Program-made: the position numbers and the translations under genes
In this document: in pieces, positions 1 through 64,000 of the stretch
Numbering within the stretch: position 1 is the stretch's first letter
Layout of the letters: every line of letters starts with the position of its first letter
The notes under the pieces: generated by a model
Databases searched by the model: none
What the model saw: the letters and a program-made list of their open reading frames with translations, nothing else
What the model was told of the DNA's origin: nothing
Assembly: GCF_032397745.1 (NCBI RefSeq)
Contig: NZ_CP135921.1
Location: forward strand, 2,480,001-2,544,000
DNA length: 64,000 nt
Origin: Bradyrhizobium prioriisuperbiae
GTDB lineage: Bacteria; Pseudomonadota; Alphaproteobacteria; Rhizobiales; Xanthobacteraceae
Direction: 5' to 3'

Positions 1-1
1 T

Positions 2-2032
<2,031 letters not shown>

Positions 2033-2076
2033 TGCATTGTGATCAGCCTCACTTCGAAGTGAGTGGCAGGTGAACC

Positions 2077-2106
2077 GAAGGCGGCCTATGAAAGGGCCGC
2101 CTTCTT
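2077..2106 (+). terminator. Intrinsic terminator of acnA
   Basis: A perfect 10-bp inverted repeat, GAAGGCGGCC and GGCCGCCTTC, encloses an 8-base loop about 45 bp after the acnA stop. The following T-tract is short (cttctta), so strength is uncertain, but position and stem stability fit a terminator. Confidence 0.7.
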
Positions 2107-2174
2107 ACTGAAGGTATTGGGACATTTCTGTCGGGACACATGTTGAGAGGGCGCCCGTTGCGCCACGAGACTGG

Positions 2175-2990
2175 ATGATCACAGCACTCTCGGGCCAAAA
2201 ACTGTTGCGATCGGACCCGGCGAGTTCGCGGTGGTCCGCGGTGCTCGGTGTGTGCTTTGCGGTCGGTCTGACCGGCAGCGCGGTGGCCGACCCGCGTGCG
2301 GTGGTGGAGCTGTTCACGTCGCAGGGATGCTCATCGTGCCCGGCCGCCGACAAGGTCCTCGGCGATCTCTCGAAGGATCCGTCGATCATCGCGCTCAGCC
2401 TGCCGATCGATTACTGGGATTATCTCGGCTGGAAGGACACGCTGGCCAGTTCGCGCTTCTCCGCGCGCCAGAAAGCCTATTCGCATATGCGCGGCGACCG
2501 CGAGGTCTACACGCCGCAAGTCGTGGTGAACGGCACGGTGCATGTGCTCGGCAGCGACCGCGCCGGCATCGAGGACGCTGCGATCCGCACCCAGGGCAAT
2601 GGCGAAGTGATGTCGGTGCCGGTGTCGATCAGGCAAGCCGACAAGCAGATCAACGTCTCGGTGTCCGCCGGCAACAGCGGACGCACCGATCACGGTGAAG
2701 TCTGGATTTGCGCGATCTCGAAGTCGGTGCCGATCCGGATCGGTCGCGGCGAAAATCGCGGCCGCGAAGTGACCTATTACAATGTCGTGCGCAACTGGCT
2801 GAAGGTCGGTGACTGGACCGGCAAGGCTGCCAGCTGGAGCGTGCCGCTGGAAAACGTCAAGAGTGACGGTGTCGATGCGGCGGTGGTTTATGTCCAGGAC
2901 GGCAGCCGTGAGAAGCCCGGTCCGATGCTCGGTGCCGCCTATACGTCGCTGGAGCCTGAGCCGGCGATGGTGAGCCAGGCGCGCCGCTGA
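2175..2990 (+). CDS. DUF1223 domain-containing exported protein (thioredoxin-like)
   Basis: 271 residues. A hydrophobic stretch at about residues 20-38 ending near Ala-Val-Ala looks like a signal peptide, suggesting periplasmic location. Directly after it comes VVELFTSQGCSSCPAADK, the thioredoxin-like CxxC motif of the DUF1223 family, which is widespread in Rhizobiales and has no established biochemical role. The first in-frame ATG (2175) gives the hydrophobic leader; a later start would lose it. The gene stands alone between the acnA terminator and a non-coding region. A redox or thiol-related function is inferred from the fold only. Confidence 0.85.
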   Translation: MITALSGQKLLRSDPASSRWSAVLGVCFAVGLTGSAVADPRAVVELFTSQGCSSCPAADKVLGDLSKDPSIIALSLPIDYWDYLGWKDTLASSRFSARQKAYSHMRGDREVYTPQVVVNGTVHVLGSDRAGIEDAAIRTQGNGEVMSVPVSIRQADKQINVSVSAGNSGRTDHGEVWICAISKSVPIRIGRGENRGREVTYYNVVRNWLKVGDWTGKAASWSVPLENVKSDGVDAAVVYVQDGSREKPGPMLGAAYTSLEPEPAMVSQARR

Positions 2991-3132
2991 CGTCAAATCG
3001 AGATGATTGCCTCGACCCAGGCCATGCTTGAGGTCCTGATGCCGCGTGAAGTCGCGGATCCCATATTCAGCAACAAACGTGCAGAGAATCAGAAACGGCT
3101 TCCCGATGGTGCCGCGTTTCAACCAGACCCTG

Positions 3133-3292
3133 AAAAAACAAAAGGCCCACGCGTGTGGGCCAAAAAATAAAAGGCCAGCTTTCGCCGGCCTTGAAGTGTG
3201 ATCTTTCGATCCTGCGTTATAGGCCCGGTCCCGACTGCCCCGGGGGGCTGGGGGCTGAGGAATCCGAGACCGAAGGAACCGGGCCAACGCAG
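3133..3292 (-). ncRNA. Putative structured small RNA with tandem intrinsic terminators
   Basis: Read on the minus strand, this gene-free stretch holds four successive hairpins. (1) A long closing stem: CTGCGTT-GGCCCGGT at 3292-3278 pairs with ACCGGGCC-(TAT)-AACGCAG at 3229-3212. (2) A GATC-GAAA-GATC hairpin at 3200-3211. (3) A 9-bp stem with a GAAA loop at 3171-3192, followed by TTTTATTTTTT. (4) GGCCCAC/GTGGGCC at 3144-3161, followed by TTTTGTTTTTT. The T-runs make sense only for minus-strand transcription, and no minus-strand gene lies upstream, so an independent small RNA is the simplest reading. I cannot assign an RNA family; 6S-like is possible but the stem-loop looks short for it. No convincing promoter was identified. 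Confidence 0.55.
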
Positions 3293-3564
3293 TGGAAACG
3301 TTATGAAGGCCCACGGCGGCATGGGCTTGACCGAAATTGGGCGGTTTCATGATTTCGCTAACATCGATGTGAGAGCCGTTTGATCCGATCTTAAGGCTTT
3401 GTTTTCGAAGCGTAGTTTTAGCGAGTGGTTCGGTGGCATGATTTTGCCGATGGTGTGTGAGGGAACACTTGCAGAGCGCCGCCGCCGGGTTGATCATGTC
3501 GGCTGGATGACAGGCGCGTCGGGACCTGCGACTGCAGGGGGCGCGCCGTGACAGGAGGCGCTGC

Positions 3565-3936
3565 ATGGATTTGATCTCGGGGGACACCGAGCCCGGCGAA
3601 AGCCGCGGGACGGAGCGCGTGACCGCTACCGTCCCGGTTCAAAGTCGGGTCACATTCAATCGTCTGGAACTGAATCGCATCCTCAATCTCTATGGGCGCA
3701 TGGTCGCCGAGGGTGAGTGGCGCGATTATGCGATCGACTTCCTGAAAGACCGCGCGGTGTTCTCGATTTTCCGCCGCGCGTCGGAAGTCCCGCTGTACCG
3801 AATCGAAAAGGATCCGAGGCTCGCGCGCAAGCAGGGTGCCTACAGCGTGGTGTCCGCGGGCGGACAGATCCTGCGCCGCGGCCATGACCTCCATCGGGTG
3901 CTGCTGGTGATCGACCGCAAGCTGTCGGTGGTGTGA
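3565..3936 (+). CDS. DUF2794 domain-containing protein
   Basis: 123 residues, soluble, with no signal peptide or membrane segment. The body from about residue 28 (VTFNRLELNRILNLYGRMV) through the GEWRDYAIDFL segment to a C-terminal ...VLLVIDRKLSVV strand matches the DUF2794 family, which is near-universal in Rhizobiales and has unknown function. The ATG at 3565 is preceded by a GACAGGAGG-type ribosome site. It converges on the minus-strand acetyltransferase, with only 13 bp between the stops. The family's conservation suggests a housekeeping role, which is inference. Confidence 0.85.
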   Translation: MDLISGDTEPGESRGTERVTATVPVQSRVTFNRLELNRILNLYGRMVAEGEWRDYAIDFLKDRAVFSIFRRASEVPLYRIEKDPRLARKQGAYSVVSAGGQILRRGHDLHRVLLVIDRKLSVV

Positions 3937-3949
3937 CGCTGCAAGATGG

Positions 3950-4474
3950 TCAGGGCGTCGTCGTGCTGCCTGGCCCGAGTTCGCGCTGCATCATCACGGT
4001 GTCGAGCCAGCGGCCGAACTTGAAGCCGACATTGCGGTGGGTGCCGATCATCTCGAAGCCTGCGCGGGTATGCACGCCGATCGAGCCGGCATTGGCCGAA
4101 TCGCCGATCACGGCAATCATCTGGCGATAGCCCCGTGCTTCAGACTCGTCGATCAGCGCGTTGAGCAGTTTTAGCCCGATGCCTTTGCGTTGTGCCTCCG
4201 GCGGCAGATACACCGAGTTCTCGACCGTGAAACGATAGGCCGGCCGCGGCCGGTAGGGTCCGGCATAGGCATATCCGGCCACGTGGCCATCGATGACTGC
4301 GACGAGATAGGGAAATCCCGCACCGCTCAGGTTGTCGAACCGCGCCGTCATCTCGGCCAGGGTCGGCGGCTCCAGCTCGAAGGTCGCGGTGCCGGTGCGG
4401 ACCGCATGATCGTAGATCGGGGTGATGGCGGTGAGGTCGGCCGCAGTTGCGGCCCGGATCAGGATGTCGGACAT
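3950..4474 (-). CDS. GNAT N-acetyltransferase, phosphinothricin/methionine-sulfoximine acetyltransferase type
   Basis: 174 residues, the usual length for the Pat/Bar/MnaT branch of the GNAT superfamily, which transfers acetyl from acetyl-CoA to the amino group of phosphinothricin, methionine sulfoximine or related amino acids. Visible family marks are IRAATAADLTAITPIYDHAV at the N-terminus, the RPRPAYRFTVENSVYL segment, and the acetyl-CoA loop RKGIGLKLLNALI. A C-terminal GFKFGRWLDTVMMQ follows, typical of this branch. It lies downstream of the Bax-inhibitor gene on the same strand, but a terminator separates them, so it probably has its own promoter. The physiological substrate is not determined. 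Confidence 0.88.
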   Translation of the reverse strand: MSDILIRAATAADLTAITPIYDHAVRTGTATFELEPPTLAEMTARFDNLSGAGFPYLVAVIDGHVAGYAYAGPYRPRPAYRFTVENSVYLPPEAQRKGIGLKLLNALIDESEARGYRQMIAVIGDSANAGSIGVHTRAGFEMIGTHRNVGFKFGRWLDTVMMQRELGPGSTTTP

Positions 4475-4501
4475 GGAGCGCAGTCTTAATCGCGGCCCGC
4501 C

Positions 4502-4533
4502 AAAAGAAAAGCCCCGGCGGTGAGGCCGGGGCT
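4502..4533 (-). terminator. Intrinsic terminator of the Bax-inhibitor gene
   Basis: AGCCCCGGC and GCCGGGGCT form a 9-bp stem with a 6-base loop. On the minus strand it is followed by TTTTCTTTTGG. It lies 27 bp beyond the stop of the minus-strand membrane-protein gene and before the acetyltransferase start. Confidence 0.85.
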
Positions 4534-4559
4534 TGATGACTTTCGACTGTACCCAGGGG

Positions 4560-5351
4560 TCAGTCGCGCTGTCCGAGCAGCTGCAGCAGCAGCGTGAACA
4601 GGTTGATGAAGTTCAGGTAGAGCGACAGCGCACCGGTGATGGCTGCACGCTCCGCCACGTCTCCACCCGCGCTGGCGTAGCCGTAGACGTATTCGTTCTT
4701 CAGCCGCTGGGTATCCCAGGCGGTGAGGCCCGCGAACACCAGGACGCCGACCACCGACACGATGAACTGCAGCATCGAGGAGGCGACGAAGATGTTCACG
4801 ATGCTCGCGATGATGATGCCGAACAGGCCCATCAGCAGGAACGAGCCCATCCCGGTCATGTCACGCTTGGTGGTGTAGCCATAGAGGCTCAGCGCACCGA
4901 ACGAAGCCGCGGTGATGAAGAACACCCGCACGATCGAGGTGTGGGTGTACACCAGGAAGATCGACGACAGCGAGATGCCCATCAGGGCCGAGAAGGCCCA
5001 GAACAGCATTTGCGCGGTGGCCGGCTTCAGCCGCTGGATGCCGAAGGAGATGACGAACACCATCACCAGGGGCGCCAGCATGAACAGCCACTTCAGCGGG
5101 CTGGCGAACATCGCGTAGCCGAACGACGTCAGGTAGGTGTTGCCGATCTTGCCGACGGCACCACTCGCATCGCTGGTTACGGCGCCCATATACACGCCGA
5201 GCGCGGCGAGACCAGTGATGGCCAGGCCGATCGTCATGTAGTTGTAGATCTTCAACATGTATGCGCGCAGACCGGCGTCGACGGTCGCGGCATCAACACG
5301 CCCGGCGGCCCGGCCGAACGGAGAAGCATAGTTACGGTCCAAGTCCGACAT
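4560..5351 (-). CDS. ybhL: Bax inhibitor-1/YccA family integral membrane protein
   Basis: 263 residues with about seven hydrophobic segments starting near residue 35 (IYNYMTIGLAITGLAALGVYMGAV). The family marks GIQRLKPATAQMLFWAFSAL, the ITGALSLYLNFINLF tail segment and a terminal Leu-rich stretch are present. Bacterial members (YbhL, YccA, YetJ) are inner-membrane proteins; some conduct Ca2+ or modulate FtsH, but the function in Rhizobiales is unknown. The start ATG at 5351 follows an AACGAGGTTTCGACC leader. The upstream region resembles the ybhL leader RNA described in Rhizobiales, and a terminator lies just downstream, so this is a single-gene unit. Confidence 0.92.
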   Translation of the reverse strand: MSDLDRNYASPFGRAAGRVDAATVDAGLRAYMLKIYNYMTIGLAITGLAALGVYMGAVTSDASGAVGKIGNTYLTSFGYAMFASPLKWLFMLAPLVMVFVISFGIQRLKPATAQMLFWAFSALMGISLSSIFLVYTHTSIVRVFFITAASFGALSLYGYTTKRDMTGMGSFLLMGLFGIIIASIVNIFVASSMLQFIVSVVGVLVFAGLTAWDTQRLKNEYVYGYASAGGDVAERAAITGALSLYLNFINLFTLLLQLLGQRD

Positions 5352-5440
5352 GGTCGAAACCTCGTTGTTGTCCGGCGCTCACGAAGGGAAGGGCAGCCGG
5401 GGCGAATGTATCCCAGATATCCGGGCCCAATGACACTAAA
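5352..5440 (-). promoter_or_regulatory. Candidate ybhL leader RNA
   Basis: The ~90 bases before the Bax-inhibitor start contain, on the minus strand, CCCGGATATCTGGG, then GCCCCGGCTGCC ... GAGCGCCGG (CCGGC pairs with GCCGG), then ACAACAACGAGG just before the ATG. A conserved structured leader upstream of ybhL genes is a known Rhizobiales RNA motif of unknown ligand. Gene context and the GC hairpin next to the ribosome site support the match; covariance was not tested. Confidence 0.5.
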
Positions 5441-5445
5441 TTTGC

Positions 5446-5754
5446 GTTAAGCATTCAGGTCGTCGGGTGGGCATCTGTCCCAGAGGATATGTGGGAAAGT
5501 AACACATTCGCTGCAACCTTCCACGCGCGGCTGAATGTCGCGAACCCCCCGAAAAGCCTGCAAAAACCCCTCTCGGCCTGCTTCAAATTGTCATCATTGC
5601 GGCGCGGGTCTCGCATGCCGGATCGCGGTACCTGCCGGCTGCTGATGGCGCTTCCCAATCCGGCCGATCTCCTGAACACTCGGGTCCGACGCCGGCGGCT
5701 GCAAATGTTCTGCGGACCGCCGCAACAACAAGCCTGTTGAGGGAGGAGTTTGTC
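5446..5754. other. Divergent intergenic region, no gene seen
   Basis: The stretch between the ybhL leader and the exported hydrolase. Open frames here are short and lack ribosome sites. It must contain both divergent promoters, but no clear -35/-10 pair could be picked. No repeat or terminator was noticed. Confidence 0.5.
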
Positions 5755-6801
5755 GTGCCGAAGATCCATCGTTTCGCTCTTGTGGCTGCGTTTGCCGTCA
5801 CGCTTTTGACCGGCACGGCGGGGGCCGAGGAGCCGATCTCGTTGCGGGCGATGGGCTCGTTTCATGTCGGCGGGCGGCTGGTCGAATTGACCGGCAAGCC
5901 GGTAAAGGAGATGGCGCTGACGCCGGGCGGGGTGCCGGCAAAGTTCGATCCCAATGGCACCTACCAGGTCGAACAGATGTACGTGCAGTATTTCCTGCCG
6001 GCCCAGGAGACAGGTGCCTATCCCATCCTGTTCTGGCATGGCGGCGGCATGACCGGTGTCAACTACGAAACCACCCCGGACGGCCGCGAAGGCTGGCTGA
6101 ACCTGTTCCTGCGCAAGGGCTGGAGCATCTATGTGTCCGATGCGGTGGAGCGGGGACGCGCGGGGTGGGCGCAATATCCGGATATCTTCAAGAGCGAGCC
6201 GCTGTTCCTCACCACCAGCAATCCGTTCTCGCGGTTCCGCATCGGCGACGGTCCCGACAGCTATGATCCCGATCCGGCAAAACGCAAGCTGCTGCCGGGC
6301 AGCCAGTTTCCCAACGACGGCTATGAGAACTTTACCAAGCAGATCGTTCCGCGCTGGACCACCACCGATGACGCGACGCTCGCGGCCTATCTCGCCGAGA
6401 TCGACAAGGTGTGCCCGTGCATCATCCTGTTCCACAGCCAGGCCGGCCAGTTCGGTTTCAAGGCGGCCCAGGCGCGGCCGGACAAGGTCAAGGGCCTGAT
6501 CGCGATCGAGCCCGCAGGTATCGGCGATCCGGCACAAGCCGAACGGCTCAAGGCGATCCCGACTTTGATGGTCTACGGCGACTTCATCGCGCAGGATTCG
6601 CGCTGGCCGAAAATCCGCGCCACCGGCGTCGCTTTCGGCGACAACATCCGCAAGGCGGGTGGGCACGTCGACGTGGTGGACCTGCCCGCCATCGGCATCA
6701 AGGGCAACTCGCACATGATGATGATGGACAAGAACAACGCCGAGGTCGCCGGCGTGATTCAGAAGTGGCTCGGCGACAACGGCTTCGCGAAGAAGCCGTA
6801 A
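5755..6801 (+). CDS. Exported alpha/beta hydrolase (esterase-like)
   Basis: About 348 residues. The GTG at 5755 is chosen because GGGAGGAG lies 6 bp upstream and overlaps the alternative TTG start at 5737. A Lys-Ile-His-Arg n-region and a hydrophobic core ending TGTAGA-EE form a signal peptide. Later LFWHGGGMTG resembles the oxyanion region, and FHSQAGQFG is the nucleophile elbow (Ser in a Ser-x-Ala-Gly variant of GxSxG). GNSHMMMMD near the C-terminus supplies the likely catalytic His. This fits secreted alpha/beta hydrolases common in Bradyrhizobium, whose substrates are unknown. It converges with the ABC permease, 3 bp apart. Confidence 0.82.
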   Translation: MPKIHRFALVAAFAVTLLTGTAGAEEPISLRAMGSFHVGGRLVELTGKPVKEMALTPGGVPAKFDPNGTYQVEQMYVQYFLPAQETGAYPILFWHGGGMTGVNYETTPDGREGWLNLFLRKGWSIYVSDAVERGRAGWAQYPDIFKSEPLFLTTSNPFSRFRIGDGPDSYDPDPAKRKLLPGSQFPNDGYENFTKQIVPRWTTTDDATLAAYLAEIDKVCPCIILFHSQAGQFGFKAAQARPDKVKGLIAIEPAGIGDPAQAERLKAIPTLMVYGDFIAQDSRWPKIRATGVAFGDNIRKAGGHVDVVDLPAIGIKGNSHMMMMDKNNAEVAGVIQKWLGDNGFAKKP

Positions 6802-6804
6802 GCG

Positions 6805-9393
6805 TCACAGATTGCGCAACACCGGCGCGGGCTTTTGGTTGAGTGCAGCCAGCGTGCCGATCAGGCCGAGGCCCACGGTCACCACCAGCGCCCCCAGCAC
6901 CACCGTGGCTGCGCTCTGCGCCTGCCAGATGAAGCTCAGGGTCATCAGCCGGGTGACGATCATCCAGGCGGCGAACGAGCCGGCAATGATCCCGAACACC
7001 GCGGTGGCAAGCCCGATCATCAGATATTCCAGCGCATAGGCCCCGATCAGGCGGGCGCGGGTGGCGCCCAGCGTCTTCAGGATCACGGCGTCATAGACCC
7101 GATGCCGGTGGCCTGCGGCGAGCGCGCCGCCCAGCACCAGCACCGCTGCGATCAGCGTCACGCTACTGGCGCCGCGGATCGCCAGCGCCAGGTTCTCGAC
7201 CACGGTCCCGACCGTGCGCAGCGCGTCGCGCACCCGCACGCTGGTCACCATCGGATATTGGCTGGCGACCGCCTTGATGATGGTGGCGTCGCCTTGCGCG
7301 CTCGGATGCGGCTCCGACAGCGTGGCGAGATGGGTGTGCGGGGCGCCGGCGAACGTCTTCGGCGAGAACACCAGCACGAAATTGATGCCGAGGCTCTGCC
7401 AGTCGACCGTGCGCAGGTTGCTGACGGTGGCGGTGATGTCGCGCCCTAGCACATTGACGGTCACGCTGTCGCCGACCTTCAGGCCGAGGCCGTCTGCGAT
7501 CTTCTTTTCCAGCGATACCAGCGGTGGCCCCTTGTAGTCGGGATCCCACCACGTGCCTTCGACGACCTTGGAGCCCCGCGGGATGTCGTTGGTGTAAGTC
7601 AGGCCGCGGTCGCTCTGCAGCACCCATTCGGTCTTGCTGTCAGGCTTCAGGTTCTCCGCCTTGACGCCGTTGGCGGCGGTGATGCGTCCGCGCAGCATCG
7701 GCACCCGCTCCACATGGGCGCCGGGCGCCAGCGTCTGCAGGAATTCGCCAAAACTGTCGGCCTTGGTCGCGGGGATGTCGACAAAGAAAAACGAGGGGGC
7801 ATGCTCCGGCAAAGCCGCCAGGAATTGCCGGCGCAGATTGCCGTCGATCTGCGAAATCGTCACCAGCACCGTGAGGCCGAGGCCCAGCGACAGCACCACC
7901 GACGGCGTCAGCGCGCCCGGCCGATGGATGTTGCCGATCGCCAGCCGCAGCATGGTCGAGCGCGCGCGCGGCAAGTGGCGTGCGATCCGCATCACGCCGG
8001 CTGCGACCAGCCGCAGCAGTCCGAACACCACAACCGAGGACGCCACGAACACCGCGGCAACCAGCTTGTCGTAGGCAAGCCCGATCACCACCGCGATCAG
8101 CAGTGCGATCACCGCGGCCATCAGCGCGAGATAGCGCGGGCGCGGCCAATGCCCGCTGCTGCCGATGGTATCGCGAAACAACCGTGCCACCGGCACGTCA
8201 TGGACGCGGGCGAGCGGCCACAGCCCGAAGGCCAGCGCCGTCAGCAGGCCGTAGAGCAGCGAGAGCGCGAGTTCGCCCACGTGCAACGCCGGATCGATCG
8301 GCAGCGGCAGCAGCTTGCCGAACACATTGGCGATGATGAAGGGCAGCGCCCCGCCGATCACCAGCCCGATCAGCGAGCCGATCGTCGCCAGCACCACCAC
8401 CTGCATCAGGTAGATCATGAAGACTTCGCGGCCGGTGGCGCCCAGCGACTTCAGGGTCGCGATCGAATCGCGGCGGCGGTCGATATGGCTCTTGACGGCG
8501 TTGGCGACACCAACGCCGCCGACCAAAAGCGCGGCAAGGCCGACCAGGGTCAGGAACTGGGTGAAACGGTCGATCGAGCGCTCGAGCTGCGGCGAGGCAT
8601 TGCCGCGCGAGCGGATTTCCCAGCCGGCTTCCGGCAGCGCGGCGCGGGCCTCGGTGGCCAGCGCGTCGGTGGCGCGCTCGTCACTGGCCGCATCGGGCAA
8701 TTTGAGCCGATAAGTCCAGCGCACCAGCGAACCTGGTTGCAGCAGGCCGGTGGCGCGCAGGGCGTCGACGCTGATCAGGAAGCGCGGCCCGAAACCGACA
8801 CCGCCGGCGAGCTTGTCCGGCTCGGCATCGATCACGCTGCGGATGACGAAGCTGGCGCCTGCGATGGTGACGCGGTCGCCGAGCTTCAGGTCCAGCCGCG
8901 CCAGCAGTGCGGGATCGGCGGCGGCGCCGTAGGCGTCGTCGCGCTGCGCCAGCAGGTCCGGGGTTGGCATCGCCGGCGCCAGCGTGACGCTGCCGAGCAT
9001 GGGATAATTGTTGTCGACGGCCTTGACCTCGACCAGCGCGAACTCGCCGCTTTGCGCCTTCACCATGCCGCGCAGCGTGGCTGCGACCGACACCTGGCCG
9101 CGGGTTTCGAGAAACGCGCGCTCTTGCGGCGTGGCCTCGCGCTGGATCAGCGAAAAAGCGGCGTCGCCGCCAAGCAGCGTCCGCCCTTCACGCGTCAGGC
9201 CGTCATGCAGGCTGGCCGCCACCGAGCCGACGCCGGCGATCGCCAGCACGCCGAGAGCGATGCAGGCGATGAAGACGTAAAAGCCGTTCAGCCCGCCGCG
9301 CAGCTCGCGAAATGCATAACGCAGGGCCAGCGAACCAATCCACGGACGGGGATGAGACGGGGCAGGGGCCGTGCCGTCGAGAGCGATCGTCAT
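6805..9393 (-). CDS. ybbP: ABC transporter permease, YbbP/FtsX-type
   Basis: 862 residues. One N-terminal membrane helix (GFYVFIACIALGVLAIAGVG) is followed by a large periplasmic domain. Then come two FtsX-like membrane blocks of three to four helices each (VGLAALLVGGVGVANAV...; a terminal set including VTLIAAVLVLGGALAAG and the ALNQKPAPVLRNL end). This is the architecture of YbbP, the membrane partner of YbbA in the SGNH-esterase-linked exporter YbbAP-TesA. The start ATG overlaps the YbbA stop by 4 bp (9390-9393), indicating translational coupling. The exported substrate is unknown; a role in envelope or hydrophobic-compound export is proposed for the family. Confidence 0.92.
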   Translation of the reverse strand: MTIALDGTAPAPSHPRPWIGSLALRYAFRELRGGLNGFYVFIACIALGVLAIAGVGSVAASLHDGLTREGRTLLGGDAAFSLIQREATPQERAFLETRGQVSVAATLRGMVKAQSGEFALVEVKAVDNNYPMLGSVTLAPAMPTPDLLAQRDDAYGAAADPALLARLDLKLGDRVTIAGASFVIRSVIDAEPDKLAGGVGFGPRFLISVDALRATGLLQPGSLVRWTYRLKLPDAASDERATDALATEARAALPEAGWEIRSRGNASPQLERSIDRFTQFLTLVGLAALLVGGVGVANAVKSHIDRRRDSIATLKSLGATGREVFMIYLMQVVVLATIGSLIGLVIGGALPFIIANVFGKLLPLPIDPALHVGELALSLLYGLLTALAFGLWPLARVHDVPVARLFRDTIGSSGHWPRPRYLALMAAVIALLIAVVIGLAYDKLVAAVFVASSVVVFGLLRLVAAGVMRIARHLPRARSTMLRLAIGNIHRPGALTPSVVLSLGLGLTVLVTISQIDGNLRRQFLAALPEHAPSFFFVDIPATKADSFGEFLQTLAPGAHVERVPMLRGRITAANGVKAENLKPDSKTEWVLQSDRGLTYTNDIPRGSKVVEGTWWDPDYKGPPLVSLEKKIADGLGLKVGDSVTVNVLGRDITATVSNLRTVDWQSLGINFVLVFSPKTFAGAPHTHLATLSEPHPSAQGDATIIKAVASQYPMVTSVRVRDALRTVGTVVENLALAIRGASSVTLIAAVLVLGGALAAGHRHRVYDAVILKTLGATRARLIGAYALEYLMIGLATAVFGIIAGSFAAWMIVTRLMTLSFIWQAQSAATVVLGALVVTVGLGLIGTLAALNQKPAPVLRNL

Positions 9394-10139
9394 GTCGCTG
9401 ACGCCGTCTCGACCCAGTGGCGGCTGGTGGCCGGACCGTCGATATGTCCCGAGCGCAGCCGCACCACGCGGTCACAGCGTCGCGCCAGCGTGCCGTCGTG
9501 GGTGACCAGCACCAGTGTCATGCCGCGCTCGCGGTGCTTGGCGAACAGCATGTCGACGATCTGCTTGCCGGTGGCTTCATCGAGATTGCCGGTCGGCTCG
9601 TCGGCGACCAGGATCGCGGGATCGGGCGCCAGTGCCCGCGCCAAAGCGACGCGCTGCTGTTCGCCGCCGGAGAGCTGCGAGGGATAATGATGCAGCCGTT
9701 CGCCGAGGCCGACCGCGGTGAGTTCGCGCGCCGCGCGTCCCTCGGCGTCGGGGTGGCCGGCCAATTCCAGCGGGACCGCGACGTTCTCCAGTGCGGTCAT
9801 GGTGGGAATCAGATGAAACGACTGGAACACGATGCCGATATGGCGGCCGCGGAACCGGGCCAGGTCGTCCTCGCCCAAGCCATTGAAAGACGCGCCGTTC
9901 ACCACCACTTCGCCATCATCGGGACGCTCCAATCCCGCCATGACCATCAGCAGCGTGGACTTGCCGGAGCCTGACGCACCGATCAGGCCGACCGCCTCGC
10001 CGGCGCCGACCCGCAAGCTGACATCCTTGAGGATGTGCACGCGCGCCGCGCCCTGGCCGAGGGAGAGGTTGACGTTGGAGATGACAATTGGGTCCGGAGA
10101 TGATCCGGCCAGCGACGAGGGCTCGATGAGACTGTCCAT
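9390..10139 (-). CDS. ybbA: ABC transporter ATP-binding protein, YbbA-type
   Basis: 249 residues from the ATG at 10139. Contains Walker A GASGSGKST, Q-loop FQSFHLIPTMTALENV, signature LSGGEQQRVALARAL, Walker B ILVADEPTGNLD and the H-loop VTHD. It belongs to the MacB/LolD/YbbA group of ATPases that pair with FtsX-type permeases, here the next gene. The frame extends upstream to 10280, but that extension runs antisense through the divergent esterase signal region and is not family-like. The chosen start codon overlaps the candidate ATG of the divergent esterase in the tetranucleotide CATG. Confidence 0.92.
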   Translation of the reverse strand: MDSLIEPSSLAGSSPDPIVISNVNLSLGQGAARVHILKDVSLRVGAGEAVGLIGASGSGKSTLLMVMAGLERPDDGEVVVNGASFNGLGEDDLARFRGRHIGIVFQSFHLIPTMTALENVAVPLELAGHPDAEGRAARELTAVGLGERLHHYPSQLSGGEQQRVALARALAPDPAILVADEPTGNLDEATGKQIVDMLFAKHRERGMTLVLVTHDGTLARRCDRVVRLRSGHIDGPATSRHWVETASAT

Positions 10140-10851
10140 GAATCCGTCATATGGGAGCGCCGGGCCGGCGGTCGAGAGGCTGCGACGAAGGTTTATCACC
10201 GCTGTGATGACAGGCGTGTTGGGAGCTTTGATGGCGACGATGGTTTCGGCTTCAGCGCAAACGCCGGCAAAACCGATCAAACTCGCCGTGCTGGGGGATT
10301 CCCTGACCGCCGGCTACGGCCTTCCGGCCACGGCCGCGTTCCCCGTTCGCCTTCAAAAATCATTAAAAAACAAAGGGATAGAGGTCGAGATCACCAATGC
10401 CGGGGTGTCCGGCGACACCACGTCGGGCGGGCGGGACCGGCTCGACTGGTCGATCCCGGAAGGGACCCAGGCCGTCATCGTCGAGCTCGGCGCCAATGAT
10501 GCGCTGCGCGGCATCGATCCGGCGGTCACCCGGGCGGCGCTGACCGAGATCATCATGCGACTGCAGGCCAAGGGCATCGCGGTGATGTTGTGCGGCATGT
10601 ATGCGCCGCGCAATTTCGGGCCGGATTATGTGGCGAAGTTCGATCCGATCTATCCGGAGCTGGCCAAGACCTATGGTGTGCCGCTGTATCCGTTTTTTCT
10701 CGATGGCGTCGCCGGCGAGACGAAATTGACCCAGTCGGATGGATTGCATCCCACCGCCGAGGGCGTCGACGTGATCGCGCAGCGGATCTTGCCCACGGTG
10801 CAGGCATTTCTTGATCAATTTGTGGGTAAACTGCCGGAGCAAAAGGGGTAA
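10138..10851 (+). CDS. tesA: Arylesterase / lysophospholipase L1-like SGNH hydrolase, exported
   Basis: About 237 residues from the ATG at 10138; a shorter start at 10207 is possible. The N-terminus RLRRRFITAVMTGVLGALM plus Ala-rich stretch is a signal peptide, and keeping the Arg-rich n-region argues for the longer start. SGNH blocks: LGDSLTAGYGL (catalytic Ser), the Gly in AGVSGDTTSGG, GANDALRG (Asn), and DGLHPTAEG (Asp and His). TesA hydrolyses short acyl esters and lysophospholipids in the periplasm. It sits divergently next to ybbA-ybbP, the arrangement known for this exporter, suggesting a shared envelope role. Confidence 0.9.
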   Translation: MNPSYGSAGPAVERLRRRFITAVMTGVLGALMATMVSASAQTPAKPIKLAVLGDSLTAGYGLPATAAFPVRLQKSLKNKGIEVEITNAGVSGDTTSGGRDRLDWSIPEGTQAVIVELGANDALRGIDPAVTRAALTEIIMRLQAKGIAVMLCGMYAPRNFGPDYVAKFDPIYPELAKTYGVPLYPFFLDGVAGETKLTQSDGLHPTAEGVDVIAQRILPTVQAFLDQFVGKLPEQKG

Positions 10852-10963
10852 ACAGCGGCCAACCATCCATCGGAGTACCGCCGGCTCTTCGCACTGTCAT
10901 CCGGCTACGGTACAAGTAATAGTCACTGATTCGTTGTCGGCCTCTGCATCGAGGGATCCTGTG

Positions 10964-11500
10964 ATGCCGCGTCTCTTTACCGGACTGGAAATTCCTTCCG
11001 ATATCGGACAAACCCTCTCCGGCTTGCGTGGGGGCCTGCCAGGCGCCCGCTGGATCGACCCGGAAAATTATCACGTCACCTTGCGGTTTATCGGCGATAT
11101 CGATGGCATGATTGCCAACGAGATCGCCTCGACGCTGTTTCGCGTCAACCGCAAGCCGTTCGAGGTGGCGCTGCAGGGGTTGTCCAGCTTCGGCGGCAAG
11201 AAACCGCGCGCGGTGGTGGCCTCGGTGGTTCCGAGTCGCCCGCTGATGGAATTGCAGGCCGAACTCGAGCGGCTGATGCAGCGGATGGGCCTCGATCCCG
11301 AAGGGCGCAAGTTCATTCCCCATGTCACGCTGGCGCGGCTGCGCGATGCCTCGAACCAGGATGTCGCCGATTACCTCTCGGTGCGGGGCTATTTCCCCAC
11401 CCGGGTGTTCACGGCGTCGCGGTTCGTGCTGTTCTCGTCGCGTTCGTCGGTCGGGGGTGGTCCTTACATCGTCGAGGATTCCTATGCGCTGAGCGCATAG
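10964..11500 (+). CDS. thpR: RNA 2',3'-cyclic phosphodiesterase (2H family)
   Basis: 178 residues. The two 2H-phosphoesterase signatures are visible: HVTLRF at about residue 36 and HVTLAR at about residue 118, each preceded by a hydrophobic beta strand. Family members open 2',3'-cyclic phosphates to 2'-phosphates on RNA and were first known as 2'-5' RNA ligases. The ATG at 10964 (MPRLFTGLEIP) fits the family N-terminus; an adjacent GTG at 10961 is the only close alternative. It is separated from the esterase by 112 bp without an evident terminator. Confidence 0.93.
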   Translation: MPRLFTGLEIPSDIGQTLSGLRGGLPGARWIDPENYHVTLRFIGDIDGMIANEIASTLFRVNRKPFEVALQGLSSFGGKKPRAVVASVVPSRPLMELQAELERLMQRMGLDPEGRKFIPHVTLARLRDASNQDVADYLSVRGYFPTRVFTASRFVLFSSRSSVGGGPYIVEDSYALSA

Positions 11501-11650
11501 ACCATTTTCCCAGTCTCCAGCCTCTTGCATTTTCCTCGATTGTTTGGCGGTTAGGGGCCCTGTCCTCCGGCTGCAACGAGACTGCTCACGGATGTGAGCC
11601 CGATCTTTCGGAGAACCGGTGTCCTCTTTCCGGGATCGTGCTCCGCGCCT

Positions 11651-12841
11651 ATGGCTTCCGCTCCATTACCCTCCTTCCGCGCCCAGTATCAGGCGCTTGT
11701 CTCGGCCGGTGAGATCGAGGCGGATCCGGCGCAAGCGCTTGCCGTCGAGGCTTATACGGCGCTGGACGCGCGGCTCGCGGATTACAAGCCCGGCCACAAG
11801 AACGGATTTCTCGGCCGGCTGTTCGGTGGCGACAAGAAGAACGGCGATCCGCTGCGCGGGCTTTATGTCCACGGCGAAGTCGGCCGCGGCAAGACCATGC
11901 TGATGGATCTGTTTTTCCATGCAAGCCCGGTCAGCCACAAACGCCGCGCGCATTTCCATGAATTCATGGCCGACGTGCATGAACGTATCCACGGCTTCCG
12001 GCAAAAGATCGCGAGCGGCGAGATCGCCGACGCCGACCCGGTGCGGCTGACCGCCCAAACCATTTTCGACGAAGCGTGGCTGCTTTGTTTCGATGAGTTT
12101 CACGTCACCGACATCGCCGACGCGATGATCCTCGGGCGGCTGTTCGAGCGGCTGTTCGTGCTTGGCACCGTGGTGGTGGCGACCTCGAACGTTGCGCCGG
12201 AGGATCTTTACAAGGGCGGCCTCAACCGCGCGCTGTTCCTGCCGTTCATCGCGCAGATCCAGGATCACATGGAGGTGCTGCGGCTCGATGCGCGCACCGA
12301 TTTCCGGCTGGAAAAGCTGGCCGGCGCGACCATGTGGCTGGTGCCGGCGGATGCGGCGGCCGATGCCGCGCTCGACAAGGCGTTTCTGAAGCTGACCGGC
12401 GGCGCCAAAGGCGCGCCGCGCGATCTCGCGATCAAAGGGCGCACCCTGCATATCCCGCTGGCGGCCCACGGCGTCGCGCGGTTTTCCTTCAAGGAATTGT
12501 GCGAGCAGCCGCTGGCGGCGTCGGACTATCTGCGGCTCGCCCACGACTACCACACCATCATGCTCGATCATGTGCCGGTGATGAATTACGACCAGCGCAA
12601 CGCCGCCAAGCGCTTCATCACCCTGATCGACACCCTCTATGACAATGCCGTGAAGTTGGTCGCCTCGGCGGCCGCGGATCCGGTGTCGCTCTATCTCGCC
12701 ACCGAAGGGGTGGAGGCCAACGAGTTCAAACGGACGTCGTCGCGGCTGATTGAAATGGGCTCGGAATCCTATCTGGCGCTGGCCCACGGCCGCAAGGATT
12801 CGACCGCCAGCGGCGCGAGCACGGGGCTGGTCGAAACATGA
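11651..12841 (+). CDS. zapE: AFG1/ZapE-type P-loop ATPase
   Basis: 396 residues from the ATG at 11651; an upstream in-frame GTG at 11594 would add 19 unlikely residues. Walker A is GEVGRGKTML, Walker B is WLLCFDEFHVTD, and sensor 1 is VVVATSN. The C-terminal half has RFSFKELCEQPLAASDYL and the VMNYDQRNAAKRFITLIDTLYD segment typical of AFG1-like ATPases. Bacterial ZapE associates with the Z-ring and membrane-insertion machinery; mitochondrial AFG1 handles respiratory-chain subunits. It lies directly upstream of mdh, a neighbourhood common in Rhizobiales, though a promoter candidate separates them. Confidence 0.92.
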   Translation: MASAPLPSFRAQYQALVSAGEIEADPAQALAVEAYTALDARLADYKPGHKNGFLGRLFGGDKKNGDPLRGLYVHGEVGRGKTMLMDLFFHASPVSHKRRAHFHEFMADVHERIHGFRQKIASGEIADADPVRLTAQTIFDEAWLLCFDEFHVTDIADAMILGRLFERLFVLGTVVVATSNVAPEDLYKGGLNRALFLPFIAQIQDHMEVLRLDARTDFRLEKLAGATMWLVPADAAADAALDKAFLKLTGGAKGAPRDLAIKGRTLHIPLAAHGVARFSFKELCEQPLAASDYLRLAHDYHTIMLDHVPVMNYDQRNAAKRFITLIDTLYDNAVKLVASAAADPVSLYLATEGVEANEFKRTSSRLIEMGSESYLALAHGRKDSTASGASTGLVET

Positions 12842-12925
12842 CGCAACACCAGGTATCCCAGCGCACCGGACTGGCCAATTTCCGGGCAGGCTCCCCATGC
12901 GCCCTATTATTGATCCCCCGCCGAC

Positions 12926-14012
<1,087 letters not shown>

Positions 14013-14068
14013 GCCGGGCAGCCACCACGCATCCCTCTCATTCGGTCTGACGTCTTCAGGGGCTATTG

Positions 14069-15265
14069 ATGAATATTCACGAGTATCAGGCGAAGGCACT
14101 GTTGAAGGAGTTCGGCGTGCCGGTCTCGCGCGGCGTGCCGATCTTCAAGGCCTCCGAGGCGGAAGCGGCGGCGAAAGAACTCGGCGGTCCGCTCTGGGTG
14201 GTGAAGAGCCAGATCCACGCCGGCGGCCGCGGCAAGGGCAAGTTCAAGGAAGCCAGCGCCGGCGACAAGGGCGGCGTGCGGCTGGCGAAATCGATCGACG
14301 ACGTGAAGACCTTCGCCCAGCAGATGCTGGGTGCAACGCTGGTGACGATCCAGACCGGTGAGCATGGCAAGCAGGTCAACCGCCTCTATATCGAAGACGG
14401 CTCCGACATCGAGAAGGAATTCTATCTCTCGGCGCTGGTCGATCGCGAGACCTCGGAAATCGCCTTCGTGGTCTCCACCGAAGGCGGCATGGACATCGAG
14501 GAAGTCGCGCACAAGACCCCGGAAAAGATCATCACCTTCTCGGTCGATCCGGCGACCGGCGTGATGCCGCATCACGGCCGCACGGTTGCGCAGGCGCTTG
14601 GGCTCAAGGGCGATCTCGCCAAGCAGGCGGAAAAGCTGATCACGCAGCTCTATACCGCGTTCGTCGCCAAGGACATGGCGATGCTCGAGATCAATCCGCT
14701 GATCATCACCAAGCAGGGCGAGCTGCGCTGCCTCGACGCCAAGGTGTCGTTCGATTCCAACTCGCTCTATCGCCATGCCGACGTGGTGGCGCTGCGCGAC
14801 ACCTCGGAAGAGGACGCCAAGGAAATCGAGGCCTCGAAGTACGACCTCGCCTATATCGCGCTCGACGGCACCATCGGCTGCATGGTGAACGGCGCGGGTC
14901 TGGCGATGGCCACCCTCGACATCATCAATCTCTACGGCGAGAGCCCGGCGAACTTCCTCGATGTCGGCGGCGGCGCCTCGGAAGAAAAAGTCACGGCGGC
15001 TTTCAAGATCATCACCGTCGACCCGAAGGTGAAGGGCATCCTGGTCAACATCTTCGGTGGCATCATGAAGTGCGACGTCATCGCACGCGGCGTGATCGCC
15101 GCGGTGAAGGCGGTCGGCCTGCAGGTGCCGCTGGTGGTGCGTCTCGAAGGCACCAATGTCGAGGAAGGCAAGAAGATTATCCGCGAGTCAGGCCTCAACG
15201 TGCTGCCGGCCGATGACCTCGACGATGCCGCGCAGAAGATCGTGAACGCCGTGAAGGGAAAGTAA
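14069..15265 (+). CDS. sucC: Succinyl-CoA synthetase (ADP-forming) subunit beta
   Basis: 398 residues from the ATG at 14069, with TCAGGGG upstream; a TTG one codon earlier is also in frame. The N-terminal ATP-grasp domain begins [19 protein letters not shown], with the nucleotide-binding [15 protein letters not shown] segment. The C-terminal CoA-ligase domain has [16 protein letters not shown] and [15 protein letters not shown]. Makes ATP or GTP while converting succinyl-CoA to succinate, as a complex with SucD encoded 4 bp downstream. Confidence 0.98.
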
Positions 15266-15269
15266 GCCG

Positions 15270-16154
<885 letters not shown>

Positions 16155-16199
16155 GCCGGGCCTGCCGAAATACGCCATGCGATGTCGATCGCATCAGTG

Positions 16200-16228
16200 A
16201 AGGCTCCGGATCATTTCCGGAGCCTTTT
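16200..16228 (+). terminator. Intrinsic terminator after sucD
   Basis: AAGGCTCCGGA and TCCGGAGCCTT form an 11-bp perfect stem with a short loop, followed by TTCG. It separates mdh-sucCD from sucA. Confidence 0.85.
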
Positions 16229-16463
16229 CGTTGGGCATGGGTAACAGTTGGCGCTTTGTGTCGCACCTGAAAAAGCGGGCAATGTCAGAGAGTTGGAATC
16301 TGGCATAACCAACACGAAGATATGAGTTTAAATCCATTTCTTTGTTCTTTTCAGCGCGAACATTCGCCCTAAATAGGGTAAAGCATGCTCGATCAGCCAG
16401 TGCGGTCCCGCCGGGCTGTTCCGCCCAATTTCTTCCGCGCGACGCAATAATCAGGACGCAATC
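16229..16463 (+). promoter_or_regulatory. Upstream region of sucA
   Basis: Non-coding and locally AT-richer than its surroundings, so probably the sucA promoter region. It contains a small perfect palindrome, CCCTA-AA-TAGGG at 16377-16388, which could be an operator. No classical -35/-10 pair stands out and no known sucA leader motif was recognised. Confidence 0.4.
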
Positions 16464-19427
16464 ATGTCTCGCCAGGACGCGAATGCCGCTTTCGCTCTTA
16501 CTTCCTTTCTCTATGGCGGTAACGCCGCCTACATCGACGAACTCTACGGCCGCTATGAGAGCGACCCCGCCTCGGTCGACGCCGAGTGGCAGGAGTTCTT
16601 CAAAAGCCTGAAGGACCAGCCGGCGGATGTCGCCAAGAACGCGCAGGGGCCGTCCTGGGAAAAGGCCAATTGGCCGGTGGGGCCGACCGACGAACTGACT
16701 TCGGCACTCGATGGCAACTGGGCGCTGGCCGAGAAGGTGATCGGCGGCAAGCTGCAGGCCAAAGCCCAGTCAATGGCTCAGGCCAAGGGCACCACGCTGA
16801 GCGCGACCGACGTGCAGCAGGCGACGCGCGATTCGATTCGCGCCCTGATGCTGATTCGCGCCTACCGCATGCGCGGCCACTTCCATGCCAATCTCGATCC
16901 TTTGGGCATTGAGGGACAGAAGGATCACGAAGAGCTCGATCCGCGCTCCTACGGCTTCACCGACGCGGACTACGATCGCAAGATCTTCCTCGACCACGTG
17001 CTCAGCCTGGAATTCGGCACGCTGCGCGAGATCGTTGCGATCTGCCAGCGCACCTACTGCCAGACGCTGGGCGTCGAGTTCATGCACATCTCCAATCCGC
17101 AGCAGAAGGCCTGGATCCAGGAGCGGATCGAAGGGCCGGACAAGGAAATCAGCTTCACGCCGGAAGGCCGCCGCGCCATCCTGACCAAGCTGATCGAGGC
17201 GGAAGGCTTCGAGAAGTTCTGCGACGTCAAGTTCACCGGCACCAAGCGCTTCGGTCTCGACGGCGCCGAATCGCTGATCCCGGCGCTCGAACAGATCATC
17301 AAGCGCGGCGGCAATCTCGGGGTGAAGGAAATCGTGGTCGGCATGCCGCATCGCGGCCGCCTCAATGTGCTGACGCAGGTGCTGGGCAAGCCGCACCGCG
17401 CGCTGTTCCATGAATTCAAGGGCGGCTCCGCCAACCCCGACGAGGTCGAAGGCTCCGGCGATGTCAAGTATCACCTCGGTGCGTCGTCGGATCGCGAGTT
17501 CGACAACAACAAGGTCCATCTGTCGCTGACCGCCAACCCGTCGCATCTTGAGATCGTCGATCCCGTGGTGCTGGGCAAGGTGCGCGCCAAGCAGGATCAG
17601 CATGGCGATCCGCCGGACCAGCGCACCTCGGTGCTGCCACTGTTGATGCACGGCGATGCTGCGTTTGCCGGCCAGGGCGTGGTCGCGGAATGTTTCGGAT
17701 TGTCCGATCTGAAGGGCTACCGCACCGGAGGTTCGCTGCACTTCATTGTCAACAACCAGATCGGCTTTACTACCTATCCGCGCTACTCGCGCTCGTCGCC
17801 GTATCCGTCCGACGTGGCGAAGATGATCGATGCGCCGATCTTCCATGTGAACGGCGACGATCCGGAGGCGGTGGTGTTCGCCGCCAAGGTCGCGATCGAA
17901 TTCCGGCAGAAATTCCACAAGCCGGTCGTCATCGACATGTTCTGTTATCGCCGCCACGGCCACAACGAAGGCGACGAGCCCTCGTTCACCCAGCCGGTGA
18001 TGTACAAGAAGATCGGTTCGCACCCGACCACGCTGGAGATTTATGCCAAGCGTCTGGTCGCCGATCGCGTGATGACCGAGGGCGAGGTCGAGAAGGCCAA
18101 GGCCGACTGGCGCGCGCGCCTCGATGCCGAGCTCGAAGCCGGTTCCGGCTACAAGCCGAACAAGGCCGATTGGCTCGACGGCAAATGGGCCGGCTTCAAG
18201 GTCGCGGATCTCGACGAGGATCCACGCCGCGGCGTCACGGGCGTCGATGCCGCCGAGCTGAAAGAGATCACCCGCAAGATCACCAGGGTGCTCGACGGCT
18301 TCCGCGTGCATCGCACCGTGCAGCGTTTCCTCGAGAACCGCGCCAAGGCGATCGAGACCGGTCAGGGTATCGACTGGGCGACCGCCGAAGCGCTGGCATT
18401 CTGTACGCTGATGGAGGAGGGCCACCACGTCCGCCTGTCCGGCCAGGACAGCGAACGCGGCACGTTCTCGCAGCGTCATTCGGTGCTGTACGACCAGGAG
18501 GATGAGAGCCGCTACACGCCGTTCAATCATCTCTCCGAGAAGCAGGGCCACTACGAGGTCATCAACTCGCTGCTGTCGGAAGAAGCCGTGCTCGGCTTCG
18601 AATACGGCTACTCGCTGGCCGAGCCCAATGCGCTGGCAGTCTGGGAAGCGCAGTTCGGCGATTTCGCCAACGGCGCCCAGGTGGTGTTCGACCAGTTCAT
18701 CTCCTCCGGCGAACGCAAATGGCTGCGCATGTCGGGCCTGGTCTGCATGCTGCCGCACGGCTATGAAGGGCAGGGTCCGGAGCATTCCTCGGCGCGGCTG
18801 GAGCGGTTCCTGCAGATGTGCGCCGAAGACAACATGCAGGTCGCCAACTGCACCACGCCGGCGAACCTGTTCCACATCCTGCGCCGTCAGTTGAAGCGCC
18901 AGATCCGCAAGCCGCTGATCCTGATGACGCCGAAGTCGCTGCTGCGCCACAAGCGTGCGGTGTCGACTCTGGATGAGATCAGCGCCGGTTCATCGTTCCA
19001 TCGCGTGCTGCACGACGATGCGGAGAAGGGCGGCGAGATCAAGCTGGTCGCCGACGCCGAGGTCCGTCGCGTCGTGCTGTGCGCCGGCAAGGTGTATTAC
19101 GACCTTTACGAGGAGCGCGAGAAGCGCGGCATCAATGACATCTACCTGCTGCGGGTCGAGCAGCTCTATCCGGTGCCGGTGAAGACCCTGGTGCAGGAAC
19201 TCAGCCGCTTCAAGAAGGCCGAGGTGGTGTGGTGCCAGGAAGAGCCGCGCAACATGGGCGGTTGGCACTTCATCGAGCCCTATCTCGAATGGGTGCTGAA
19301 TCAGATCAACGCGCCGAACCGGCGACCGCGTTATACCGGGCGTGCGGCGGCTGCGGCCACCGCGACCGGAATGATGTCGAAGCATCTGGCCCAGCTCAAG
19401 GCGTTCCTGGACGACGCGCTCGGATAA
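16464..19427 (+). CDS. sucA: 2-oxoglutarate dehydrogenase E1 component
   Basis: 987 residues, normal for proteobacterial E1o. The N-terminal E2-binding segment is FLYGGNAAYIDELYGRYESD. Active-site and thiamine-diphosphate regions include GMPHRGRLNVL, HGDAAFAGQGVVAE (near residue 395) and VNNQIGFTT. YRRHGHNEGDEP and the C-terminal transketolase-like part with WCQEEPRNMGGW follow. Decarboxylates 2-oxoglutarate and passes the succinyl group to E2, encoded next. The 245 bp to odhB contain a GTGCCGC/GCGGCAC inverted repeat but no T-tract, so partial termination or mRNA processing is possible. Confidence 0.98.
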   Translation: MSRQDANAAFALTSFLYGGNAAYIDELYGRYESDPASVDAEWQEFFKSLKDQPADVAKNAQGPSWEKANWPVGPTDELTSALDGNWALAEKVIGGKLQAKAQSMAQAKGTTLSATDVQQATRDSIRALMLIRAYRMRGHFHANLDPLGIEGQKDHEELDPRSYGFTDADYDRKIFLDHVLSLEFGTLREIVAICQRTYCQTLGVEFMHISNPQQKAWIQERIEGPDKEISFTPEGRRAILTKLIEAEGFEKFCDVKFTGTKRFGLDGAESLIPALEQIIKRGGNLGVKEIVVGMPHRGRLNVLTQVLGKPHRALFHEFKGGSANPDEVEGSGDVKYHLGASSDREFDNNKVHLSLTANPSHLEIVDPVVLGKVRAKQDQHGDPPDQRTSVLPLLMHGDAAFAGQGVVAECFGLSDLKGYRTGGSLHFIVNNQIGFTTYPRYSRSSPYPSDVAKMIDAPIFHVNGDDPEAVVFAAKVAIEFRQKFHKPVVIDMFCYRRHGHNEGDEPSFTQPVMYKKIGSHPTTLEIYAKRLVADRVMTEGEVEKAKADWRARLDAELEAGSGYKPNKADWLDGKWAGFKVADLDEDPRRGVTGVDAAELKEITRKITRVLDGFRVHRTVQRFLENRAKAIETGQGIDWATAEALAFCTLMEEGHHVRLSGQDSERGTFSQRHSVLYDQEDESRYTPFNHLSEKQGHYEVINSLLSEEAVLGFEYGYSLAEPNALAVWEAQFGDFANGAQVVFDQFISSGERKWLRMSGLVCMLPHGYEGQGPEHSSARLERFLQMCAEDNMQVANCTTPANLFHILRRQLKRQIRKPLILMTPKSLLRHKRAVSTLDEISAGSSFHRVLHDDAEKGGEIKLVADAEVRRVVLCAGKVYYDLYEEREKRGINDIYLLRVEQLYPVPVKTLVQELSRFKKAEVVWCQEEPRNMGGWHFIEPYLEWVLNQINAPNRRPRYTGRAAAAATATGMMSKHLAQLKAFLDDALG

Positions 19428-19672
19428 CAACTGACGTTGAGAGGGGGCCGTGCCGCGGACATCACGTTTGCGGCACGTCCCGATCCCTTCGCACCACTGC
19501 AATTTTTGGCTGCCAAATCTTTTTAGCTGCCAACAAGTAGACATCCTGAATTTCGAAGCCCCGGTGCCGCGCCTAGGTGTCATGCCTTTCGGGTTCCAGA
19601 CGCTTCACTTCACACGACGATTGAGACGCCGGACCCGGCTGCAACCGGTCGCGGCGCAAGAGGGAAAACATC

Positions 19673-20920
19673 ATGACTGAAATCCGTGTTCCGACGCTCG
19701 GCGAATCCGTCACCGAAGCAACCATTGGCCGCTGGTTCAAGAAGGCCGGCGATGCGGTCGCCGTCGATGAGCCGTTGGTGGAACTGGAAACCGACAAGGT
19801 CACGATCGAAGTGCCGGCCCCCGCCGCCGGCACCCTCGGCGAGATCATTGCCAAGGACGGCGAGACCGTTGCCGTCGGTGCGTTGCTGGGACAGATCACG
19901 GACGGTGCTGCCGCAGCGAAGCCTGCTGCTGCTCCCGCCGCCCCCGCCAAAGCCGCGCCGGCTCCCGCAGCTGCTGCTCCGGCCCCCGCGCCAGCGACGC
20001 CCAAGACCCCGCCGGCCGATGCGCCGCTGGCGCCTTCGGTGCGCAAACTCTCCGCGGAGAGCGGCGTCGATGCCTCGACCGTTCCCGGCTCCGGCAAGGA
20101 TGGCCGGGTGACCAAGGGCGACATGCTGGCGGCGATCGAAAAGGCTGCGTCTGCACCGACGCCGGTCAATCAGCCCGCTGCCGCGGTCCAGGTGCGCGCG
20201 CCGTCGCCGGCCGATGACGCCGCACGCGAAGAGCGCGTGAAGATGACCCGGTTGCGCCAGACCATCGCCCGCCGCCTCAAGGACGTGCAGAACACCGCCG
20301 CCATGCTCACGACCTTCAACGAGGTCGACATGAGCCACCTGATGGCGCTGCGCACCCAGTACAAGGATCTGTTCGAGAAGAAGCACGGCACCAAGCTCGG
20401 CTTCATGGGCTTCTTCACCCGCGCCTGCGTGCAGGCGCTGAAGGATGTTCCGGCCGTCAATGCCGAGATCGACGGCACCGACCTGATCTACAAGAACTAC
20501 TACCACATCGGCGTTGCCGTCGGCACCGACAAGGGCCTGGTGGTGCCGGTGGTGCGCGACTGCGATCACAAGTCGCTCGCTGAGATCGAGAAGACGATTG
20601 CCGAATATGGCAAGCGTGCCCGTGACGGCCAGCTCAAGATCGAGGACATGCAGGGCGGCACCTTCACGATCTCGAACGGTGGCGTCTATGGCTCGCTGAT
20701 GTCGACGCCGATCCTGAACGCGCCGCAGTCCGCCATTCTCGGCATGCACAAGATCCAGGAGCGGCCGGTGGTTGTCGGCGGCAAGATCGAAATCCGGCCG
20801 ATGATGTATCTCGCGGTGTCGTACGATCACCGCGTGATCGATGGCAAGGAAGCGGTCACCTTCCTGGTGCGCATCAAGGAGAGCCTGGAAGATCCGGCAC
20901 GGCTGGTGCTGGATCTCTGA
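19673..20920 (+). CDS. odhB: Dihydrolipoamide succinyltransferase (2-oxoglutarate dehydrogenase E2)
   Basis: 415 residues. Lipoyl domain at residues 1-77 with lipoylated Lys about residue 42 ([11 protein letters not shown]). An Ala/Pro-rich linker at about 85-120 shows low-complexity PAAAPAPAP composition. The peripheral subunit-binding domain ([20 protein letters not shown]) comes next. The catalytic core ends in [13 protein letters not shown] with the DHxxxDG active site. Transfers succinyl from E1 to CoA. The start has an AAGAGGGAAAA leader. Followed after 4 bp by a LysE-type gene. Confidence 0.97.
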
Positions 20921-20924
20921 TCCG

Positions 20925-21563
20925 ATGACCTTGTCGCCGGAATTCCTGACCCTGTTCGGTGTGTTCGTGCTGGCCGCGATTGCGCCGGGCGCGGACTTCG
21001 CCTGCGTGCTGCGCGAGAGCGTCAGTTTCGGGCGGCGGGCCGGGATTGTTTCGGCGCTGGGTGTCGGCTCCGCGATACTGGTCCACGTCGCCTACACGGT
21101 GGCCGGCGTGGGCCTGATCATCGCGCAGTCGATCCTGATCTTCACCATCGTGAAGTGGTGTGGCGCGGCGTATCTGGTCTATCTCGGTCTGCGCTCGCTG
21201 ACGGCGCGCAGCAAGCCGTTGTCGAATGGCGACCACGCCATCGCCGTGGTCGGGCAGTCGCGTTCCGCCGCCATGTCCTATGGCGTCGGCTTCCTCACCA
21301 ATCTGCTCAACCCCAAGGCGACACTGTTTTTCGTGTCGCTGTTCGCCACCATTGTCTCGCACGAGACGCCGGTTTTGACGCAGCTCGCCTATGGCGCCTC
21401 GCTCGCGGTTTTTCTGGCGCTGTGGTTCTCGTTTGTTGCTGTTTTCCTGACCACGCGTTCGATGCGGTCCGCCTATGAACGGATGGGCCACTGGATCGAT
21501 CGCGCGACCGGGCTGGTGCTCATTGGATTGGGCGTGCGCATCGCCCTGCAAAAAGCGAATTAA
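20925..21563 (+). CDS. LysE family translocator
   Basis: 212 residues and about six membrane segments. The N-terminal IAPGADFACVLRESVSFGRRAGIVSALG is the LysE/RhtB-family signature region, and GFLTNLLNPKATLFFVSLF carries the NPK motif. The family exports amino acids or their analogues; the substrate here cannot be told. The ATG at 20925 lies 4 bp after the odhB stop, so it is carried in the 2-oxoglutarate dehydrogenase transcript. This may be a passenger, or may link amino-acid overflow to TCA flux (inference). Confidence 0.9.
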   Translation: MTLSPEFLTLFGVFVLAAIAPGADFACVLRESVSFGRRAGIVSALGVGSAILVHVAYTVAGVGLIIAQSILIFTIVKWCGAAYLVYLGLRSLTARSKPLSNGDHAIAVVGQSRSAAMSYGVGFLTNLLNPKATLFFVSLFATIVSHETPVLTQLAYGASLAVFLALWFSFVAVFLTTRSMRSAYERMGHWIDRATGLVLIGLGVRIALQKAN

Positions 21564-21578
21564 CGGCAGGGGGCTCAT

Positions 21579-22322
21579 TTGGATCGCGTCGCCATCATCA
21601 CCGGAGGCAGCCGCGGCATCGGCCGCGCCGCGGCGCTGGCCGCAGCCAATCGCGGCTATCGCGTCTGCATCGGCTATGCCTCGAACGAAGCCGCGGCCCG
21701 CGAGGTCGTGGGCAAGATCGAAGCCAGCAATGGCAAGGCCATCGCCGTGCGCTGTGATGTCGCCAGCGAGGACGACATCCTCGCTTTGTTCAAGGCGGCC
21801 GATGATTTCGGCCCGCTCGGTGCGCTGGTCAACAATGCTGGTGTGGTCGACGTCTCCGCCCGCCTCGACGACATGAGCGCGGATCGCCTGCATCGCATGA
21901 TGACCATCAATATCGTCGGCAGCATGCTGTGCGCCCGCGAGGCGGTAAAGCGAATGTCCACCCGCCACGGCGGCCAGGGCGGCGTCATCATCAATCTGTC
22001 GTCGGTCGCGGCCAAACTCGGCTCGCCGAACACCTATGTGGATTATGCCGCGTCAAAAGGCGCGATCGATACCTTCACGCTGGGGCTGGCTTATGAAGTC
22101 GCCAACGAAGGCATTCGCGTTGCCGGCATCCGGCCTGGCCTGATCGATACGGATATCCACGCCAGCGGCGGCGAGCCCGATCGGGCGTATCGGCTGGCCA
22201 AGAATGTGCCGATGCAGCGGGTCGGCACCGCGGATGAAATTGCCAATGCCATCGTCTGGCTGATGTCGGACGAGGCCTCTTACGTCACAGGTTCAATTCT
22301 CGACGTGTCCGGCGGACGCTGA
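21579..22322 (+). CDS. SDR family NAD(P)-dependent oxidoreductase
   Basis: 247 residues. Cofactor motif [17 protein letters not shown] motif [10 protein letters not shown], catalytic Ser in INLSSVAA and the YxxxK pair in [10 protein letters not shown], with the C-terminal [13 protein letters not shown]: a classical short-chain dehydrogenase, FabG-like. Start is TTG at 21579, supported by AGGGGG about 6 bp upstream; no ATG or GTG gives the complete Rossmann strand. It sits between lysE and lpdA in the OGDH cluster. Substrate unknown. Confidence 0.9.
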
Positions 22323-22356
22323 CAGTCCGCCGTCGTCGGTCAGTCAAGGAGCAGTT

Positions 22357-23760
22357 ATGGCGAGCTACGATCTCATTGTCATCGGAACCGGTCCCGGCGG
22401 CTACGTCTGCGCGATTCGCGCGGCGCAGCTCGGCATGAAGGTTGCCGTGGTCGAGAAGAATTCGACACTTGGCGGCACCTGCCTCAATGTCGGCTGCATG
22501 CCCTCCAAGGCGCTGCTTTATGCCTCCGAACTGCTGGAAGAGGCCGATCATTCCTTCGCCAAGATGGGCATCGGCGTCGGCAAGCCGAAGCTGGATCTGC
22601 CGGCGATGATGTCGTTCAAGCAGGAGGGCATCGACGGCAACGTCAAGGGCGTCGACTTCCTGATGAAGAAGAACAAGATCGACGTGCTGCGCGGCACCGG
22701 CCGGATCGTCAGCGCCGGCAAGGTCGAGGTCAAGGCGGCCGACGGCAAGACCGAGGTCTCCGAGACCAAGAACATCGTCATCGCCACCGGCTCCGACGTT
22801 GCCAAGCTCAAGGGTATCGAGATCGACGAGAAACGCATCGTGTCGTCCACCGGCGCGCTGTCGCTGGACAAGGTGCCTTCGAGCCTGCTGGTGGTCGGCG
22901 CCGGCGTGATCGGGCTGGAGCTCGGCTCGGTGTGGCGGCGTCTCGGCGCGCAGGTCACCGTGGTGGAATTCCTCGACCGCATCCTGCCCGGCATGGATGG
23001 CGAGATCTGCAAGCAGTTCCAGCGCATCCTTGAAAAGCAGGGCGTGACGTTCAAGCTCGGTGCCAAGGTCACCGGCGTCGACACCTCCGGCAAGAAGCTG
23101 AAGGCGCAGATCGAAGCCGCCGCCGGCGGCAATCCAGAGAGCATCGAAGCAGATGTGGTGCTGGTCGCGATCGGCCGCGTGCCCTACACCGAAGGGCTCG
23201 GGCTGAAGGAAGCCGGTGTCACGCTCGACAATCGCGGTCGTGTGCAGACCGACAAGCATCTCGCCACCAATGTGCCAGGCATCTATGCCATCGGCGACGC
23301 CATCGTCGGGCCGATGCTCGCCCATAAGGCAGAAGATGAAGGGGTGGCCGTGGCAGAGATCATCGCCGGCCAGGCCGGCCATGTGAACTACGATGTCATT
23401 CCCGGGGTCGTTTACACGACCCCCGAAGTCGCCTCCGTCGGCAAGACCGAAGAGGATCTGAAGCAGGCCGGCGTGGCCTACAGCGTCGGCAAGTTTCCCT
23501 TCACCGCCAATGGCCGTTCGAAGGTCAATCAGACCACCGATGGCCTGGTCAAGATTCTCGCGGATGCGAAGACTGACCGGGTGTTGGGCGTCCACATCGT
23601 CGGTCGCGAAGCAGGCGAGATGATCCATGAGGCCGCGGTGCTGATGGAGTTCGGCGGCTCGGCCGAAGACCTGGCGCGCACCTGTCACGCCCATCCGACC
23701 CGCTCGGAGGCGATCAAGGAAGCCGCCCTTGGCGTCGGCAAGCGCACTATCCATATGTAG
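22357..23760 (+). CDS. lpdA: Dihydrolipoyl dehydrogenase (E3)
   Basis: 467 residues. FAD motif [16 protein letters not shown], redox disulfide [13 protein letters not shown] (Cys42 and Cys47), NAD motif [15 protein letters not shown], and the C-terminal catalytic His-Glu in [10 protein letters not shown]. Re-oxidises the dihydrolipoyl group of OdhB with NAD+. An AAGGAG ribosome site precedes the ATG. It closes the OGDH cluster; no strong terminator was seen in the 180 bp that follow, only short GC hairpins. Confidence 0.98.
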
Positions 23761-23941
23761 GAAGCGGCCGGCCCATGCCGGCTCGCCTCACTTGCGCCGT
23801 CCTGTTGCAGTGGGATGTTGATCCGGTGCCGCGTGTTGCGGCGCCGCAAGAAGCTCATGCAGGGACGCACCTTGCAAAGTTCAAGCATCTTTATTTTGCC
23901 TGCAATATTGCGAGGCCTTGCCGCGGCCTGACGGGAGCGAC

Positions 23942-24478
23942 ATGCGATTTGTTTTGAAACCGTTCTGGTTCCTGCTGGCGCTGCTGTTCCTGCTCGAAGC
24001 ATGGCTGTGGGATCATCTGGTCCCCGCCATCCGCTGGATCGTGGATTCCGTTCCGTGGCAGACGCTGAAAGCGCGGTTGGCGGCTGCGATCGAGCACCTG
24101 TCGCCGCCGGCGACGCTGGTGGTGTTCCTGATTCCTGCTGCGGTCTATTTCGGCCTCGAACTCATCGCGTTGTGGCCGCTGGCCTACGGGCGCTGGTTGC
24201 TCGCGCTGATCGTGCTGGGCGTGGCCAAGGTGATCGGAGCCGCGATCACCGCGTTCGCGTTCGACGTCACGCGGCCCAAGCTGCTGCAGATGGCGTGGTT
24301 CCGCCGCGGCTACGACATCATCATCGGCTGGCGCGATGCCGCGCACCGGCTGGCCGATCCCTATCTCACGGAAATGCGGTCGTGGGTCAGGCAGATCCGG
24401 CCCGCGGCCCGGTCGCGGTTCGCCCGCTTCGTGCAACGCCTGCGCCGCCGGGCGCAGGCTGCGGTGTCGCGCCGATAG
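23942..24478 (+). CDS. Small membrane protein of unknown function
   Basis: 178 residues. Two or three strongly hydrophobic segments are seen: FWFLLALLFLLEAWLW near the N-terminus, ATLVVFLIPAAVYFGLELI, and RWLLALIVLGVAKVIGAAIT. A basic, Arg-rich cytoplasmic tail (ARFVQRLRRRAQAAVSRR end) follows. ATG at 23942 is preceded by GGGAGC. I do not recognise a named family; similar short proteins next to lpdA occur in Rhizobiales. The gene is well formed with normal codon use, so it is probably real. Confidence 0.75.
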   Translation: MRFVLKPFWFLLALLFLLEAWLWDHLVPAIRWIVDSVPWQTLKARLAAAIEHLSPPATLVVFLIPAAVYFGLELIALWPLAYGRWLLALIVLGVAKVIGAAITAFAFDVTRPKLLQMAWFRRGYDIIIGWRDAAHRLADPYLTEMRSWVRQIRPAARSRFARFVQRLRRRAQAAVSRR

Positions 24479-24672
24479 ATACAATTCGACCGATCGGTAT
24501 AGAAGGTTGCAGTTTTATGTGATTGCAATCTGTACTTGACGTGCCATTGGCCGTGCGAGACAACAAGCAAGCTTTGAAAGCTCCGAACGCGCTCCGTGTG
24601 AACGACGCGGTGAGCGTGCGCCGTATCTCATATTGAATGCTGATTTGACGATGCATTTTTGGGAGGCGATCC

Positions 24673-24993
24673 ATGGCATGGAACACGCGCAATTTTTTGG
24701 CCTTCGATATTCCGAGCACTACGGGTCAAGGACCTCATTCGCTCTCCGTCACGGGGGAAGTCGAAGTCATGGCGGCGAACGAGACGCCGCATCTGTTGGA
24801 AGCACAGCAGGGGATCAATCAGTATGACCTGGTCCTTAGGCTGACTGTTACGAGCTCCGGGCAGGGCGCTGAGGTCCTGACCTGGAAGCGTGTGAGCTTC
24901 TCGAAAGAGATCGGCGATCACAAGTACCTCACCGTCACGGTTCACGAGTCGGCGACGCCTCTGATCATCAAGGTCGAGCAGGCTCAATCGTAG
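24673..24993 (+). CDS. Small soluble protein of unknown function
   Basis: 106 residues with no signal peptide or membrane segment. The composition suggests an all-beta fold, with alternating hydrophobics in SLSVTGEVEVMAANETPHL and YDLVLRLTVTSS, then KYLTVTVHE. A clear GGGAGG ribosome site lies 8 bp before the ATG. No family recognised. GC content and codon use look less extreme than in the neighbouring TCA genes, so a recent or lineage-specific origin is possible. It ends 70 bp before a bidirectional terminator. Confidence 0.6.
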   Translation: MAWNTRNFLAFDIPSTTGQGPHSLSVTGEVEVMAANETPHLLEAQQGINQYDLVLRLTVTSSGQGAEVLTWKRVSFSKEIGDHKYLTVTVHESATPLIIKVEQAQS

Positions 24994-25054
24994 AGCGTAA
25001 GACCGGTTTGCCCTCGCGACAAATGCGAAGTGTTAACGCGAGAGCGCTGCTTGA

Positions 25055-25108
25055 TCAAAAGCAAAAGCGCGATGTTGATTCGTCATCAAGTCATCGCGCT
25101 TTTGATCA
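25055..25108. terminator. Bidirectional intrinsic terminator
   Basis: AAAAGCGCGATG at 25063-25074 pairs perfectly (12 bp) with CATCGCGCTTTT at 25092-25103. It lies between two convergent genes, and the A/T ends of the stem serve as U-tracts in either direction. A nested ATCAAAAGC/GCTTTTGAT pairing is also possible. Confidence 0.8.
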
Positions 25109-25158
25109 TGGCCGCCCAGGCGAGTCGCTGAAGCGAGCGTGGGTCGCGCTGTGTCAGC

Positions 25159-25749
25159 TCAGAACAGATGCACCGCGTGCGGCGCGAACAGGCCGATTGC
25201 GGTAAACCCGATGCCGGCCAACGCGAGCAGGCCGGAAACCCACGCCAGCGCAATCATGCCGGTGATGATGGTGGCTGACGCCAGCACGATGGCGATCTGG
25301 AACGCCGCCGAGGCGACCTCGAAGTGATGATACTTCGCGAGCGCCAGGTCGCGTTCATGTTCGGAGTGCTTGGCGCGCTCGGCGAGTTGTTCTGAGCCTT
25401 CGTTGGTTTCCGGCTCCGAGCGATAGCGCGCCGCGGTCTTCTGCCAGTCCTCGACCTGCTTCAGCGCAGCGGCCTTCTGAGTCGGGTCGGCGATCGTCGG
25501 AGCGATGATCCTGAGTTCTTCCGCGGCGGTCTGCACCGCGGTGCGGCGGATGGTCTTGGCCTGGAAGAACGACCAGAGATTCGACGCCTCGACATTCTTG
25601 CCGATCGATTCGGTCTGGGCGCCTTTGCCCAGCGTTTCCGACAGCGCCAGACACAGCGCGATCACCGCGATCAGCAGCGCGATCTTCTTGTTCTCGCCAG
25701 AGGCATGCTCGGCATGCTCCGCGTGCTCCATGCTTTCGTGCGCACTCAT
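25159..25749 (-). CDS. DUF4337 domain-containing membrane protein
   Basis: 196 residues from ATG 25749, chosen because GGAGGAAG precedes it. A His/Glu-rich N-terminus (HESMEHAEHAEHASGENKK) leads into one helix (IALLIAVIALCLALSETL), then a charged central helical region, then two C-terminal helices (VASAAFQIAIVLASATIITGMIA... and a final Leu/Ala-rich one). This layout is the DUF4337 family, of unknown function. The His-rich start might bind metal, which is speculation. Single-gene unit on the minus strand. Confidence 0.82.
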   Translation of the reverse strand: MSAHESMEHAEHAEHASGENKKIALLIAVIALCLALSETLGKGAQTESIGKNVEASNLWSFFQAKTIRRTAVQTAAEELRIIAPTIADPTQKAAALKQVEDWQKTAARYRSEPETNEGSEQLAERAKHSEHERDLALAKYHHFEVASAAFQIAIVLASATIITGMIALAWVSGLLALAGIGFTAIGLFAPHAVHLF

Positions 25750-25877
25750 CGTGCTTCCTCCTGCCAAGTCCCACTGCCAAGTTCCGCCAACGTTTGACCG
25801 AACAGGGTGGGGTTCGCAAGAGGCAAGTCGGAGCCGAATCAGTGGAAAATCACCGGCAAATCCCGGTCATCACCGTG

Positions 25878-26858
25878 TCATGCGCGGGGATGGGCCGTCT
25901 TGTAGACGTCCATCAGCCGTTCGGCATCGATGCCGGTGTAGATCTGGGTGGTGGACAGCGAGGCATGTCCCAGCAATTCCTGGATCGCCCGGAGGTCGCC
26001 GCCGCGGGACAGCAGATGGGTGGCGAATGAATGGCGCAGCGCATGCGGCGTGGCGCTGTCGGGCAGGCCGAGCGCGCCGCGCAGGCTCGCCATCGCGAGC
26101 TGAATGATGCGCGGGCTCAAGGGGCCGCCTTTGGCGCCGACAAAGATCGGTCGCTCGGGCGACAGCGTATGTGGGCAGATCGCGACATAGTCGGCGATCA
26201 GCGTCAGCACGTTTTGCAGCACTGGCACCATGCGGGTCTTGTTGCCCTTGCCGGTGACCACCAGTACGTCACCGGCGCCCGGTGCGGGAACGTCGCGGCG
26301 CTTCAGGCCCAGCCCTTCCGAAATGCGCAGGCCCGATCCGTACAGCAGCGCCAGCACCGCGGCGTCGCGGGCGAGAATCCAGGGTTCGCGGTCTTCACCG
26401 GCGCGCAGATCGGCATCGACGATGCGCTTGGCCGTAGACATCTGCAGCGGCTTCGGCAGGCTCTTGCCGATTTTAGGCGCCCGGATCGCTGACAGCGCGC
26501 CGACCTTGCCATTGCCTTCGCGCTCCAGGAAACGCGCCAGTGAACGCAGGCCGGCCAGCGCCCGCATCAGCGAGCGGCTGCCGATCTCGTCTGCGCGCCG
26601 CGCCGCCATGAACGCGCGCACGTCGGTTGCTTCGAGCTTTGCGAATCGCTTCAGCGTGACGGTGCTGCCCCAATGCTCGCCCAGGAACACCATGAACTGA
26701 CGCACGTCCCGCTCATAGGCTTCCAGCGTCTTCGGCGACAGCCGACGCTCGGCGCGCAGGTGCGACAGCCAACGGGTGATCTCGGTCAGCAGATCCAGCG
26801 CCGCGTAGGGGGCGAGCGCGGATTCGGCTGGCTTTGGATCGGCTGGTTTAGCCACCAT
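25878..26858 (-). CDS. xerC: Tyrosine recombinase XerC
   Basis: 326 residues from the ATG at 26858; the frame extends to 26879, but that would begin inside a dispersed repeat. SAM-like core-binding domain: WLSHLRAERRLSPKTLEAYERDV. Catalytic domain: first Arg in LLYGSGLRISE, Lys in VTGKGNKTR, HxxR in HALRHSFATHLL, second His in LLGHASLSTTQ, and nucleophile Tyr in IYTGID. With XerD it resolves chromosome dimers at dif. Divergent from priA across the carboxymuconolactone-type gene, an arrangement common in this group. Confidence 0.95.
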   Translation of the reverse strand: MVAKPADPKPAESALAPYAALDLLTEITRWLSHLRAERRLSPKTLEAYERDVRQFMVFLGEHWGSTVTLKRFAKLEATDVRAFMAARRADEIGSRSLMRALAGLRSLARFLEREGNGKVGALSAIRAPKIGKSLPKPLQMSTAKRIVDADLRAGEDREPWILARDAAVLALLYGSGLRISEGLGLKRRDVPAPGAGDVLVVTGKGNKTRMVPVLQNVLTLIADYVAICPHTLSPERPIFVGAKGGPLSPRIIQLAMASLRGALGLPDSATPHALRHSFATHLLSRGGDLRAIQELLGHASLSTTQIYTGIDAERLMDVYKTAHPRA

Positions 26859-26868
26859 ACTTTGCCTC

Positions 26869-26946
26869 GTAGCCCGCATGAGCGGAGCGATATGCGGGAC
26901 TGCCCTTGCAACAAGCCCCGGATATCGCTTCGCTCATCCGGGCTAC
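26869..26946. repeat. REP-like palindromic repeat, family A copy 1
   Basis: 78 bp bounded by GTAGCCCGCATGAGCGGAGC and its near-complement GCTTCGCTCATCCGGGCTAC. The same element recurs at 39362, 48124 and 54595. It lies just upstream of xerC and touches its possible upstream start. Confidence 0.85.
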
Positions 26947-27001
26947 ACCATGAATGCGGGCCATCATCACGGCTTCAGGTTCAGCCTTCGTTAATTGCAG
27001 C

Positions 27002-27640
27002 TTACTCCGGAAACCGCTTCAGCGGCTCGGGCGTTCCCTCGGGCACCGGTGTGCGGGCGGCGTTCATGGTCATTGCCAGCAGCGTGTAATAGCCGTTGAT
27101 GCCGAGAATATCGATCACGCCCTGTTCGCCGAACCTGGCGACCGCCTTGGCATAGGTCGCATCGCTGACCCGCTTGGTGCGCTGGATTTCGATCGACAGG
27201 TCGTAGGCGGCCTCTTCATCGCCCACCATGCCGGCGGGCCTTCGGCCGTCGGCAATGGCGTCGGCGATCTGCGGTGACAGGCCCGCTTTCATGGCAATGG
27301 CATGATGGGCAACCCATTCATATTGCTGGGTCCATTCCCGCGCGGTGATCAGGATCACCATTTCGCTCACGCGCGCCGGCAGGACACTCTTGAAACGCAG
27401 GTAGTCGCCCATCGCCTTGGCGCGCAGCATCACCTCGGGGCTGCGCAAAAGTGGCACGAACGGCCCGCGCACCTCATAGCCACGGCCGCCGGCGAATTCC
27501 TCGGCGGCCTTCTTTTGCGCCTCGGTGTAGCTCTGGGCGGCGATCGGCGGCATGCGGTCCTGGGCGGCCGCCGGGCCGGTCGCCAACGTGACCGTGGCGG
27601 CAACGATAAAGATCATTGTTCCGAAAGCAGGCCGAGGCAT
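27002..27640 (-). CDS. Exported carboxymuconolactone decarboxylase family protein
   Basis: 212 residues. The first ~26 form a signal peptide (FGTMIFIVAATVTLATGPAAA-Q). The mature part has the AhpD/CMD-like helical core: FVPLLRSPEVMLRAKAMGDYL, then SEMVILITAREWTQQYEWVAHHAIA with the conserved Glu and His, and INGYYTLLAMTMN. The CxxC pair of peroxidase-type AhpD is absent, so a thiol-peroxidase role is unlikely; an unassigned CMD-like enzyme is the safest call. It stands alone between xerC and priA. Confidence 0.85.
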   Translation of the reverse strand: MPRPAFGTMIFIVAATVTLATGPAAAQDRMPPIAAQSYTEAQKKAAEEFAGGRGYEVRGPFVPLLRSPEVMLRAKAMGDYLRFKSVLPARVSEMVILITAREWTQQYEWVAHHAIAMKAGLSPQIADAIADGRRPAGMVGDEEAAYDLSIEIQRTKRVSDATYAKAVARFGEQGVIDILGINGYYTLLAMTMNAARTPVPEGTPEPLKRFPE

Positions 27641-27756
27641 CGTTTTGTCTCCCTTTTGTTTTTATATCGCGAATGGGCACGGCGCTCGTCGCGCTGGTCC
27701 AGACCCGGCGGGGATTCTAAGTTACCCAGTCCCGCCCTTCGAGTCCGATTCGCCGC

Positions 27757-29946
27757 ATGACCCCTCCCATCAGCACAACCCGCATTGTCGACGTCCTGGT
27801 GCCGGTCGCGCTGAACCACACCTATTCCTATCGCGTGCCCGCCGGCATGGAACTTCGGCCGGGTGATATCGTCAGCGTGCCGCTCGGTGCGCGCGAGGCC
27901 ATGGCCGTGGTCTGGGCGGACAATGCCAATCCCGATCCGCGGCTGCACAACCGCCTGAAGGATGTCGGCGAGAAGTTCGAGGCGCCGCCGCTGCAGAGCG
28001 AGTTGCGCAGCTTCGTCGACTGGGTGTCGACTTACACCCTCTCCGCGCGCGGCATGGTGCTGCGCATGACGTTGCGGATGGGCGAAAACCTGGGACCGGA
28101 GCGGGTGCGCCTTGGCGTGCGGCTGGTCGGCGCGCCACCGCAGCGCCTGACCCCGGCACGCCGGCGCTTGATCGAGGTGCTGTCCGATGGCCTGCTGCAC
28201 GGCAAGTCCGATGCGGCGCACGAGGCCGGTGTCAGCGGCGGCGTAGTCGATGGCCTGGTCGACGAGGGCACGCTAACGGTCGAGGTGATGCCGAAACCGC
28301 CGCCTCCGCCGGCGCCCGATCCCGCCTTCGCGGTGCCGGATTTTTCACCGGAACAGCTCAGGGGTGCCGAGGCATTGCGTGAGCTCGTCGCCAAGGGCGG
28401 CTTTCATGTCGCGCTGCTCGATGGCGTCACGGGGTCCGGCAAGACCGAAGTCTATTTCGAGGCGGTGGCGGAGGTCATGCGCCGCGGCGGCCAGGCGCTG
28501 ATCCTGATGCCGGAAATCGCGCTCACCGGGCAATTCCTCGACCGCTTCTCCAATCGCTTCGGCGTTCGACCGCTGGAATGGCATTCGGAGCTGACCCCGC
28601 GCACCCGCGCGCGCAACTGGGCGGCGATCGCGGCCGGCGAGGCGCATGTGGTGGTCGGCGCGCGCTCGGCGCTGTTCCTGCCCTATGCCAAGCTCGGCCT
28701 CATCATTGTCGATGAGGAACATGACCAGGCCTACAAGCAGGACGAGGGAGCGCACTATCATGCCCGCGACATGGCGGTGGTGCGCGGCCATATTGCGAAA
28801 ATTCCCATTGTGCTGGCGTCCGCCACGCCCTCGGTCGAGACCGAGGTCAATGCGCGCAAGGGGCGTTATCAGCGCGTCGCTTTGCCGTCGCGGTTCGGCG
28901 GCCAGCACATGCCGCACATCCAGTCCATCGATCTGCGTCGCGCGGCCCCGGCGCGGGGACGCTTTGTCTCGCCGCCGCTGGCGGAAGCGGTGCGGGCCAC
29001 CATCGCGCGGGGCGAACAAGCGCTGCTGTTTCTCAACCGCCGCGGTTATGCGCCACTGACGCTGTGTCGTGCCTGCGGTCACCGTTTCTCCTGCAACATC
29101 TGTGACGCGTGGCTGGTCGATCATCGGTTTCGCAAGCGGCTGGTCTGCCATCATTGCGGCTTCTCGACGCCGCGGCCCGACGTTTGTCCGCATTGCGCCG
29201 CCGAGGAATCGCTCGCCGCCATCGGTCCGGGCGTCGAGCGGCTGCAGGAGGAAGCGGCGGCGCTGTTTCCCGACGCCCGCAGCATGGTGCTGTCCAGCGA
29301 TCTCATCACCTCGATCGAGACCATGCGCGCGGAACTGACCGAGATCGCCGAGGGGCGCGTCGACCTGATCATCGGCACGCAACTCGTCGCCAAGGGGCAT
29401 CATTTTCCCCGGCTCAATCTGGTCGGCGTGATCGACGCCGATCTCGGGCTCGGTAACGGCGATCCGCGCGCTTCGGAGCGCACGTTTCAATTGCTCAACC
29501 AGGTGATCGGCCGCGCCGGCCGTGAGCAGGGCCGCGGCATCGGCTATCTGCAGACCCATCAGCCGGAGCATCCGGTGATCAAGGCGCTGATCGCCAATGA
29601 TCGCGAGGCATTCTACGACAGCGAGATCGAGGCGCGCGAGCGCACCGGCTATCCGCCGTTCGGCCGCCTCGCCAGCCTGATCATCTCAGCCGGCGATCGC
29701 CCCACCGCGGAGCAATTCGCGCGCGGGCTCGCCGCGCTTGCCCCACGCGACGACCAAGTGCAGGTGCTGGGACCCGCCGAGGCGCCGCTCGCGGTCATCA
29801 AGGGCCGCTATCGCTTTCGCCTGCTGGTGAAGTCCGCGCGCGGTTATGATCTCTCCGCCTACCTGCGCGACTGGCTCGCCGCGGGGCCGAAGACCAAGGG
29901 CAATCTCAAGCTCGAGGTGGATATCGATCCGCAGAGCTTTCTGTGA
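27757..29946 (+). CDS. priA: Primosomal protein N' (replication restart helicase)
   Basis: 729 residues. An N-terminal 3'-DNA-binding domain (DVLVPVALNHTYSYRVP) precedes the helicase with Walker A DGVTGSGKTEVYFE and Walker B IIVDEEHDQAYKQDEG. The zinc-binding insert holds eight cysteines (CRACGHRFSCNICDAW; CHHCGFSTPRPDVCPHC). The C-terminal helicase lobe has GTQLVAKGHHFP and IGRAGREQGRG. Restarts collapsed forks by loading DnaB. Start ATG 27757 fits the family N-terminus. Its 3' neighbour is a small membrane gene 64 bp away. Confidence 0.97.
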   Translation: MTPPISTTRIVDVLVPVALNHTYSYRVPAGMELRPGDIVSVPLGAREAMAVVWADNANPDPRLHNRLKDVGEKFEAPPLQSELRSFVDWVSTYTLSARGMVLRMTLRMGENLGPERVRLGVRLVGAPPQRLTPARRRLIEVLSDGLLHGKSDAAHEAGVSGGVVDGLVDEGTLTVEVMPKPPPPPAPDPAFAVPDFSPEQLRGAEALRELVAKGGFHVALLDGVTGSGKTEVYFEAVAEVMRRGGQALILMPEIALTGQFLDRFSNRFGVRPLEWHSELTPRTRARNWAAIAAGEAHVVVGARSALFLPYAKLGLIIVDEEHDQAYKQDEGAHYHARDMAVVRGHIAKIPIVLASATPSVETEVNARKGRYQRVALPSRFGGQHMPHIQSIDLRRAAPARGRFVSPPLAEAVRATIARGEQALLFLNRRGYAPLTLCRACGHRFSCNICDAWLVDHRFRKRLVCHHCGFSTPRPDVCPHCAAEESLAAIGPGVERLQEEAAALFPDARSMVLSSDLITSIETMRAELTEIAEGRVDLIIGTQLVAKGHHFPRLNLVGVIDADLGLGNGDPRASERTFQLLNQVIGRAGREQGRGIGYLQTHQPEHPVIKALIANDREAFYDSEIEARERTGYPPFGRLASLIISAGDRPTAEQFARGLAALAPRDDQVQVLGPAEAPLAVIKGRYRFRLLVKSARGYDLSAYLRDWLAAGPKTKGNLKLEVDIDPQSFL

Positions 29947-30010
29947 TCCCGCTTATTACTTTACAAAAGAAATCAATGCCGCATGTTTGCCAACATCACG
30001 GGAGCGCGTT

Positions 30011-30376
30011 GTGTTTTTCAGCCTGGTGATCGCAAGCTTTGTGAGCGCGACGGGGACTGCGTTGATTGCAGCGGCGTTGCATCCGAGCCTTCAGTTTTTC
30101 TCGGGAGCTTTTGCAGTTGCTCTTGGCCATGTAGTGATTCTCGGCCTGCCGATAGCTGCCTGGTATTATAAAGAACGTGGCTGGCTTCCCTTGCCTGCGG
30201 CTTTGATCGGCGGCTTTCTGGGAGGTGCTGTGCCGTTGTCCTATTTTATGCGCCCCATCGATCTCAGTGTTCTGATGGTTATGGGTGGTTTGGGTTTGGT
30301 CGCAGGAGCAACCTTCTGGTTGACACTCAAGCTACTCGATGCCCTGCCGAGCAGGTCGGACGCAGCAGAGCCGTAA
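30011..30376 (+). CDS. Small four-helix membrane protein of unknown function
   Basis: 121 residues from GTG at 30011, chosen because GGGAG lies 6 bp upstream and the translation starts directly in a hydrophobic helix (FFSLVIASFVSATGTALIA). Four hydrophobic segments can be counted: residues ~1-20, ~28-52, ~57-78 and ~84-107. No named family recognised. Base composition is noticeably less GC-rich than the surrounding genes, a possible sign of lateral origin. It converges on the rlpA-like gene, whose terminator lies between them. Confidence 0.65.
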   Translation: MFFSLVIASFVSATGTALIAAALHPSLQFFSGAFAVALGHVVILGLPIAAWYYKERGWLPLPAALIGGFLGGAVPLSYFMRPIDLSVLMVMGGLGLVAGATFWLTLKLLDALPSRSDAAEP

Positions 30377-30401
30377 TCAGTGCAGCGACAAAATAAATAA
30401 A

Positions 30402-30436
30402 CCAAAAAGCCTGCCACCGTTTGCACGATGGCAGGC
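30402..30436 (-). terminator. Intrinsic terminator of the rlpA-like gene
   Basis: GCCTGCCA and TGGCAGGC form an 8-bp stem; on the minus strand it is followed by TTTTTGGTTTATTTATTTT. It lies 50 bp beyond the stop of the minus-strand gene. Confidence 0.85.
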
Positions 30437-30486
30437 GATCGCGACGCTTGTACGCAGCGCTACTGGGCTGAAATCAAAACGAACGA

Positions 30487-30939
30487 TTACTGGATTTCAG
30501 CGACGACCCGGCCAACGCCGCGGCCGGTGAGGCCGACCGCGCGTGCCGCGCCGGTCGAAAGATCCAGAACCCGGCCGCGAATGAACGGGCCACGGTCATT
30601 GATGGTGACGACCACGCTACGATCCCCATGGGTGACCTTGAGGCGGGTGCCGAACGGCAGGGTGCGGTGGGCGGCGGTCATGGCGTTCTGATTGAAGCGC
30701 TGACCCGATGCGGTGCGGTTGCCGGCTTCATTGCCATAGTAGGACGCGATGCCGGAGAAGGAGTGGCCGCTCGAAGAGCCGACCGAGGCGTTGGCGTCGC
30801 GCCAGTGGTGGTGATGCCGGCGGGACTTGGCGTCTGCGGCGGAGATGCCGCCGACGAGAACCGAGGCGGTAACCGCCGCGGTCAGGACATTGCGAACCGA
30901 GAGGGCACGCCACGGCGGGAAGTTAAGGTTACGAATCAT
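30487..30939 (-). CDS. RlpA-like double-psi beta-barrel exported protein
   Basis: 150 residues from ATG 30939. Signal peptide: SVRNVLTAAVTASVLVGG with cleavage near ADA-K. A His-rich linker (RRHHHHW) follows, then the RlpA fold: FSGIASYYGNEAGNRTASGQRFN, TAAHRTLPFGTRLKV and INDRGPFIRGRVLDLS. RlpA proteins are septal lytic transglycosylases or inert fold relatives. This one is short, with no SPOR domain, as is usual for Rhizobiales paralogues, so peptidoglycan cleavage is uncertain. Single gene with its own terminator. Confidence 0.9.
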   Translation of the reverse strand: MIRNLNFPPWRALSVRNVLTAAVTASVLVGGISAADAKSRRHHHHWRDANASVGSSSGHSFSGIASYYGNEAGNRTASGQRFNQNAMTAAHRTLPFGTRLKVTHGDRSVVVTINDRGPFIRGRVLDLSTGAARAVGLTGRGVGRVVAEIQ

Positions 30940-30942
30940 CAA

Positions 30943-31518
30943 GTGGAACCCCTGAGACTGTATTGGAACGTATTAGGGCAGGACTGCTGGCTATAACCTG
31001 CGACCCCATGGACGTCCGAAGGGTTCACCTGACAATGAGGCGACAACGCGGCACCGGGTTTTGTTCCATAAACCGCTATAGATTCGCTTCAAATCTGAAG
31101 CTAATCTTATAATCTTAGAATATACTTGGAATTAACCAATTGGTAACCATAAAGTTGGCTCGAATACTTTATAAGCAAGAATTCATTAAGGGTTGGCAAG
31201 AAGAAGCAGGGGTGGGGCGCCTGGCCCCCTGCTATGCGACAAGCGCATTTGGCTATGTGTCCAGCGGGATGCTGGGCGTTGAACCGCTCTCGTGCGGGGC
31301 ACCTGGCCGGTCGCCGCATGGGGCAAGGTGGATCGCATTTTTCGGTCGGCGGAATTGCCGCCGGGGGTAGAACTCCCCATCGGCAATCTGGCTGCGATGT
31401 ATCAGCGCAAGGGCGCGGCCAAGCGCTCAGCGGCGTTTCAAATCGTGTTCGCGCCATGTACCGAAGCGGTAAGCCGAACCCAGCGCGGCAGCTGCAACTC
31501 AAAAATCTCGGAGGAAGC
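30943..31518. other. AT-rich intergenic region upstream of the Bug-type gene
   Basis: 576 bp without a credible gene; open frames here lack ribosome sites and coding-like composition. The part at about 31060-31200 is distinctly AT-rich. It contains GCTTCA-aatc-TGAAGC (31086-31101) and the perfect palindrome ACCAATTGGT (31135-31144). These could be operators for the divergent rlpA-like and Bug genes. No terminator or RNA was recognised. Confidence 0.45.
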
Positions 31519-32508
31519 ATGACATCGCATTGGTCGATCACGGCCGCGCGCGTTCTGATCGTCGTCACCTTGATGGCCGTTATCGGCCCGATATCCGGCG
31601 CGTCCGCACAGGCCTATCCTGATCGGCGTATCACCTTCGTCGTGCCCTATCCGGCCGGCGGTGCGACCGACGTCGCGGCCCGGTTGCTTGCGACCAAGCT
31701 TGCGGATGCCTGGAAGCAGTCGGTCGTGGTTGAGAACAAATCGGGTGGCGGCGGCATCGTCGGCAACGATTTTGTCGCGAAGGCGCCGGCGGACGGCTAC
31801 ACGGTCCTGGTGGCGATCACCCAGATCATCCAGGCGCCCAGCCTGTTCGCCAGCCTGCCTTACGACGTGTTCAGGGATCTCGCGCCGGTGACTCATGTGG
31901 CGCAGTCGCCGATCATCCTGACCATCCCCGATGCACAGCCGATGAAGTCGTTCCAGGACCTGATCGCGGCCGCCAAGGCGAATCCCGGCAAGCTGCCCTA
32001 TGGAACGTTCGGCAATGCCACCACGTCGCATCTCTACGGCGAACTGCTGAAGAAGACCGCCGGGATCGACATGATTCATGTTCCCTATCGCGGCTCGGCG
32101 CCGCTGATGAACGATCTCCTGGGCAATCAGGTCACGGCGGCCTTTCTCGATTTCACCACCGCAGGCCCCCAGCTCAGTGCCGGCAAGGTGCGGGCGCTGG
32201 CGGTCGGTGGCGAGAGCCGCAAGGCCAAGCTGCCTGACGTGCCGACCTTGGCCGAACTCGGCTATCCCGGATTCGAGGCGGAGGGCTGGATCGGTGTGTT
32301 CGTGCCGGCGGCGACGCCCAAGGAGATCGTAACCAAGCTATCCAGCGAGCTGGCGCGGATCATCGCGTCGCCGGAGGGAGTTACCGGACTGCAGGCGCTC
32401 AATCTCGTGCCGGTCGGCGGGACGGCGGAGACGTTTGCGGCCACCCTGCGCCGCGATCAGGCGCGCTGGGCGACGGTGGCGCAAACCGCGGGCGTCAAGG
32501 GCGAGTGA
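31519..32508 (+). CDS. Bug/TctC-family tripartite tricarboxylate transporter substrate-binding protein
   Basis: 329 residues from ATG 31519, backed by GGAGGAA 4 bp upstream; the frame is open far upstream without a ribosome site. Signal peptide ends near GASAQA. Bug-family marks: YPDRRITFVVPYPAGGATDVAARLLA, then ENKSGGGGIVGNDFVAKAPADGYT, HVPYRGSAPLMNDLLGNQV, and the C-terminal GYPGFEAEGWIGVFVPAATPKEI. Binds a carboxylated solute in the periplasm. No TctA/TctB membrane genes are adjacent, as is usual for the many orphan Bug proteins of this lineage. Confidence 0.92.
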   Translation: MTSHWSITAARVLIVVTLMAVIGPISGASAQAYPDRRITFVVPYPAGGATDVAARLLATKLADAWKQSVVVENKSGGGGIVGNDFVAKAPADGYTVLVAITQIIQAPSLFASLPYDVFRDLAPVTHVAQSPIILTIPDAQPMKSFQDLIAAAKANPGKLPYGTFGNATTSHLYGELLKKTAGIDMIHVPYRGSAPLMNDLLGNQVTAAFLDFTTAGPQLSAGKVRALAVGGESRKAKLPDVPTLAELGYPGFEAEGWIGVFVPAATPKEIVTKLSSELARIIASPEGVTGLQALNLVPVGGTAETFAATLRRDQARWATVAQTAGVKGE

Positions 32509-32569
32509 TGGGTTGCCGGCCGCGGCGTCTAAAGTCGCCGCGGCTGTCGGAGCACGCCGTTGAGATTGC

Positions 32570-33661
32570 TTACGCACGTCCCGATTTATCGCCGGCTTGC
32601 ACGATGACGCCATACCAGCCCAGCCCGCGATAGGTTTCGTAACCAGGGGTGGCGTGAAATGCGACCGTGGCGCCGTCCGCGCGGCTATAGAAGCCGTTGG
32701 TGCGGTTGTCGGTTCGCAGGTCGAACCGATCGCTCAGCGCGCCTTGTGGCGCCGACGAGGCGATGATGCGCCGGTTGGCATCCACCAGCATCACCGTGGT
32801 TCGCTGTCGATCCCTGGGATCGATGCGGACGCCCTGGACGATGGCCTCCGCCTGGGGCGCCCAATCAAAATGGATCGCCAGAATGCCGATCGGCGCGCCA
32901 TGGCTGTCTCCGCCGGCGCGAACCGAGGCGGCATAAGTCGCAACCTGTGCACCGTTCAAGCCGTTGCAGGTCGCAATGTCGCTGACGGCGAAGTCGTCGC
33001 CTGAGGCGAGGGCGCTGGCCTTGGCAAACCAGGGCTCGCGCGAGACATCGAGGCCGGTCGCGGCGTAGCGGTCGGGGCGGCCATTGGCGATCACCTTGCC
33101 ATGCAGGTCGCACAGCCACAGGTCGAGATAGACGGTGTAGGCGCCGAGAATCACGCCGAGCCGCCGGCTGGCGTGGCGCACGGCCTCCGGCGAAGGATCG
33201 GTGGCGCAATCCACCACGGCGCTATCGGTGGCCCACCAGCGCACATCGCATGTCCGCTCATAGAGATTGCGATCGATGATCTCGATCGCGTTCAGCGCCA
33301 AATCGACCATGCGGCTGCCCTGGGCCGCGGTGGCCATCGACTGGGTCTGTCGGCTCAGCGTGTCGATCTGGGTCGCCAGTTCCGCTTGCAATTTTTCGGC
33401 GATGACACCGACACTGCTGGCGATCTCGCGCACCTCGGCCGCGACCACCGAAAAGCCGCGGCCGTGTTCGCCGGCCCTGGCACTTTCGATCAGGGCATTG
33501 AGCGCAAGCATCCGCAGCGTTCCAGTCACCTGCTGGATGCCATTGATCTTTTCGGCGGTGGTGGAGCGAAGGCTATTGGTGAGGTCGACGAGATTGGCGA
33601 TCGACACGGCATCATCGCCGGCGTCTGGGCCGGTTGTTGTTATTGGTCTTGGCAGCGACAT
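32570..33661 (-). CDS. Methyl-accepting chemotaxis-type protein with C-terminal sensor; N-terminus apparently frameshifted
   Basis: From ATG 33661 (AGGTGG upstream) the product is 363 residues. Residues ~25-95 form a short MCP signalling hairpin (EKINGIQQVTGTLRMLALNALIESARAGEHGRGFSVVAAEV). After IEIIDRNLYERTCDVRWWATD comes a PDC/cache-like sensor (SREPWFAKASALASGDDFAVSD; GILAIHFDWAPQAEAI; VDANRRIIAS). There is no membrane segment, so it is probably cytoplasmic. The frame continues upstream to 33781, but that part looks like noncoding translation (Trp/Arg-rich). A coding-like N-terminus sits in the next frame at 33612-33803, so the native protein may start there. Confidence 0.8.
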   Translation of the reverse strand: MSLPRPITTTGPDAGDDAVSIANLVDLTNSLRSTTAEKINGIQQVTGTLRMLALNALIESARAGEHGRGFSVVAAEVREIASSVGVIAEKLQAELATQIDTLSRQTQSMATAAQGSRMVDLALNAIEIIDRNLYERTCDVRWWATDSAVVDCATDPSPEAVRHASRRLGVILGAYTVYLDLWLCDLHGKVIANGRPDRYAATGLDVSREPWFAKASALASGDDFAVSDIATCNGLNGAQVATYAASVRAGGDSHGAPIGILAIHFDWAPQAEAIVQGVRIDPRDRQRTTVMLVDANRRIIASSAPQGALSDRFDLRTDNRTNGFYSRADGATVAFHATPGYETYRGLGWYGVIVQAGDKSGRA

Positions 33662-33803
33662 TTTCCACCTGATTGGCCCCGTCCCCGGGAGCAGACGGCG
33701 CCAACCCCATTGTTGGCGCGATCTCGGTGACAGCATTTGCTGCGGTGCGAGATTTTGCAACTTCGGGATGGCGGAAATCATTCGAATTCGTTAGCAATTT
33801 CAT
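33612..33803 (-). other. Displaced N-terminal coding segment of the chemotaxis-type gene
   Basis: An ATG at 33803 opens a 63-codon frame with a plausible sequence (KLLTNSNDFRHPEVAKSRT, then a linker ending KTNNNNRP). It terminates where the main frame begins to look coding, near 33615-33660. A single-base indel there would fuse it to DAGDDAVSIANLVDLTNSL of the main gene. Either a sequencing error, a real frameshift, or chance. Confidence 0.45.
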
Positions 33804-34266
33804 AAAGTTGGCGCGCGGCGAGTGCCAGTTTTTTGAGCCGATGGACTAGCGAATAGGCAGCCGAAAAACGTACTGGGGAGCAACGGCTGTCCATTCGGCG
33901 GGGCAGCGGGGTCGCGGAACCGAAACGGATCGGGCGATGAGCGCCTGATCATGCGCCGATCGGGCAGGCGCCGTGTGAAAAACCGATCGCAAAATGAGGG
34001 CGTGCAGCTCGTCGAAAAGAGTGCCCGCCGATTGCGTGCTGCGACGTGATCGGCTGCGCTGCGACAAACCATCACTGCCATCACGCGGTCGTGTTGCACC
34101 TGCGCGCTGCCTATGTTAGCAAACCGCGATTTTCAGCGGCGGCGGCATTCTGCCTGCAGCCCGAAAATAGAAGTCCCGCTTGAATTCCAAGGACTTTGAT
34201 CGCCTGTCACCTCTGGTGGCGACGATCTCTGGGCTTGGCCTTTCCACAGCCAGATAGAGCGCATTC
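33804..34266. other. Intergenic region upstream of the atp operon
   Basis: 463 bp without a supported gene. Short minus-strand frames (up to 99 codons at 33800-34099) have no ribosome site and biased Arg/Ser/Pro content, so they were not called. The atpHAGDC promoter must lie here, but no confident -35/-10 pair was picked. No terminator or repeat recognised. Confidence 0.45.
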
Positions 34267-36356
<2,090 letters not shown>

Positions 36357-36387
36357 AACCTGCGCGTCATTTGCGCGAAAAATTGTT

Positions 36388-36416
36388 GTCATGACCGGCG
36401 CGGGGCCGGCCATGAC
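36388..36416. repeat. Palindromic element between atpA and atpG
   Basis: GTCATGACCGGC and GCCGGCCATGAC arms form a near-perfect hairpin with a G/C loop. Palindromes ending in GTCATG/CATGAC around a CCGG core are abundant in Bradyrhizobium-type genomes, so this may be a second REP-like family, or an mRNA-stabilising stem inside the operon. Confidence 0.55.
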
Positions 36417-36468
36417 GAAGAGGGGTTCGCGGTCCAGGTAAAAACTGGATCGCAGGGGTAAACCGAGA

Positions 36469-38849
<2,381 letters not shown>

Positions 38850-38878
38850 CGTCGTTCTGAACGCAAGCGGGAATCACC

Positions 38879-39289
38879 ATGGCCACATTCCACTTCGATC
38901 TCGTATCGCCCGAAAAGATCGCCTTCTCGGGTGAAGTCGATCAGGTCGACGTGCCTGGTCTCGAAGGCGACTTCGGCGTGTTCGCCGGTCACGCGCCGCT
39001 GGTTGCGAGCCTGCGGCCGGGCATCCTCAACATCACCGTCGCCGGCAAGCACCAGAAGATCATCGTGCTCGGTGGTCTTGCGGAAGTCTCCGACAAGGGC
39101 CTGACCGTGCTGGCCGACACCGCGACCTCGATGGAAGAGCTCGATCGTGCCGCGTTCGCGCAGCAGATCACTGAAATGGAAGAGAACCTGAAGGACGAGG
39201 AACCGGGCAACGCGCTCGACCACGCCATTTCCCGGCTCGACCATTACAAATCGATCCAGCAGCAGATTTCGTCGACCGCGATGCACTGA
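38879..39289 (+). CDS. atpC: F1 ATP synthase subunit epsilon
   Basis: 136 residues. The N-terminal beta-sandwich ([41 protein letters not shown]) is typical. The C-terminal helical part ([15 protein letters not shown]) is the regulatory arm, here followed by a short extra tail. Caps the gamma shaft and can inhibit ATP hydrolysis. Last gene of the operon, with a strong terminator 29 bp after the stop. Confidence 0.97.
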
Positions 39290-39317
39290 TCGCGTCGTCG
39301 AACGCTTCAATTGCAGA

Positions 39318-39347
39318 AGCCCGGTCTCGCAAGAGGCCGGGCTTTTT
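39318..39347 (+). terminator. Intrinsic terminator of the atp operon
   Basis: AGCCCGGTCTC and GAGGCCGGGCT form a ~10-bp stem with one bulge or mismatch and a GCAA loop, followed by TTTTT. Confidence 0.9.
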
Positions 39348-39361
39348 GCTGTTGGTTGAAC

Positions 39362-39444
39362 GTAGCCCGGGTGAGTGAAACGATACCCGGGGGCCAATTG
39401 CACCATCGTCCCCGGATATCGCGCTGCGCACTCATCCGGGCTAC
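39362..39444. repeat. REP-like palindromic repeat, family A copy 2
   Basis: Bounded by GTAGCCCGGGTGAGTGAAAC and CTCATCCGGGCTAC, with GATACCCGGG and CCCGGATATCG inside. Same element as the copies at 26869, 48124 and 54595; the internal arms have diverged somewhat. It lies between the atp terminator and the end of rppH. Confidence 0.85.
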
Positions 39445-39504
39445 GGATCATCTGTTACTTATTTGTGGATAGCGCGGGGCAGCACACCGATCCATGCGCG
39501 CGTC

Positions 39505-39999
39505 TCAGACAAACCGCGCGAACTCGGTCGCGACCGCCGTGTAGACCTCGCGCCGGAACGGCACCACCTGGCTGGCGACACGGTCGAGCCGCTCCCAGCG
39601 CCACTGGTCGAATTCGGGCTTGTTTCCGTCAGGCGGAGTGGCGACGTTGATCTCGCTGTCCGAACCGGTGAAGCGCAGCGCGAACCATTTCTGCCGCTGG
39701 CCGCGAAACACCGACAGCCGGTGTGGCGGTCCGTCATAGGGCGGGAAGTCGTAGGTCATCCAGCCGGTTTCGCCGAGATAGTCGGCGTTGGTCGCGCCGG
39801 TTTCCTCCCACAGCTCGCGTGTCACCGCGGCGCGTGGATCCTCATTGGCATCGATGCCGCCCTGCGGCATCTGCCATTCGAGGCCGGGGTAGATCACCTC
39901 CGGTCCGCTGTCGCGGAACCTGCGGCCAATCAGGACTTCGCCGCGGGCATTCAGCAGCGCGATGCCCACATTGAGGCGATAGGGTTTGGAATCTGTCAT
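39505..39999 (-). CDS. rppH: RNA pyrophosphohydrolase (Nudix)
   Basis: 164 residues from ATG 39999; the frame extends 20 codons upstream without a good start. RLNVGIALLNARGEVLIGRR is the RppH N-terminus, and the Nudix box reads GGIDANEDPRAAVTRELWEE TG (GX5EX7REUXEEXG). YDFPPYDGPPHRLSVFRGQRQ and the C-terminal FDQWRWERLDRV complete the family pattern. Removes pyrophosphate from mRNA 5' ends to start decay. Its divergent neighbour is the biotin-transport operon. Confidence 0.95.
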   Translation of the reverse strand: MTDSKPYRLNVGIALLNARGEVLIGRRFRDSGPEVIYPGLEWQMPQGGIDANEDPRAAVTRELWEETGATNADYLGETGWMTYDFPPYDGPPHRLSVFRGQRQKWFALRFTGSDSEINVATPPDGNKPEFDQWRWERLDRVASQVVPFRREVYTAVATEFARFV

Positions 40000-40151
40000 G
40001 GGATTTACAGGTGCTGTATGAGGGTATTCAGGTGCCGTGTGGTCTGCCGTCGGGCGCATGGCCTGCCGGCTGGGCCGGCATGATCTTGCGGACCAAGACG
40101 GCGCGGCCGTGATCGCCTAAGTTGCCGCCGCCCGGTCCCGGGCGGAAACGA

Positions 40152-40964
40152 GTGAGACGATTGAGGCTTCTCAAGATCATACGACCAAACCGGCGCGACG
40201 ATGTCCAGCCGGATCACCGATCCGAGCGGCCGGCCGATGGCCCCGCGCGGACTGGCCTCGTGTTTGATCGTGTCGGTTTCCGTCGCGACAACCGTCAGAT
40301 CTTTGATGGCCTGTCGCTGGATTTGTCCGAGCGGCGGATCGGTCTGATCGGCGACAACGGTTCGGGAAAAAGCACGTTGCTGCGGCTGGCCAACGGCTTG
40401 CTGCGCGCCGAGCAGGGTGAGGTGCTGATCAACGGCCGCTCCATGACGCGTGGCCGCGACGAATTGCAGGACGCCGTTGGCTTTGTGTTCCAGAATCCGG
40501 ATCATCAGATTATCTTCCCGACAGTCGGTGAGGAAATCGCCTTCGGCCTGCTCGAGCGCGGCGGTACGCCGGCGCAGGTGAAGGACCAGGTCGACGCTCT
40601 GCTCGTCCGGCATGACTGCACCGGGTGGAGCGATCGCGCCATCCACGAACTGTCCGAAGGGCAGAAGCAGCTCGTCTGCATCCTGGCCGTGATCGCCACA
40701 CAGCCATCGATCCTGCTGCTCGATGAACCGTTCTCCAGTCTGGATCTGCCGACGCGGACATCGCTGTCGACGCGGCTTGCGAGGCTCCCCCAGCACATCG
40801 TCATGGCCAGTCACGATCTTGATTTGCTCAGCGATTTCGATCGCGTGATCTGGCTGGACAAAGGGAGCGTGATGGCGGACGGGTCACCCGGCCAGGTATT
40901 GCCGGACTATCGCGCACACGCCGCGGCACGCGGTGCCGCCATGCTGGAGAGTAACGCCGAATGA
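40152..40964 (+). CDS. bioM: Biotin ECF transporter ATPase component
   Basis: About 270 residues from GTG 40152. The start is uncertain: GTG 40260 would give 234 residues beginning at the ATPase fold, and no strong ribosome site decides. Walker A GDNGSGKSTLLR, Q-loop VFQNPDHQIIFPTV (ECF-type), signature LSEGQKQLVCILA, Walker B ILLLDEPFSSLD, H-loop ASHD. Energises uptake with BioN and BioY, encoded directly downstream. The stop overlaps the bioN ATG (ATGA). No BioR-type box was seen upstream. Confidence 0.88.
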   Translation: MRRLRLLKIIRPNRRDDVQPDHRSERPADGPARTGLVFDRVGFRRDNRQIFDGLSLDLSERRIGLIGDNGSGKSTLLRLANGLLRAEQGEVLINGRSMTRGRDELQDAVGFVFQNPDHQIIFPTVGEEIAFGLLERGGTPAQVKDQVDALLVRHDCTGWSDRAIHELSEGQKQLVCILAVIATQPSILLLDEPFSSLDLPTRTSLSTRLARLPQHIVMASHDLDLLSDFDRVIWLDKGSVMADGSPGQVLPDYRAHAAARGAAMLESNAE

Positions 40965-41572
40965 TGGGCGGATATCTCGCCCGCGCGACGTGGCTGCATC
41001 GGCTGCCGGCGGGTCTCAAGCTTGCGATGATCGCGGCCATCAGCATTGCGCTGCTGCCGGTGCAGGACTGGCGCTGGCTCGCGCTCTGCCTCGCCCTTGT
41101 CGGCGCTGTTTATGTCGCGCTGGGGCGCGAGGCGATGCGGCGCCTCGGCCTGTTCAAGCCGCTGCTGCCGCTGCTGATCATCATCGGCGGACTGCAGGGC
41201 CTGTCCAATCGGTGGGAAGACGGTGCGAGCGTGGTGTTGCGCCTGCTGGTGATGGTGCTCACGGCCGATCTCGTCACCATGACCACCACCATGACCGCGC
41301 TGATGCGGGCGGTCGAACCGCTGTTTCGCTTGCTTCGTCCGCTGGGCGTCAATTCACGAAAAATCGCGCTGGCGGTGGCGCTGGTGCTGCGCTTCATTCC
41401 GGTGCTGCTCGCCAACTGGCGCGCGCGCGAGGAAGCCTGGCGCGCACGTTCGCGGCGGCGGGTCCCGCTCAAGCTCGTTGTCCTGTTCCTGATCGAAACA
41501 TTGCGCCTGGCTGATCATGTTGGCGAGGCGCTCGATGCGCGCGGCTATGGCCGGACGCGCCGCCAACCCTGA
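40961..41572 (+). CDS. bioN: Biotin ECF transporter T component
   Basis: 203 residues, CbiQ/BioN family. It has about five hydrophobic segments (LAMIAAISIALLPV, LALCLALVGAVYVAL, LLPLLIIIGGLQGL, an internal LVLRFIPVLLANW). The conserved Ala-Arg-Gly coupling motif lies near the C-terminus (EALDARGYG). Transmits ATPase motion to BioY. The 4-bp ATGA overlap with bioM and the bioY start 10 bp after its stop indicate one operon. Confidence 0.93.
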   Translation: MMGGYLARATWLHRLPAGLKLAMIAAISIALLPVQDWRWLALCLALVGAVYVALGREAMRRLGLFKPLLPLLIIIGGLQGLSNRWEDGASVVLRLLVMVLTADLVTMTTTMTALMRAVEPLFRLLRPLGVNSRKIALAVALVLRFIPVLLANWRAREEAWRARSRRRVPLKLVVLFLIETLRLADHVGEALDARGYGRTRRQP

Positions 41573-41582
41573 GGAGACACCC

Positions 41583-42137
41583 GTGGAATCCCGAGCCATT
41601 GTTCGAATCTCACTTCTGGCCGCGATGATCGCGGTGCTGGGATTGCTGCCGACATTTCATCTTCCCGTTGCCGGCGGGGTGCCGATCACCGCACAGACAC
41701 TGGGCGTCATGCTGGCCGGCATCGTGCTCGGCGCGCGCCAGGGCGCGCTTGCGGTGTTGCTGCTGATCTTTGTGGTGGCGCTGGGCGTGCCGCTGCTTGC
41801 CGGCGGCCGTGGTGGCCTTGGCGTGTTCTTCGGTCCGTCAGTCGGCTTCCTCTTGGGATGGGTGCCGGGCGCCTTCGTCACCGGTTTCCTGATGCGGCGG
41901 CTTGCACAATGGCCGGTGTTTCCCAGCGCGCTGATTGCCGCGACCTTCGGCGGCATCCTGGTTGTCTATGCCTGCGGCATCCTGGGTCTCATGGTCATGG
42001 CGCGAATGAGTGTGTTGCAGGCAATCATGGCGACGGCCGTGTTCCTGCCCGGCGACATGCTGAAGGCATTCGCGGCGGCCTTCCTGGCGAAAGCGGCCGA
42101 TAGCGCCTATCCCGCGGCGTTGGAGCGCCGCGCGTGA
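41583..42137 (+). CDS. bioY: Biotin ECF transporter S component
   Basis: 184 residues from GTG 41583, backed by GAGGAGA about 7 bp upstream. About six membrane helices; VPITAQTLGVMLAGIVLGARQGALA and LPVAGG are BioY family marks, as is the Gly-rich GGRGGLGVFFGPSVGFLLGW loop. Substrate-capturing subunit with high affinity for biotin. Its stop overlaps the GTG of the next gene (GTGA), so the ligase is in the same transcript. Confidence 0.95.
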   Translation: MESRAIVRISLLAAMIAVLGLLPTFHLPVAGGVPITAQTLGVMLAGIVLGARQGALAVLLLIFVVALGVPLLAGGRGGLGVFFGPSVGFLLGWVPGAFVTGFLMRRLAQWPVFPSALIAATFGGILVVYACGILGLMVMARMSVLQAIMATAVFLPGDMLKAFAAAFLAKAADSAYPAALERRA

Positions 42138-43615
42138 GTGTAACGGCGGCGCTGGCGCATCACGCTGCCCGCACGCCGGATCGCGACGCGCTGGTGTTCG
42201 AAGATCAGCGGATCGGGTGGCGGAGCCTCAGCGAGGAAGTCGATCGGCTGGCGGCGCTCATCGCCGCCCGCACGCCCGACGGCAGCGGTATCGCGCTGCA
42301 TCTGCCGACCGGTGTGGCGCTGTCTCTGTTGTTCCTCGCGGCGGCGCGCGCGGGACGGGAGGCGCAGGTCCTGGATCCGGACTGGCCGCTCGACATGGCC
42401 CGCACGATCCTGGCGCAGCTGTCGCCGGCCCTGGTCATCAGTTCGGATCCGCGGTTGGCCGGCGATCACACGATTGTTCTGGCCGATCCCTATATGCCGC
42501 TGATGCAGCTCGCATCGGCTTTTGGCGCTTCGGCCGACGCGATCCCCAGCTCGGAGCCAGACGATCTGCTGCCGTTCTATGTCGGCTTTACCTCCGGTTC
42601 GACCGGAATGCCCAAGGGCTATCGCCGCCATCACCGGTCCTGGACCGAGAGTTTTCGCCATGATGGACTGGAGTTCGGCATCGGCCCCGATGACGTGATT
42701 CTCGCGCCGGGAACGCTCACCCACTCGCTGTTTCTTTATGCCCTGATGAATGGGCTCAATGTCGGCGCCCGTGTTATCCTGTGCCGGCGGTTCCGGCCCG
42801 ACACGGTGGTGCGTCTCATCGAATACGAGCGCGCGACCGTTCTTTATGGCGTGCCGACCCAGTTGCAACTGACGATCAAGGCTGCGGGCGATCGGTCCCT
42901 GGCAACCATGCGCTGGGTGCTGTCCTCCGGGGCCAAATGGCCCGCCGAGACCAGGCAGCAATTGCTGCGCCTGTTTCCTGCGGCGCAATTTGCGGAGTTC
43001 TACGGCGCGTCGGAGACGAGCTTCATGACAGTCGCGAAAGCCAGCGAGAGCAATCCCGAGACGTCGGTCGGGCGTGCTTTTTCCGGCGTCGATGTGACCA
43101 TCCGTGATCAGTCCGGTCGCCGTCTACCGGCGGGAGAGCCCGGCTATGTTTTTGTCGAGAGTGCGTTTCTGTTCATGGACTACGCTTGCGGGGAGGATGA
43201 TTTGTTGCGCGAGGGCGATGCCATGTCGGTCGGCGACATCGGCTTTCTCGATGCGCGCGGCTTCCTCCATCTGGTTGGGCGCGCCAGCCGCAAGATCGTA
43301 ACGTCAGGCAAGAATGTCTATCCGGAGGAGATCGAACGTGTGCTCGAACGCCATCCCGCGATTGTATCGGCCGCTGTGCTTGGCGTGCCCGATGCCGATC
43401 GAGGCGAGCGTTTGATCGCGCTGCTGCGGCTGCAGGGGGAAGCCTCCGTCACCAGTGCGCAATTGATCGCCCATGCGCGCGCGGAGTTGCCGCTGCCCAA
43501 GGTGCCGCGCGTCTATGCGGCCGTGCCGGAATGGCCGTTGACGCGCTCCGGCAAGACCGATTTCGAGACGCTGCGCCGCGGCTGGAGCGCGGGCCTCTTT
43601 GCGAGGCTGCCGTGA
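42134..43615 (+). CDS. AMP-binding acyl-CoA ligase linked to the biotin transporter
   Basis: 493 residues, ANL superfamily. Core motifs: FTSGSTGMPKG (A3, ~152-162), YGASETS (A5), SVGDIGFLDARGFLHLVGR (A7/A8), SGKNVYPEEIE, and the catalytic Lys in PLTRSGKTDF near the C-terminus. Activates a carboxylic acid to its CoA thioester, acid unknown. GTGA overlaps with bioY before and the thiolase after tie it to biotin uptake. The same pairing of a BioY gene with an acyl-CoA ligase and a thiolase is known in Bacillus subtilis (yhfU-yhfT-yhfS, from memory), so a conserved biotin- or pimelate-related job is a fair inference. Confidence 0.85.
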   Translation: MSVTAALAHHAARTPDRDALVFEDQRIGWRSLSEEVDRLAALIAARTPDGSGIALHLPTGVALSLLFLAAARAGREAQVLDPDWPLDMARTILAQLSPALVISSDPRLAGDHTIVLADPYMPLMQLASAFGASADAIPSSEPDDLLPFYVGFTSGSTGMPKGYRRHHRSWTESFRHDGLEFGIGPDDVILAPGTLTHSLFLYALMNGLNVGARVILCRRFRPDTVVRLIEYERATVLYGVPTQLQLTIKAAGDRSLATMRWVLSSGAKWPAETRQQLLRLFPAAQFAEFYGASETSFMTVAKASESNPETSVGRAFSGVDVTIRDQSGRRLPAGEPGYVFVESAFLFMDYACGEDDLLREGDAMSVGDIGFLDARGFLHLVGRASRKIVTSGKNVYPEEIERVLERHPAIVSAAVLGVPDADRGERLIALLRLQGEASVTSAQLIAHARAELPLPKVPRVYAAVPEWPLTRSGKTDFETLRRGWSAGLFARLP

Positions 43616-44745
43616 GCGCCGTCTTCATGGTCGCCGCGCGGCGCACTGCGGTTGCTCCCCGCAATGGCGCCTTCGCCCAGATCGAGGCGATCGATCTGGC
43701 TGACACGGCGATCCGTGCGGTGCTTGACGATGCCGGCTTTCCGCCTGCGGATGTCGACGACGTGATGTTCGGCAATGCGCTCTACGGAGGTGGCAATCCT
43801 GCGCGGGTAGCCGCGCTGAAGGCGGGGCTGCCGGTCACGGTCCCGGCGAGCACGGTCGACACCCAGTGTTGCGCCGGCCTCGATGCCATCCTGTTGGCGG
43901 CCGCGCGCATCAAGGCCGGCGAAGCCGATGCGATTGTCGCTGGCGGTGTCGAAAGCTTCAGCCGCGCGCCGCTGCGGGCGCGCAGCCCGAAACAGCCGGG
44001 CGAGATTCCCGAACCCTATGACAGGCCGCCGTTTACGCCATGGCCGGAGCGCGATCCGGATATGATCCCGGCCGCCGCGACGCTGGCGGAGGAGTGGGAC
44101 ATCAGCCGCGAAGCTCAGGAGGCCTTCGCGATCGAAAGCCATCGCAAGGCCGTCGCGCGTGGCTGCCCCACGCAGGAATTCGTTCCGGTGTCCGGCCTGG
44201 TGCGTGATCCCTTTGCGCGTCGTCTCAGCATGGGTCTCTGCACGCGTCTTCCGGTTCTCGCCGGCAATGCGAGTCATGGCGTCACCGCGGCGACCATCGC
44301 CGTCGAGGCCGATGCCGCCGCCGCGGTCCTGCTGGTATCGGAGACGGCGCTATCGCGCTGTCGCTTGGCGGGCCGCGCTGTTCGCCTCGTCGGCGGAGCG
44401 CGTTCGGGCGGTGATCCGGAGCGTCCGGGTCTTGCACCGGTCGGCGCGGCGCGCACTGCGCTGCTGCGCGCGAGACTGTCCGCAGCGTCGCTGTCGGTTG
44501 CGGAAATCATGGAAGCCTTCGCCGTTCAGGCCATGATCTGTATCCAGGAGCTCGCGCTCGATCCTGCTCGTGTCAATCCCGGCGGCGGCGCGCTGGCGCG
44601 CGGACATCCGATCGGCGCTTCCGGCGCGATTATTGCCGTGCGGGTGTGGCAGGAGTTGCAGGCACAATCCTCGGGGGCAACAGGACTGGCGGCGATCGCG
44701 GCGGCGGGCGGGCTTGGCTCCGCCTTGCTGTTGTGCGCGGAGTGA
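43612..44745 (+). CDS. Thiolase-family protein with altered active site
   Basis: 377 residues from GTG 43612. The nucleophile Cys is present in VDTQCCAGLDAI and the catalytic His in ARGHPIGASGA. Two residues of standard acetyl-CoA acetyltransferases are changed: the Asn of NEAF is Met (IMEAFAVQ), and the C-terminal Cys of CxGGG is Ala (AIAAAGGLG). The loop after AGNASHG also diverges. It may therefore perform a condensation or thiolysis with different chemistry, or be a specialised paralogue. Overlaps the ligase stop by 4 bp and is followed 5 bp later by a MaoC-like gene. Confidence 0.83.
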   Translation: MSAVFMVAARRTAVAPRNGAFAQIEAIDLADTAIRAVLDDAGFPPADVDDVMFGNALYGGGNPARVAALKAGLPVTVPASTVDTQCCAGLDAILLAAARIKAGEADAIVAGGVESFSRAPLRARSPKQPGEIPEPYDRPPFTPWPERDPDMIPAAATLAEEWDISREAQEAFAIESHRKAVARGCPTQEFVPVSGLVRDPFARRLSMGLCTRLPVLAGNASHGVTAATIAVEADAAAAVLLVSETALSRCRLAGRAVRLVGGARSGGDPERPGLAPVGAARTALLRARLSAASLSVAEIMEAFAVQAMICIQELALDPARVNPGGGALARGHPIGASGAIIAVRVWQELQAQSSGATGLAAIAAAGGLGSALLLCAE

Positions 44746-44750
44746 GCCCG

Positions 44751-45209
44751 ATGCCGCTGCGTATTCCCCGCCCCGCAGATCTTGCCACGTTGGTCGGAAC
44801 CGAGCTTTCGCCGAGTGACGAATTCGCGCTGAACCAGGCCGATGTCGATCGTTTTGTCGAAATCAGCGGCGATCGCCAGTGGATTCATTCGGACACCGAA
44901 CGTGCCCGGGCGGAATTGCCTGAAGGCCGGACCATCGTGCCCGGTAATCTGCTGCTGGCGCAAATCCCGCGGCTGCTGCAGCAGGTCTATGTCGTCGAAC
45001 GCTTCGCGAAGTGTCTTGTCGCGGGTTACAGCCAGGTCCGCTTCCGGCAAATTGTCGGCACCGGGACCCCGCTGGCGTTGCGGGTGAAACTGGTGTCGGT
45101 GACGCCGACACGCAGCTTCGTCCGGGTCGAAACCGAATGCACCATCATGATTGCTGACGATCGCAAGCCGGCGCTGACGGTCCAGGTGACCGACCTGTAT
45201 TACGAATAG
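44751..45209 (+). CDS. MaoC-like (R)-hydratase/dehydratase domain protein
   Basis: 152 residues from ATG 44751, preferred because GGAG lies 8 bp upstream; an in-frame GTG at 44742 would overlap the thiolase stop as in the preceding pairs. Single hot-dog domain with the hydratase-2 motif SGDRQWIHSDTERA (Asp and His) and GRTIVPGNLLLAQIPRLLQQ. Family members hydrate enoyl-CoA or dehydrate 3-hydroxyacyl thioesters. Together with the ligase and thiolase it forms a partial beta-oxidation or elongation-like set downstream of bioMNY. Last gene before the IS element. Confidence 0.82.
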   Translation: MPLRIPRPADLATLVGTELSPSDEFALNQADVDRFVEISGDRQWIHSDTERARAELPEGRTIVPGNLLLAQIPRLLQQVYVVERFAKCLVAGYSQVRFRQIVGTGTPLALRVKLVSVTPTRSFVRVETECTIMIADDRKPALTVQVTDLYYE

Positions 45210-45221
45210 CGGCGGCGGGAC

Positions 45222-47245
45222 TAACCCGTCTTCGCGGATTGGCGGGTTTTTGAAGGGTCGACATCAGCCAGATCAATGGCTTAGCTCGAAAGGTCTTCAC
45301 TACAGCGGCTGGCTTGGTTGACGGCGGCTGTGGTGATCCTGGGCGGCGGTTGCGGTGGCAGCCGGAGCTTCAGCCGATCAATCAGGAGCTGCAGTTCCGG
45401 TTCGGGATGGGTGTAGCGGGTGAGCAGGATCTCGCGCCCATCTGTGGTCGGCAGATGGACGTCGATCATCTGGATGGCGGCGAACTTTTCGAGCGCGCGA
45501 CGTGCGGTCAAGCCCGATGCGAGGGCATGAAGCCGGCGCGTCAGCGTGACCTGCATGCAGTAGGCCAGGAAGGCGATGAAGATGTGGGCCTCGATCCGGA
45601 CCTCGTCTTGATGGAACACCGGACGAATCGCCAGGTCGCCCTTGAGATTGCGGAACGCTTCTTCGACGGCAACGAGTTGGACGTAGTATTGCCAGAGCTG
45701 GGCGGGGTCATTGTCGGCGAGGTTGGTGCGCAGCAGATAACGGCCTTCGCGACGTCGGGTCTTTCTCAATCTGTTTCGATTGAGTGCGAAGCTGAAGCTC
45801 GGGCGCTGCTTGTCGATCTCGATATCGACCAGACGCCAGGCCGCCGGCGCTTTGGATCGCGCGCCGCCAAGCTTCATCAGCAATTCTTCGCGCGTGATCT
45901 CCATCGCATCGATTTGCCTGAGCCGTTTCCACAACCACTTCAGCTGCCGCCGGCGCATCGCGCGTTCCTTACTGATCCGATCGGCGCTTTGAGCGAAGAC
46001 GTAGAGCTCACCGTCCTCGGACAACAATTTGACCTGCACGCCCTCCCGCGCGTCCTGCCAGGGCTTGTCCAGCAGATGCTTCTCCAGCCGGTTCAGGCGT
46101 CCCTTCGGCGTACCGACCAGATATTGCACTGGCGGATCGCTGTGGCGCATTTCGGCCAGCACGGCCTCGGTCGGCACGCCACGATCCATCACCCAGACCC
46201 GGCGCGCCTTGCCGTATTGCTGCTCGATCTTGGCAAGGAACATCCGCAGTGTCTTGTTGTCAGCGGTGTTGCCGGGCAGCACCTCGTAAGCCAACGGCAA
46301 GCCATCGGGCGTCACCACCAGCGCGATTACCACTTGCGGGCAATCCGGCCGCTTGTCGCGGCTGTAGCCGTGGCGGCGCTTGCTGCCTTCCGGCAAGTCC
46401 GATGCGTTGACCTCGAAGTAGCTGCTGGTCAGATCGTACAGCAGCACGTCGAAGTCGGCATTGAACAAATCGCGCCAACGCCCGACCAGATGCGAGAATA
46501 GCGCCTCCTTATGCGCGAGCAGCAGATCGTGGCAGGCATAGAGTTTGTGCTCTTCCGCGAGGCCGAAGTCTGCTCCCAGAAGATCGGCCATTGCGCTCTG
46601 ACCGAACCATTGCCGATGCAGCCGCCACTCGCTGCCCGGCGCGATCAGCCGGTAGGTTGCCAGCACCTGCAGGATCTGGTCCCACCTCGTCTTCTTGCGG
46701 CTTGGCGGCAGCCGCTCTGCCCAGAACCAATCGAGCTGAAGCTCCTGCCACAACTGTCCGGCCAGCCAGCAGGCGCCCCATTGCCGCGGACGTCGAAGCT
46801 GCATCTCGGACAGGCGTAGCTGGACGATCGACGCATCGCCCGCGATCGCCTCGCATCGATCTTCCGGAAACAGCGACAACGTTCGCGCATGTCCGGCGTC
46901 TTCGTCGAGCACGTCGATCGCCTTGCGCCACGCCGCTGCCTGCGAGGAATTGATCTCACCGAGATACAGCACATGCCGCTGCACCACTCGCCCGTTATCG
47001 AGACGCTTGTTCTCGACAACGTTCCAGTAGCTGTGCGTCTTGCCGTTCTTCTTTCGCTCGGTGCGTCGCAGGAACATGGCGCTGCGAATCTATCCGCACC
47101 GTCACGTCATTGGGAATCCGGTAGGTCTTCACTACAGCCGTTTTCGGCCGATTCCGGACACCTCACCCTTTGCAGATCAAAGACTTAGCTCGCCAAAAAA
47201 TCGCAAAATCGCGATTTTCCAGCGCGAATCCGCGAACTCGGGCTA
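45222..47245 (-). mobile_element. IS1634-family insertion sequence, apparently intact
   Basis: About 2.02 kb. Imperfect 19-bp terminal inverted repeats: TAACCCGTCTTCGCGGATT at the left, and TAGCCCGAGTTCGCGGATT when the right end is read inward (3 mismatches). A single 598-codon transposase fills most of it. Two short direct repeats occur near both ends: AGGTCTTCACTACAGC at 45291 and 47123, and CAGATCAA(N4)TTAGCTCG near 45269 and 47176. No clear target-site duplication was found, so the ends are provisional. Confidence 0.8.
45281..47077 (-). CDS. IS1634 family transposase
   Basis: 598 residues, full length for the family. N-terminus FLRRTERKKNGKTHSYWNVV. DDE triad region: first Asp in VLLYDLTSSYFEVN, second Asp in RVWVMDRGVPTEAV, Glu in AVEEAFRNLKGDLAIRPVFH, with the C-terminal insert YCMQVTLTRRLHAL. 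No stop or frameshift, so it may be active. It cuts and rejoins the element ends. The 3' end of the gene overlaps one of the internal direct repeats. Confidence 0.93.
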   Translation of the reverse strand: MFLRRTERKKNGKTHSYWNVVENKRLDNGRVVQRHVLYLGEINSSQAAAWRKAIDVLDEDAGHARTLSLFPEDRCEAIAGDASIVQLRLSEMQLRRPRQWGACWLAGQLWQELQLDWFWAERLPPSRKKTRWDQILQVLATYRLIAPGSEWRLHRQWFGQSAMADLLGADFGLAEEHKLYACHDLLLAHKEALFSHLVGRWRDLFNADFDVLLYDLTSSYFEVNASDLPEGSKRRHGYSRDKRPDCPQVVIALVVTPDGLPLAYEVLPGNTADNKTLRMFLAKIEQQYGKARRVWVMDRGVPTEAVLAEMRHSDPPVQYLVGTPKGRLNRLEKHLLDKPWQDAREGVQVKLLSEDGELYVFAQSADRISKERAMRRRQLKWLWKRLRQIDAMEITREELLMKLGGARSKAPAAWRLVDIEIDKQRPSFSFALNRNRLRKTRRREGRYLLRTNLADNDPAQLWQYYVQLVAVEEAFRNLKGDLAIRPVFHQDEVRIEAHIFIAFLAYCMQVTLTRRLHALASGLTARRALEKFAAIQMIDVHLPTTDGREILLTRYTHPEPELQLLIDRLKLRLPPQPPPRITTAAVNQASRCSEDLSS

Positions 47246-47271
47246 ACCAGGGATCGTAGCCAGCGTCCGGA

Positions 47272-48066
47272 TCAGCGCGCGAGGCGCCGTCGGCTCAACC
47301 ACCACAGCGCGAGATTCCAGCCAATACAGGTCGCCAGCGCAAGGCTGAGGGCGATCGCCGAACCGAGCGGTCGTGCCGCAACGTGCAGCACGGCAATCCC
47401 GATCCCGAATCCCAGCAAACCCCATCCGCTGTTGGCGATCACGGCGGCGGTTGGTCGCCCGCCGATGCGTGGATGCAGGATCAGCATCATGCTGGTGAAT
47501 ACGGCTGGAAACAGCGCGATCACGCCGCTCACCCGCGGGCCGACCCAGCCCGACAGCCCCACCACTGTCGCGACTAGTGTCGCAACCAGCGCGGCGCGCA
47601 ATGGGACGTCGTACCAGCGCCGCGTCACCAGCGGCATTTTCACGTCGCGGTAACGCCGCAACAACGGCAGGCAGATCGCAAACGCCACCGCATTCGCCGC
47701 AAGTCCACCCAACAGCGACCATTGGACGGTTTGCATCAACGCAACCATCCCGAACCAGACGGCCACGGCGGCGGACAGACTGACGGCGACACTGCGGCGC
47801 TGCGCCAGCATAACGTAGGTCAGCCCGAGGAAGATGGTCGCGGCGTTGACCGGCAAGCTCGCCAGCGATCCGTCGGAGATGAACGCGGCATCGTGATCCA
47901 GCGCCAGGAACACGTACGACGGACCAGCTGATATCGGCAGGGTCGCAATCAGCGCGCCGATCACGGGGCCCGAGCGCTCGGTGATGATCGATGCGGACAC
48001 CACGAACGCGGCCGCGACGACCATGCGCAGCAGGAGCATCAGGATGAAAACAAGTTCGGGGGACAT
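47272..48066 (-). CDS. Multi-pass membrane protein of unknown function
   Basis: 264 residues from ATG 48066; the frame is open further upstream into the repeat region but without hydrophobic or start-like features. About eight hydrophobic segments, e.g. LVFILMLLLRMVVAAAFVVSASI, SLSAAVAVWFGMVALM and LGSAIALSLALATCIGWNLALWWL. Ends RRRLAR. No family motif recognised; no transport function can be assigned. It sits between the IS element and REP copy 3, on the minus strand, and may be a lone gene. Confidence 0.75.
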   Translation of the reverse strand: MSPELVFILMLLLRMVVAAAFVVSASIITERSGPVIGALIATLPISAGPSYVFLALDHDAAFISDGSLASLPVNAATIFLGLTYVMLAQRRSVAVSLSAAVAVWFGMVALMQTVQWSLLGGLAANAVAFAICLPLLRRYRDVKMPLVTRRWYDVPLRAALVATLVATVVGLSGWVGPRVSGVIALFPAVFTSMMLILHPRIGGRPTAAVIANSGWGLLGFGIGIAVLHVAARPLGSAIALSLALATCIGWNLALWWLSRRRLAR

Positions 48067-48123
48067 TGTGAGTTGAGACGCCTTCTCAGGGGAGAGCCGG
48101 CAAGCCAACACACCCTGCGCGCT

Positions 48124-48238
48124 GTAGCCCGGATGAGCCAACGGGTCCGCGCAAAGCGCGGCCCGATGACAGGCTCCGCGACATCCGGGAACAGGCGTGA
48201 ATATCAATCCCGGATGTCGCTTCGCTCATCCGGGCTAC
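48124..48238. repeat. REP-like palindromic repeat, family A copy 3 (expanded)
   Basis: Bounded by GTAGCCCGGATGAGCCAACG and TCGCTTCGCTCATCCGGGCTAC-type ends. At 115 bp it is longer than the ~80-bp copies because of extra inner sequence (CCGCGCAAAGCGCGG stem and GACATCCGGGA). Lies between the membrane-protein gene and osmC. Confidence 0.85.
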
Positions 48239-48244
48239 ACGTCA

Positions 48245-48754
48245 TTACACGCGCTGCAGCGACACCGACACCTTCGGGCCGTTCTTGATCGTCTGATAGA
48301 CCACGCAATAACGCTCGGTGAGCTTGAGCAACTGGTCGAGCTTCTCCTGCGGCGCGTCGGTGGCGACGTCAAAGCGCAGGCGGATTTCGGCAAAGCCCAC
48401 GGGGGCTTCCTTGTCGACGCCAAGCGTGCCGCGGAAATCGAGATCGCCCTCGGCGCTGACATGGCCGGATGCGAGCGGCACATCGATCGCGGTGGCGACC
48501 GACTTCAGGGTGACGCCGGCACAGGCCACCAGCGCTTCCAGCAGCATGTCACCGGAACACAGTTCCAGGCCGGAGCCTCCGGTCGCCGGATGCAGGCCGG
48601 CGGTCGCAATGGCACGGCCGGTTTCAACCTTGCAGGACAGACCGTCGCTCTCCAGCGATCCATTGGCCTTGAGTGTAATGAAGGCGGCCTTGGGATCGGC
48701 GCGATAACGATCCTTGATCGGCGCCTGCATGGCGCGCAGTTGGGTGGAATCCAT
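48245..48754 (-). CDS. OsmC family protein
   Basis: 169 residues. OsmC/Ohr fold with the two redox cysteines in LVACAGVTLKSVA and TERYCVVYQTI, the usual pair for peroxide reduction. N-terminus DSTQLRAMQAPIKDRY; middle EGDLDFRGTLGVDKEAPVGF. Members reduce organic hydroperoxides using lipoyl or other thiols, so a protective role is likely. It lies 48 bp downstream of the ssuB-type gene in the same direction and may be co-transcribed. Confidence 0.9.
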   Translation of the reverse strand: MDSTQLRAMQAPIKDRYRADPKAAFITLKANGSLESDGLSCKVETGRAIATAGLHPATGGSGLELCSGDMLLEALVACAGVTLKSVATAIDVPLASGHVSAEGDLDFRGTLGVDKEAPVGFAEIRLRFDVATDAPQEKLDQLLKLTERYCVVYQTIKNGPKVSVSLQRV

Positions 48755-48801
48755 GTTTTTACTCCCGGCAGTGGGTCAGTGCGTCAACAGCATTGACGCG
48801 A

Positions 48802-49581
48802 CTATATGCCTTCGCCCGCGCTCATCCAACCGTCAACCGGGCGGCGAGTGCGATCCAGCGAATGGTCGAGCGATGTCATGACCCGCCGTTTCACCACCTC
48901 GAATTGCGGCGAGGTGCGGTCGCGCTGCCGTGACAGATCCACCTTGATCTCCTCGAACAGCCGTCCGGGCCGCGGCCGCATCACCATGATGCGATCGGCC
49001 AGGACCACCGCTTCGTCAACATCGTGGGTCACCAGCAGCAGGGTGGGCCGGAAATCCTCCCACAGCGCCAACAGATGATCCTGCAGGTCGGCGCGGGTGA
49101 AGGCATCGAGGGCGGAGAACGGCTCGTCCAGCAGCAGCACCTCCGGCCGCGGCACCAGCGCACGGGCAATCGCCACCCGCTGCGCCTGCCCGCCGGACAG
49201 TTCCCGCGGCCAGGCGTTGGCCTTGTCGAGCAGGCCGACCCGCGCGAGCGCACGCGACACTTTCTCGCGCCGCATGTCGGCCGTGTCGGATGCGATCCCG
49301 AAGCCGATATTGTCGGCCACGCTCAGCCACGGCAGCAGGCGCGGCTCCTGGAAGATGACGCCGATGGCCTCGTGCGGCGATGTGATGCGGGTGCCGTCAA
49401 GCGCGATGGTGCCGGACGAAGCACGATCGAGCCCGCAGATGGCGCGCAGCAAGGTCGACTTGCCGCTGCCCGAGCCGCCGATGATGGCAACGATCTCGCC
49501 AAGCTGCACCTGCGCCGAGAAGTCCTGCAGCGCATGGACACCGTTGGGATAGACCTTGCCGACATGGTCGAGGACGAGCAT
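48802..49581 (-). CDS. ssuB: ABC transporter ATP-binding protein, nitrate/sulfonate/taurine type
   Basis: 259 residues. Walker A GGSGSGKSTLLRAI, Q-loop IFQEPRLLPWLSV, signature LSGGQAQRVAIARALV, Walker B VLLLDEPFSALDAF, H-loop VTHDVDEAV. The Q-loop QEPRLLPW and this spacing are typical of SsuB/TauB. The start ATG overlaps nothing, but lies 2 bp beyond the permease stop, so it is coupled to it. The substrate is likely an organosulfonate, but no monooxygenase gene (ssuD, tauD) is adjacent, so this is family-level only. Confidence 0.9.
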   Translation of the reverse strand: MLVLDHVGKVYPNGVHALQDFSAQVQLGEIVAIIGGSGSGKSTLLRAICGLDRASSGTIALDGTRITSPHEAIGVIFQEPRLLPWLSVADNIGFGIASDTADMRREKVSRALARVGLLDKANAWPRELSGGQAQRVAIARALVPRPEVLLLDEPFSALDAFTRADLQDHLLALWEDFRPTLLLVTHDVDEAVVLADRIMVMRPRPGRLFEEIKVDLSRQRDRTSPQFEVVKRRVMTSLDHSLDRTRRPVDGWMSAGEGI

Positions 49582-49583
49582 CG

Positions 49584-50465
49584 TCACCTCGCGCCGGAGC
49601 CGAACGAATCCTGCCAGCGCAACAGCGGCGTGGTGAGGACTTCGAGCAACCAGTCGGTGGTCTTGCCGAGAATGGCGAACACGATGATGGCGGCCATGAT
49701 CTGCGCCGGCTTGCCGAGCTGCTGGCCGTCGGTGAGCAGATAACCGAGCCCCTCGGACGCGCCCATGAATTCGGCCGCCACCACGAACATCCAGCCGAGC
49801 CCGAGGCCCGCGCGCAGCGACATGATGTAGGCCGGCAGCACGGCGGGCAGCAGGATGCGCCGAATCATCGCCGGCCCCGACAGGCGGAAAATGCGGCCGA
49901 CCTCGACGATCTTGCGATCGACCGACAGGATCGCACCCATCACGCCGAGATAGATCGGGAAAAACACGCCGACCGCGATCAGCGCGACCTTGGACGGCTC
50001 GAAGATGCCGAGCCACAGGATGAACAGCGGCACCCAGGCGATCGACGGAATCGCGCGCAGCGCCTGCAGCGTCGGATCGAGGATGCGCCGCGCCAGCGAC
50101 CAGTAGCCGGCAATCGCACCGAGCAACGTGCCCGCAGCAACCCCCAGCACAAACCCCGCGGCGACCCGCCACAGCGTCGCGGCCATATGGCGCGCAAGTT
50201 CGCCGCTGCGCCCGAGGTCGGCCAGGGTGGCGATGATGCGGCTCGGTGGCGGCACCAGCCGGCCGTTGGAGACACCGGATGCGACCGCCAGTTCCCAGAC
50301 CAGCGCGAGCCCGATCGGCAGCAGCAGGCCGAGCACGAAGCCGGTCCAGCGCGACGACCCGCGCGCCGGTTTCACTGCAGCGGCAGCGTCCGGCGCCCGA
50401 TCCTGCGGAGATCCGGCCTGGAGCGACGGGTTTTCGAAGGACGAATTTTCGAGGATCATGGCCAT
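49584..50465 (-). CDS. ssuC: ABC transporter permease, SsuC type
   Basis: About 293 residues from ATG 50465; starts at 50459 or 50504 are possible and no ribosome site decides. About six helices, e.g. FVLGLLLPIGLALVWELAVASG. The EAA loop region is ILSVDRKIVEVGRIFRLSGPAMIRRILLPAVLPA, and the cytoplasmic signature GLGLGWMFVVAAEFMGASEGLGYLL is strongly conserved in SsuC/TauC. Works with the ATPase and the periplasmic protein encoded next to it. Confidence 0.9.
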   Translation of the reverse strand: MAMILENSSFENPSLQAGSPQDRAPDAAAAVKPARGSSRWTGFVLGLLLPIGLALVWELAVASGVSNGRLVPPPSRIIATLADLGRSGELARHMAATLWRVAAGFVLGVAAGTLLGAIAGYWSLARRILDPTLQALRAIPSIAWVPLFILWLGIFEPSKVALIAVGVFFPIYLGVMGAILSVDRKIVEVGRIFRLSGPAMIRRILLPAVLPAYIMSLRAGLGLGWMFVVAAEFMGASEGLGYLLTDGQQLGKPAQIMAAIIVFAILGKTTDWLLEVLTTPLLRWQDSFGSGAR

Positions 50466-50532
50466 AGCCAAATCGCGTCCCGGCGGAGATTGCAAGTCGG
50501 GCATCTCATATAGGCTGGAGCCCCTCAAATAA

Positions 50533-50563
50533 ATGGCCCGCCGGATCGCTCCAGGCGGGCCAT
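50533..50563 (-). terminator. Intercistronic stem-loop between ssuA and ssuC
   Basis: ATGGCCCGCC and GGCGGGCCAT form a perfect 10-bp stem with an 11-base loop, followed on the minus strand by TTTATTTG. Probably a partial terminator or mRNA-protecting stem that keeps the binding protein in excess over the membrane parts, a known pattern in importer operons. Confidence 0.65.
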
Positions 50564-50584
50564 ATCAACGGAAGCTCAGCGGTT

Positions 50585-51571
50585 TCAGTTGGTCGGCAGC
50601 GGAACCTGATCGTCGATCAACTGGTCCACCGTCGCCTTGACGTCGACCTTGGCCTCGATGACCCCGGCCTGCTGCAGCGCGAGGCCGGCGGCCAGGATCG
50701 AATCGCGTTGCGGCGCGCCGATCCGGCTATGGGTCAGTTCGGTGCGCTCCTTGAGCTGCTTGTCGACCACAACGTCCGACAGCTTGGTGACGCCGATGAA
50801 GGAGCGCTTCAGGTCGTCATAATGCCCCAGGGAATATTTGCGGGCCTCCTCATAGACCGCGAGCACGCGGCGGACGATGGCCGGATTGTCCTTCAGGAAC
50901 TCTTCACGGACATTGAGGATACCCCAGGTGTTGGCCTCGGGTTTGCTGAAGAACAGCTTTGCGCCCTCCTCGACCTCAGCCTGCGCCATCATAGGATCGA
51001 GCCCGGCCCAGGCGTCGACATCGCCGCGGATCAGCGCGGCCTTGCCGTCGGCGTGCTGCAGCAGCACCGGGGTGATGTCCTTGTCGGTGAGGCCGGCGCC
51101 CTGCAGCGCCCGCACCAGGAAGATGTGCGGATCGGTGCCGCGAGTCACCGCAACGCGCTTGCCCTTGAGGTCTTCGACCTTGGCGATCTTGGAGTCCTTG
51201 GTGGTGACCAGCGCGGTCCATTCCGGCCGCGAATAGACATAGATCGACTTGATCGGATTGCCGTTGATCCTGGCCACCAGGGCGGCCGAGCCCGCGGTCG
51301 AGCCGAAATCGATCGAGCCGGCGTTTAGAAATTCCAGCGCCTTGTTCGAGCCGGCCGACTGCACCCAGACGATCTTGATGCCGTCCTTCTCGAATTCCTT
51401 TTCCAGCAGGCCCTTTTCCTTCAGCACGATGGAGACGGGATTGTAGGTCGCCCAGTCGATCGCGATCTGCTTCGGCGCGTCGGCGGCAAAGGCCGTGACC
51501 GGCGCGAGCGCCGCAGCCAGAGTAAGGACGGCGAAGGCCCGCCGGGACATCAAGGTCATCGTCTGCTCCAT
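50585..51571 (-). CDS. ssuA: Aliphatic sulfonate-type ABC transporter substrate-binding protein
   Basis: 328 residues. Signal peptide MSRRAFAVLTLAAALAPVTAFA-A. Mature part: IAIDWATYNPVSIVLKEKGLLEKEF, AGSIDFGSTAGSAALVARINGNPIKSI, LKGKRVAVTRGTDPHIFLVRAL, DVDAWAGLDPMMAQAE. These are the SsuA/NrtA-like signature blocks of periplasmic binding proteins for sulfonates, taurine or related anions. First gene of ssuACB; the promoter should lie in the 226 bp before glnD, on the opposite strand. Confidence 0.92.
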   Translation of the reverse strand: MEQTMTLMSRRAFAVLTLAAALAPVTAFAADAPKQIAIDWATYNPVSIVLKEKGLLEKEFEKDGIKIVWVQSAGSNKALEFLNAGSIDFGSTAGSAALVARINGNPIKSIYVYSRPEWTALVTTKDSKIAKVEDLKGKRVAVTRGTDPHIFLVRALQGAGLTDKDITPVLLQHADGKAALIRGDVDAWAGLDPMMAQAEVEEGAKLFFSKPEANTWGILNVREEFLKDNPAIVRRVLAVYEEARKYSLGHYDDLKRSFIGVTKLSDVVVDKQLKERTELTHSRIGAPQRDSILAAGLALQQAGVIEAKVDVKATVDQLIDDQVPLPTN

Positions 51572-51797
51572 AGCAAGGATCGAAAACCGCGAACGGACAT
51601 CAAAGTCGTTGCGGGCTGCATTAATTCGATCTTTAATTTCAAATGCTTAGAGTCAATAATCAACCAGAAAATCCGTGCTTTGAGACCTTGCCCTGAAGAA
51701 GAAAATTCCGCACCGTCGAGGAAAGCGAGAACGCTTGTATCGTCGGCCTGGAATCGCTTGGTGACACCGCACGCCTTGTCCATTATCCCGGACACTC

Positions 51798-54590
51798 ATG
51801 GATAGCGTCTTGATCGAAACATCGCCGCAGCCCGAACTGCTGTTCGACACCGTGCGCATCGAGGCCGACATCGCCGCGCTGGCGCAGAGCTATGCCGGAC
51901 GCGACGACGCGTTCCGCGCCGCACTGGCGCAACTGCTTAAGGCGGAAACCGCGAAGTCCCGCGAATTTGCCCAGGCCATGCTGCTGAAAGACCGCCACGG
52001 CCGCCGTTGCGCCGAGCGCCTCTGCAACATCCAGGACGACGTCATCCGCCTGCTGTTCAATGCCGCAACACGTTATCTCTACCGGACACCCACGCCCTCG
52101 GAGGCGGAGCGTATGTCGGTGGTCGCCACCGGCGGTTATGGCCGCGGCCTGCTGGCGCCGCAGTCCGACATCGACCTGTTGTTCCTGCTGCCCTACAAGC
52201 AGACCGCATGGGGCGAACAGGTGGCGGAAGCCATTCTTTATTGCCTATGGGACATGGGCCTGAAGGTCGGCCACGCCACCCGCTCGATCGACGAGACCAT
52301 CCGGCAGTCGCGTGGCGACATGACCATCCGCACTGCGATCCTGGAGACCCGGTTCGTCACCGGCGACAAGGCGCTGTACGACGACCTGGTCACCCGCTTC
52401 GACAAAAGCGTGGTGCAGGGCACCGCCGCCGAGTTCGTTGCCGCCAAGCTTGCCGAGCGCGAAGAACGCCACCGGCGCGGCGGCCAGTCCCGCTATCTGG
52501 TCGAGCCCAATGTGAAGGACGGCAAGGGTGGCCTGCGCGACCTGCACACGCTGTTCTGGATGGCGAAATATGTCTACCGCGTCCGCGACACCGATGAGCT
52601 GGTCGCCCGCGGCGTGTTCGACGCCCAGGAATATCGCACATTCCGCCGCTGCGAAGACTTCCTGTGGTCGGTCCGCTGCAACATCCATTTCTACAGCGGG
52701 CGGCCGGAAGAACGGCTGTCGTTCGACATGCAGCGCGAGATCGCCCAGCGGCTCGGCTACACCTCGCATCCCGGCATGCAGGATGTCGAACGTTTCATGA
52801 AGCACTACTTCCTGGTCGCCAAGGAAGTCGGCAACCTGACCGCCATCCTGTGCGCCAAGCTCGAAGAGCAGCAGGCCAAACCGGCACCGGTGCTGAGCCG
52901 GATGATGGCGCGGCTGCGTCCCGGCGCGCGGCGGCACCGGCTGCGCGAGAACCCCGATTTCATCGTCGACAACAACCGCATCAACCTCGCCTCGCCCGAC
53001 GTGTTCAAGCGCGATCCGATCAACCTGATCCGGATCTTCCGCCTCGCCCAGAAAAACAACCTCGCCTTCCATCCCGATGCGATGCGGGCCGCGACGCGCT
53101 CGCTCAATCTCATCAATGAGAAGATGCGGGAGAACGCCGAAGCCAATAAACTGTTTGTCGAAATCCTGACCTCGAACGACGCCGAGATCGTGCTGCGCCG
53201 CATGAACGAGACCGGCGTGCTCGGCCATTTCATCCGCGCGTTCGGTAAGATCGTCTCGATGATGCAGTTCAACATGTATCATCACTACACCGTCGACGAG
53301 CACCTGATCCGCTGCATCGGCATCCTGCAGGAGATCGAACGCGGCGGGAACGACGAGTTCGTCGTCGCCAGCGACCTGATGCGCAAAATTCGCCCCGAGC
53401 ATCGGACCTTGCTCTATGTCACGGTGTTCCTGCACGACATCGCCAAGGGCCGCCCGGAAGATCACTCGATCGCCGGCGCCAAGGTGGCCCGCCGTCTCTG
53501 CCCGCGGCTGGGATTCAATGCCGCCGACACCGAGCTGATCGCCTGGCTGATTCAAGAGCACCTGACCATGTCGACGGTGGCGCAATCGCGCGACCTGTCG
53601 GACCGCAAGACCATCGAGAATTTCGCCGCGGTGGTGCAGTCGCTGGAGCAATTGAAGCTCCTGACCATCCTGACCACCGCCGACATTCGCGGCGTCGGAC
53701 CCGGCGTCTGGAACGGCTGGAAGGCGCAGCTGTTGCGCACGCTATACTACGAGACCGAGCCGGTGCTCACCGGCGGCTTCTCCGAGGTCAATCGCGCCCA
53801 GCGCATCGCGGCCTCGCAGGCCGAATTCCGCGCCAACTTCACCGAGTGGCCGGAGAACGAGATCAACACCTATATCTCGCGGCAATATCCGGCGTACTGG
53901 CTCAAGGTCGACTTGCCGCGCAAGATCCGCCACGCCCGCTTTGTCCGCAGCAGTGAAAACAGCGGCCACAAGCTTGCGGTCAATGTCGGCTTCGACGAGG
54001 CGCGCGGCGTCACCGAGCTCACATTGCTCGCGCCGGACCATCCATGGCTGCTGTCGATCATCGCGGGCGCCTGCGCATCCGCCGGCGCCAACATCGTCGA
54101 CGCCCAGATCTACACCACCACCGACGGGCTCGCGCTCGACACCATCGCGATCTCCAGGGAATACGACCGTGACGAGGACGAGGCCCGGCGCGCCACCCGG
54201 ATCGGCGAGATGATCGAGCAAGTGCTGGAAGGCAAGCTGCGGCTGCCGGAAGTGATGGCGAAGCGCACGGGGCGGCCGCGGGTGCGCGCCTTCACCGTCG
54301 AGCCCGAAGTCATCATCAACAACCAGTGGTCGGATCGCTACACGGTGATCGAGGTCTCGGGGCTCGATCGCCCGGGCCTGCTGTATCAGTTGACCACCGC
54401 GATCTCGAAGCTCAACCTCAACATCGCCTCCGCCCATGTCGCGACCTTCGGCGAACGCGCCCGCGACGTGTTCTATGTCACCGACCTGCTCGGCGCCCAG
54501 ATCACAGCGCCAACCCGGCAGGCCGCGATCAAGCGCGCGCTGGTGCATTTGCTGGCGAACGGCGAAGGTGCCGCGCAGCCGGCGGCGTAG
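51798..54590 (+). CDS. glnD: [Protein-PII] uridylyltransferase/uridylyl-removing enzyme
   Basis: 930 residues, standard for GlnD. Nucleotidyltransferase motif GGYGRGLLAPQSDIDLLFLLP (~112-132). HD domain with LHDIAKGRPEDHS (His-Asp pair). Two C-terminal ACT domains (ELTLLAPDHPWLLSIIAGACA and VSGLDRPGLLYQLTTAISKL) sense glutamine. Uridylylates PII proteins when nitrogen is scarce and removes UMP when it is plentiful. A REP-like repeat begins 4 bp after the stop, so transcript ends may be protected by it. Confidence 0.97.
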   Translation: MDSVLIETSPQPELLFDTVRIEADIAALAQSYAGRDDAFRAALAQLLKAETAKSREFAQAMLLKDRHGRRCAERLCNIQDDVIRLLFNAATRYLYRTPTPSEAERMSVVATGGYGRGLLAPQSDIDLLFLLPYKQTAWGEQVAEAILYCLWDMGLKVGHATRSIDETIRQSRGDMTIRTAILETRFVTGDKALYDDLVTRFDKSVVQGTAAEFVAAKLAEREERHRRGGQSRYLVEPNVKDGKGGLRDLHTLFWMAKYVYRVRDTDELVARGVFDAQEYRTFRRCEDFLWSVRCNIHFYSGRPEERLSFDMQREIAQRLGYTSHPGMQDVERFMKHYFLVAKEVGNLTAILCAKLEEQQAKPAPVLSRMMARLRPGARRHRLRENPDFIVDNNRINLASPDVFKRDPINLIRIFRLAQKNNLAFHPDAMRAATRSLNLINEKMRENAEANKLFVEILTSNDAEIVLRRMNETGVLGHFIRAFGKIVSMMQFNMYHHYTVDEHLIRCIGILQEIERGGNDEFVVASDLMRKIRPEHRTLLYVTVFLHDIAKGRPEDHSIAGAKVARRLCPRLGFNAADTELIAWLIQEHLTMSTVAQSRDLSDRKTIENFAAVVQSLEQLKLLTILTTADIRGVGPGVWNGWKAQLLRTLYYETEPVLTGGFSEVNRAQRIAASQAEFRANFTEWPENEINTYISRQYPAYWLKVDLPRKIRHARFVRSSENSGHKLAVNVGFDEARGVTELTLLAPDHPWLLSIIAGACASAGANIVDAQIYTTTDGLALDTIAISREYDRDEDEARRATRIGEMIEQVLEGKLRLPEVMAKRTGRPRVRAFTVEPEVIINNQWSDRYTVIEVSGLDRPGLLYQLTTAISKLNLNIASAHVATFGERARDVFYVTDLLGAQITAPTRQAAIKRALVHLLANGEGAAQPAA

Positions 54591-54594
54591 GCTC

Positions 54595-54672
54595 GTAGCC
54601 CGCTTGAGCGAAGCGATATGCGGGATGAAGCCGGCCACGAACCCCGGATCTCGCTGCGCTCATCCGGGCTAC
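54595..54672. repeat. REP-like palindromic repeat, family A copy 4
   Basis: 78 bp bounded by GTAGCCCGCTTGAGCGAAGC and GCTGCGCTCATCCGGGCTAC, with GATATGCGGG and CCCGGATC inside. Closest in layout to copy 1. It lies between glnD and the convergent IclR gene. Confidence 0.88.
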
Positions 54673-54688
54673 AGCTAAACCGAATTTC

Positions 54689-55471
54689 TCAGGGTTGCCG
54701 CAGCGAGGCAACGCTGCCGGCAATGTTGTCGGCGAGGGCTTTGACCAGCGGGACATAACGCTGGACGACATCGGCCCGGTCCAGTGCGGAGACGAAATAA
54801 GTCATCCCCACCGTGGCCAGCACCTTGCTGTCGCTGATGATCGGCACCGCGATGGTGCCCGACGAGCGCGGCTCCACCATGGGATCACGCTCGGCAAAGC
54901 CCTGCTTGCGCACCGCCGCCAACAGCGTCAGCGCCCGCTTGCGATCCGCGGCCAGCCGGTCTTCCGGCTCCTTCGAGCGGGCCAGCATGTCCAGCAGCAT
55001 GGAGCGTTCGCCCACCGGGCAGAATGCGAGATAGGCGCGGCCGAGCGCCCGGCACAGCAGGCTGAGATGCATGTTGATGGTGCCATGGAACGGCGATACC
55101 GGGCTCTGCGGAATGGTGCTGAAGCGGACGATCACCGAGCTCCGATCGAGCACGGCGATGGCCAGCGGCCACTGATACTGTTCGGTGAAGGCCAGTGTCC
55201 ATGGACGCGCCGCCTCCACCACCAGTGGATCGCCGTGAAAGCCGTAACTCAGGGACATCACCCGCGAGGCGACGGAATAGCCGCCCTGGTGCGGATCGTT
55301 GACCGCATAGCCCATCGCACACAGCGACTTCATCAGCCGCACCACTGTGGACTTCGGCAGCCGCGTGGCGCGATGCAGCACATCGATCGACGCCACCCGA
55401 TGGCGGTTAAGTTCCTCGAGCAGGCGCAGCGTGCGCGCGGCGGCCTCGACGGTGTCGGATTTCAGCGGCAA
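54689..55471 (-). CDS. IclR family transcriptional regulator
   Basis: 260 residues from TTG 55471, supported by AGGTGG upstream and by the family N-terminus. Winged HTH: RTLRLLEELNRHRVASIDVLHRATRLPKSTVVRLMKSL. The C-terminal effector domain runs from FHGDPLVVEAARPWTLAFTEQ to IAVPIISDSKVLATVGMTYF. It is transcribed divergently from a five-gene catabolic cluster and carries a perfect palindrome 9 bp before its start, so it likely represses itself and/or controls the cluster in response to an acidic effector, as IclR regulators often do. Confidence 0.9.
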   Translation of the reverse strand: MPLKSDTVEAAARTLRLLEELNRHRVASIDVLHRATRLPKSTVVRLMKSLCAMGYAVNDPHQGGYSVASRVMSLSYGFHGDPLVVEAARPWTLAFTEQYQWPLAIAVLDRSSVIVRFSTIPQSPVSPFHGTINMHLSLLCRALGRAYLAFCPVGERSMLLDMLARSKEPEDRLAADRKRALTLLAAVRKQGFAERDPMVEPRSSGTIAVPIISDSKVLATVGMTYFVSALDRADVVQRYVPLVKALADNIAGSVASLRQP

Positions 55472-55479
55472 CGGCTCTA

Positions 55480-55494
55480 TTCCACCTGGTGGAA
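55480..55494. promoter_or_regulatory. Candidate IclR operator
   Basis: TTCCACC-T-GGTGGAA is a perfect 15-bp palindrome in the divergent region between the IclR gene and the aldolase, 9 bp upstream of the IclR start and ~115 bp upstream of the aldolase. Its size and symmetry resemble known IclR-family sites. Confidence 0.55.
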
Positions 55495-55610
55495 CGACGG
55501 GGATTAGCTATGGCCGAAAGCCGACCTCGCTGCAATGGTCCGGCTAACGCCATGGCGCGGCGCCGAAATCCGGCGCTGACGTCGATCAAAAGCCTTTCGG
55601 GAGGATCAGC

Positions 55611-56441
55611 TTGTCCGGTGACGTCATCAGACCACATTATTCCACGTTCCGCCGCAGGTTCACCGACCGGCAGCCGGCTGTCGGCAGCTTCATCAAGACA
55701 CCGACCACGCACGCCACCGAGATCTTCGGCGCGCTCGGCTACGACTTTGTCGTGATCGACGAGGAGCATGCGCCGTTCGACCGCGCCATGACCGACGTGG
55801 TGCTGCTGGCTGCGCGGGCCAGCAACCTTGCCGGCATCGTTCGGGTGTCGTCGGACGATCCGGCAAAAATCCTGTCCGTCCTGGACTGCGGCGCGGCGGG
55901 CGTGCTGGTGCCGCATGTTGCCAGTGTGGAGAAGGCGCAGGCCGTGGCCGCGGCGGCGCGTTACCGCGGTGGCAAGCGCGGCTATTCCGGCTCGCCCCGC
56001 GCCGGCGGCTACGGCGCCACGCCGATGTGGAGCCTGGTCGAGGAGCAGGACGCCTCGGTGTGCACCATCGCCATGATCGAGGATCCGGAAGCTCTGGACC
56101 AGATCGACGCCATCGCCGCGGTTGACGGCATCCATGGCCTGTTCATCGGCCGTGGCGATCTCACCGTCGCGCTCGGCGCGAAATCATCTGCCGAACCAGC
56201 CGTGCGTGACGCGGTGACCCGCATCATTACCGCCGCGAACAAAGTCCGCAAACCGGTCTGCGTCATGGTGGGCAGCGTGGCCGAAGCCAAGGATTTCGCC
56301 GACCTCGGCGCCAGCGCCTTCATCATCTCCTCGGACCAGAGCCAGATGCGGCGCGCCGCAGCCCAAACCCTCACCGATTTCAAGAAGCTCACCCACACCC
56401 CGGAAGCCGCCCAGGAAGCCGCCCATGTATCACAGCACTGA
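55611..56441 (+). CDS. HpcH/HpaI aldolase family protein
   Basis: 276 residues from TTG 55611, backed by GGGAGGATCAG. Class II pyruvate aldolase fold: VGSFIKTPTTHATEIFGALGYDFVVIDEEHAPFD, the Arg in IVRVSS, GVLVPHVASVEKAQAVAAAARY, MIEDPEALDQIDAIAAVDGI with the metal Glu, and IGRGDLTVALG with Asp. Members split 2-oxo-4-hydroxy acids to pyruvate and an aldehyde. First gene of the cluster; the downstream cupin start overlaps it by 17 bp. Confidence 0.9.
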   Translation: MSGDVIRPHYSTFRRRFTDRQPAVGSFIKTPTTHATEIFGALGYDFVVIDEEHAPFDRAMTDVVLLAARASNLAGIVRVSSDDPAKILSVLDCGAAGVLVPHVASVEKAQAVAAAARYRGGKRGYSGSPRAGGYGATPMWSLVEEQDASVCTIAMIEDPEALDQIDAIAAVDGIHGLFIGRGDLTVALGAKSSAEPAVRDAVTRIITAANKVRKPVCVMVGSVAEAKDFADLGASAFIISSDQSQMRRAAAQTLTDFKKLTHTPEAAQEAAHVSQH

Positions 56442-57336
56442 TCCCCGCGCCGCGCTCACCGCAACGCCGATCGGCACCACGACGCCCGCGACACATTTCG
56501 CCGGCGCCGAATACGCCAAGTTCTATGAAACGCCCCCGGCCGAGACCAAGGACGGCGCGCGCACCTGGTATGCTCGCGGCCAGAACTTCATCATCGCCTA
56601 CAGCGACGCTGACAAAGGCGCCGTGCTGAACCGCGCCGACCAGCCCGACGAATATGTGGTGCTGCTGTCCGATCCCGGCGCCGGCGCCGAGATCGTCTGG
56701 GGCGGCCAGAAAGTGACCGTCAGCGGCCACTCCATCAGCTTCGTGCCGGCCGGCAAAAGCTCCGTGAAGCTGCTCGGGGCCGCCAAGGTCGTGCGCATGA
56801 TGACGGCGAAATCGGATGACCTCGCGCTGTTATGTTCGAATGCCGCCTCCTACGCGACCCCGCATCCCAATCTTCCGCCGTTCGAGGCCTGGCCCGATCC
56901 GGCCGGCGGCCCGAAGGTGCGGAGCTACAGCCTCGAGGTCGCGCCGACACCGGGACGGTTCGGGCGGATTTTCCGCGGCTCCACCTTCATGGTGAACTTC
57001 CTCGATCCGAAGAACGGCCCGCGCGACATCACCAAGATGTCGCCGCATCACCATGACGACTTCGAGCAGTGCTCGCTGGCGCTGGCCGGCACCTTCATCC
57101 ATCACCTGCGCTGGCCCTGGACCCCGGACATGGGGCAATGGCGCAACGATGATCATGAAGTCTGCGGATCGCCGTCCGTCACAGTGATCCCGCCGCCGTC
57201 AATCCACACCTCGCAGGCGATGGATCCGGGCCTCAATCTGCTGGTCGACATCTTCTGCCCTCCGCGGGTGGATTTTTCCGAAAAGCCGGGATGGGTGCTC
57301 AACGCCGACGACTATCCGATGCCGCACGCGATCTGA
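56425..57336 (+). CDS. Cupin-like protein of unknown function
   Basis: 303 residues, soluble. The C-terminal half has a cupin metal motif, MSPHHHDDFEQCSLALAG (HxHx3E), and a second-motif His in VIPPPSIHTSQAM, so it probably binds Fe or Mn. The N-terminal half is another beta-rich domain with GHSISFVPAG. Bicupin isomerases and dioxygenases share such a layout, but no particular enzyme is recognised. The 17-bp overlap with the aldolase and 12 bp to the next gene mark one operon. Confidence 0.75.
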   Translation: MYHSTDPRAALTATPIGTTTPATHFAGAEYAKFYETPPAETKDGARTWYARGQNFIIAYSDADKGAVLNRADQPDEYVVLLSDPGAGAEIVWGGQKVTVSGHSISFVPAGKSSVKLLGAAKVVRMMTAKSDDLALLCSNAASYATPHPNLPPFEAWPDPAGGPKVRSYSLEVAPTPGRFGRIFRGSTFMVNFLDPKNGPRDITKMSPHHHDDFEQCSLALAGTFIHHLRWPWTPDMGQWRNDDHEVCGSPSVTVIPPPSIHTSQAMDPGLNLLVDIFCPPRVDFSEKPGWVLNADDYPMPHAI

Positions 57337-57348
57337 AAGGCAGAGATC

Positions 57349-58326
57349 ATGGCCGAAACCACCACAACCTATCCCAACACCGTTCCCCTGCCGCCGCTGT
57401 CGCGCCCTGCCGAGGTCGCGGAGCTCCTGGTCGGCGCCATCGATCTGCATTGCCATTCGGGGCCCGCGGCAATGCCGCGGATTCTCGACCATCATGAAGA
57501 GCTGATGGACGCGGCCGCCGCAGGTTTCCGCGCCGTGCTCTACAAGGATCATTTCTACCCGGGCATGGCGCACGCCATCCTGCTGGAGAAACTGTTTCCC
57601 GAGACCAATGTGCGGCTGTACTCCGGCGTTGCGCTCAACAATGCGTCGGGTGGTATCAACCCCCACGCCGTCGACCACGCCATCAAGCTCGGCGGCAAGA
57701 TCGTCTGGATGCCGACCTTGTCGGCGGCGAACCATATCAATGTGCAGAGCAGCGGACAGGCCAAGACCTTTCCGAAGACCTCGCAGAAGATGCTCGACCC
57801 GACGCCACTGACCGCGCTCGACGCCAACGGCAAACTGACCGACGACACCAAGCAGGTGATCGACCTGATTGCGGAAGCCGACATCATCCTGTCCGGCGGC
57901 CATCTGCATGCCAGCGAACTGCATCTGCTGTTCGACGAGGCGGCCCGCCGCGGTGTCAAGAAGATGATGGTCAACCATCCGACCTACATCGTCGGCTGCA
58001 GCGACACCGATATCCGCCAGTTGGTGGCGCGCGGCGTGACGATGGAGCATTCGATCTGCATGTTCATCGACGGCAAGTCGAAGAAGTACAGCGCAGACGA
58101 CCTGGCGCACCTGATCGATGTGGCCGGCGTCGACAACACCATCCTGTCGTCGGACCTCGGCCTAGTGGGATCGCAACGTCCGGTCGACGGTTTCCGCAGC
58201 ATCACCCAGATGCTGCTGGACCTGCAGATGCCGCGCGACGCGATCAAAAAGCTGATCAGCGGCAATGCGGCAGCGTTCCTGAACCTGCCGGCGGAACGCA
58301 CGGCAGCGCAGCACGCCGCCGAATAG
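57349..58326 (+). CDS. DUF6282 family amidohydrolase-like protein
   Basis: 325 residues. Metal-site patterns of TIM-barrel hydrolases are visible: GAIDLHCHSGPAA, AVLYKDHFYPGMAHA, SGGHLHASELHLL, KMMVNHPTYIVG and TILSSDLGLVGS. These place it among amidohydrolase/PHP-like proteins, the DUF6282 group, whose substrates are unknown. A lactone or amide hydrolysis step in the catabolic cluster is the natural inference. No signal peptide. Confidence 0.82.
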   Translation: MAETTTTYPNTVPLPPLSRPAEVAELLVGAIDLHCHSGPAAMPRILDHHEELMDAAAAGFRAVLYKDHFYPGMAHAILLEKLFPETNVRLYSGVALNNASGGINPHAVDHAIKLGGKIVWMPTLSAANHINVQSSGQAKTFPKTSQKMLDPTPLTALDANGKLTDDTKQVIDLIAEADIILSGGHLHASELHLLFDEAARRGVKKMMVNHPTYIVGCSDTDIRQLVARGVTMEHSICMFIDGKSKKYSADDLAHLIDVAGVDNTILSSDLGLVGSQRPVDGFRSITQMLLDLQMPRDAIKKLISGNAAAFLNLPAERTAAQHAAE

Positions 58327-58390
58327 ACCTCAGACAACCACCCAACACCGCAGAGAGCCGTCGCAACGGCTCCGCCGGGAGGAATGAACT

Positions 58391-59734
58391 ATGAGTCCGA
58401 TCGATCACGACAGCGGCGATGTGCTGATGCGGCGCATCATGTGGCGGATCATGCCGCTGCTCACCGCCATGATGCTGCTGGCGGTGATCGACCGCTCCAA
58501 TGTCGGCTATGCCAAACTGCAGATGGTGCATAGCCTCGGCATGTCGGAGACCGCTTACGGCCTGGCGTCGTCGCTGTTCTTCATAGGCTATTCGCTGTTC
58601 GAGGTGCCGAGCGCACTGGCCGCGCACCGGTACGGCGCGCGGCTGTGGTTCGCCCGCATCCTGATCACCTGGGGCATCCTGACCGTCCTGCTCGCCTTCA
58701 CCTTCAGCGGTTCGATGTTCGCGGCGGTGCGTTTCCTGGTCGGCGTGGCGGAAGCCGGCGCCTATCCAGGCATCATTTTCTACCTGACCCTGTGGTTTCC
58801 CAAGCGCTACCGGGTGCAGGCGGTGGCGCTGCTGACCATCGGCAGCCCGCTGGGCAACATGTTCGGCTCGCTGTTCGGCGGCGCGCTGCTCGATTTCGAC
58901 GGCATGCTTGGCCTCGCCGGATGGCAATGGGTGTTCATCGTCACCGGCTTGCCGGCCATCATCCTGATGATGGTGCTGTTGAAGTATCTGCCGGACGGCC
59001 CCGCCACGGCCGGCTTTCTCAAGCCCGCCGAGAAGACCTGGCTCGCCCAGGAACAGAGCCGTGACGACAGCGCCCAGACCATGCATACCAATCCGTTGCG
59101 CGTGCTGATCGATCCGCGGGTGTGGTGGTTTTCCTTCGTCTACACCATGATCACGCTTGCGCTCTACGGCATCATCTACTGGCTGCCGACCGTGGTGAAG
59201 GGTTTCGGCACCACCGGCACGCAGAATGGACTGCTGAACGCGCTGCCCTGGGCGGTTGCGGCGGTGGTGCTGATCTGGTTGCCGCGTCATCTGCGCGAGC
59301 ATCGCACCGTGCTGATCGGCATGGCGCTGATCGCACTGTGCGGCATGGCCGCGTTCTTCACCTCGACGCTGCTGACGCAAAACTGGATGCGTTATGTGGC
59401 GCTCGCCGTCGGCACGCCCTGCATCTCGCTGCTGTTTCCGTGCTTCTGGTACCTGCCCTCGCAGATCTTCAAGGGTGCGCACGCAGCCGCGGCCATCGCC
59501 GCCATCAGCACCATCGGCAGCCTGGGCGGGTTTGCGGCGCAGAACCTGATGCCATGGGTGGCGCACTGGGCGGGCAGCCCGCTGGCCGCCATGGCGGTGC
59601 CGGCGGCCAGCCTCGCCGTGCTCGTTGTCAGCGCGCTGGTCATGCTGATGACCTGGCGGGTCGCGCCCGGCACGGGCTTCACGCTGACATCCGTTGCGGC
59701 GACGGAAGCAAAACGCTCGCAGGTTTTGTCGTGA
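58391..59734 (+). CDS. MFS transporter, anion:cation symporter type
   Basis: 447 residues with about twelve helices. LLAVIDRSNVGYAKL after helix 1 and YGARLWFARILITWGILTVLLAF fit the ACS family of organic-acid importers (tartrate, phthalate, glucarate-like). VAEAGAYPGIIFYLTLWFPKRYR is another family hallmark. It probably brings the cluster's carboxylate substrate into the cell. A GGAGGAATGAACT leader precedes the ATG. The next gene starts 31 bp after the stop. Confidence 0.92.
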   Translation: MSPIDHDSGDVLMRRIMWRIMPLLTAMMLLAVIDRSNVGYAKLQMVHSLGMSETAYGLASSLFFIGYSLFEVPSALAAHRYGARLWFARILITWGILTVLLAFTFSGSMFAAVRFLVGVAEAGAYPGIIFYLTLWFPKRYRVQAVALLTIGSPLGNMFGSLFGGALLDFDGMLGLAGWQWVFIVTGLPAIILMMVLLKYLPDGPATAGFLKPAEKTWLAQEQSRDDSAQTMHTNPLRVLIDPRVWWFSFVYTMITLALYGIIYWLPTVVKGFGTTGTQNGLLNALPWAVAAVVLIWLPRHLREHRTVLIGMALIALCGMAAFFTSTLLTQNWMRYVALAVGTPCISLLFPCFWYLPSQIFKGAHAAAAIAAISTIGSLGGFAAQNLMPWVAHWAGSPLAAMAVPAASLAVLVVSALVMLMTWRVAPGTGFTLTSVAATEAKRSQVLS

Positions 59735-59764
59735 TGTTATCGTCATCACTGGCGGCATGAGCGA

Positions 59765-60814
59765 ATGACCATCACCGAGACCGTCTCGCTTGGCGTCACG
59801 CAGGCCGCACAATTCCTGACCGACCTGTTCGCCCGCGCCGGCCTGTCGCCATCGGCTGCGGCCGAGATGGGTCTGGCGCTGGTCGATGCCGACCGGGCCG
59901 GCCTGCCCTCCCACGGCCTGTCGCAGGCCGAGATGTATCTGCGCCGCCTGCGGCTCGGCAGCATCTCGACGTTTGACGAGCCGCAGGTGGTGGACAGCCG
60001 CGCGGCCACCGCGGTGCTGGATGCCCGCGGCATGTTCGGCCATCTGGCCGGCCGCCATGCCATGGGACTCGCGATCGCGCGCAGCAAGGAATTCGGCATC
60101 GGCACGGTCGCCGTGCGCAACAGCTTTCATTTCGGCGCCGCGGGCCGTTATGCCCAGCAGGCCAGCGACCATGGCTGCATCGGGCTTGCCATGTGCAACA
60201 CCAAGCCGATGATGCCGGCGCCGGACGGCCTGACCAAACTGGTCGGCAACAATCCGCTCGCCATCGGCGTGCCGGCGCACGCACCGGACTTCGTGCTGGA
60301 CATGGCGTTGAGCGAAGCGGCACTCGGCAAGATCCGCACCTATGAGAAGGCCGGCCGATCGCTTCCGCCGGGATGGGCCGTCGATCGAGAGGGTGCGCCC
60401 ACCACGGATCCGACCGCAGCCATCGAAGGCATGCTGCTGCCCGCGGGCGGCGCCAAGGGCTTCGGCCTGGCGCTGGGCATCGACCTGATGTGCAGCCTGC
60501 TGGCGCAGGGGCCGGGCGGCGACAACGTGCCGCCGCTGTATGGCGACCTGTCGAAGCCGTTCGTCTGCTCGCTGCTGTTTATCGCCATCGACATCGCCCA
60601 TTTCCGCCCCGAAGCCGATTTCCGCGCCGATGCCGCGGCGGCGCTGGATCGCATCCGGTCGTCGCCTGCGAAGGCCGGCCCGCTGCGCACCCCGGGCGAG
60701 CGCAACTGGGCCACGCGCTACGGCGCCGACCTGATCCAGATCCCCCGCGCGCTCGCCACGTTGCTGGACGGACTCGCGGACGAACTGGGATCGTCGGAAC
60801 GGCTTGGCCACTGA
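59765..60814 (+). CDS. Ldh family (malate/L-lactate-type) NAD(P)-dependent oxidoreductase
   Basis: 349 residues, as usual for the YbiC/YiaK/ComC group, which oxidises 2-hydroxy acids or reduces 2-oxo acids with NAD(P). Catalytic His in AGLPSHGLSQAEMYL; also GHLAGRHAMGLAIARSKEFGIG, VRNSFHFGAAGRYA, VGNNPLAIGVPA and LPAGGAKGFGLALGIDLM. It would supply a 2-oxo acid to the aldolase encoded first in the cluster. Last gene of the cluster; no obvious terminator directly after it. Confidence 0.92.
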   Translation: MTITETVSLGVTQAAQFLTDLFARAGLSPSAAAEMGLALVDADRAGLPSHGLSQAEMYLRRLRLGSISTFDEPQVVDSRAATAVLDARGMFGHLAGRHAMGLAIARSKEFGIGTVAVRNSFHFGAAGRYAQQASDHGCIGLAMCNTKPMMPAPDGLTKLVGNNPLAIGVPAHAPDFVLDMALSEAALGKIRTYEKAGRSLPPGWAVDREGAPTTDPTAAIEGMLLPAGGAKGFGLALGIDLMCSLLAQGPGGDNVPPLYGDLSKPFVCSLLFIAIDIAHFRPEADFRADAAAALDRIRSSPAKAGPLRTPGERNWATRYGADLIQIPRALATLLDGLADELGSSERLGH

Positions 60815-60877
60815 GGTATCGGACAACCCCTGCGGTGCGCGGTTCGCATGACGGCGCGAGGCCTCTCTCAAGGCACG

Positions 60878-60892
60878 TTAAGGATTCATTAA
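60878..60892. promoter_or_regulatory. CtrA-type binding site upstream of the orphan HTH gene
   Basis: TTAA-GGATTCA-TTAA matches the CtrA consensus TTAA-N7-TTAA exactly (followed by CC). It lies 57 bp before the ATG at 60949. Confidence 0.6.
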
Positions 60893-60948
60893 CCATAATC
60901 CTGTCCCCTCAGCGGGGCTGAGGGCAACAGTTGTGAAGGAGTCCATCG

Positions 60949-61197
60949 ATGCGGCTGCCCCCGCGATCTCATATTTCCAGCGCGTCGCGACGCCGTCTCA
61001 CACGATGGCTGGTGGGATCACCTATCAGGGACATCGAGCGCGATCTGGTGCTGGAGACACTTGCGAGAACAGACGGCAATCGCACCGCTTCGGCGCGCTT
61101 GCTCGGACTTTCCGTGCGAACGCTGCGCAACAAGATCTCGGAATATTCGGCGGAAGGTGTTGATGTGCCTTCCCCCGGAGGATCGACGCACACCTAA
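60949..61197 (+). CDS. Small orphan FlbD/Fis-type helix-turn-helix protein
   Basis: 82 residues. After a basic N-terminus (RSHISSASRRRLTRW) nearly the whole protein is a Fis-type DNA-binding domain: RDIERDLVLETLARTDGNRTASARLLGLSVRTLRNKI, very like the C-terminal domain of flagellar regulator FlbD and other NtrC-type activators. There is no receiver and no AAA+ domain. AAGGAG 7 bp upstream fixes the ATG at 60949. The leader holds a CCCTCAG/CTGAGGG stem (60906-60924), and a CtrA-type site lies further up. It is either a genuine free-standing regulator or a truncated remnant. Confidence 0.75.
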   Translation: MRLPPRSHISSASRRRLTRWLVGSPIRDIERDLVLETLARTDGNRTASARLLGLSVRTLRNKISEYSAEGVDVPSPGGSTHT

Positions 61198-61321
61198 GCG
61201 TGGCGAACCGTAGATCGGCATCTGCCGAATCAGATCTCTCGTCCCCCAACTTGCGCCATGGATACCGGCCGGGAACCGCGTATGCTGACCGAATCGATCG
61301 GTCTTTCCGGGGGGAGCCATC

Positions 61322-61684
61322 ATGTCCGTTCTCGCAAACGTCTTTGTCGCGCTGGTCGCGCTGCTGCATGCCTATTTCCTGGTGCTGGAGATGTTTCTCT
61401 GGACCAAGCCACAAGGACTCAAGACTTTCGGCAACACCTTGGAAAAGGCCCACGAGACGGCGGTGCTGGCCGCCAACCAGGGGCTGTACAATGGCTTTCT
61501 GGCCGCCGGTCTGGTCTGGGGCCTGGTGCATCCCAATCCGGCCATCGGCTTTCAGGTCAAGGCGTTCTTCCTGCTGTGCGTCATCGTCGCCGGCCTTTAT
61601 GGCGGCTACTCGGTGAAGCCGAAGATCATTTATGTGCAGGCGGTGCCGGCGCTGATCGCGCTGATTTTGCTGTGGCTGGCCTGA
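61322..61684 (+). CDS. DUF1304 domain-containing membrane protein
   Basis: 120 residues, about four helices: VLANVFVALVALLHAYFLVLEMFLW, a middle GFLAAGLVWGLV, AFFLLCVIVAGLYGGY and YVQAVPALIALILLWLA. The QGLYNGFLAAGL segment is the DUF1304 hallmark. Function unknown. GGGGGGAG precedes the ATG. A hairpin with a short T-run follows (61747-61780). Confidence 0.9.
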   Translation: MSVLANVFVALVALLHAYFLVLEMFLWTKPQGLKTFGNTLEKAHETAVLAANQGLYNGFLAAGLVWGLVHPNPAIGFQVKAFFLLCVIVAGLYGGYSVKPKIIYVQAVPALIALILLWLA

Positions 61685-61721
61685 TTCCCAATTCACTCCC
61701 GCCACGGTCCCTAATTTGCCG

Positions 61722-61736
61722 TTAACCGCTGCTTAA
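61722..61736. promoter_or_regulatory. CtrA-type binding site upstream of mrcA
   Basis: TTAA-CCGCTGC-TTAA is an exact TTAA-N7-TTAA site, with a further CTTAAAC half-site at 61744. It lies 62 bp before the mrcA ATG. Confidence 0.55.
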
Positions 61737-61746
61737 CCCAGCCTTA

Positions 61747-61780
61747 AACCGCCGCCGATAGCGTGCGGCGGTTCGGTTTT
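61747..61780 (+). terminator. Terminator-like hairpin between DUF1304 gene and mrcA
   Basis: AACCGCCGC and GCGGCGGTT form a perfect 9-bp stem with a 9-base loop, followed by CGGTTTT. It could end the DUF1304 transcript, or sit in the mrcA leader, since it lies between the CtrA-type site and the mrcA start. Confidence 0.65.
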
Positions 61781-61797
61781 GCGTGGGTAGTTGCGGG

Positions 61798-64000
61798 ATG
61801 GGATCAGCACGGCGGAACGGCAGCGGACGCCGCGAGCCCAAGTTTGGGCCGAGTTCGTCGCTTGACGAATTGCGGCTCGGCGCTGACGACCGCGTGCACA
61901 CCTCCGAGGAGGACAAGCCGAAACGCCGGCGCGCGGCGCCTGCGGATGACGGCGACGAGCCGCCGCGCGAACGCAAGCCGAAAAAAAGCGCCGGCAAGGC
62001 TCGCAGCAAGCGCGGCGTAAGCCTCGGGCTTGGACGGCTGGTGTACTGGGGCGCGGTGCTCGGCCTGTGGGCCGTGATCGGCGTGGTCGGTGTGGTGATC
62101 TGGGTCGGCGCGCATCTGCCGTCGATCCAGTCGCTGGAAATTCCGAAACGGCCGCCCACCATCCAGATCGTCGGCGCCGACGGCACGCTGCTGGCGAACC
62201 GTGGCGAAATGGCCGGCGCCAATGTCGCGTTGAAAGAGTTGCCGCCCTATCTGCCGAAAGCCTTCATCGCCATCGAGGACCGTCGCTTCTATTCGCATTT
62301 CGGCATCGACCCGATGGGCATTGCCCGCGCCGTGGTCGCCAACGTGATGCATCGCGGCGTCTCGCAAGGCGGCTCGACGCTGACCCAGCAGCTCGCCAAG
62401 AACCTGTTCCTGACCCAGGAGCGCACCATGCAGCGCAAGCTGCAGGAGGCCGAGCTCGCAATCTGGCTGGAGCGCAAGCACTCCAAGGCGCAAATTCTGG
62501 AACTGTATTTGAACCGGGTCTATTTCGGCTCCGGCGCCTACGGTGTCGAGGCCGCGGCGCAGCGCTATTTCGGCAAGTCGGCGCGCAATGTCACCGTCGC
62601 GGAAGCCGCGATGCTGGCGGGCCTGGTCAAGTCGCCGTCACGTCTCGCACCAAACCGTAATCCGGAGGGCGCCGAGCGCCGCGCCCAGATCGTCCTCACC
62701 GCGATGGCCGATGCCGGCTTCATCACCGAAGCGCAGGCCACCGCCAATATCGGCCATCCGTCTTACGCGGTGAAACCGGTCGGCGCCGGCACCGTCAACT
62801 ATGTCGCGGACTGGATCGCCGAAGTGCTCGACGACCTGGTCGGCCAAATCGATCAGGATGTCACGGTCGAGACCTCGATCGATCCGAAGCTGCAAGGCGT
62901 TGCCGAAGCCGCCATCATCGACGAACTCGCGGCCAAGAGCGTCAAGTTCAATGTCTCGCAGGGCGCGCTGGTGGCGATGACGCCCGACGGTTCGGTGCGC
63001 GCCATGGTCGGCGGCCGCAACTATGCCGACAGCCAGTACAATCGCGCCGTCACCGCCAAACGGCAGCCGGGCTCCGCCTTCAAGCCGTTTGTTTATCTCA
63101 CTGCGCTCGAGCAGGGCCTGACACCGGAAACGATCCGGCAGGACGCGCCGATCGACGTCAAGGGCTGGAAGCCCGAGAACTACACCCATCAATATTTCGG
63201 CTCGGTGACGCTGACGCAGGCCTTGGCGATGTCGTTGAACACCGTTGCCGTGCGGCTTGGCCTGGAAGTCGGCCCGAAGAACGTGGTGCGCACCGCGCAC
63301 CGGCTCGGCATCTCCTCCAAGCTCGATGCCAATCCCTCGATCGCACTCGGCACCTCCGAGGTCTCGGTGCTGGAGCTGGTTGGAGCCTATGCGCCGTTCG
63401 CTAATGGCGGCAAGGGCATCTCGCCGCATGTCATCAACCGCATCAAGACCACCGAAGGCAAGAAGGTGCTGTATGCCCGGCCGCAGGATCCGCTCAATCA
63501 GGTGATCGAGCCGCGCAATGTCGCGCAGATGAATGCCATGATGCAGGAGACGCTGCTCAGCGGCACCGCGCGCAAGGCGGAGCTCCCGGGATGGCAGGCC
63601 GCCGGCAAAACCGGCACCAGCCAGGATTTCCGCGACGCATGGTTCATCGGCTACACGGCAAATCTCGTCACCGGCGTGTGGCTCGGCAACGACGACAATT
63701 CGCCGACCAAGAAAGCCACCGGCGGCGGCCTCCCCGTCGACGTCTGGACGCGCTTCATGCGCACGGCGCATCAGAACGTGCCGGTGGCGGCGCTGCCGGC
63801 GTCCGATCGCGGCTTCTTCTCGAATCTTGCGACCACGTTCGGCGGCAACTCGCAACCCTCGGGCGGGAATCAGACGCCGCCGCCGAGCAACGTGCAAAGC
63901 GCGTCGCAGAATCCGTATCCCGCGCAATACCCCAATCCGTATCCGCAACAATCAGCCCCGCCGCCGCAGACCTATGGCGGCGGTGGCGGCCGGCCGCAGG
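61798..64000 (+). CDS. mrcA: Class A penicillin-binding protein 1A (3' truncated by window edge)
   Basis: At least 734 residues; the frame is still open at the window end. A ~80-residue cytoplasmic tail rich in Arg, Lys and Asp precedes one membrane helix (VYWGAVLGLWAVIGVVGVVIW). Glycosyltransferase 51 domain: AIEDRRFYSHFGIDP, QGGSTLTQQLAKNLFL. Transpeptidase domain: SxxK in QPGSAFKPF, SxN in AMSLNTVAV, KTG in AAGKTGTSQDF. The C-terminus turns into a Pro/Gln/Asn-rich tail. Polymerises and crosslinks peptidoglycan. ATG 61798 is preceded by GCGGG. A CtrA-type site upstream suggests cell-cycle control. Confidence 0.95.
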   Translation, partial: MGSARRNGSGRREPKFGPSSSLDELRLGADDRVHTSEEDKPKRRRAAPADDGDEPPRERKPKKSAGKARSKRGVSLGLGRLVYWGAVLGLWAVIGVVGVVIWVGAHLPSIQSLEIPKRPPTIQIVGADGTLLANRGEMAGANVALKELPPYLPKAFIAIEDRRFYSHFGIDPMGIARAVVANVMHRGVSQGGSTLTQQLAKNLFLTQERTMQRKLQEAELAIWLERKHSKAQILELYLNRVYFGSGAYGVEAAAQRYFGKSARNVTVAEAAMLAGLVKSPSRLAPNRNPEGAERRAQIVLTAMADAGFITEAQATANIGHPSYAVKPVGAGTVNYVADWIAEVLDDLVGQIDQDVTVETSIDPKLQGVAEAAIIDELAAKSVKFNVSQGALVAMTPDGSVRAMVGGRNYADSQYNRAVTAKRQPGSAFKPFVYLTALEQGLTPETIRQDAPIDVKGWKPENYTHQYFGSVTLTQALAMSLNTVAVRLGLEVGPKNVVRTAHRLGISSKLDANPSIALGTSEVSVLELVGAYAPFANGGKGISPHVINRIKTTEGKKVLYARPQDPLNQVIEPRNVAQMNAMMQETLLSGTARKAELPGWQAAGKTGTSQDFRDAWFIGYTANLVTGVWLGNDDNSPTKKATGGGLPVDVWTRFMRTAHQNVPVAALPASDRGFFSNLATTFGGNSQPSGGNQTPPPSNVQSASQNPYPAQYPNPYPQQSAPPPQTYGGGGGRPQ

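Follow-up and report, generated by a model that had tools for sequence, protein, structure and literature searches.

A predicted BioMNY biotin-importer operon carrying an acyl ligase and an atypical thiolase-fold protein in Bradyrhizobium prioriisuperbiae

An AMP-forming acyl ligase and a thiolase-fold protein are encoded directly after a predicted biotin importer in Bradyrhizobium prioriisuperbiae and, within the genomes that we surveyed, close relatives of these enzymes are found solely alongside that importer. This association, often in genomes that seem not to make biotin, points to an undescribed biotin-scavenging step. The best explanation, which we put forward tentatively, is that a BioY-dependent module remodels or salvages an imported biotin-like acid and so serves scavenging over de novo synthesis; the acid acted on would most probably be biotin itself, or else an acid that keeps the biotin ring and differs in its side chain.

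A six-gene operon built around a predicted biotin transporter

Within the analysed window (the whole stretch of 64,000 nucleotides), positions 40152-45209 are filled by six genes on the + strand:

40152..40964, + strand, bioM-like ECF ATPase (A component), 270 aa, Pfam ABC_tran (PF00005) 9.1e-28
40961..41572, + strand, bioN-like ECF T component, 203 aa, Pfam CbiQ (PF02361) 1.7e-12
41583..42137, + strand, bioY, ECF biotin S component, 184 aa from GTG 41583, Pfam BioY (PF02632) 6.9e-35
42134..43615, + strand, AMP-forming acyl ligase, 493 aa, Pfam AMP-binding and AMP-binding_C
43612..44745, + strand, thiolase-fold protein, 377 aa, Pfam Thiolase_N and Thiolase_C
44751..45209, + strand, MaoC-like hydratase, 152 aa, Pfam MaoC_dehydratas 4.6e-11
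45231..45246, + strand, terminator-like hairpin with a T run, directly 3' of the last gene (a consensus match alone, one of seven such sites)

As computed from the sequence, bioM and bioN overlap by 4 bp (40961-40964); bioY and the ligase gene (42134-42137) and the ligase and thiolase genes (43612-43615) do likewise. The thiolase and MaoC genes are separated by 5 bp. With GTG 41583 as the bioY start, 10 bp separate bioN from bioY; an alternative in-frame ATG at 41517 would instead make bioY overlap bioN. The start of bioM is uncertain (GTG 40152 or TTG 40122). The original prediction had taken the six genes to be one transcript; its 4-bp overlaps and gaps of 5-10 bp stand, and from them a single transcript is predicted as likely. 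Its description of the importer operon as fused to the enzymes is wrong for this window, where the genes overlap and encode separate proteins. The promoter and terminator scan of the region was uninformative: it gave seven terminator-like sites, where shuffled sequences averaged 3.7, and one promoter-like site, on the other strand. The order bioM-bioN-bioY-ligase-thiolase was found again in loci L005 and L006 and in further genomes, and chance was rejected as its source because it recurs in many genomes.

A BioY-family S component, a CbiQ-family T component and an ABC ATPase thus lie in one operon, as do all three components of BioMNY ECF biotin transporters, and from family membership the set is a predicted biotin transporter. 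The top NCBIfam matches of bioM are ECF ATPase models, with scores under their cut-offs, and the operon's bioY is the single BioY match in the whole 9.08-Mb genome.

Co-occurrence of the enzymes with BioY

The ligase and its thiolase were sought in three overlapping genome surveys, in which the best first-look candidates per genome were scored (13, 5 and 4) under strict cut-offs, so that the counts cover close relatives only and distant copies may be missed. In their union, which counts each genome once, the ligase or its thiolase was found in 33 genomes, related to one another and hence not independent counts, and BioY was present in all 33. The genes adjoin BioY in 23 of these genomes and are not adjacent to it in the other 10. 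Among the 119 genomes of the family sample, BioY was present in 17/17 ligase carriers against 33/102 of the others (Fisher p 6e-8). With 17 carriers in 119 genomes at E 1e-90, we rejected the idea that all relatives share this ligase as a general paralogue; named Bradyrhizobium proteins include ligases at about 60% identity to the window ligase.

Most BioY carriers of the class sample are, unlike the genome here, without the enzyme pair, this thiolase being present in only 8 of 142 BioY genomes. Plasmids of P. denitrificans (L090) and D. shibae (L088) carry bioMNY without the pair, one of the three own-genus genomes sampled has the ligase (G000), another genome has BioY without it (G043), and two ligase loci (L067, L069) gave no thiolase match. 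A single-sequence scan of genome contigs returned two loci.

Sets of BioY, ligase and thiolase were found in Hyphomicrobiales, Rhodobacterales and Azospirillum, in a single Pseudomonadota genome from a different class, and in two Actinomycetota records. Together with published work on Firmicutes, this spread supports the earlier proposal that an acyl-activating module linked to biotin is conserved in more than one phylum. The pairing is already published for Firmicutes, where B. subtilis yhfU-yhfT-yhfS (bioY, acyl ligase, thiolase) and S. aureus yhfS-yhfT are reported as BirA targets under biotin control: in B. subtilis, binding of BirA to the yhfU operator requires both biotin and ATP (PMC4016012), and in S. 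aureus a reporter driven by the yhfS-yhfT promoter is repressed by BirA when biotin is supplied (PMC6391492). In their accessible portions, papers that place YhfT and YhfS in the biotin regulon give no reaction of these proteins connected with biotin. The operon here has the same grouping in one gene run, and differs from yhfUTS in its dedicated BioM and BioN and its MaoC hydratase. As for possible orthology, the ligase scores under the cut-off of PRK07638 (its best NCBIfam match, 341.9 of 518 bits) and the thiolase under that of PRK06690 (among its top matches, 220.3 of 498 bits), models which we infer to stand for YhfT and YhfS. PRK06690 is also the top match of locus L099.

In S. meliloti, the reported effect of nolR is to lower the BioY, AMP-binding protein and thiolase genes together (PMC12445080 Table 1). 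These genes, bioB (BioY)-SMc00965-SMc00966, have the same order in L083, taken to be the same locus; unlike the window, L083 has a thiolase with Asn316, and the genes that come after it encode a thioesterase and a zinc dehydrogenase in place of MaoC. The window itself has no copy, with up to one mismatch, of TTATMKATAA, which we take to be the BioR palindrome, and this palindrome is present in 1 of 74 loci.

The genes for biotin synthesis follow a different pattern. The window's genome has bioB and no TIGR00347 (bioD) match at E 1e-5; an unrecognised substitute for bioD may exist. Its best bioA (357.6 of 405 bits) and bioF (360.8 of 426 bits) matches fall under the curated cut-offs, which decides little, because the bioF beside bioD in genome G028 is also under its cut-off (351.8 bits); bioF and bioA counts are uninformative in general, as related enzymes score near true ones. 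We scored bioD as present in 60 genomes. In 59 of them the match passed the cut-off, and G099 was included at 81.1 bits; the weaker matches of G076, G048, G064 and G086, none of which carries the ligase, were left out. In the family, bioD was present in 4 of 17 ligase carriers and absent from 13, and 8 of the 17 had neither bioB nor bioD. Among BioY carriers, neither bioD (4/17 with the ligase, 7/33 without) nor bioB (9/17 and 19/33) was associated with the ligase. In these surveys the module accompanies the importer and does not track the pathway of biotin synthesis.

Active sites of the module enzymes

The ligase carries adenylating motifs. Its structure neighbours are adenylating enzymes of all kinds and so do not discriminate, and the NCBIfam and PDB neighbours of both ligase and thiolase are general acyl ligases and thiolases.

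The thiolase-fold protein retains the nucleophilic Cys86 and His332 of the GHP motif (Cys89 and His348 in canonical thiolase), a pair kept in 45/45 thiolases of this type. The other two canonical residues are replaced, Asn316 of the NEAF motif by Met300 and Cys378 of the CxG motif by Ala363. The base Cys378, which serves in proton transfer, was present in 0/45 thiolases of this type compared to 9/9 controls, the latter being the profile's next-best matches, from eight genomes. Position 316 was Asn in 9, Met in 34, Val in 1 and His in 1 of the 45, a loss of Asn in 36, and Asn in all nine controls. In these two positions the module thiolases differ from biosynthetic thiolases of the Z. ramigera and C. 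acetobutylicum type. With the base lost and, in this clade, the Asn as well, the residues make acyl transfer or decarboxylating condensation a likelier activity for the window protein than that of an ordinary thiolase.

In its alignment with Rv0130 (2c2i), the MaoC-like protein, one of 47 proteins in its homologue search, retains the G-D....I-H stretch; the Asp and His of this G-D-x-x-x-I-H stretch are presumably the catalytic residues of hydratase 2. By tblastn the hydratase was found in 6 of 18 ligase loci, plus one Microvirga plasmid, and so was rejected as a core part of the module; it is a local addition. Accessory enzymes vary, with MaoC here and a nitroreductase, a thioesterase or a zinc dehydrogenase elsewhere. 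The nitroreductase is twice fused to the ligase (L097, L098), which ties the accessory enzyme to the ligase. As stated in the original prediction, neither dehydrogenase step is encoded here, no dehydrogenase being present among the operon's six genes.

A candidate salvage route and its alternatives

Salvage of a biotin-like acid is favoured because BioY is present in 33/33 carriers, including the 10 with non-adjacent genes, and because the ligase tracks BioY in the family (17/17 against 33/102) with no link to bioD or bioB. It is favoured further by the reported BirA and biotin control in B. subtilis and S. aureus and the joint nolR change in S. meliloti, and by the nitroreductase-ligase fusions and the reported properties of YhfT, which forms acyl-adenylates without going on to CoA thioesters and delivers the acyl-AMP to ACP (review PMC10988940). 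Against it stand the ligase in one of three own-genus genomes, the loci without a thiolase match, bioMNY without the pair on two plasmids, the thiolase in 8/142 BioY genomes and the reported part played by YhfT in acylating surfactin, which concerns fatty acids. The module may also be tied to BioY through a general dependence on imported biotin, with no action on a biotin-like acid.

In such a route, BioMNY would import the acid, as its family predicts. The ligase, with its adenylating motifs, would form an acyl-adenylate of this presumed substrate and pass the acyl group to a presumed acceptor: CoA, ACP or the thiolase-fold partner. The thiolase-fold protein would carry the acyl group on Cys86, and its remaining residues may then allow transfer or a decarboxylating condensation. 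Lineage-specific helpers, MaoC here and nitroreductase, zinc dehydrogenase or thioesterase elsewhere, may modify the chain at the beta carbon or free the product. A specific form of this, which we regard as improbable, is biotin repair: bisnor- or tetranorbiotin would be imported by BioMNY, activated by the ligase and handed to a carrier; two carbons would be added by a KAS-like, decarboxylating protein of the thiolase fold, which has the Cys-His pair without Cys378 and in some members keeps an Asn or a His; and MaoC, zinc dehydrogenase or nitroreductase would dehydrate and reduce the chain before the restored biotin is released.

The alternative that survives best, although we consider it unlikely, is a biotin-sparing lipid module. 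At biotin shortage acetyl-CoA carboxylase would fail, the ligase and thiolase would help to use or lengthen fatty acids, and the genes would lie beside BioY since both answer to shortage. Biotin-dependent BirA repression in Firmicutes fits this reading, as do the general acyl ligases and thiolases among the database neighbours and locus L098, where a bioYMN-ligase-thiolase run comes after carboxyl transferase, biotin carboxylase and acyl-CoA dehydrogenase. It is also consistent with the reported supply by YhfT of acyl chains for surfactin, single knockouts of YhfT and three other ligases cutting surfactin by 38-55% (PMC10988940). However, loss of Cys378 in 45/45 makes malonyl-independent chain building by reverse thiolysis unlikely, and no fatty acid synthesis genes were noticed beside the module, where most neighbours were judged by their first residues at a glance.

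Trapping or transfer of biotin itself appears improbable. The product of the ligase would be biotinyl-AMP or biotinyl-CoA, and the biotinyl group would then be passed to an acceptor by the thiolase-fold protein. This is in keeping with the tight importer linkage and with a protein that keeps its nucleophile Cys and His and has lost its Claisen residues, the pattern that a simple acyl transferase should show. However, biotin is already activated by biotin protein ligase, and the MaoC, nitroreductase, thioesterase and zinc dehydrogenase partners would be left unexplained.

The two options first offered for this operon have both lost ground. Beta-oxidation of the biotin valerate side chain to bisnorbiotin and acetyl-CoA is doubtful: ligase, hydratase and thiolase do supply three of the five activities of the cycle, and bisnorbiotin is reported as a human biotin metabolite (PMC9106636), but Cys378 is lost in 45/45 thiolases and Asn316 in 36/45, the hydratase is in just 6/18 loci, the six genes include no dehydrogenase, and the Firmicute genes are reportedly repressed, not induced, by biotin. 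Supply or salvage of pimeloyl thioester for biotin synthesis is very unlikely: the Streptantibioticus module (L081) adjoins bioB, bioD and a zinc dehydrogenase, bioD is in 4/17 family carriers, and BioZ is reported as a condensing enzyme of some alphaproteobacteria (PMC11089781), but the presence of bioB with no bioD match in the own genome and the rarity of bioD in carriers (13/17 without it, 8 of them without bioB too) argue against it.

Returning to salvage of a biotin-like acid, the survey makes a testable claim, that the module tracks the importer and has a thiolase without the ordinary thiolase base. If salvage is true, part of so-called biotin auxotrophy would be vitamer use, and damaged biotin could sustain bacteria of soil and roots.

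The operon and its neighbours

The genome around the window is a single contig of 9.08 Mb, in which the operon and its immediate neighbours are arranged as follows:

40152–45209, + strand: bioM, bioN, bioY, AMP-forming ligase, thiolase and MaoC hydratase, six genes filling the interval
upstream of the operon, opposite strand: rppH
45281–47077: IS1634-type transposase gene, starting about 70 bp past the operon's last stop

Successive operon genes were computed to be joined by 4-bp overlaps or by gaps of 5 and 10 bp, which confirms the tight joining described in the original prediction; the word "fused" in its title was too strong, since these are overlapping genes of separate proteins. The window ligase is 75% identical to that at a named locus of Bradyrhizobium macuxiense and 72% identical to that of another Bradyrhizobium. 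The position of the transposase is taken by different genes in L005 and L006, both from named Bradyrhizobium relatives. Further along, 54689–60814 holds an apparently catabolic cluster, i.e., an IclR regulator, an HpcH/HpaI aldolase, a DUF6282 protein, an MFS transporter and a malate/lactate dehydrogenase family protein.

Association of the ligase and thiolase with BioY

In the family sample of 119 genomes, BioY was found in 50 and the ligase in 17 (E 1e-90 or better); all 17 ligase carriers have BioY, compared to 33 of the 102 others (Fisher p 6e-8). By coordinates, 14 of the 17 ligases adjoin BioY, the exceptions (G044, G074 and G096) being of one genus, and among three genomes of the window's own genus only the window's carries the ligase. 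Among 337 Alphaproteobacteria, sampled with a requested completeness of at least 90%, BioY occurs in 142, and the thiolase-type profile set apart 8 genomes, with scores of 436–572 bits, from all others, which reached 323 at most; 7 of these 8 thiolases lie within 4 kb of BioY. The phylum sample of 397 Pseudomonadota gave the thiolase in 15 genomes (E 1e-105), beside BioY in 8, one of which (G597) belongs to another class and has a bioM-N-Y-ligase-thiolase-nitroreductase run (L126). With the three surveys merged and each genome counted once, 23 of 33 carriers have the genes adjacent to BioY; BioY was found in 9/9 phylum-sample carriers new to the count and in 33/33 overall.

Annotated records place BioY with ligase and thiolase on an Azospirillum plasmid (L077) and on Rhodobacterales plasmids (L079, L080 and L084–L087); the pair is encoded on the opposite strand in L079, L080, L085 and L086, and bioY has neither bioM nor bioN beside it in L084. 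The same company is seen in S. meliloti (L083, CP090106.1), where the ligase itself has no annotation. Searches by tblastn extend it to two Actinomycetota, Streptantibioticus (L081) and Nonomuraea (L082). The CP090106.1 record is labelled pSymB, yet is 3.72 Mb long, nearer to the size of the S. meliloti chromosome. Some loci run against the association. Within the stretches seen, bioMNY stands alone, lacking the pair, in P. denitrificans (L090) and D. shibae (L088); R. etli (L078) and three similar genomes (L123–L125) have thioesterase, ligase and thiolase and no BioY. L067 and L069 have bioMNY and the ligase with no thiolase match; two further genomes of their genus (L068 and L070) do have one. 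The Rhodobacterales ligases of L079 and L084–L087 appear to lack about 100 N-terminal residues, and the Pfam AMP-binding match of L079 begins only at profile position 170. At L096 and L098, bioY, bioM and bioN come after genes that resemble those for a carboxyl transferase, a biotin carboxylase and an acyl-CoA dehydrogenase (family assignments checked at L098 alone), as though the importer were clustered with a biotin enzyme.

Candidate reactions of the pair

According to earlier studies, the biotin-sensing repressor BirA binds the yhfU operator in B. subtilis, where yhfUTS (bioY, acyl ligase and thiolase) is among its three targets (PMC4016012), and controls bioY and yhfS-yhfT in S. aureus (PMC6391492, PMC7235819). 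In S. meliloti, nolR lowers bioB (BioY), SMc00965 (AMP-binding) and SMc00966 (thiolase) jointly (PMC12445080, Table 1). A biotin-related reaction for the pair was not found in the literature, surveyed largely by title and abstract. Rodionov and colleagues reportedly discussed yhfST in 2002.

The window ligase has intact adenylating motifs, and its structure model resembles both acyl-CoA ligases and adenylation domains and so points to no particular substrate. The accessory enzymes differ between lineages: MaoC occurs in 6 of 18 ligase loci, plus L091; a nitroreductase lies beside the pair in six Rhodobacterales records (L079, L080 and L084–L087) and in L097 and L098 forms one fusion protein with the ligase; a zinc dehydrogenase and a thioesterase accompany the pair in L083 and L123–L125. 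Between them, these enzymes cover redox chemistry, hydration and release on an acyl chain.

The explanation that we tentatively rank first is a module that depends on BioY and serves to salvage or remodel an acid resembling biotin. A lipid module is a rather less likely candidate, its main support being a review in which YhfT gives acyl-adenylates and no CoA thioester, feeds ACP, and on knockout lowers surfactin (PMC10988940). These data also suggest that the acceptor of the acyl group need not be CoA. Transfer or trapping of biotin is improbable, and the originally proposed beta-oxidation of the biotin side chain marginally more so.

Biotin synthesis genes in carrier genomes

The other original option, supply of a pimeloyl thioester for biotin synthesis, fared worst. 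In the family sample, bioD is present in only 4 of the 17 ligase carriers, compared to 56 of the 102 others (p 0.02). Both bioB and bioD are missing from 8 of the 17; seven genomes among these 8 are listed as 98–100% complete and one (G007) as 74%. When family genomes with BioY are compared among themselves, presence of the ligase is unrelated to that of bioD (p 1.0) or of bioB (p 0.77). Of the bioBFDA set looked for in the window's own genome, bioB is clear and lies near a 5-aminolevulinate synthase-like gene:

L007, 6922–7950 and 9550–10779: region of bioB and the 5-aminolevulinate synthase-like gene

No further bio gene was recognised in the 16 kb read around bioB, and the genome gave no bioD match. 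Its best bioA match (357.6 of 405 bits) and its best bioF match (360.8 of 426 bits) are under the cut-off and decide neither way, because in G028 a bioF that adjoins bioD reaches no more than 351.8. A second similar synthase gene lies at L076, 6782–8128. The carriers' bioD and bioB pattern and the lack of a bioD match in the window's genome therefore do not fit a general pimeloyl role, with unrecognised substitutes possible; this reading, favoured by the Streptantibioticus locus (L081), which sits with bioB and bioD, is very unlikely. The remaining probability belongs to some explanation outside these five. Four points appear to be new here: BioY is present in every surveyed carrier, the ligase occurs independently of bioD and bioB, the thiolases have lost Cys378 (the base of ordinary thiolases), and a nitroreductase is in some cases fused to the ligase.
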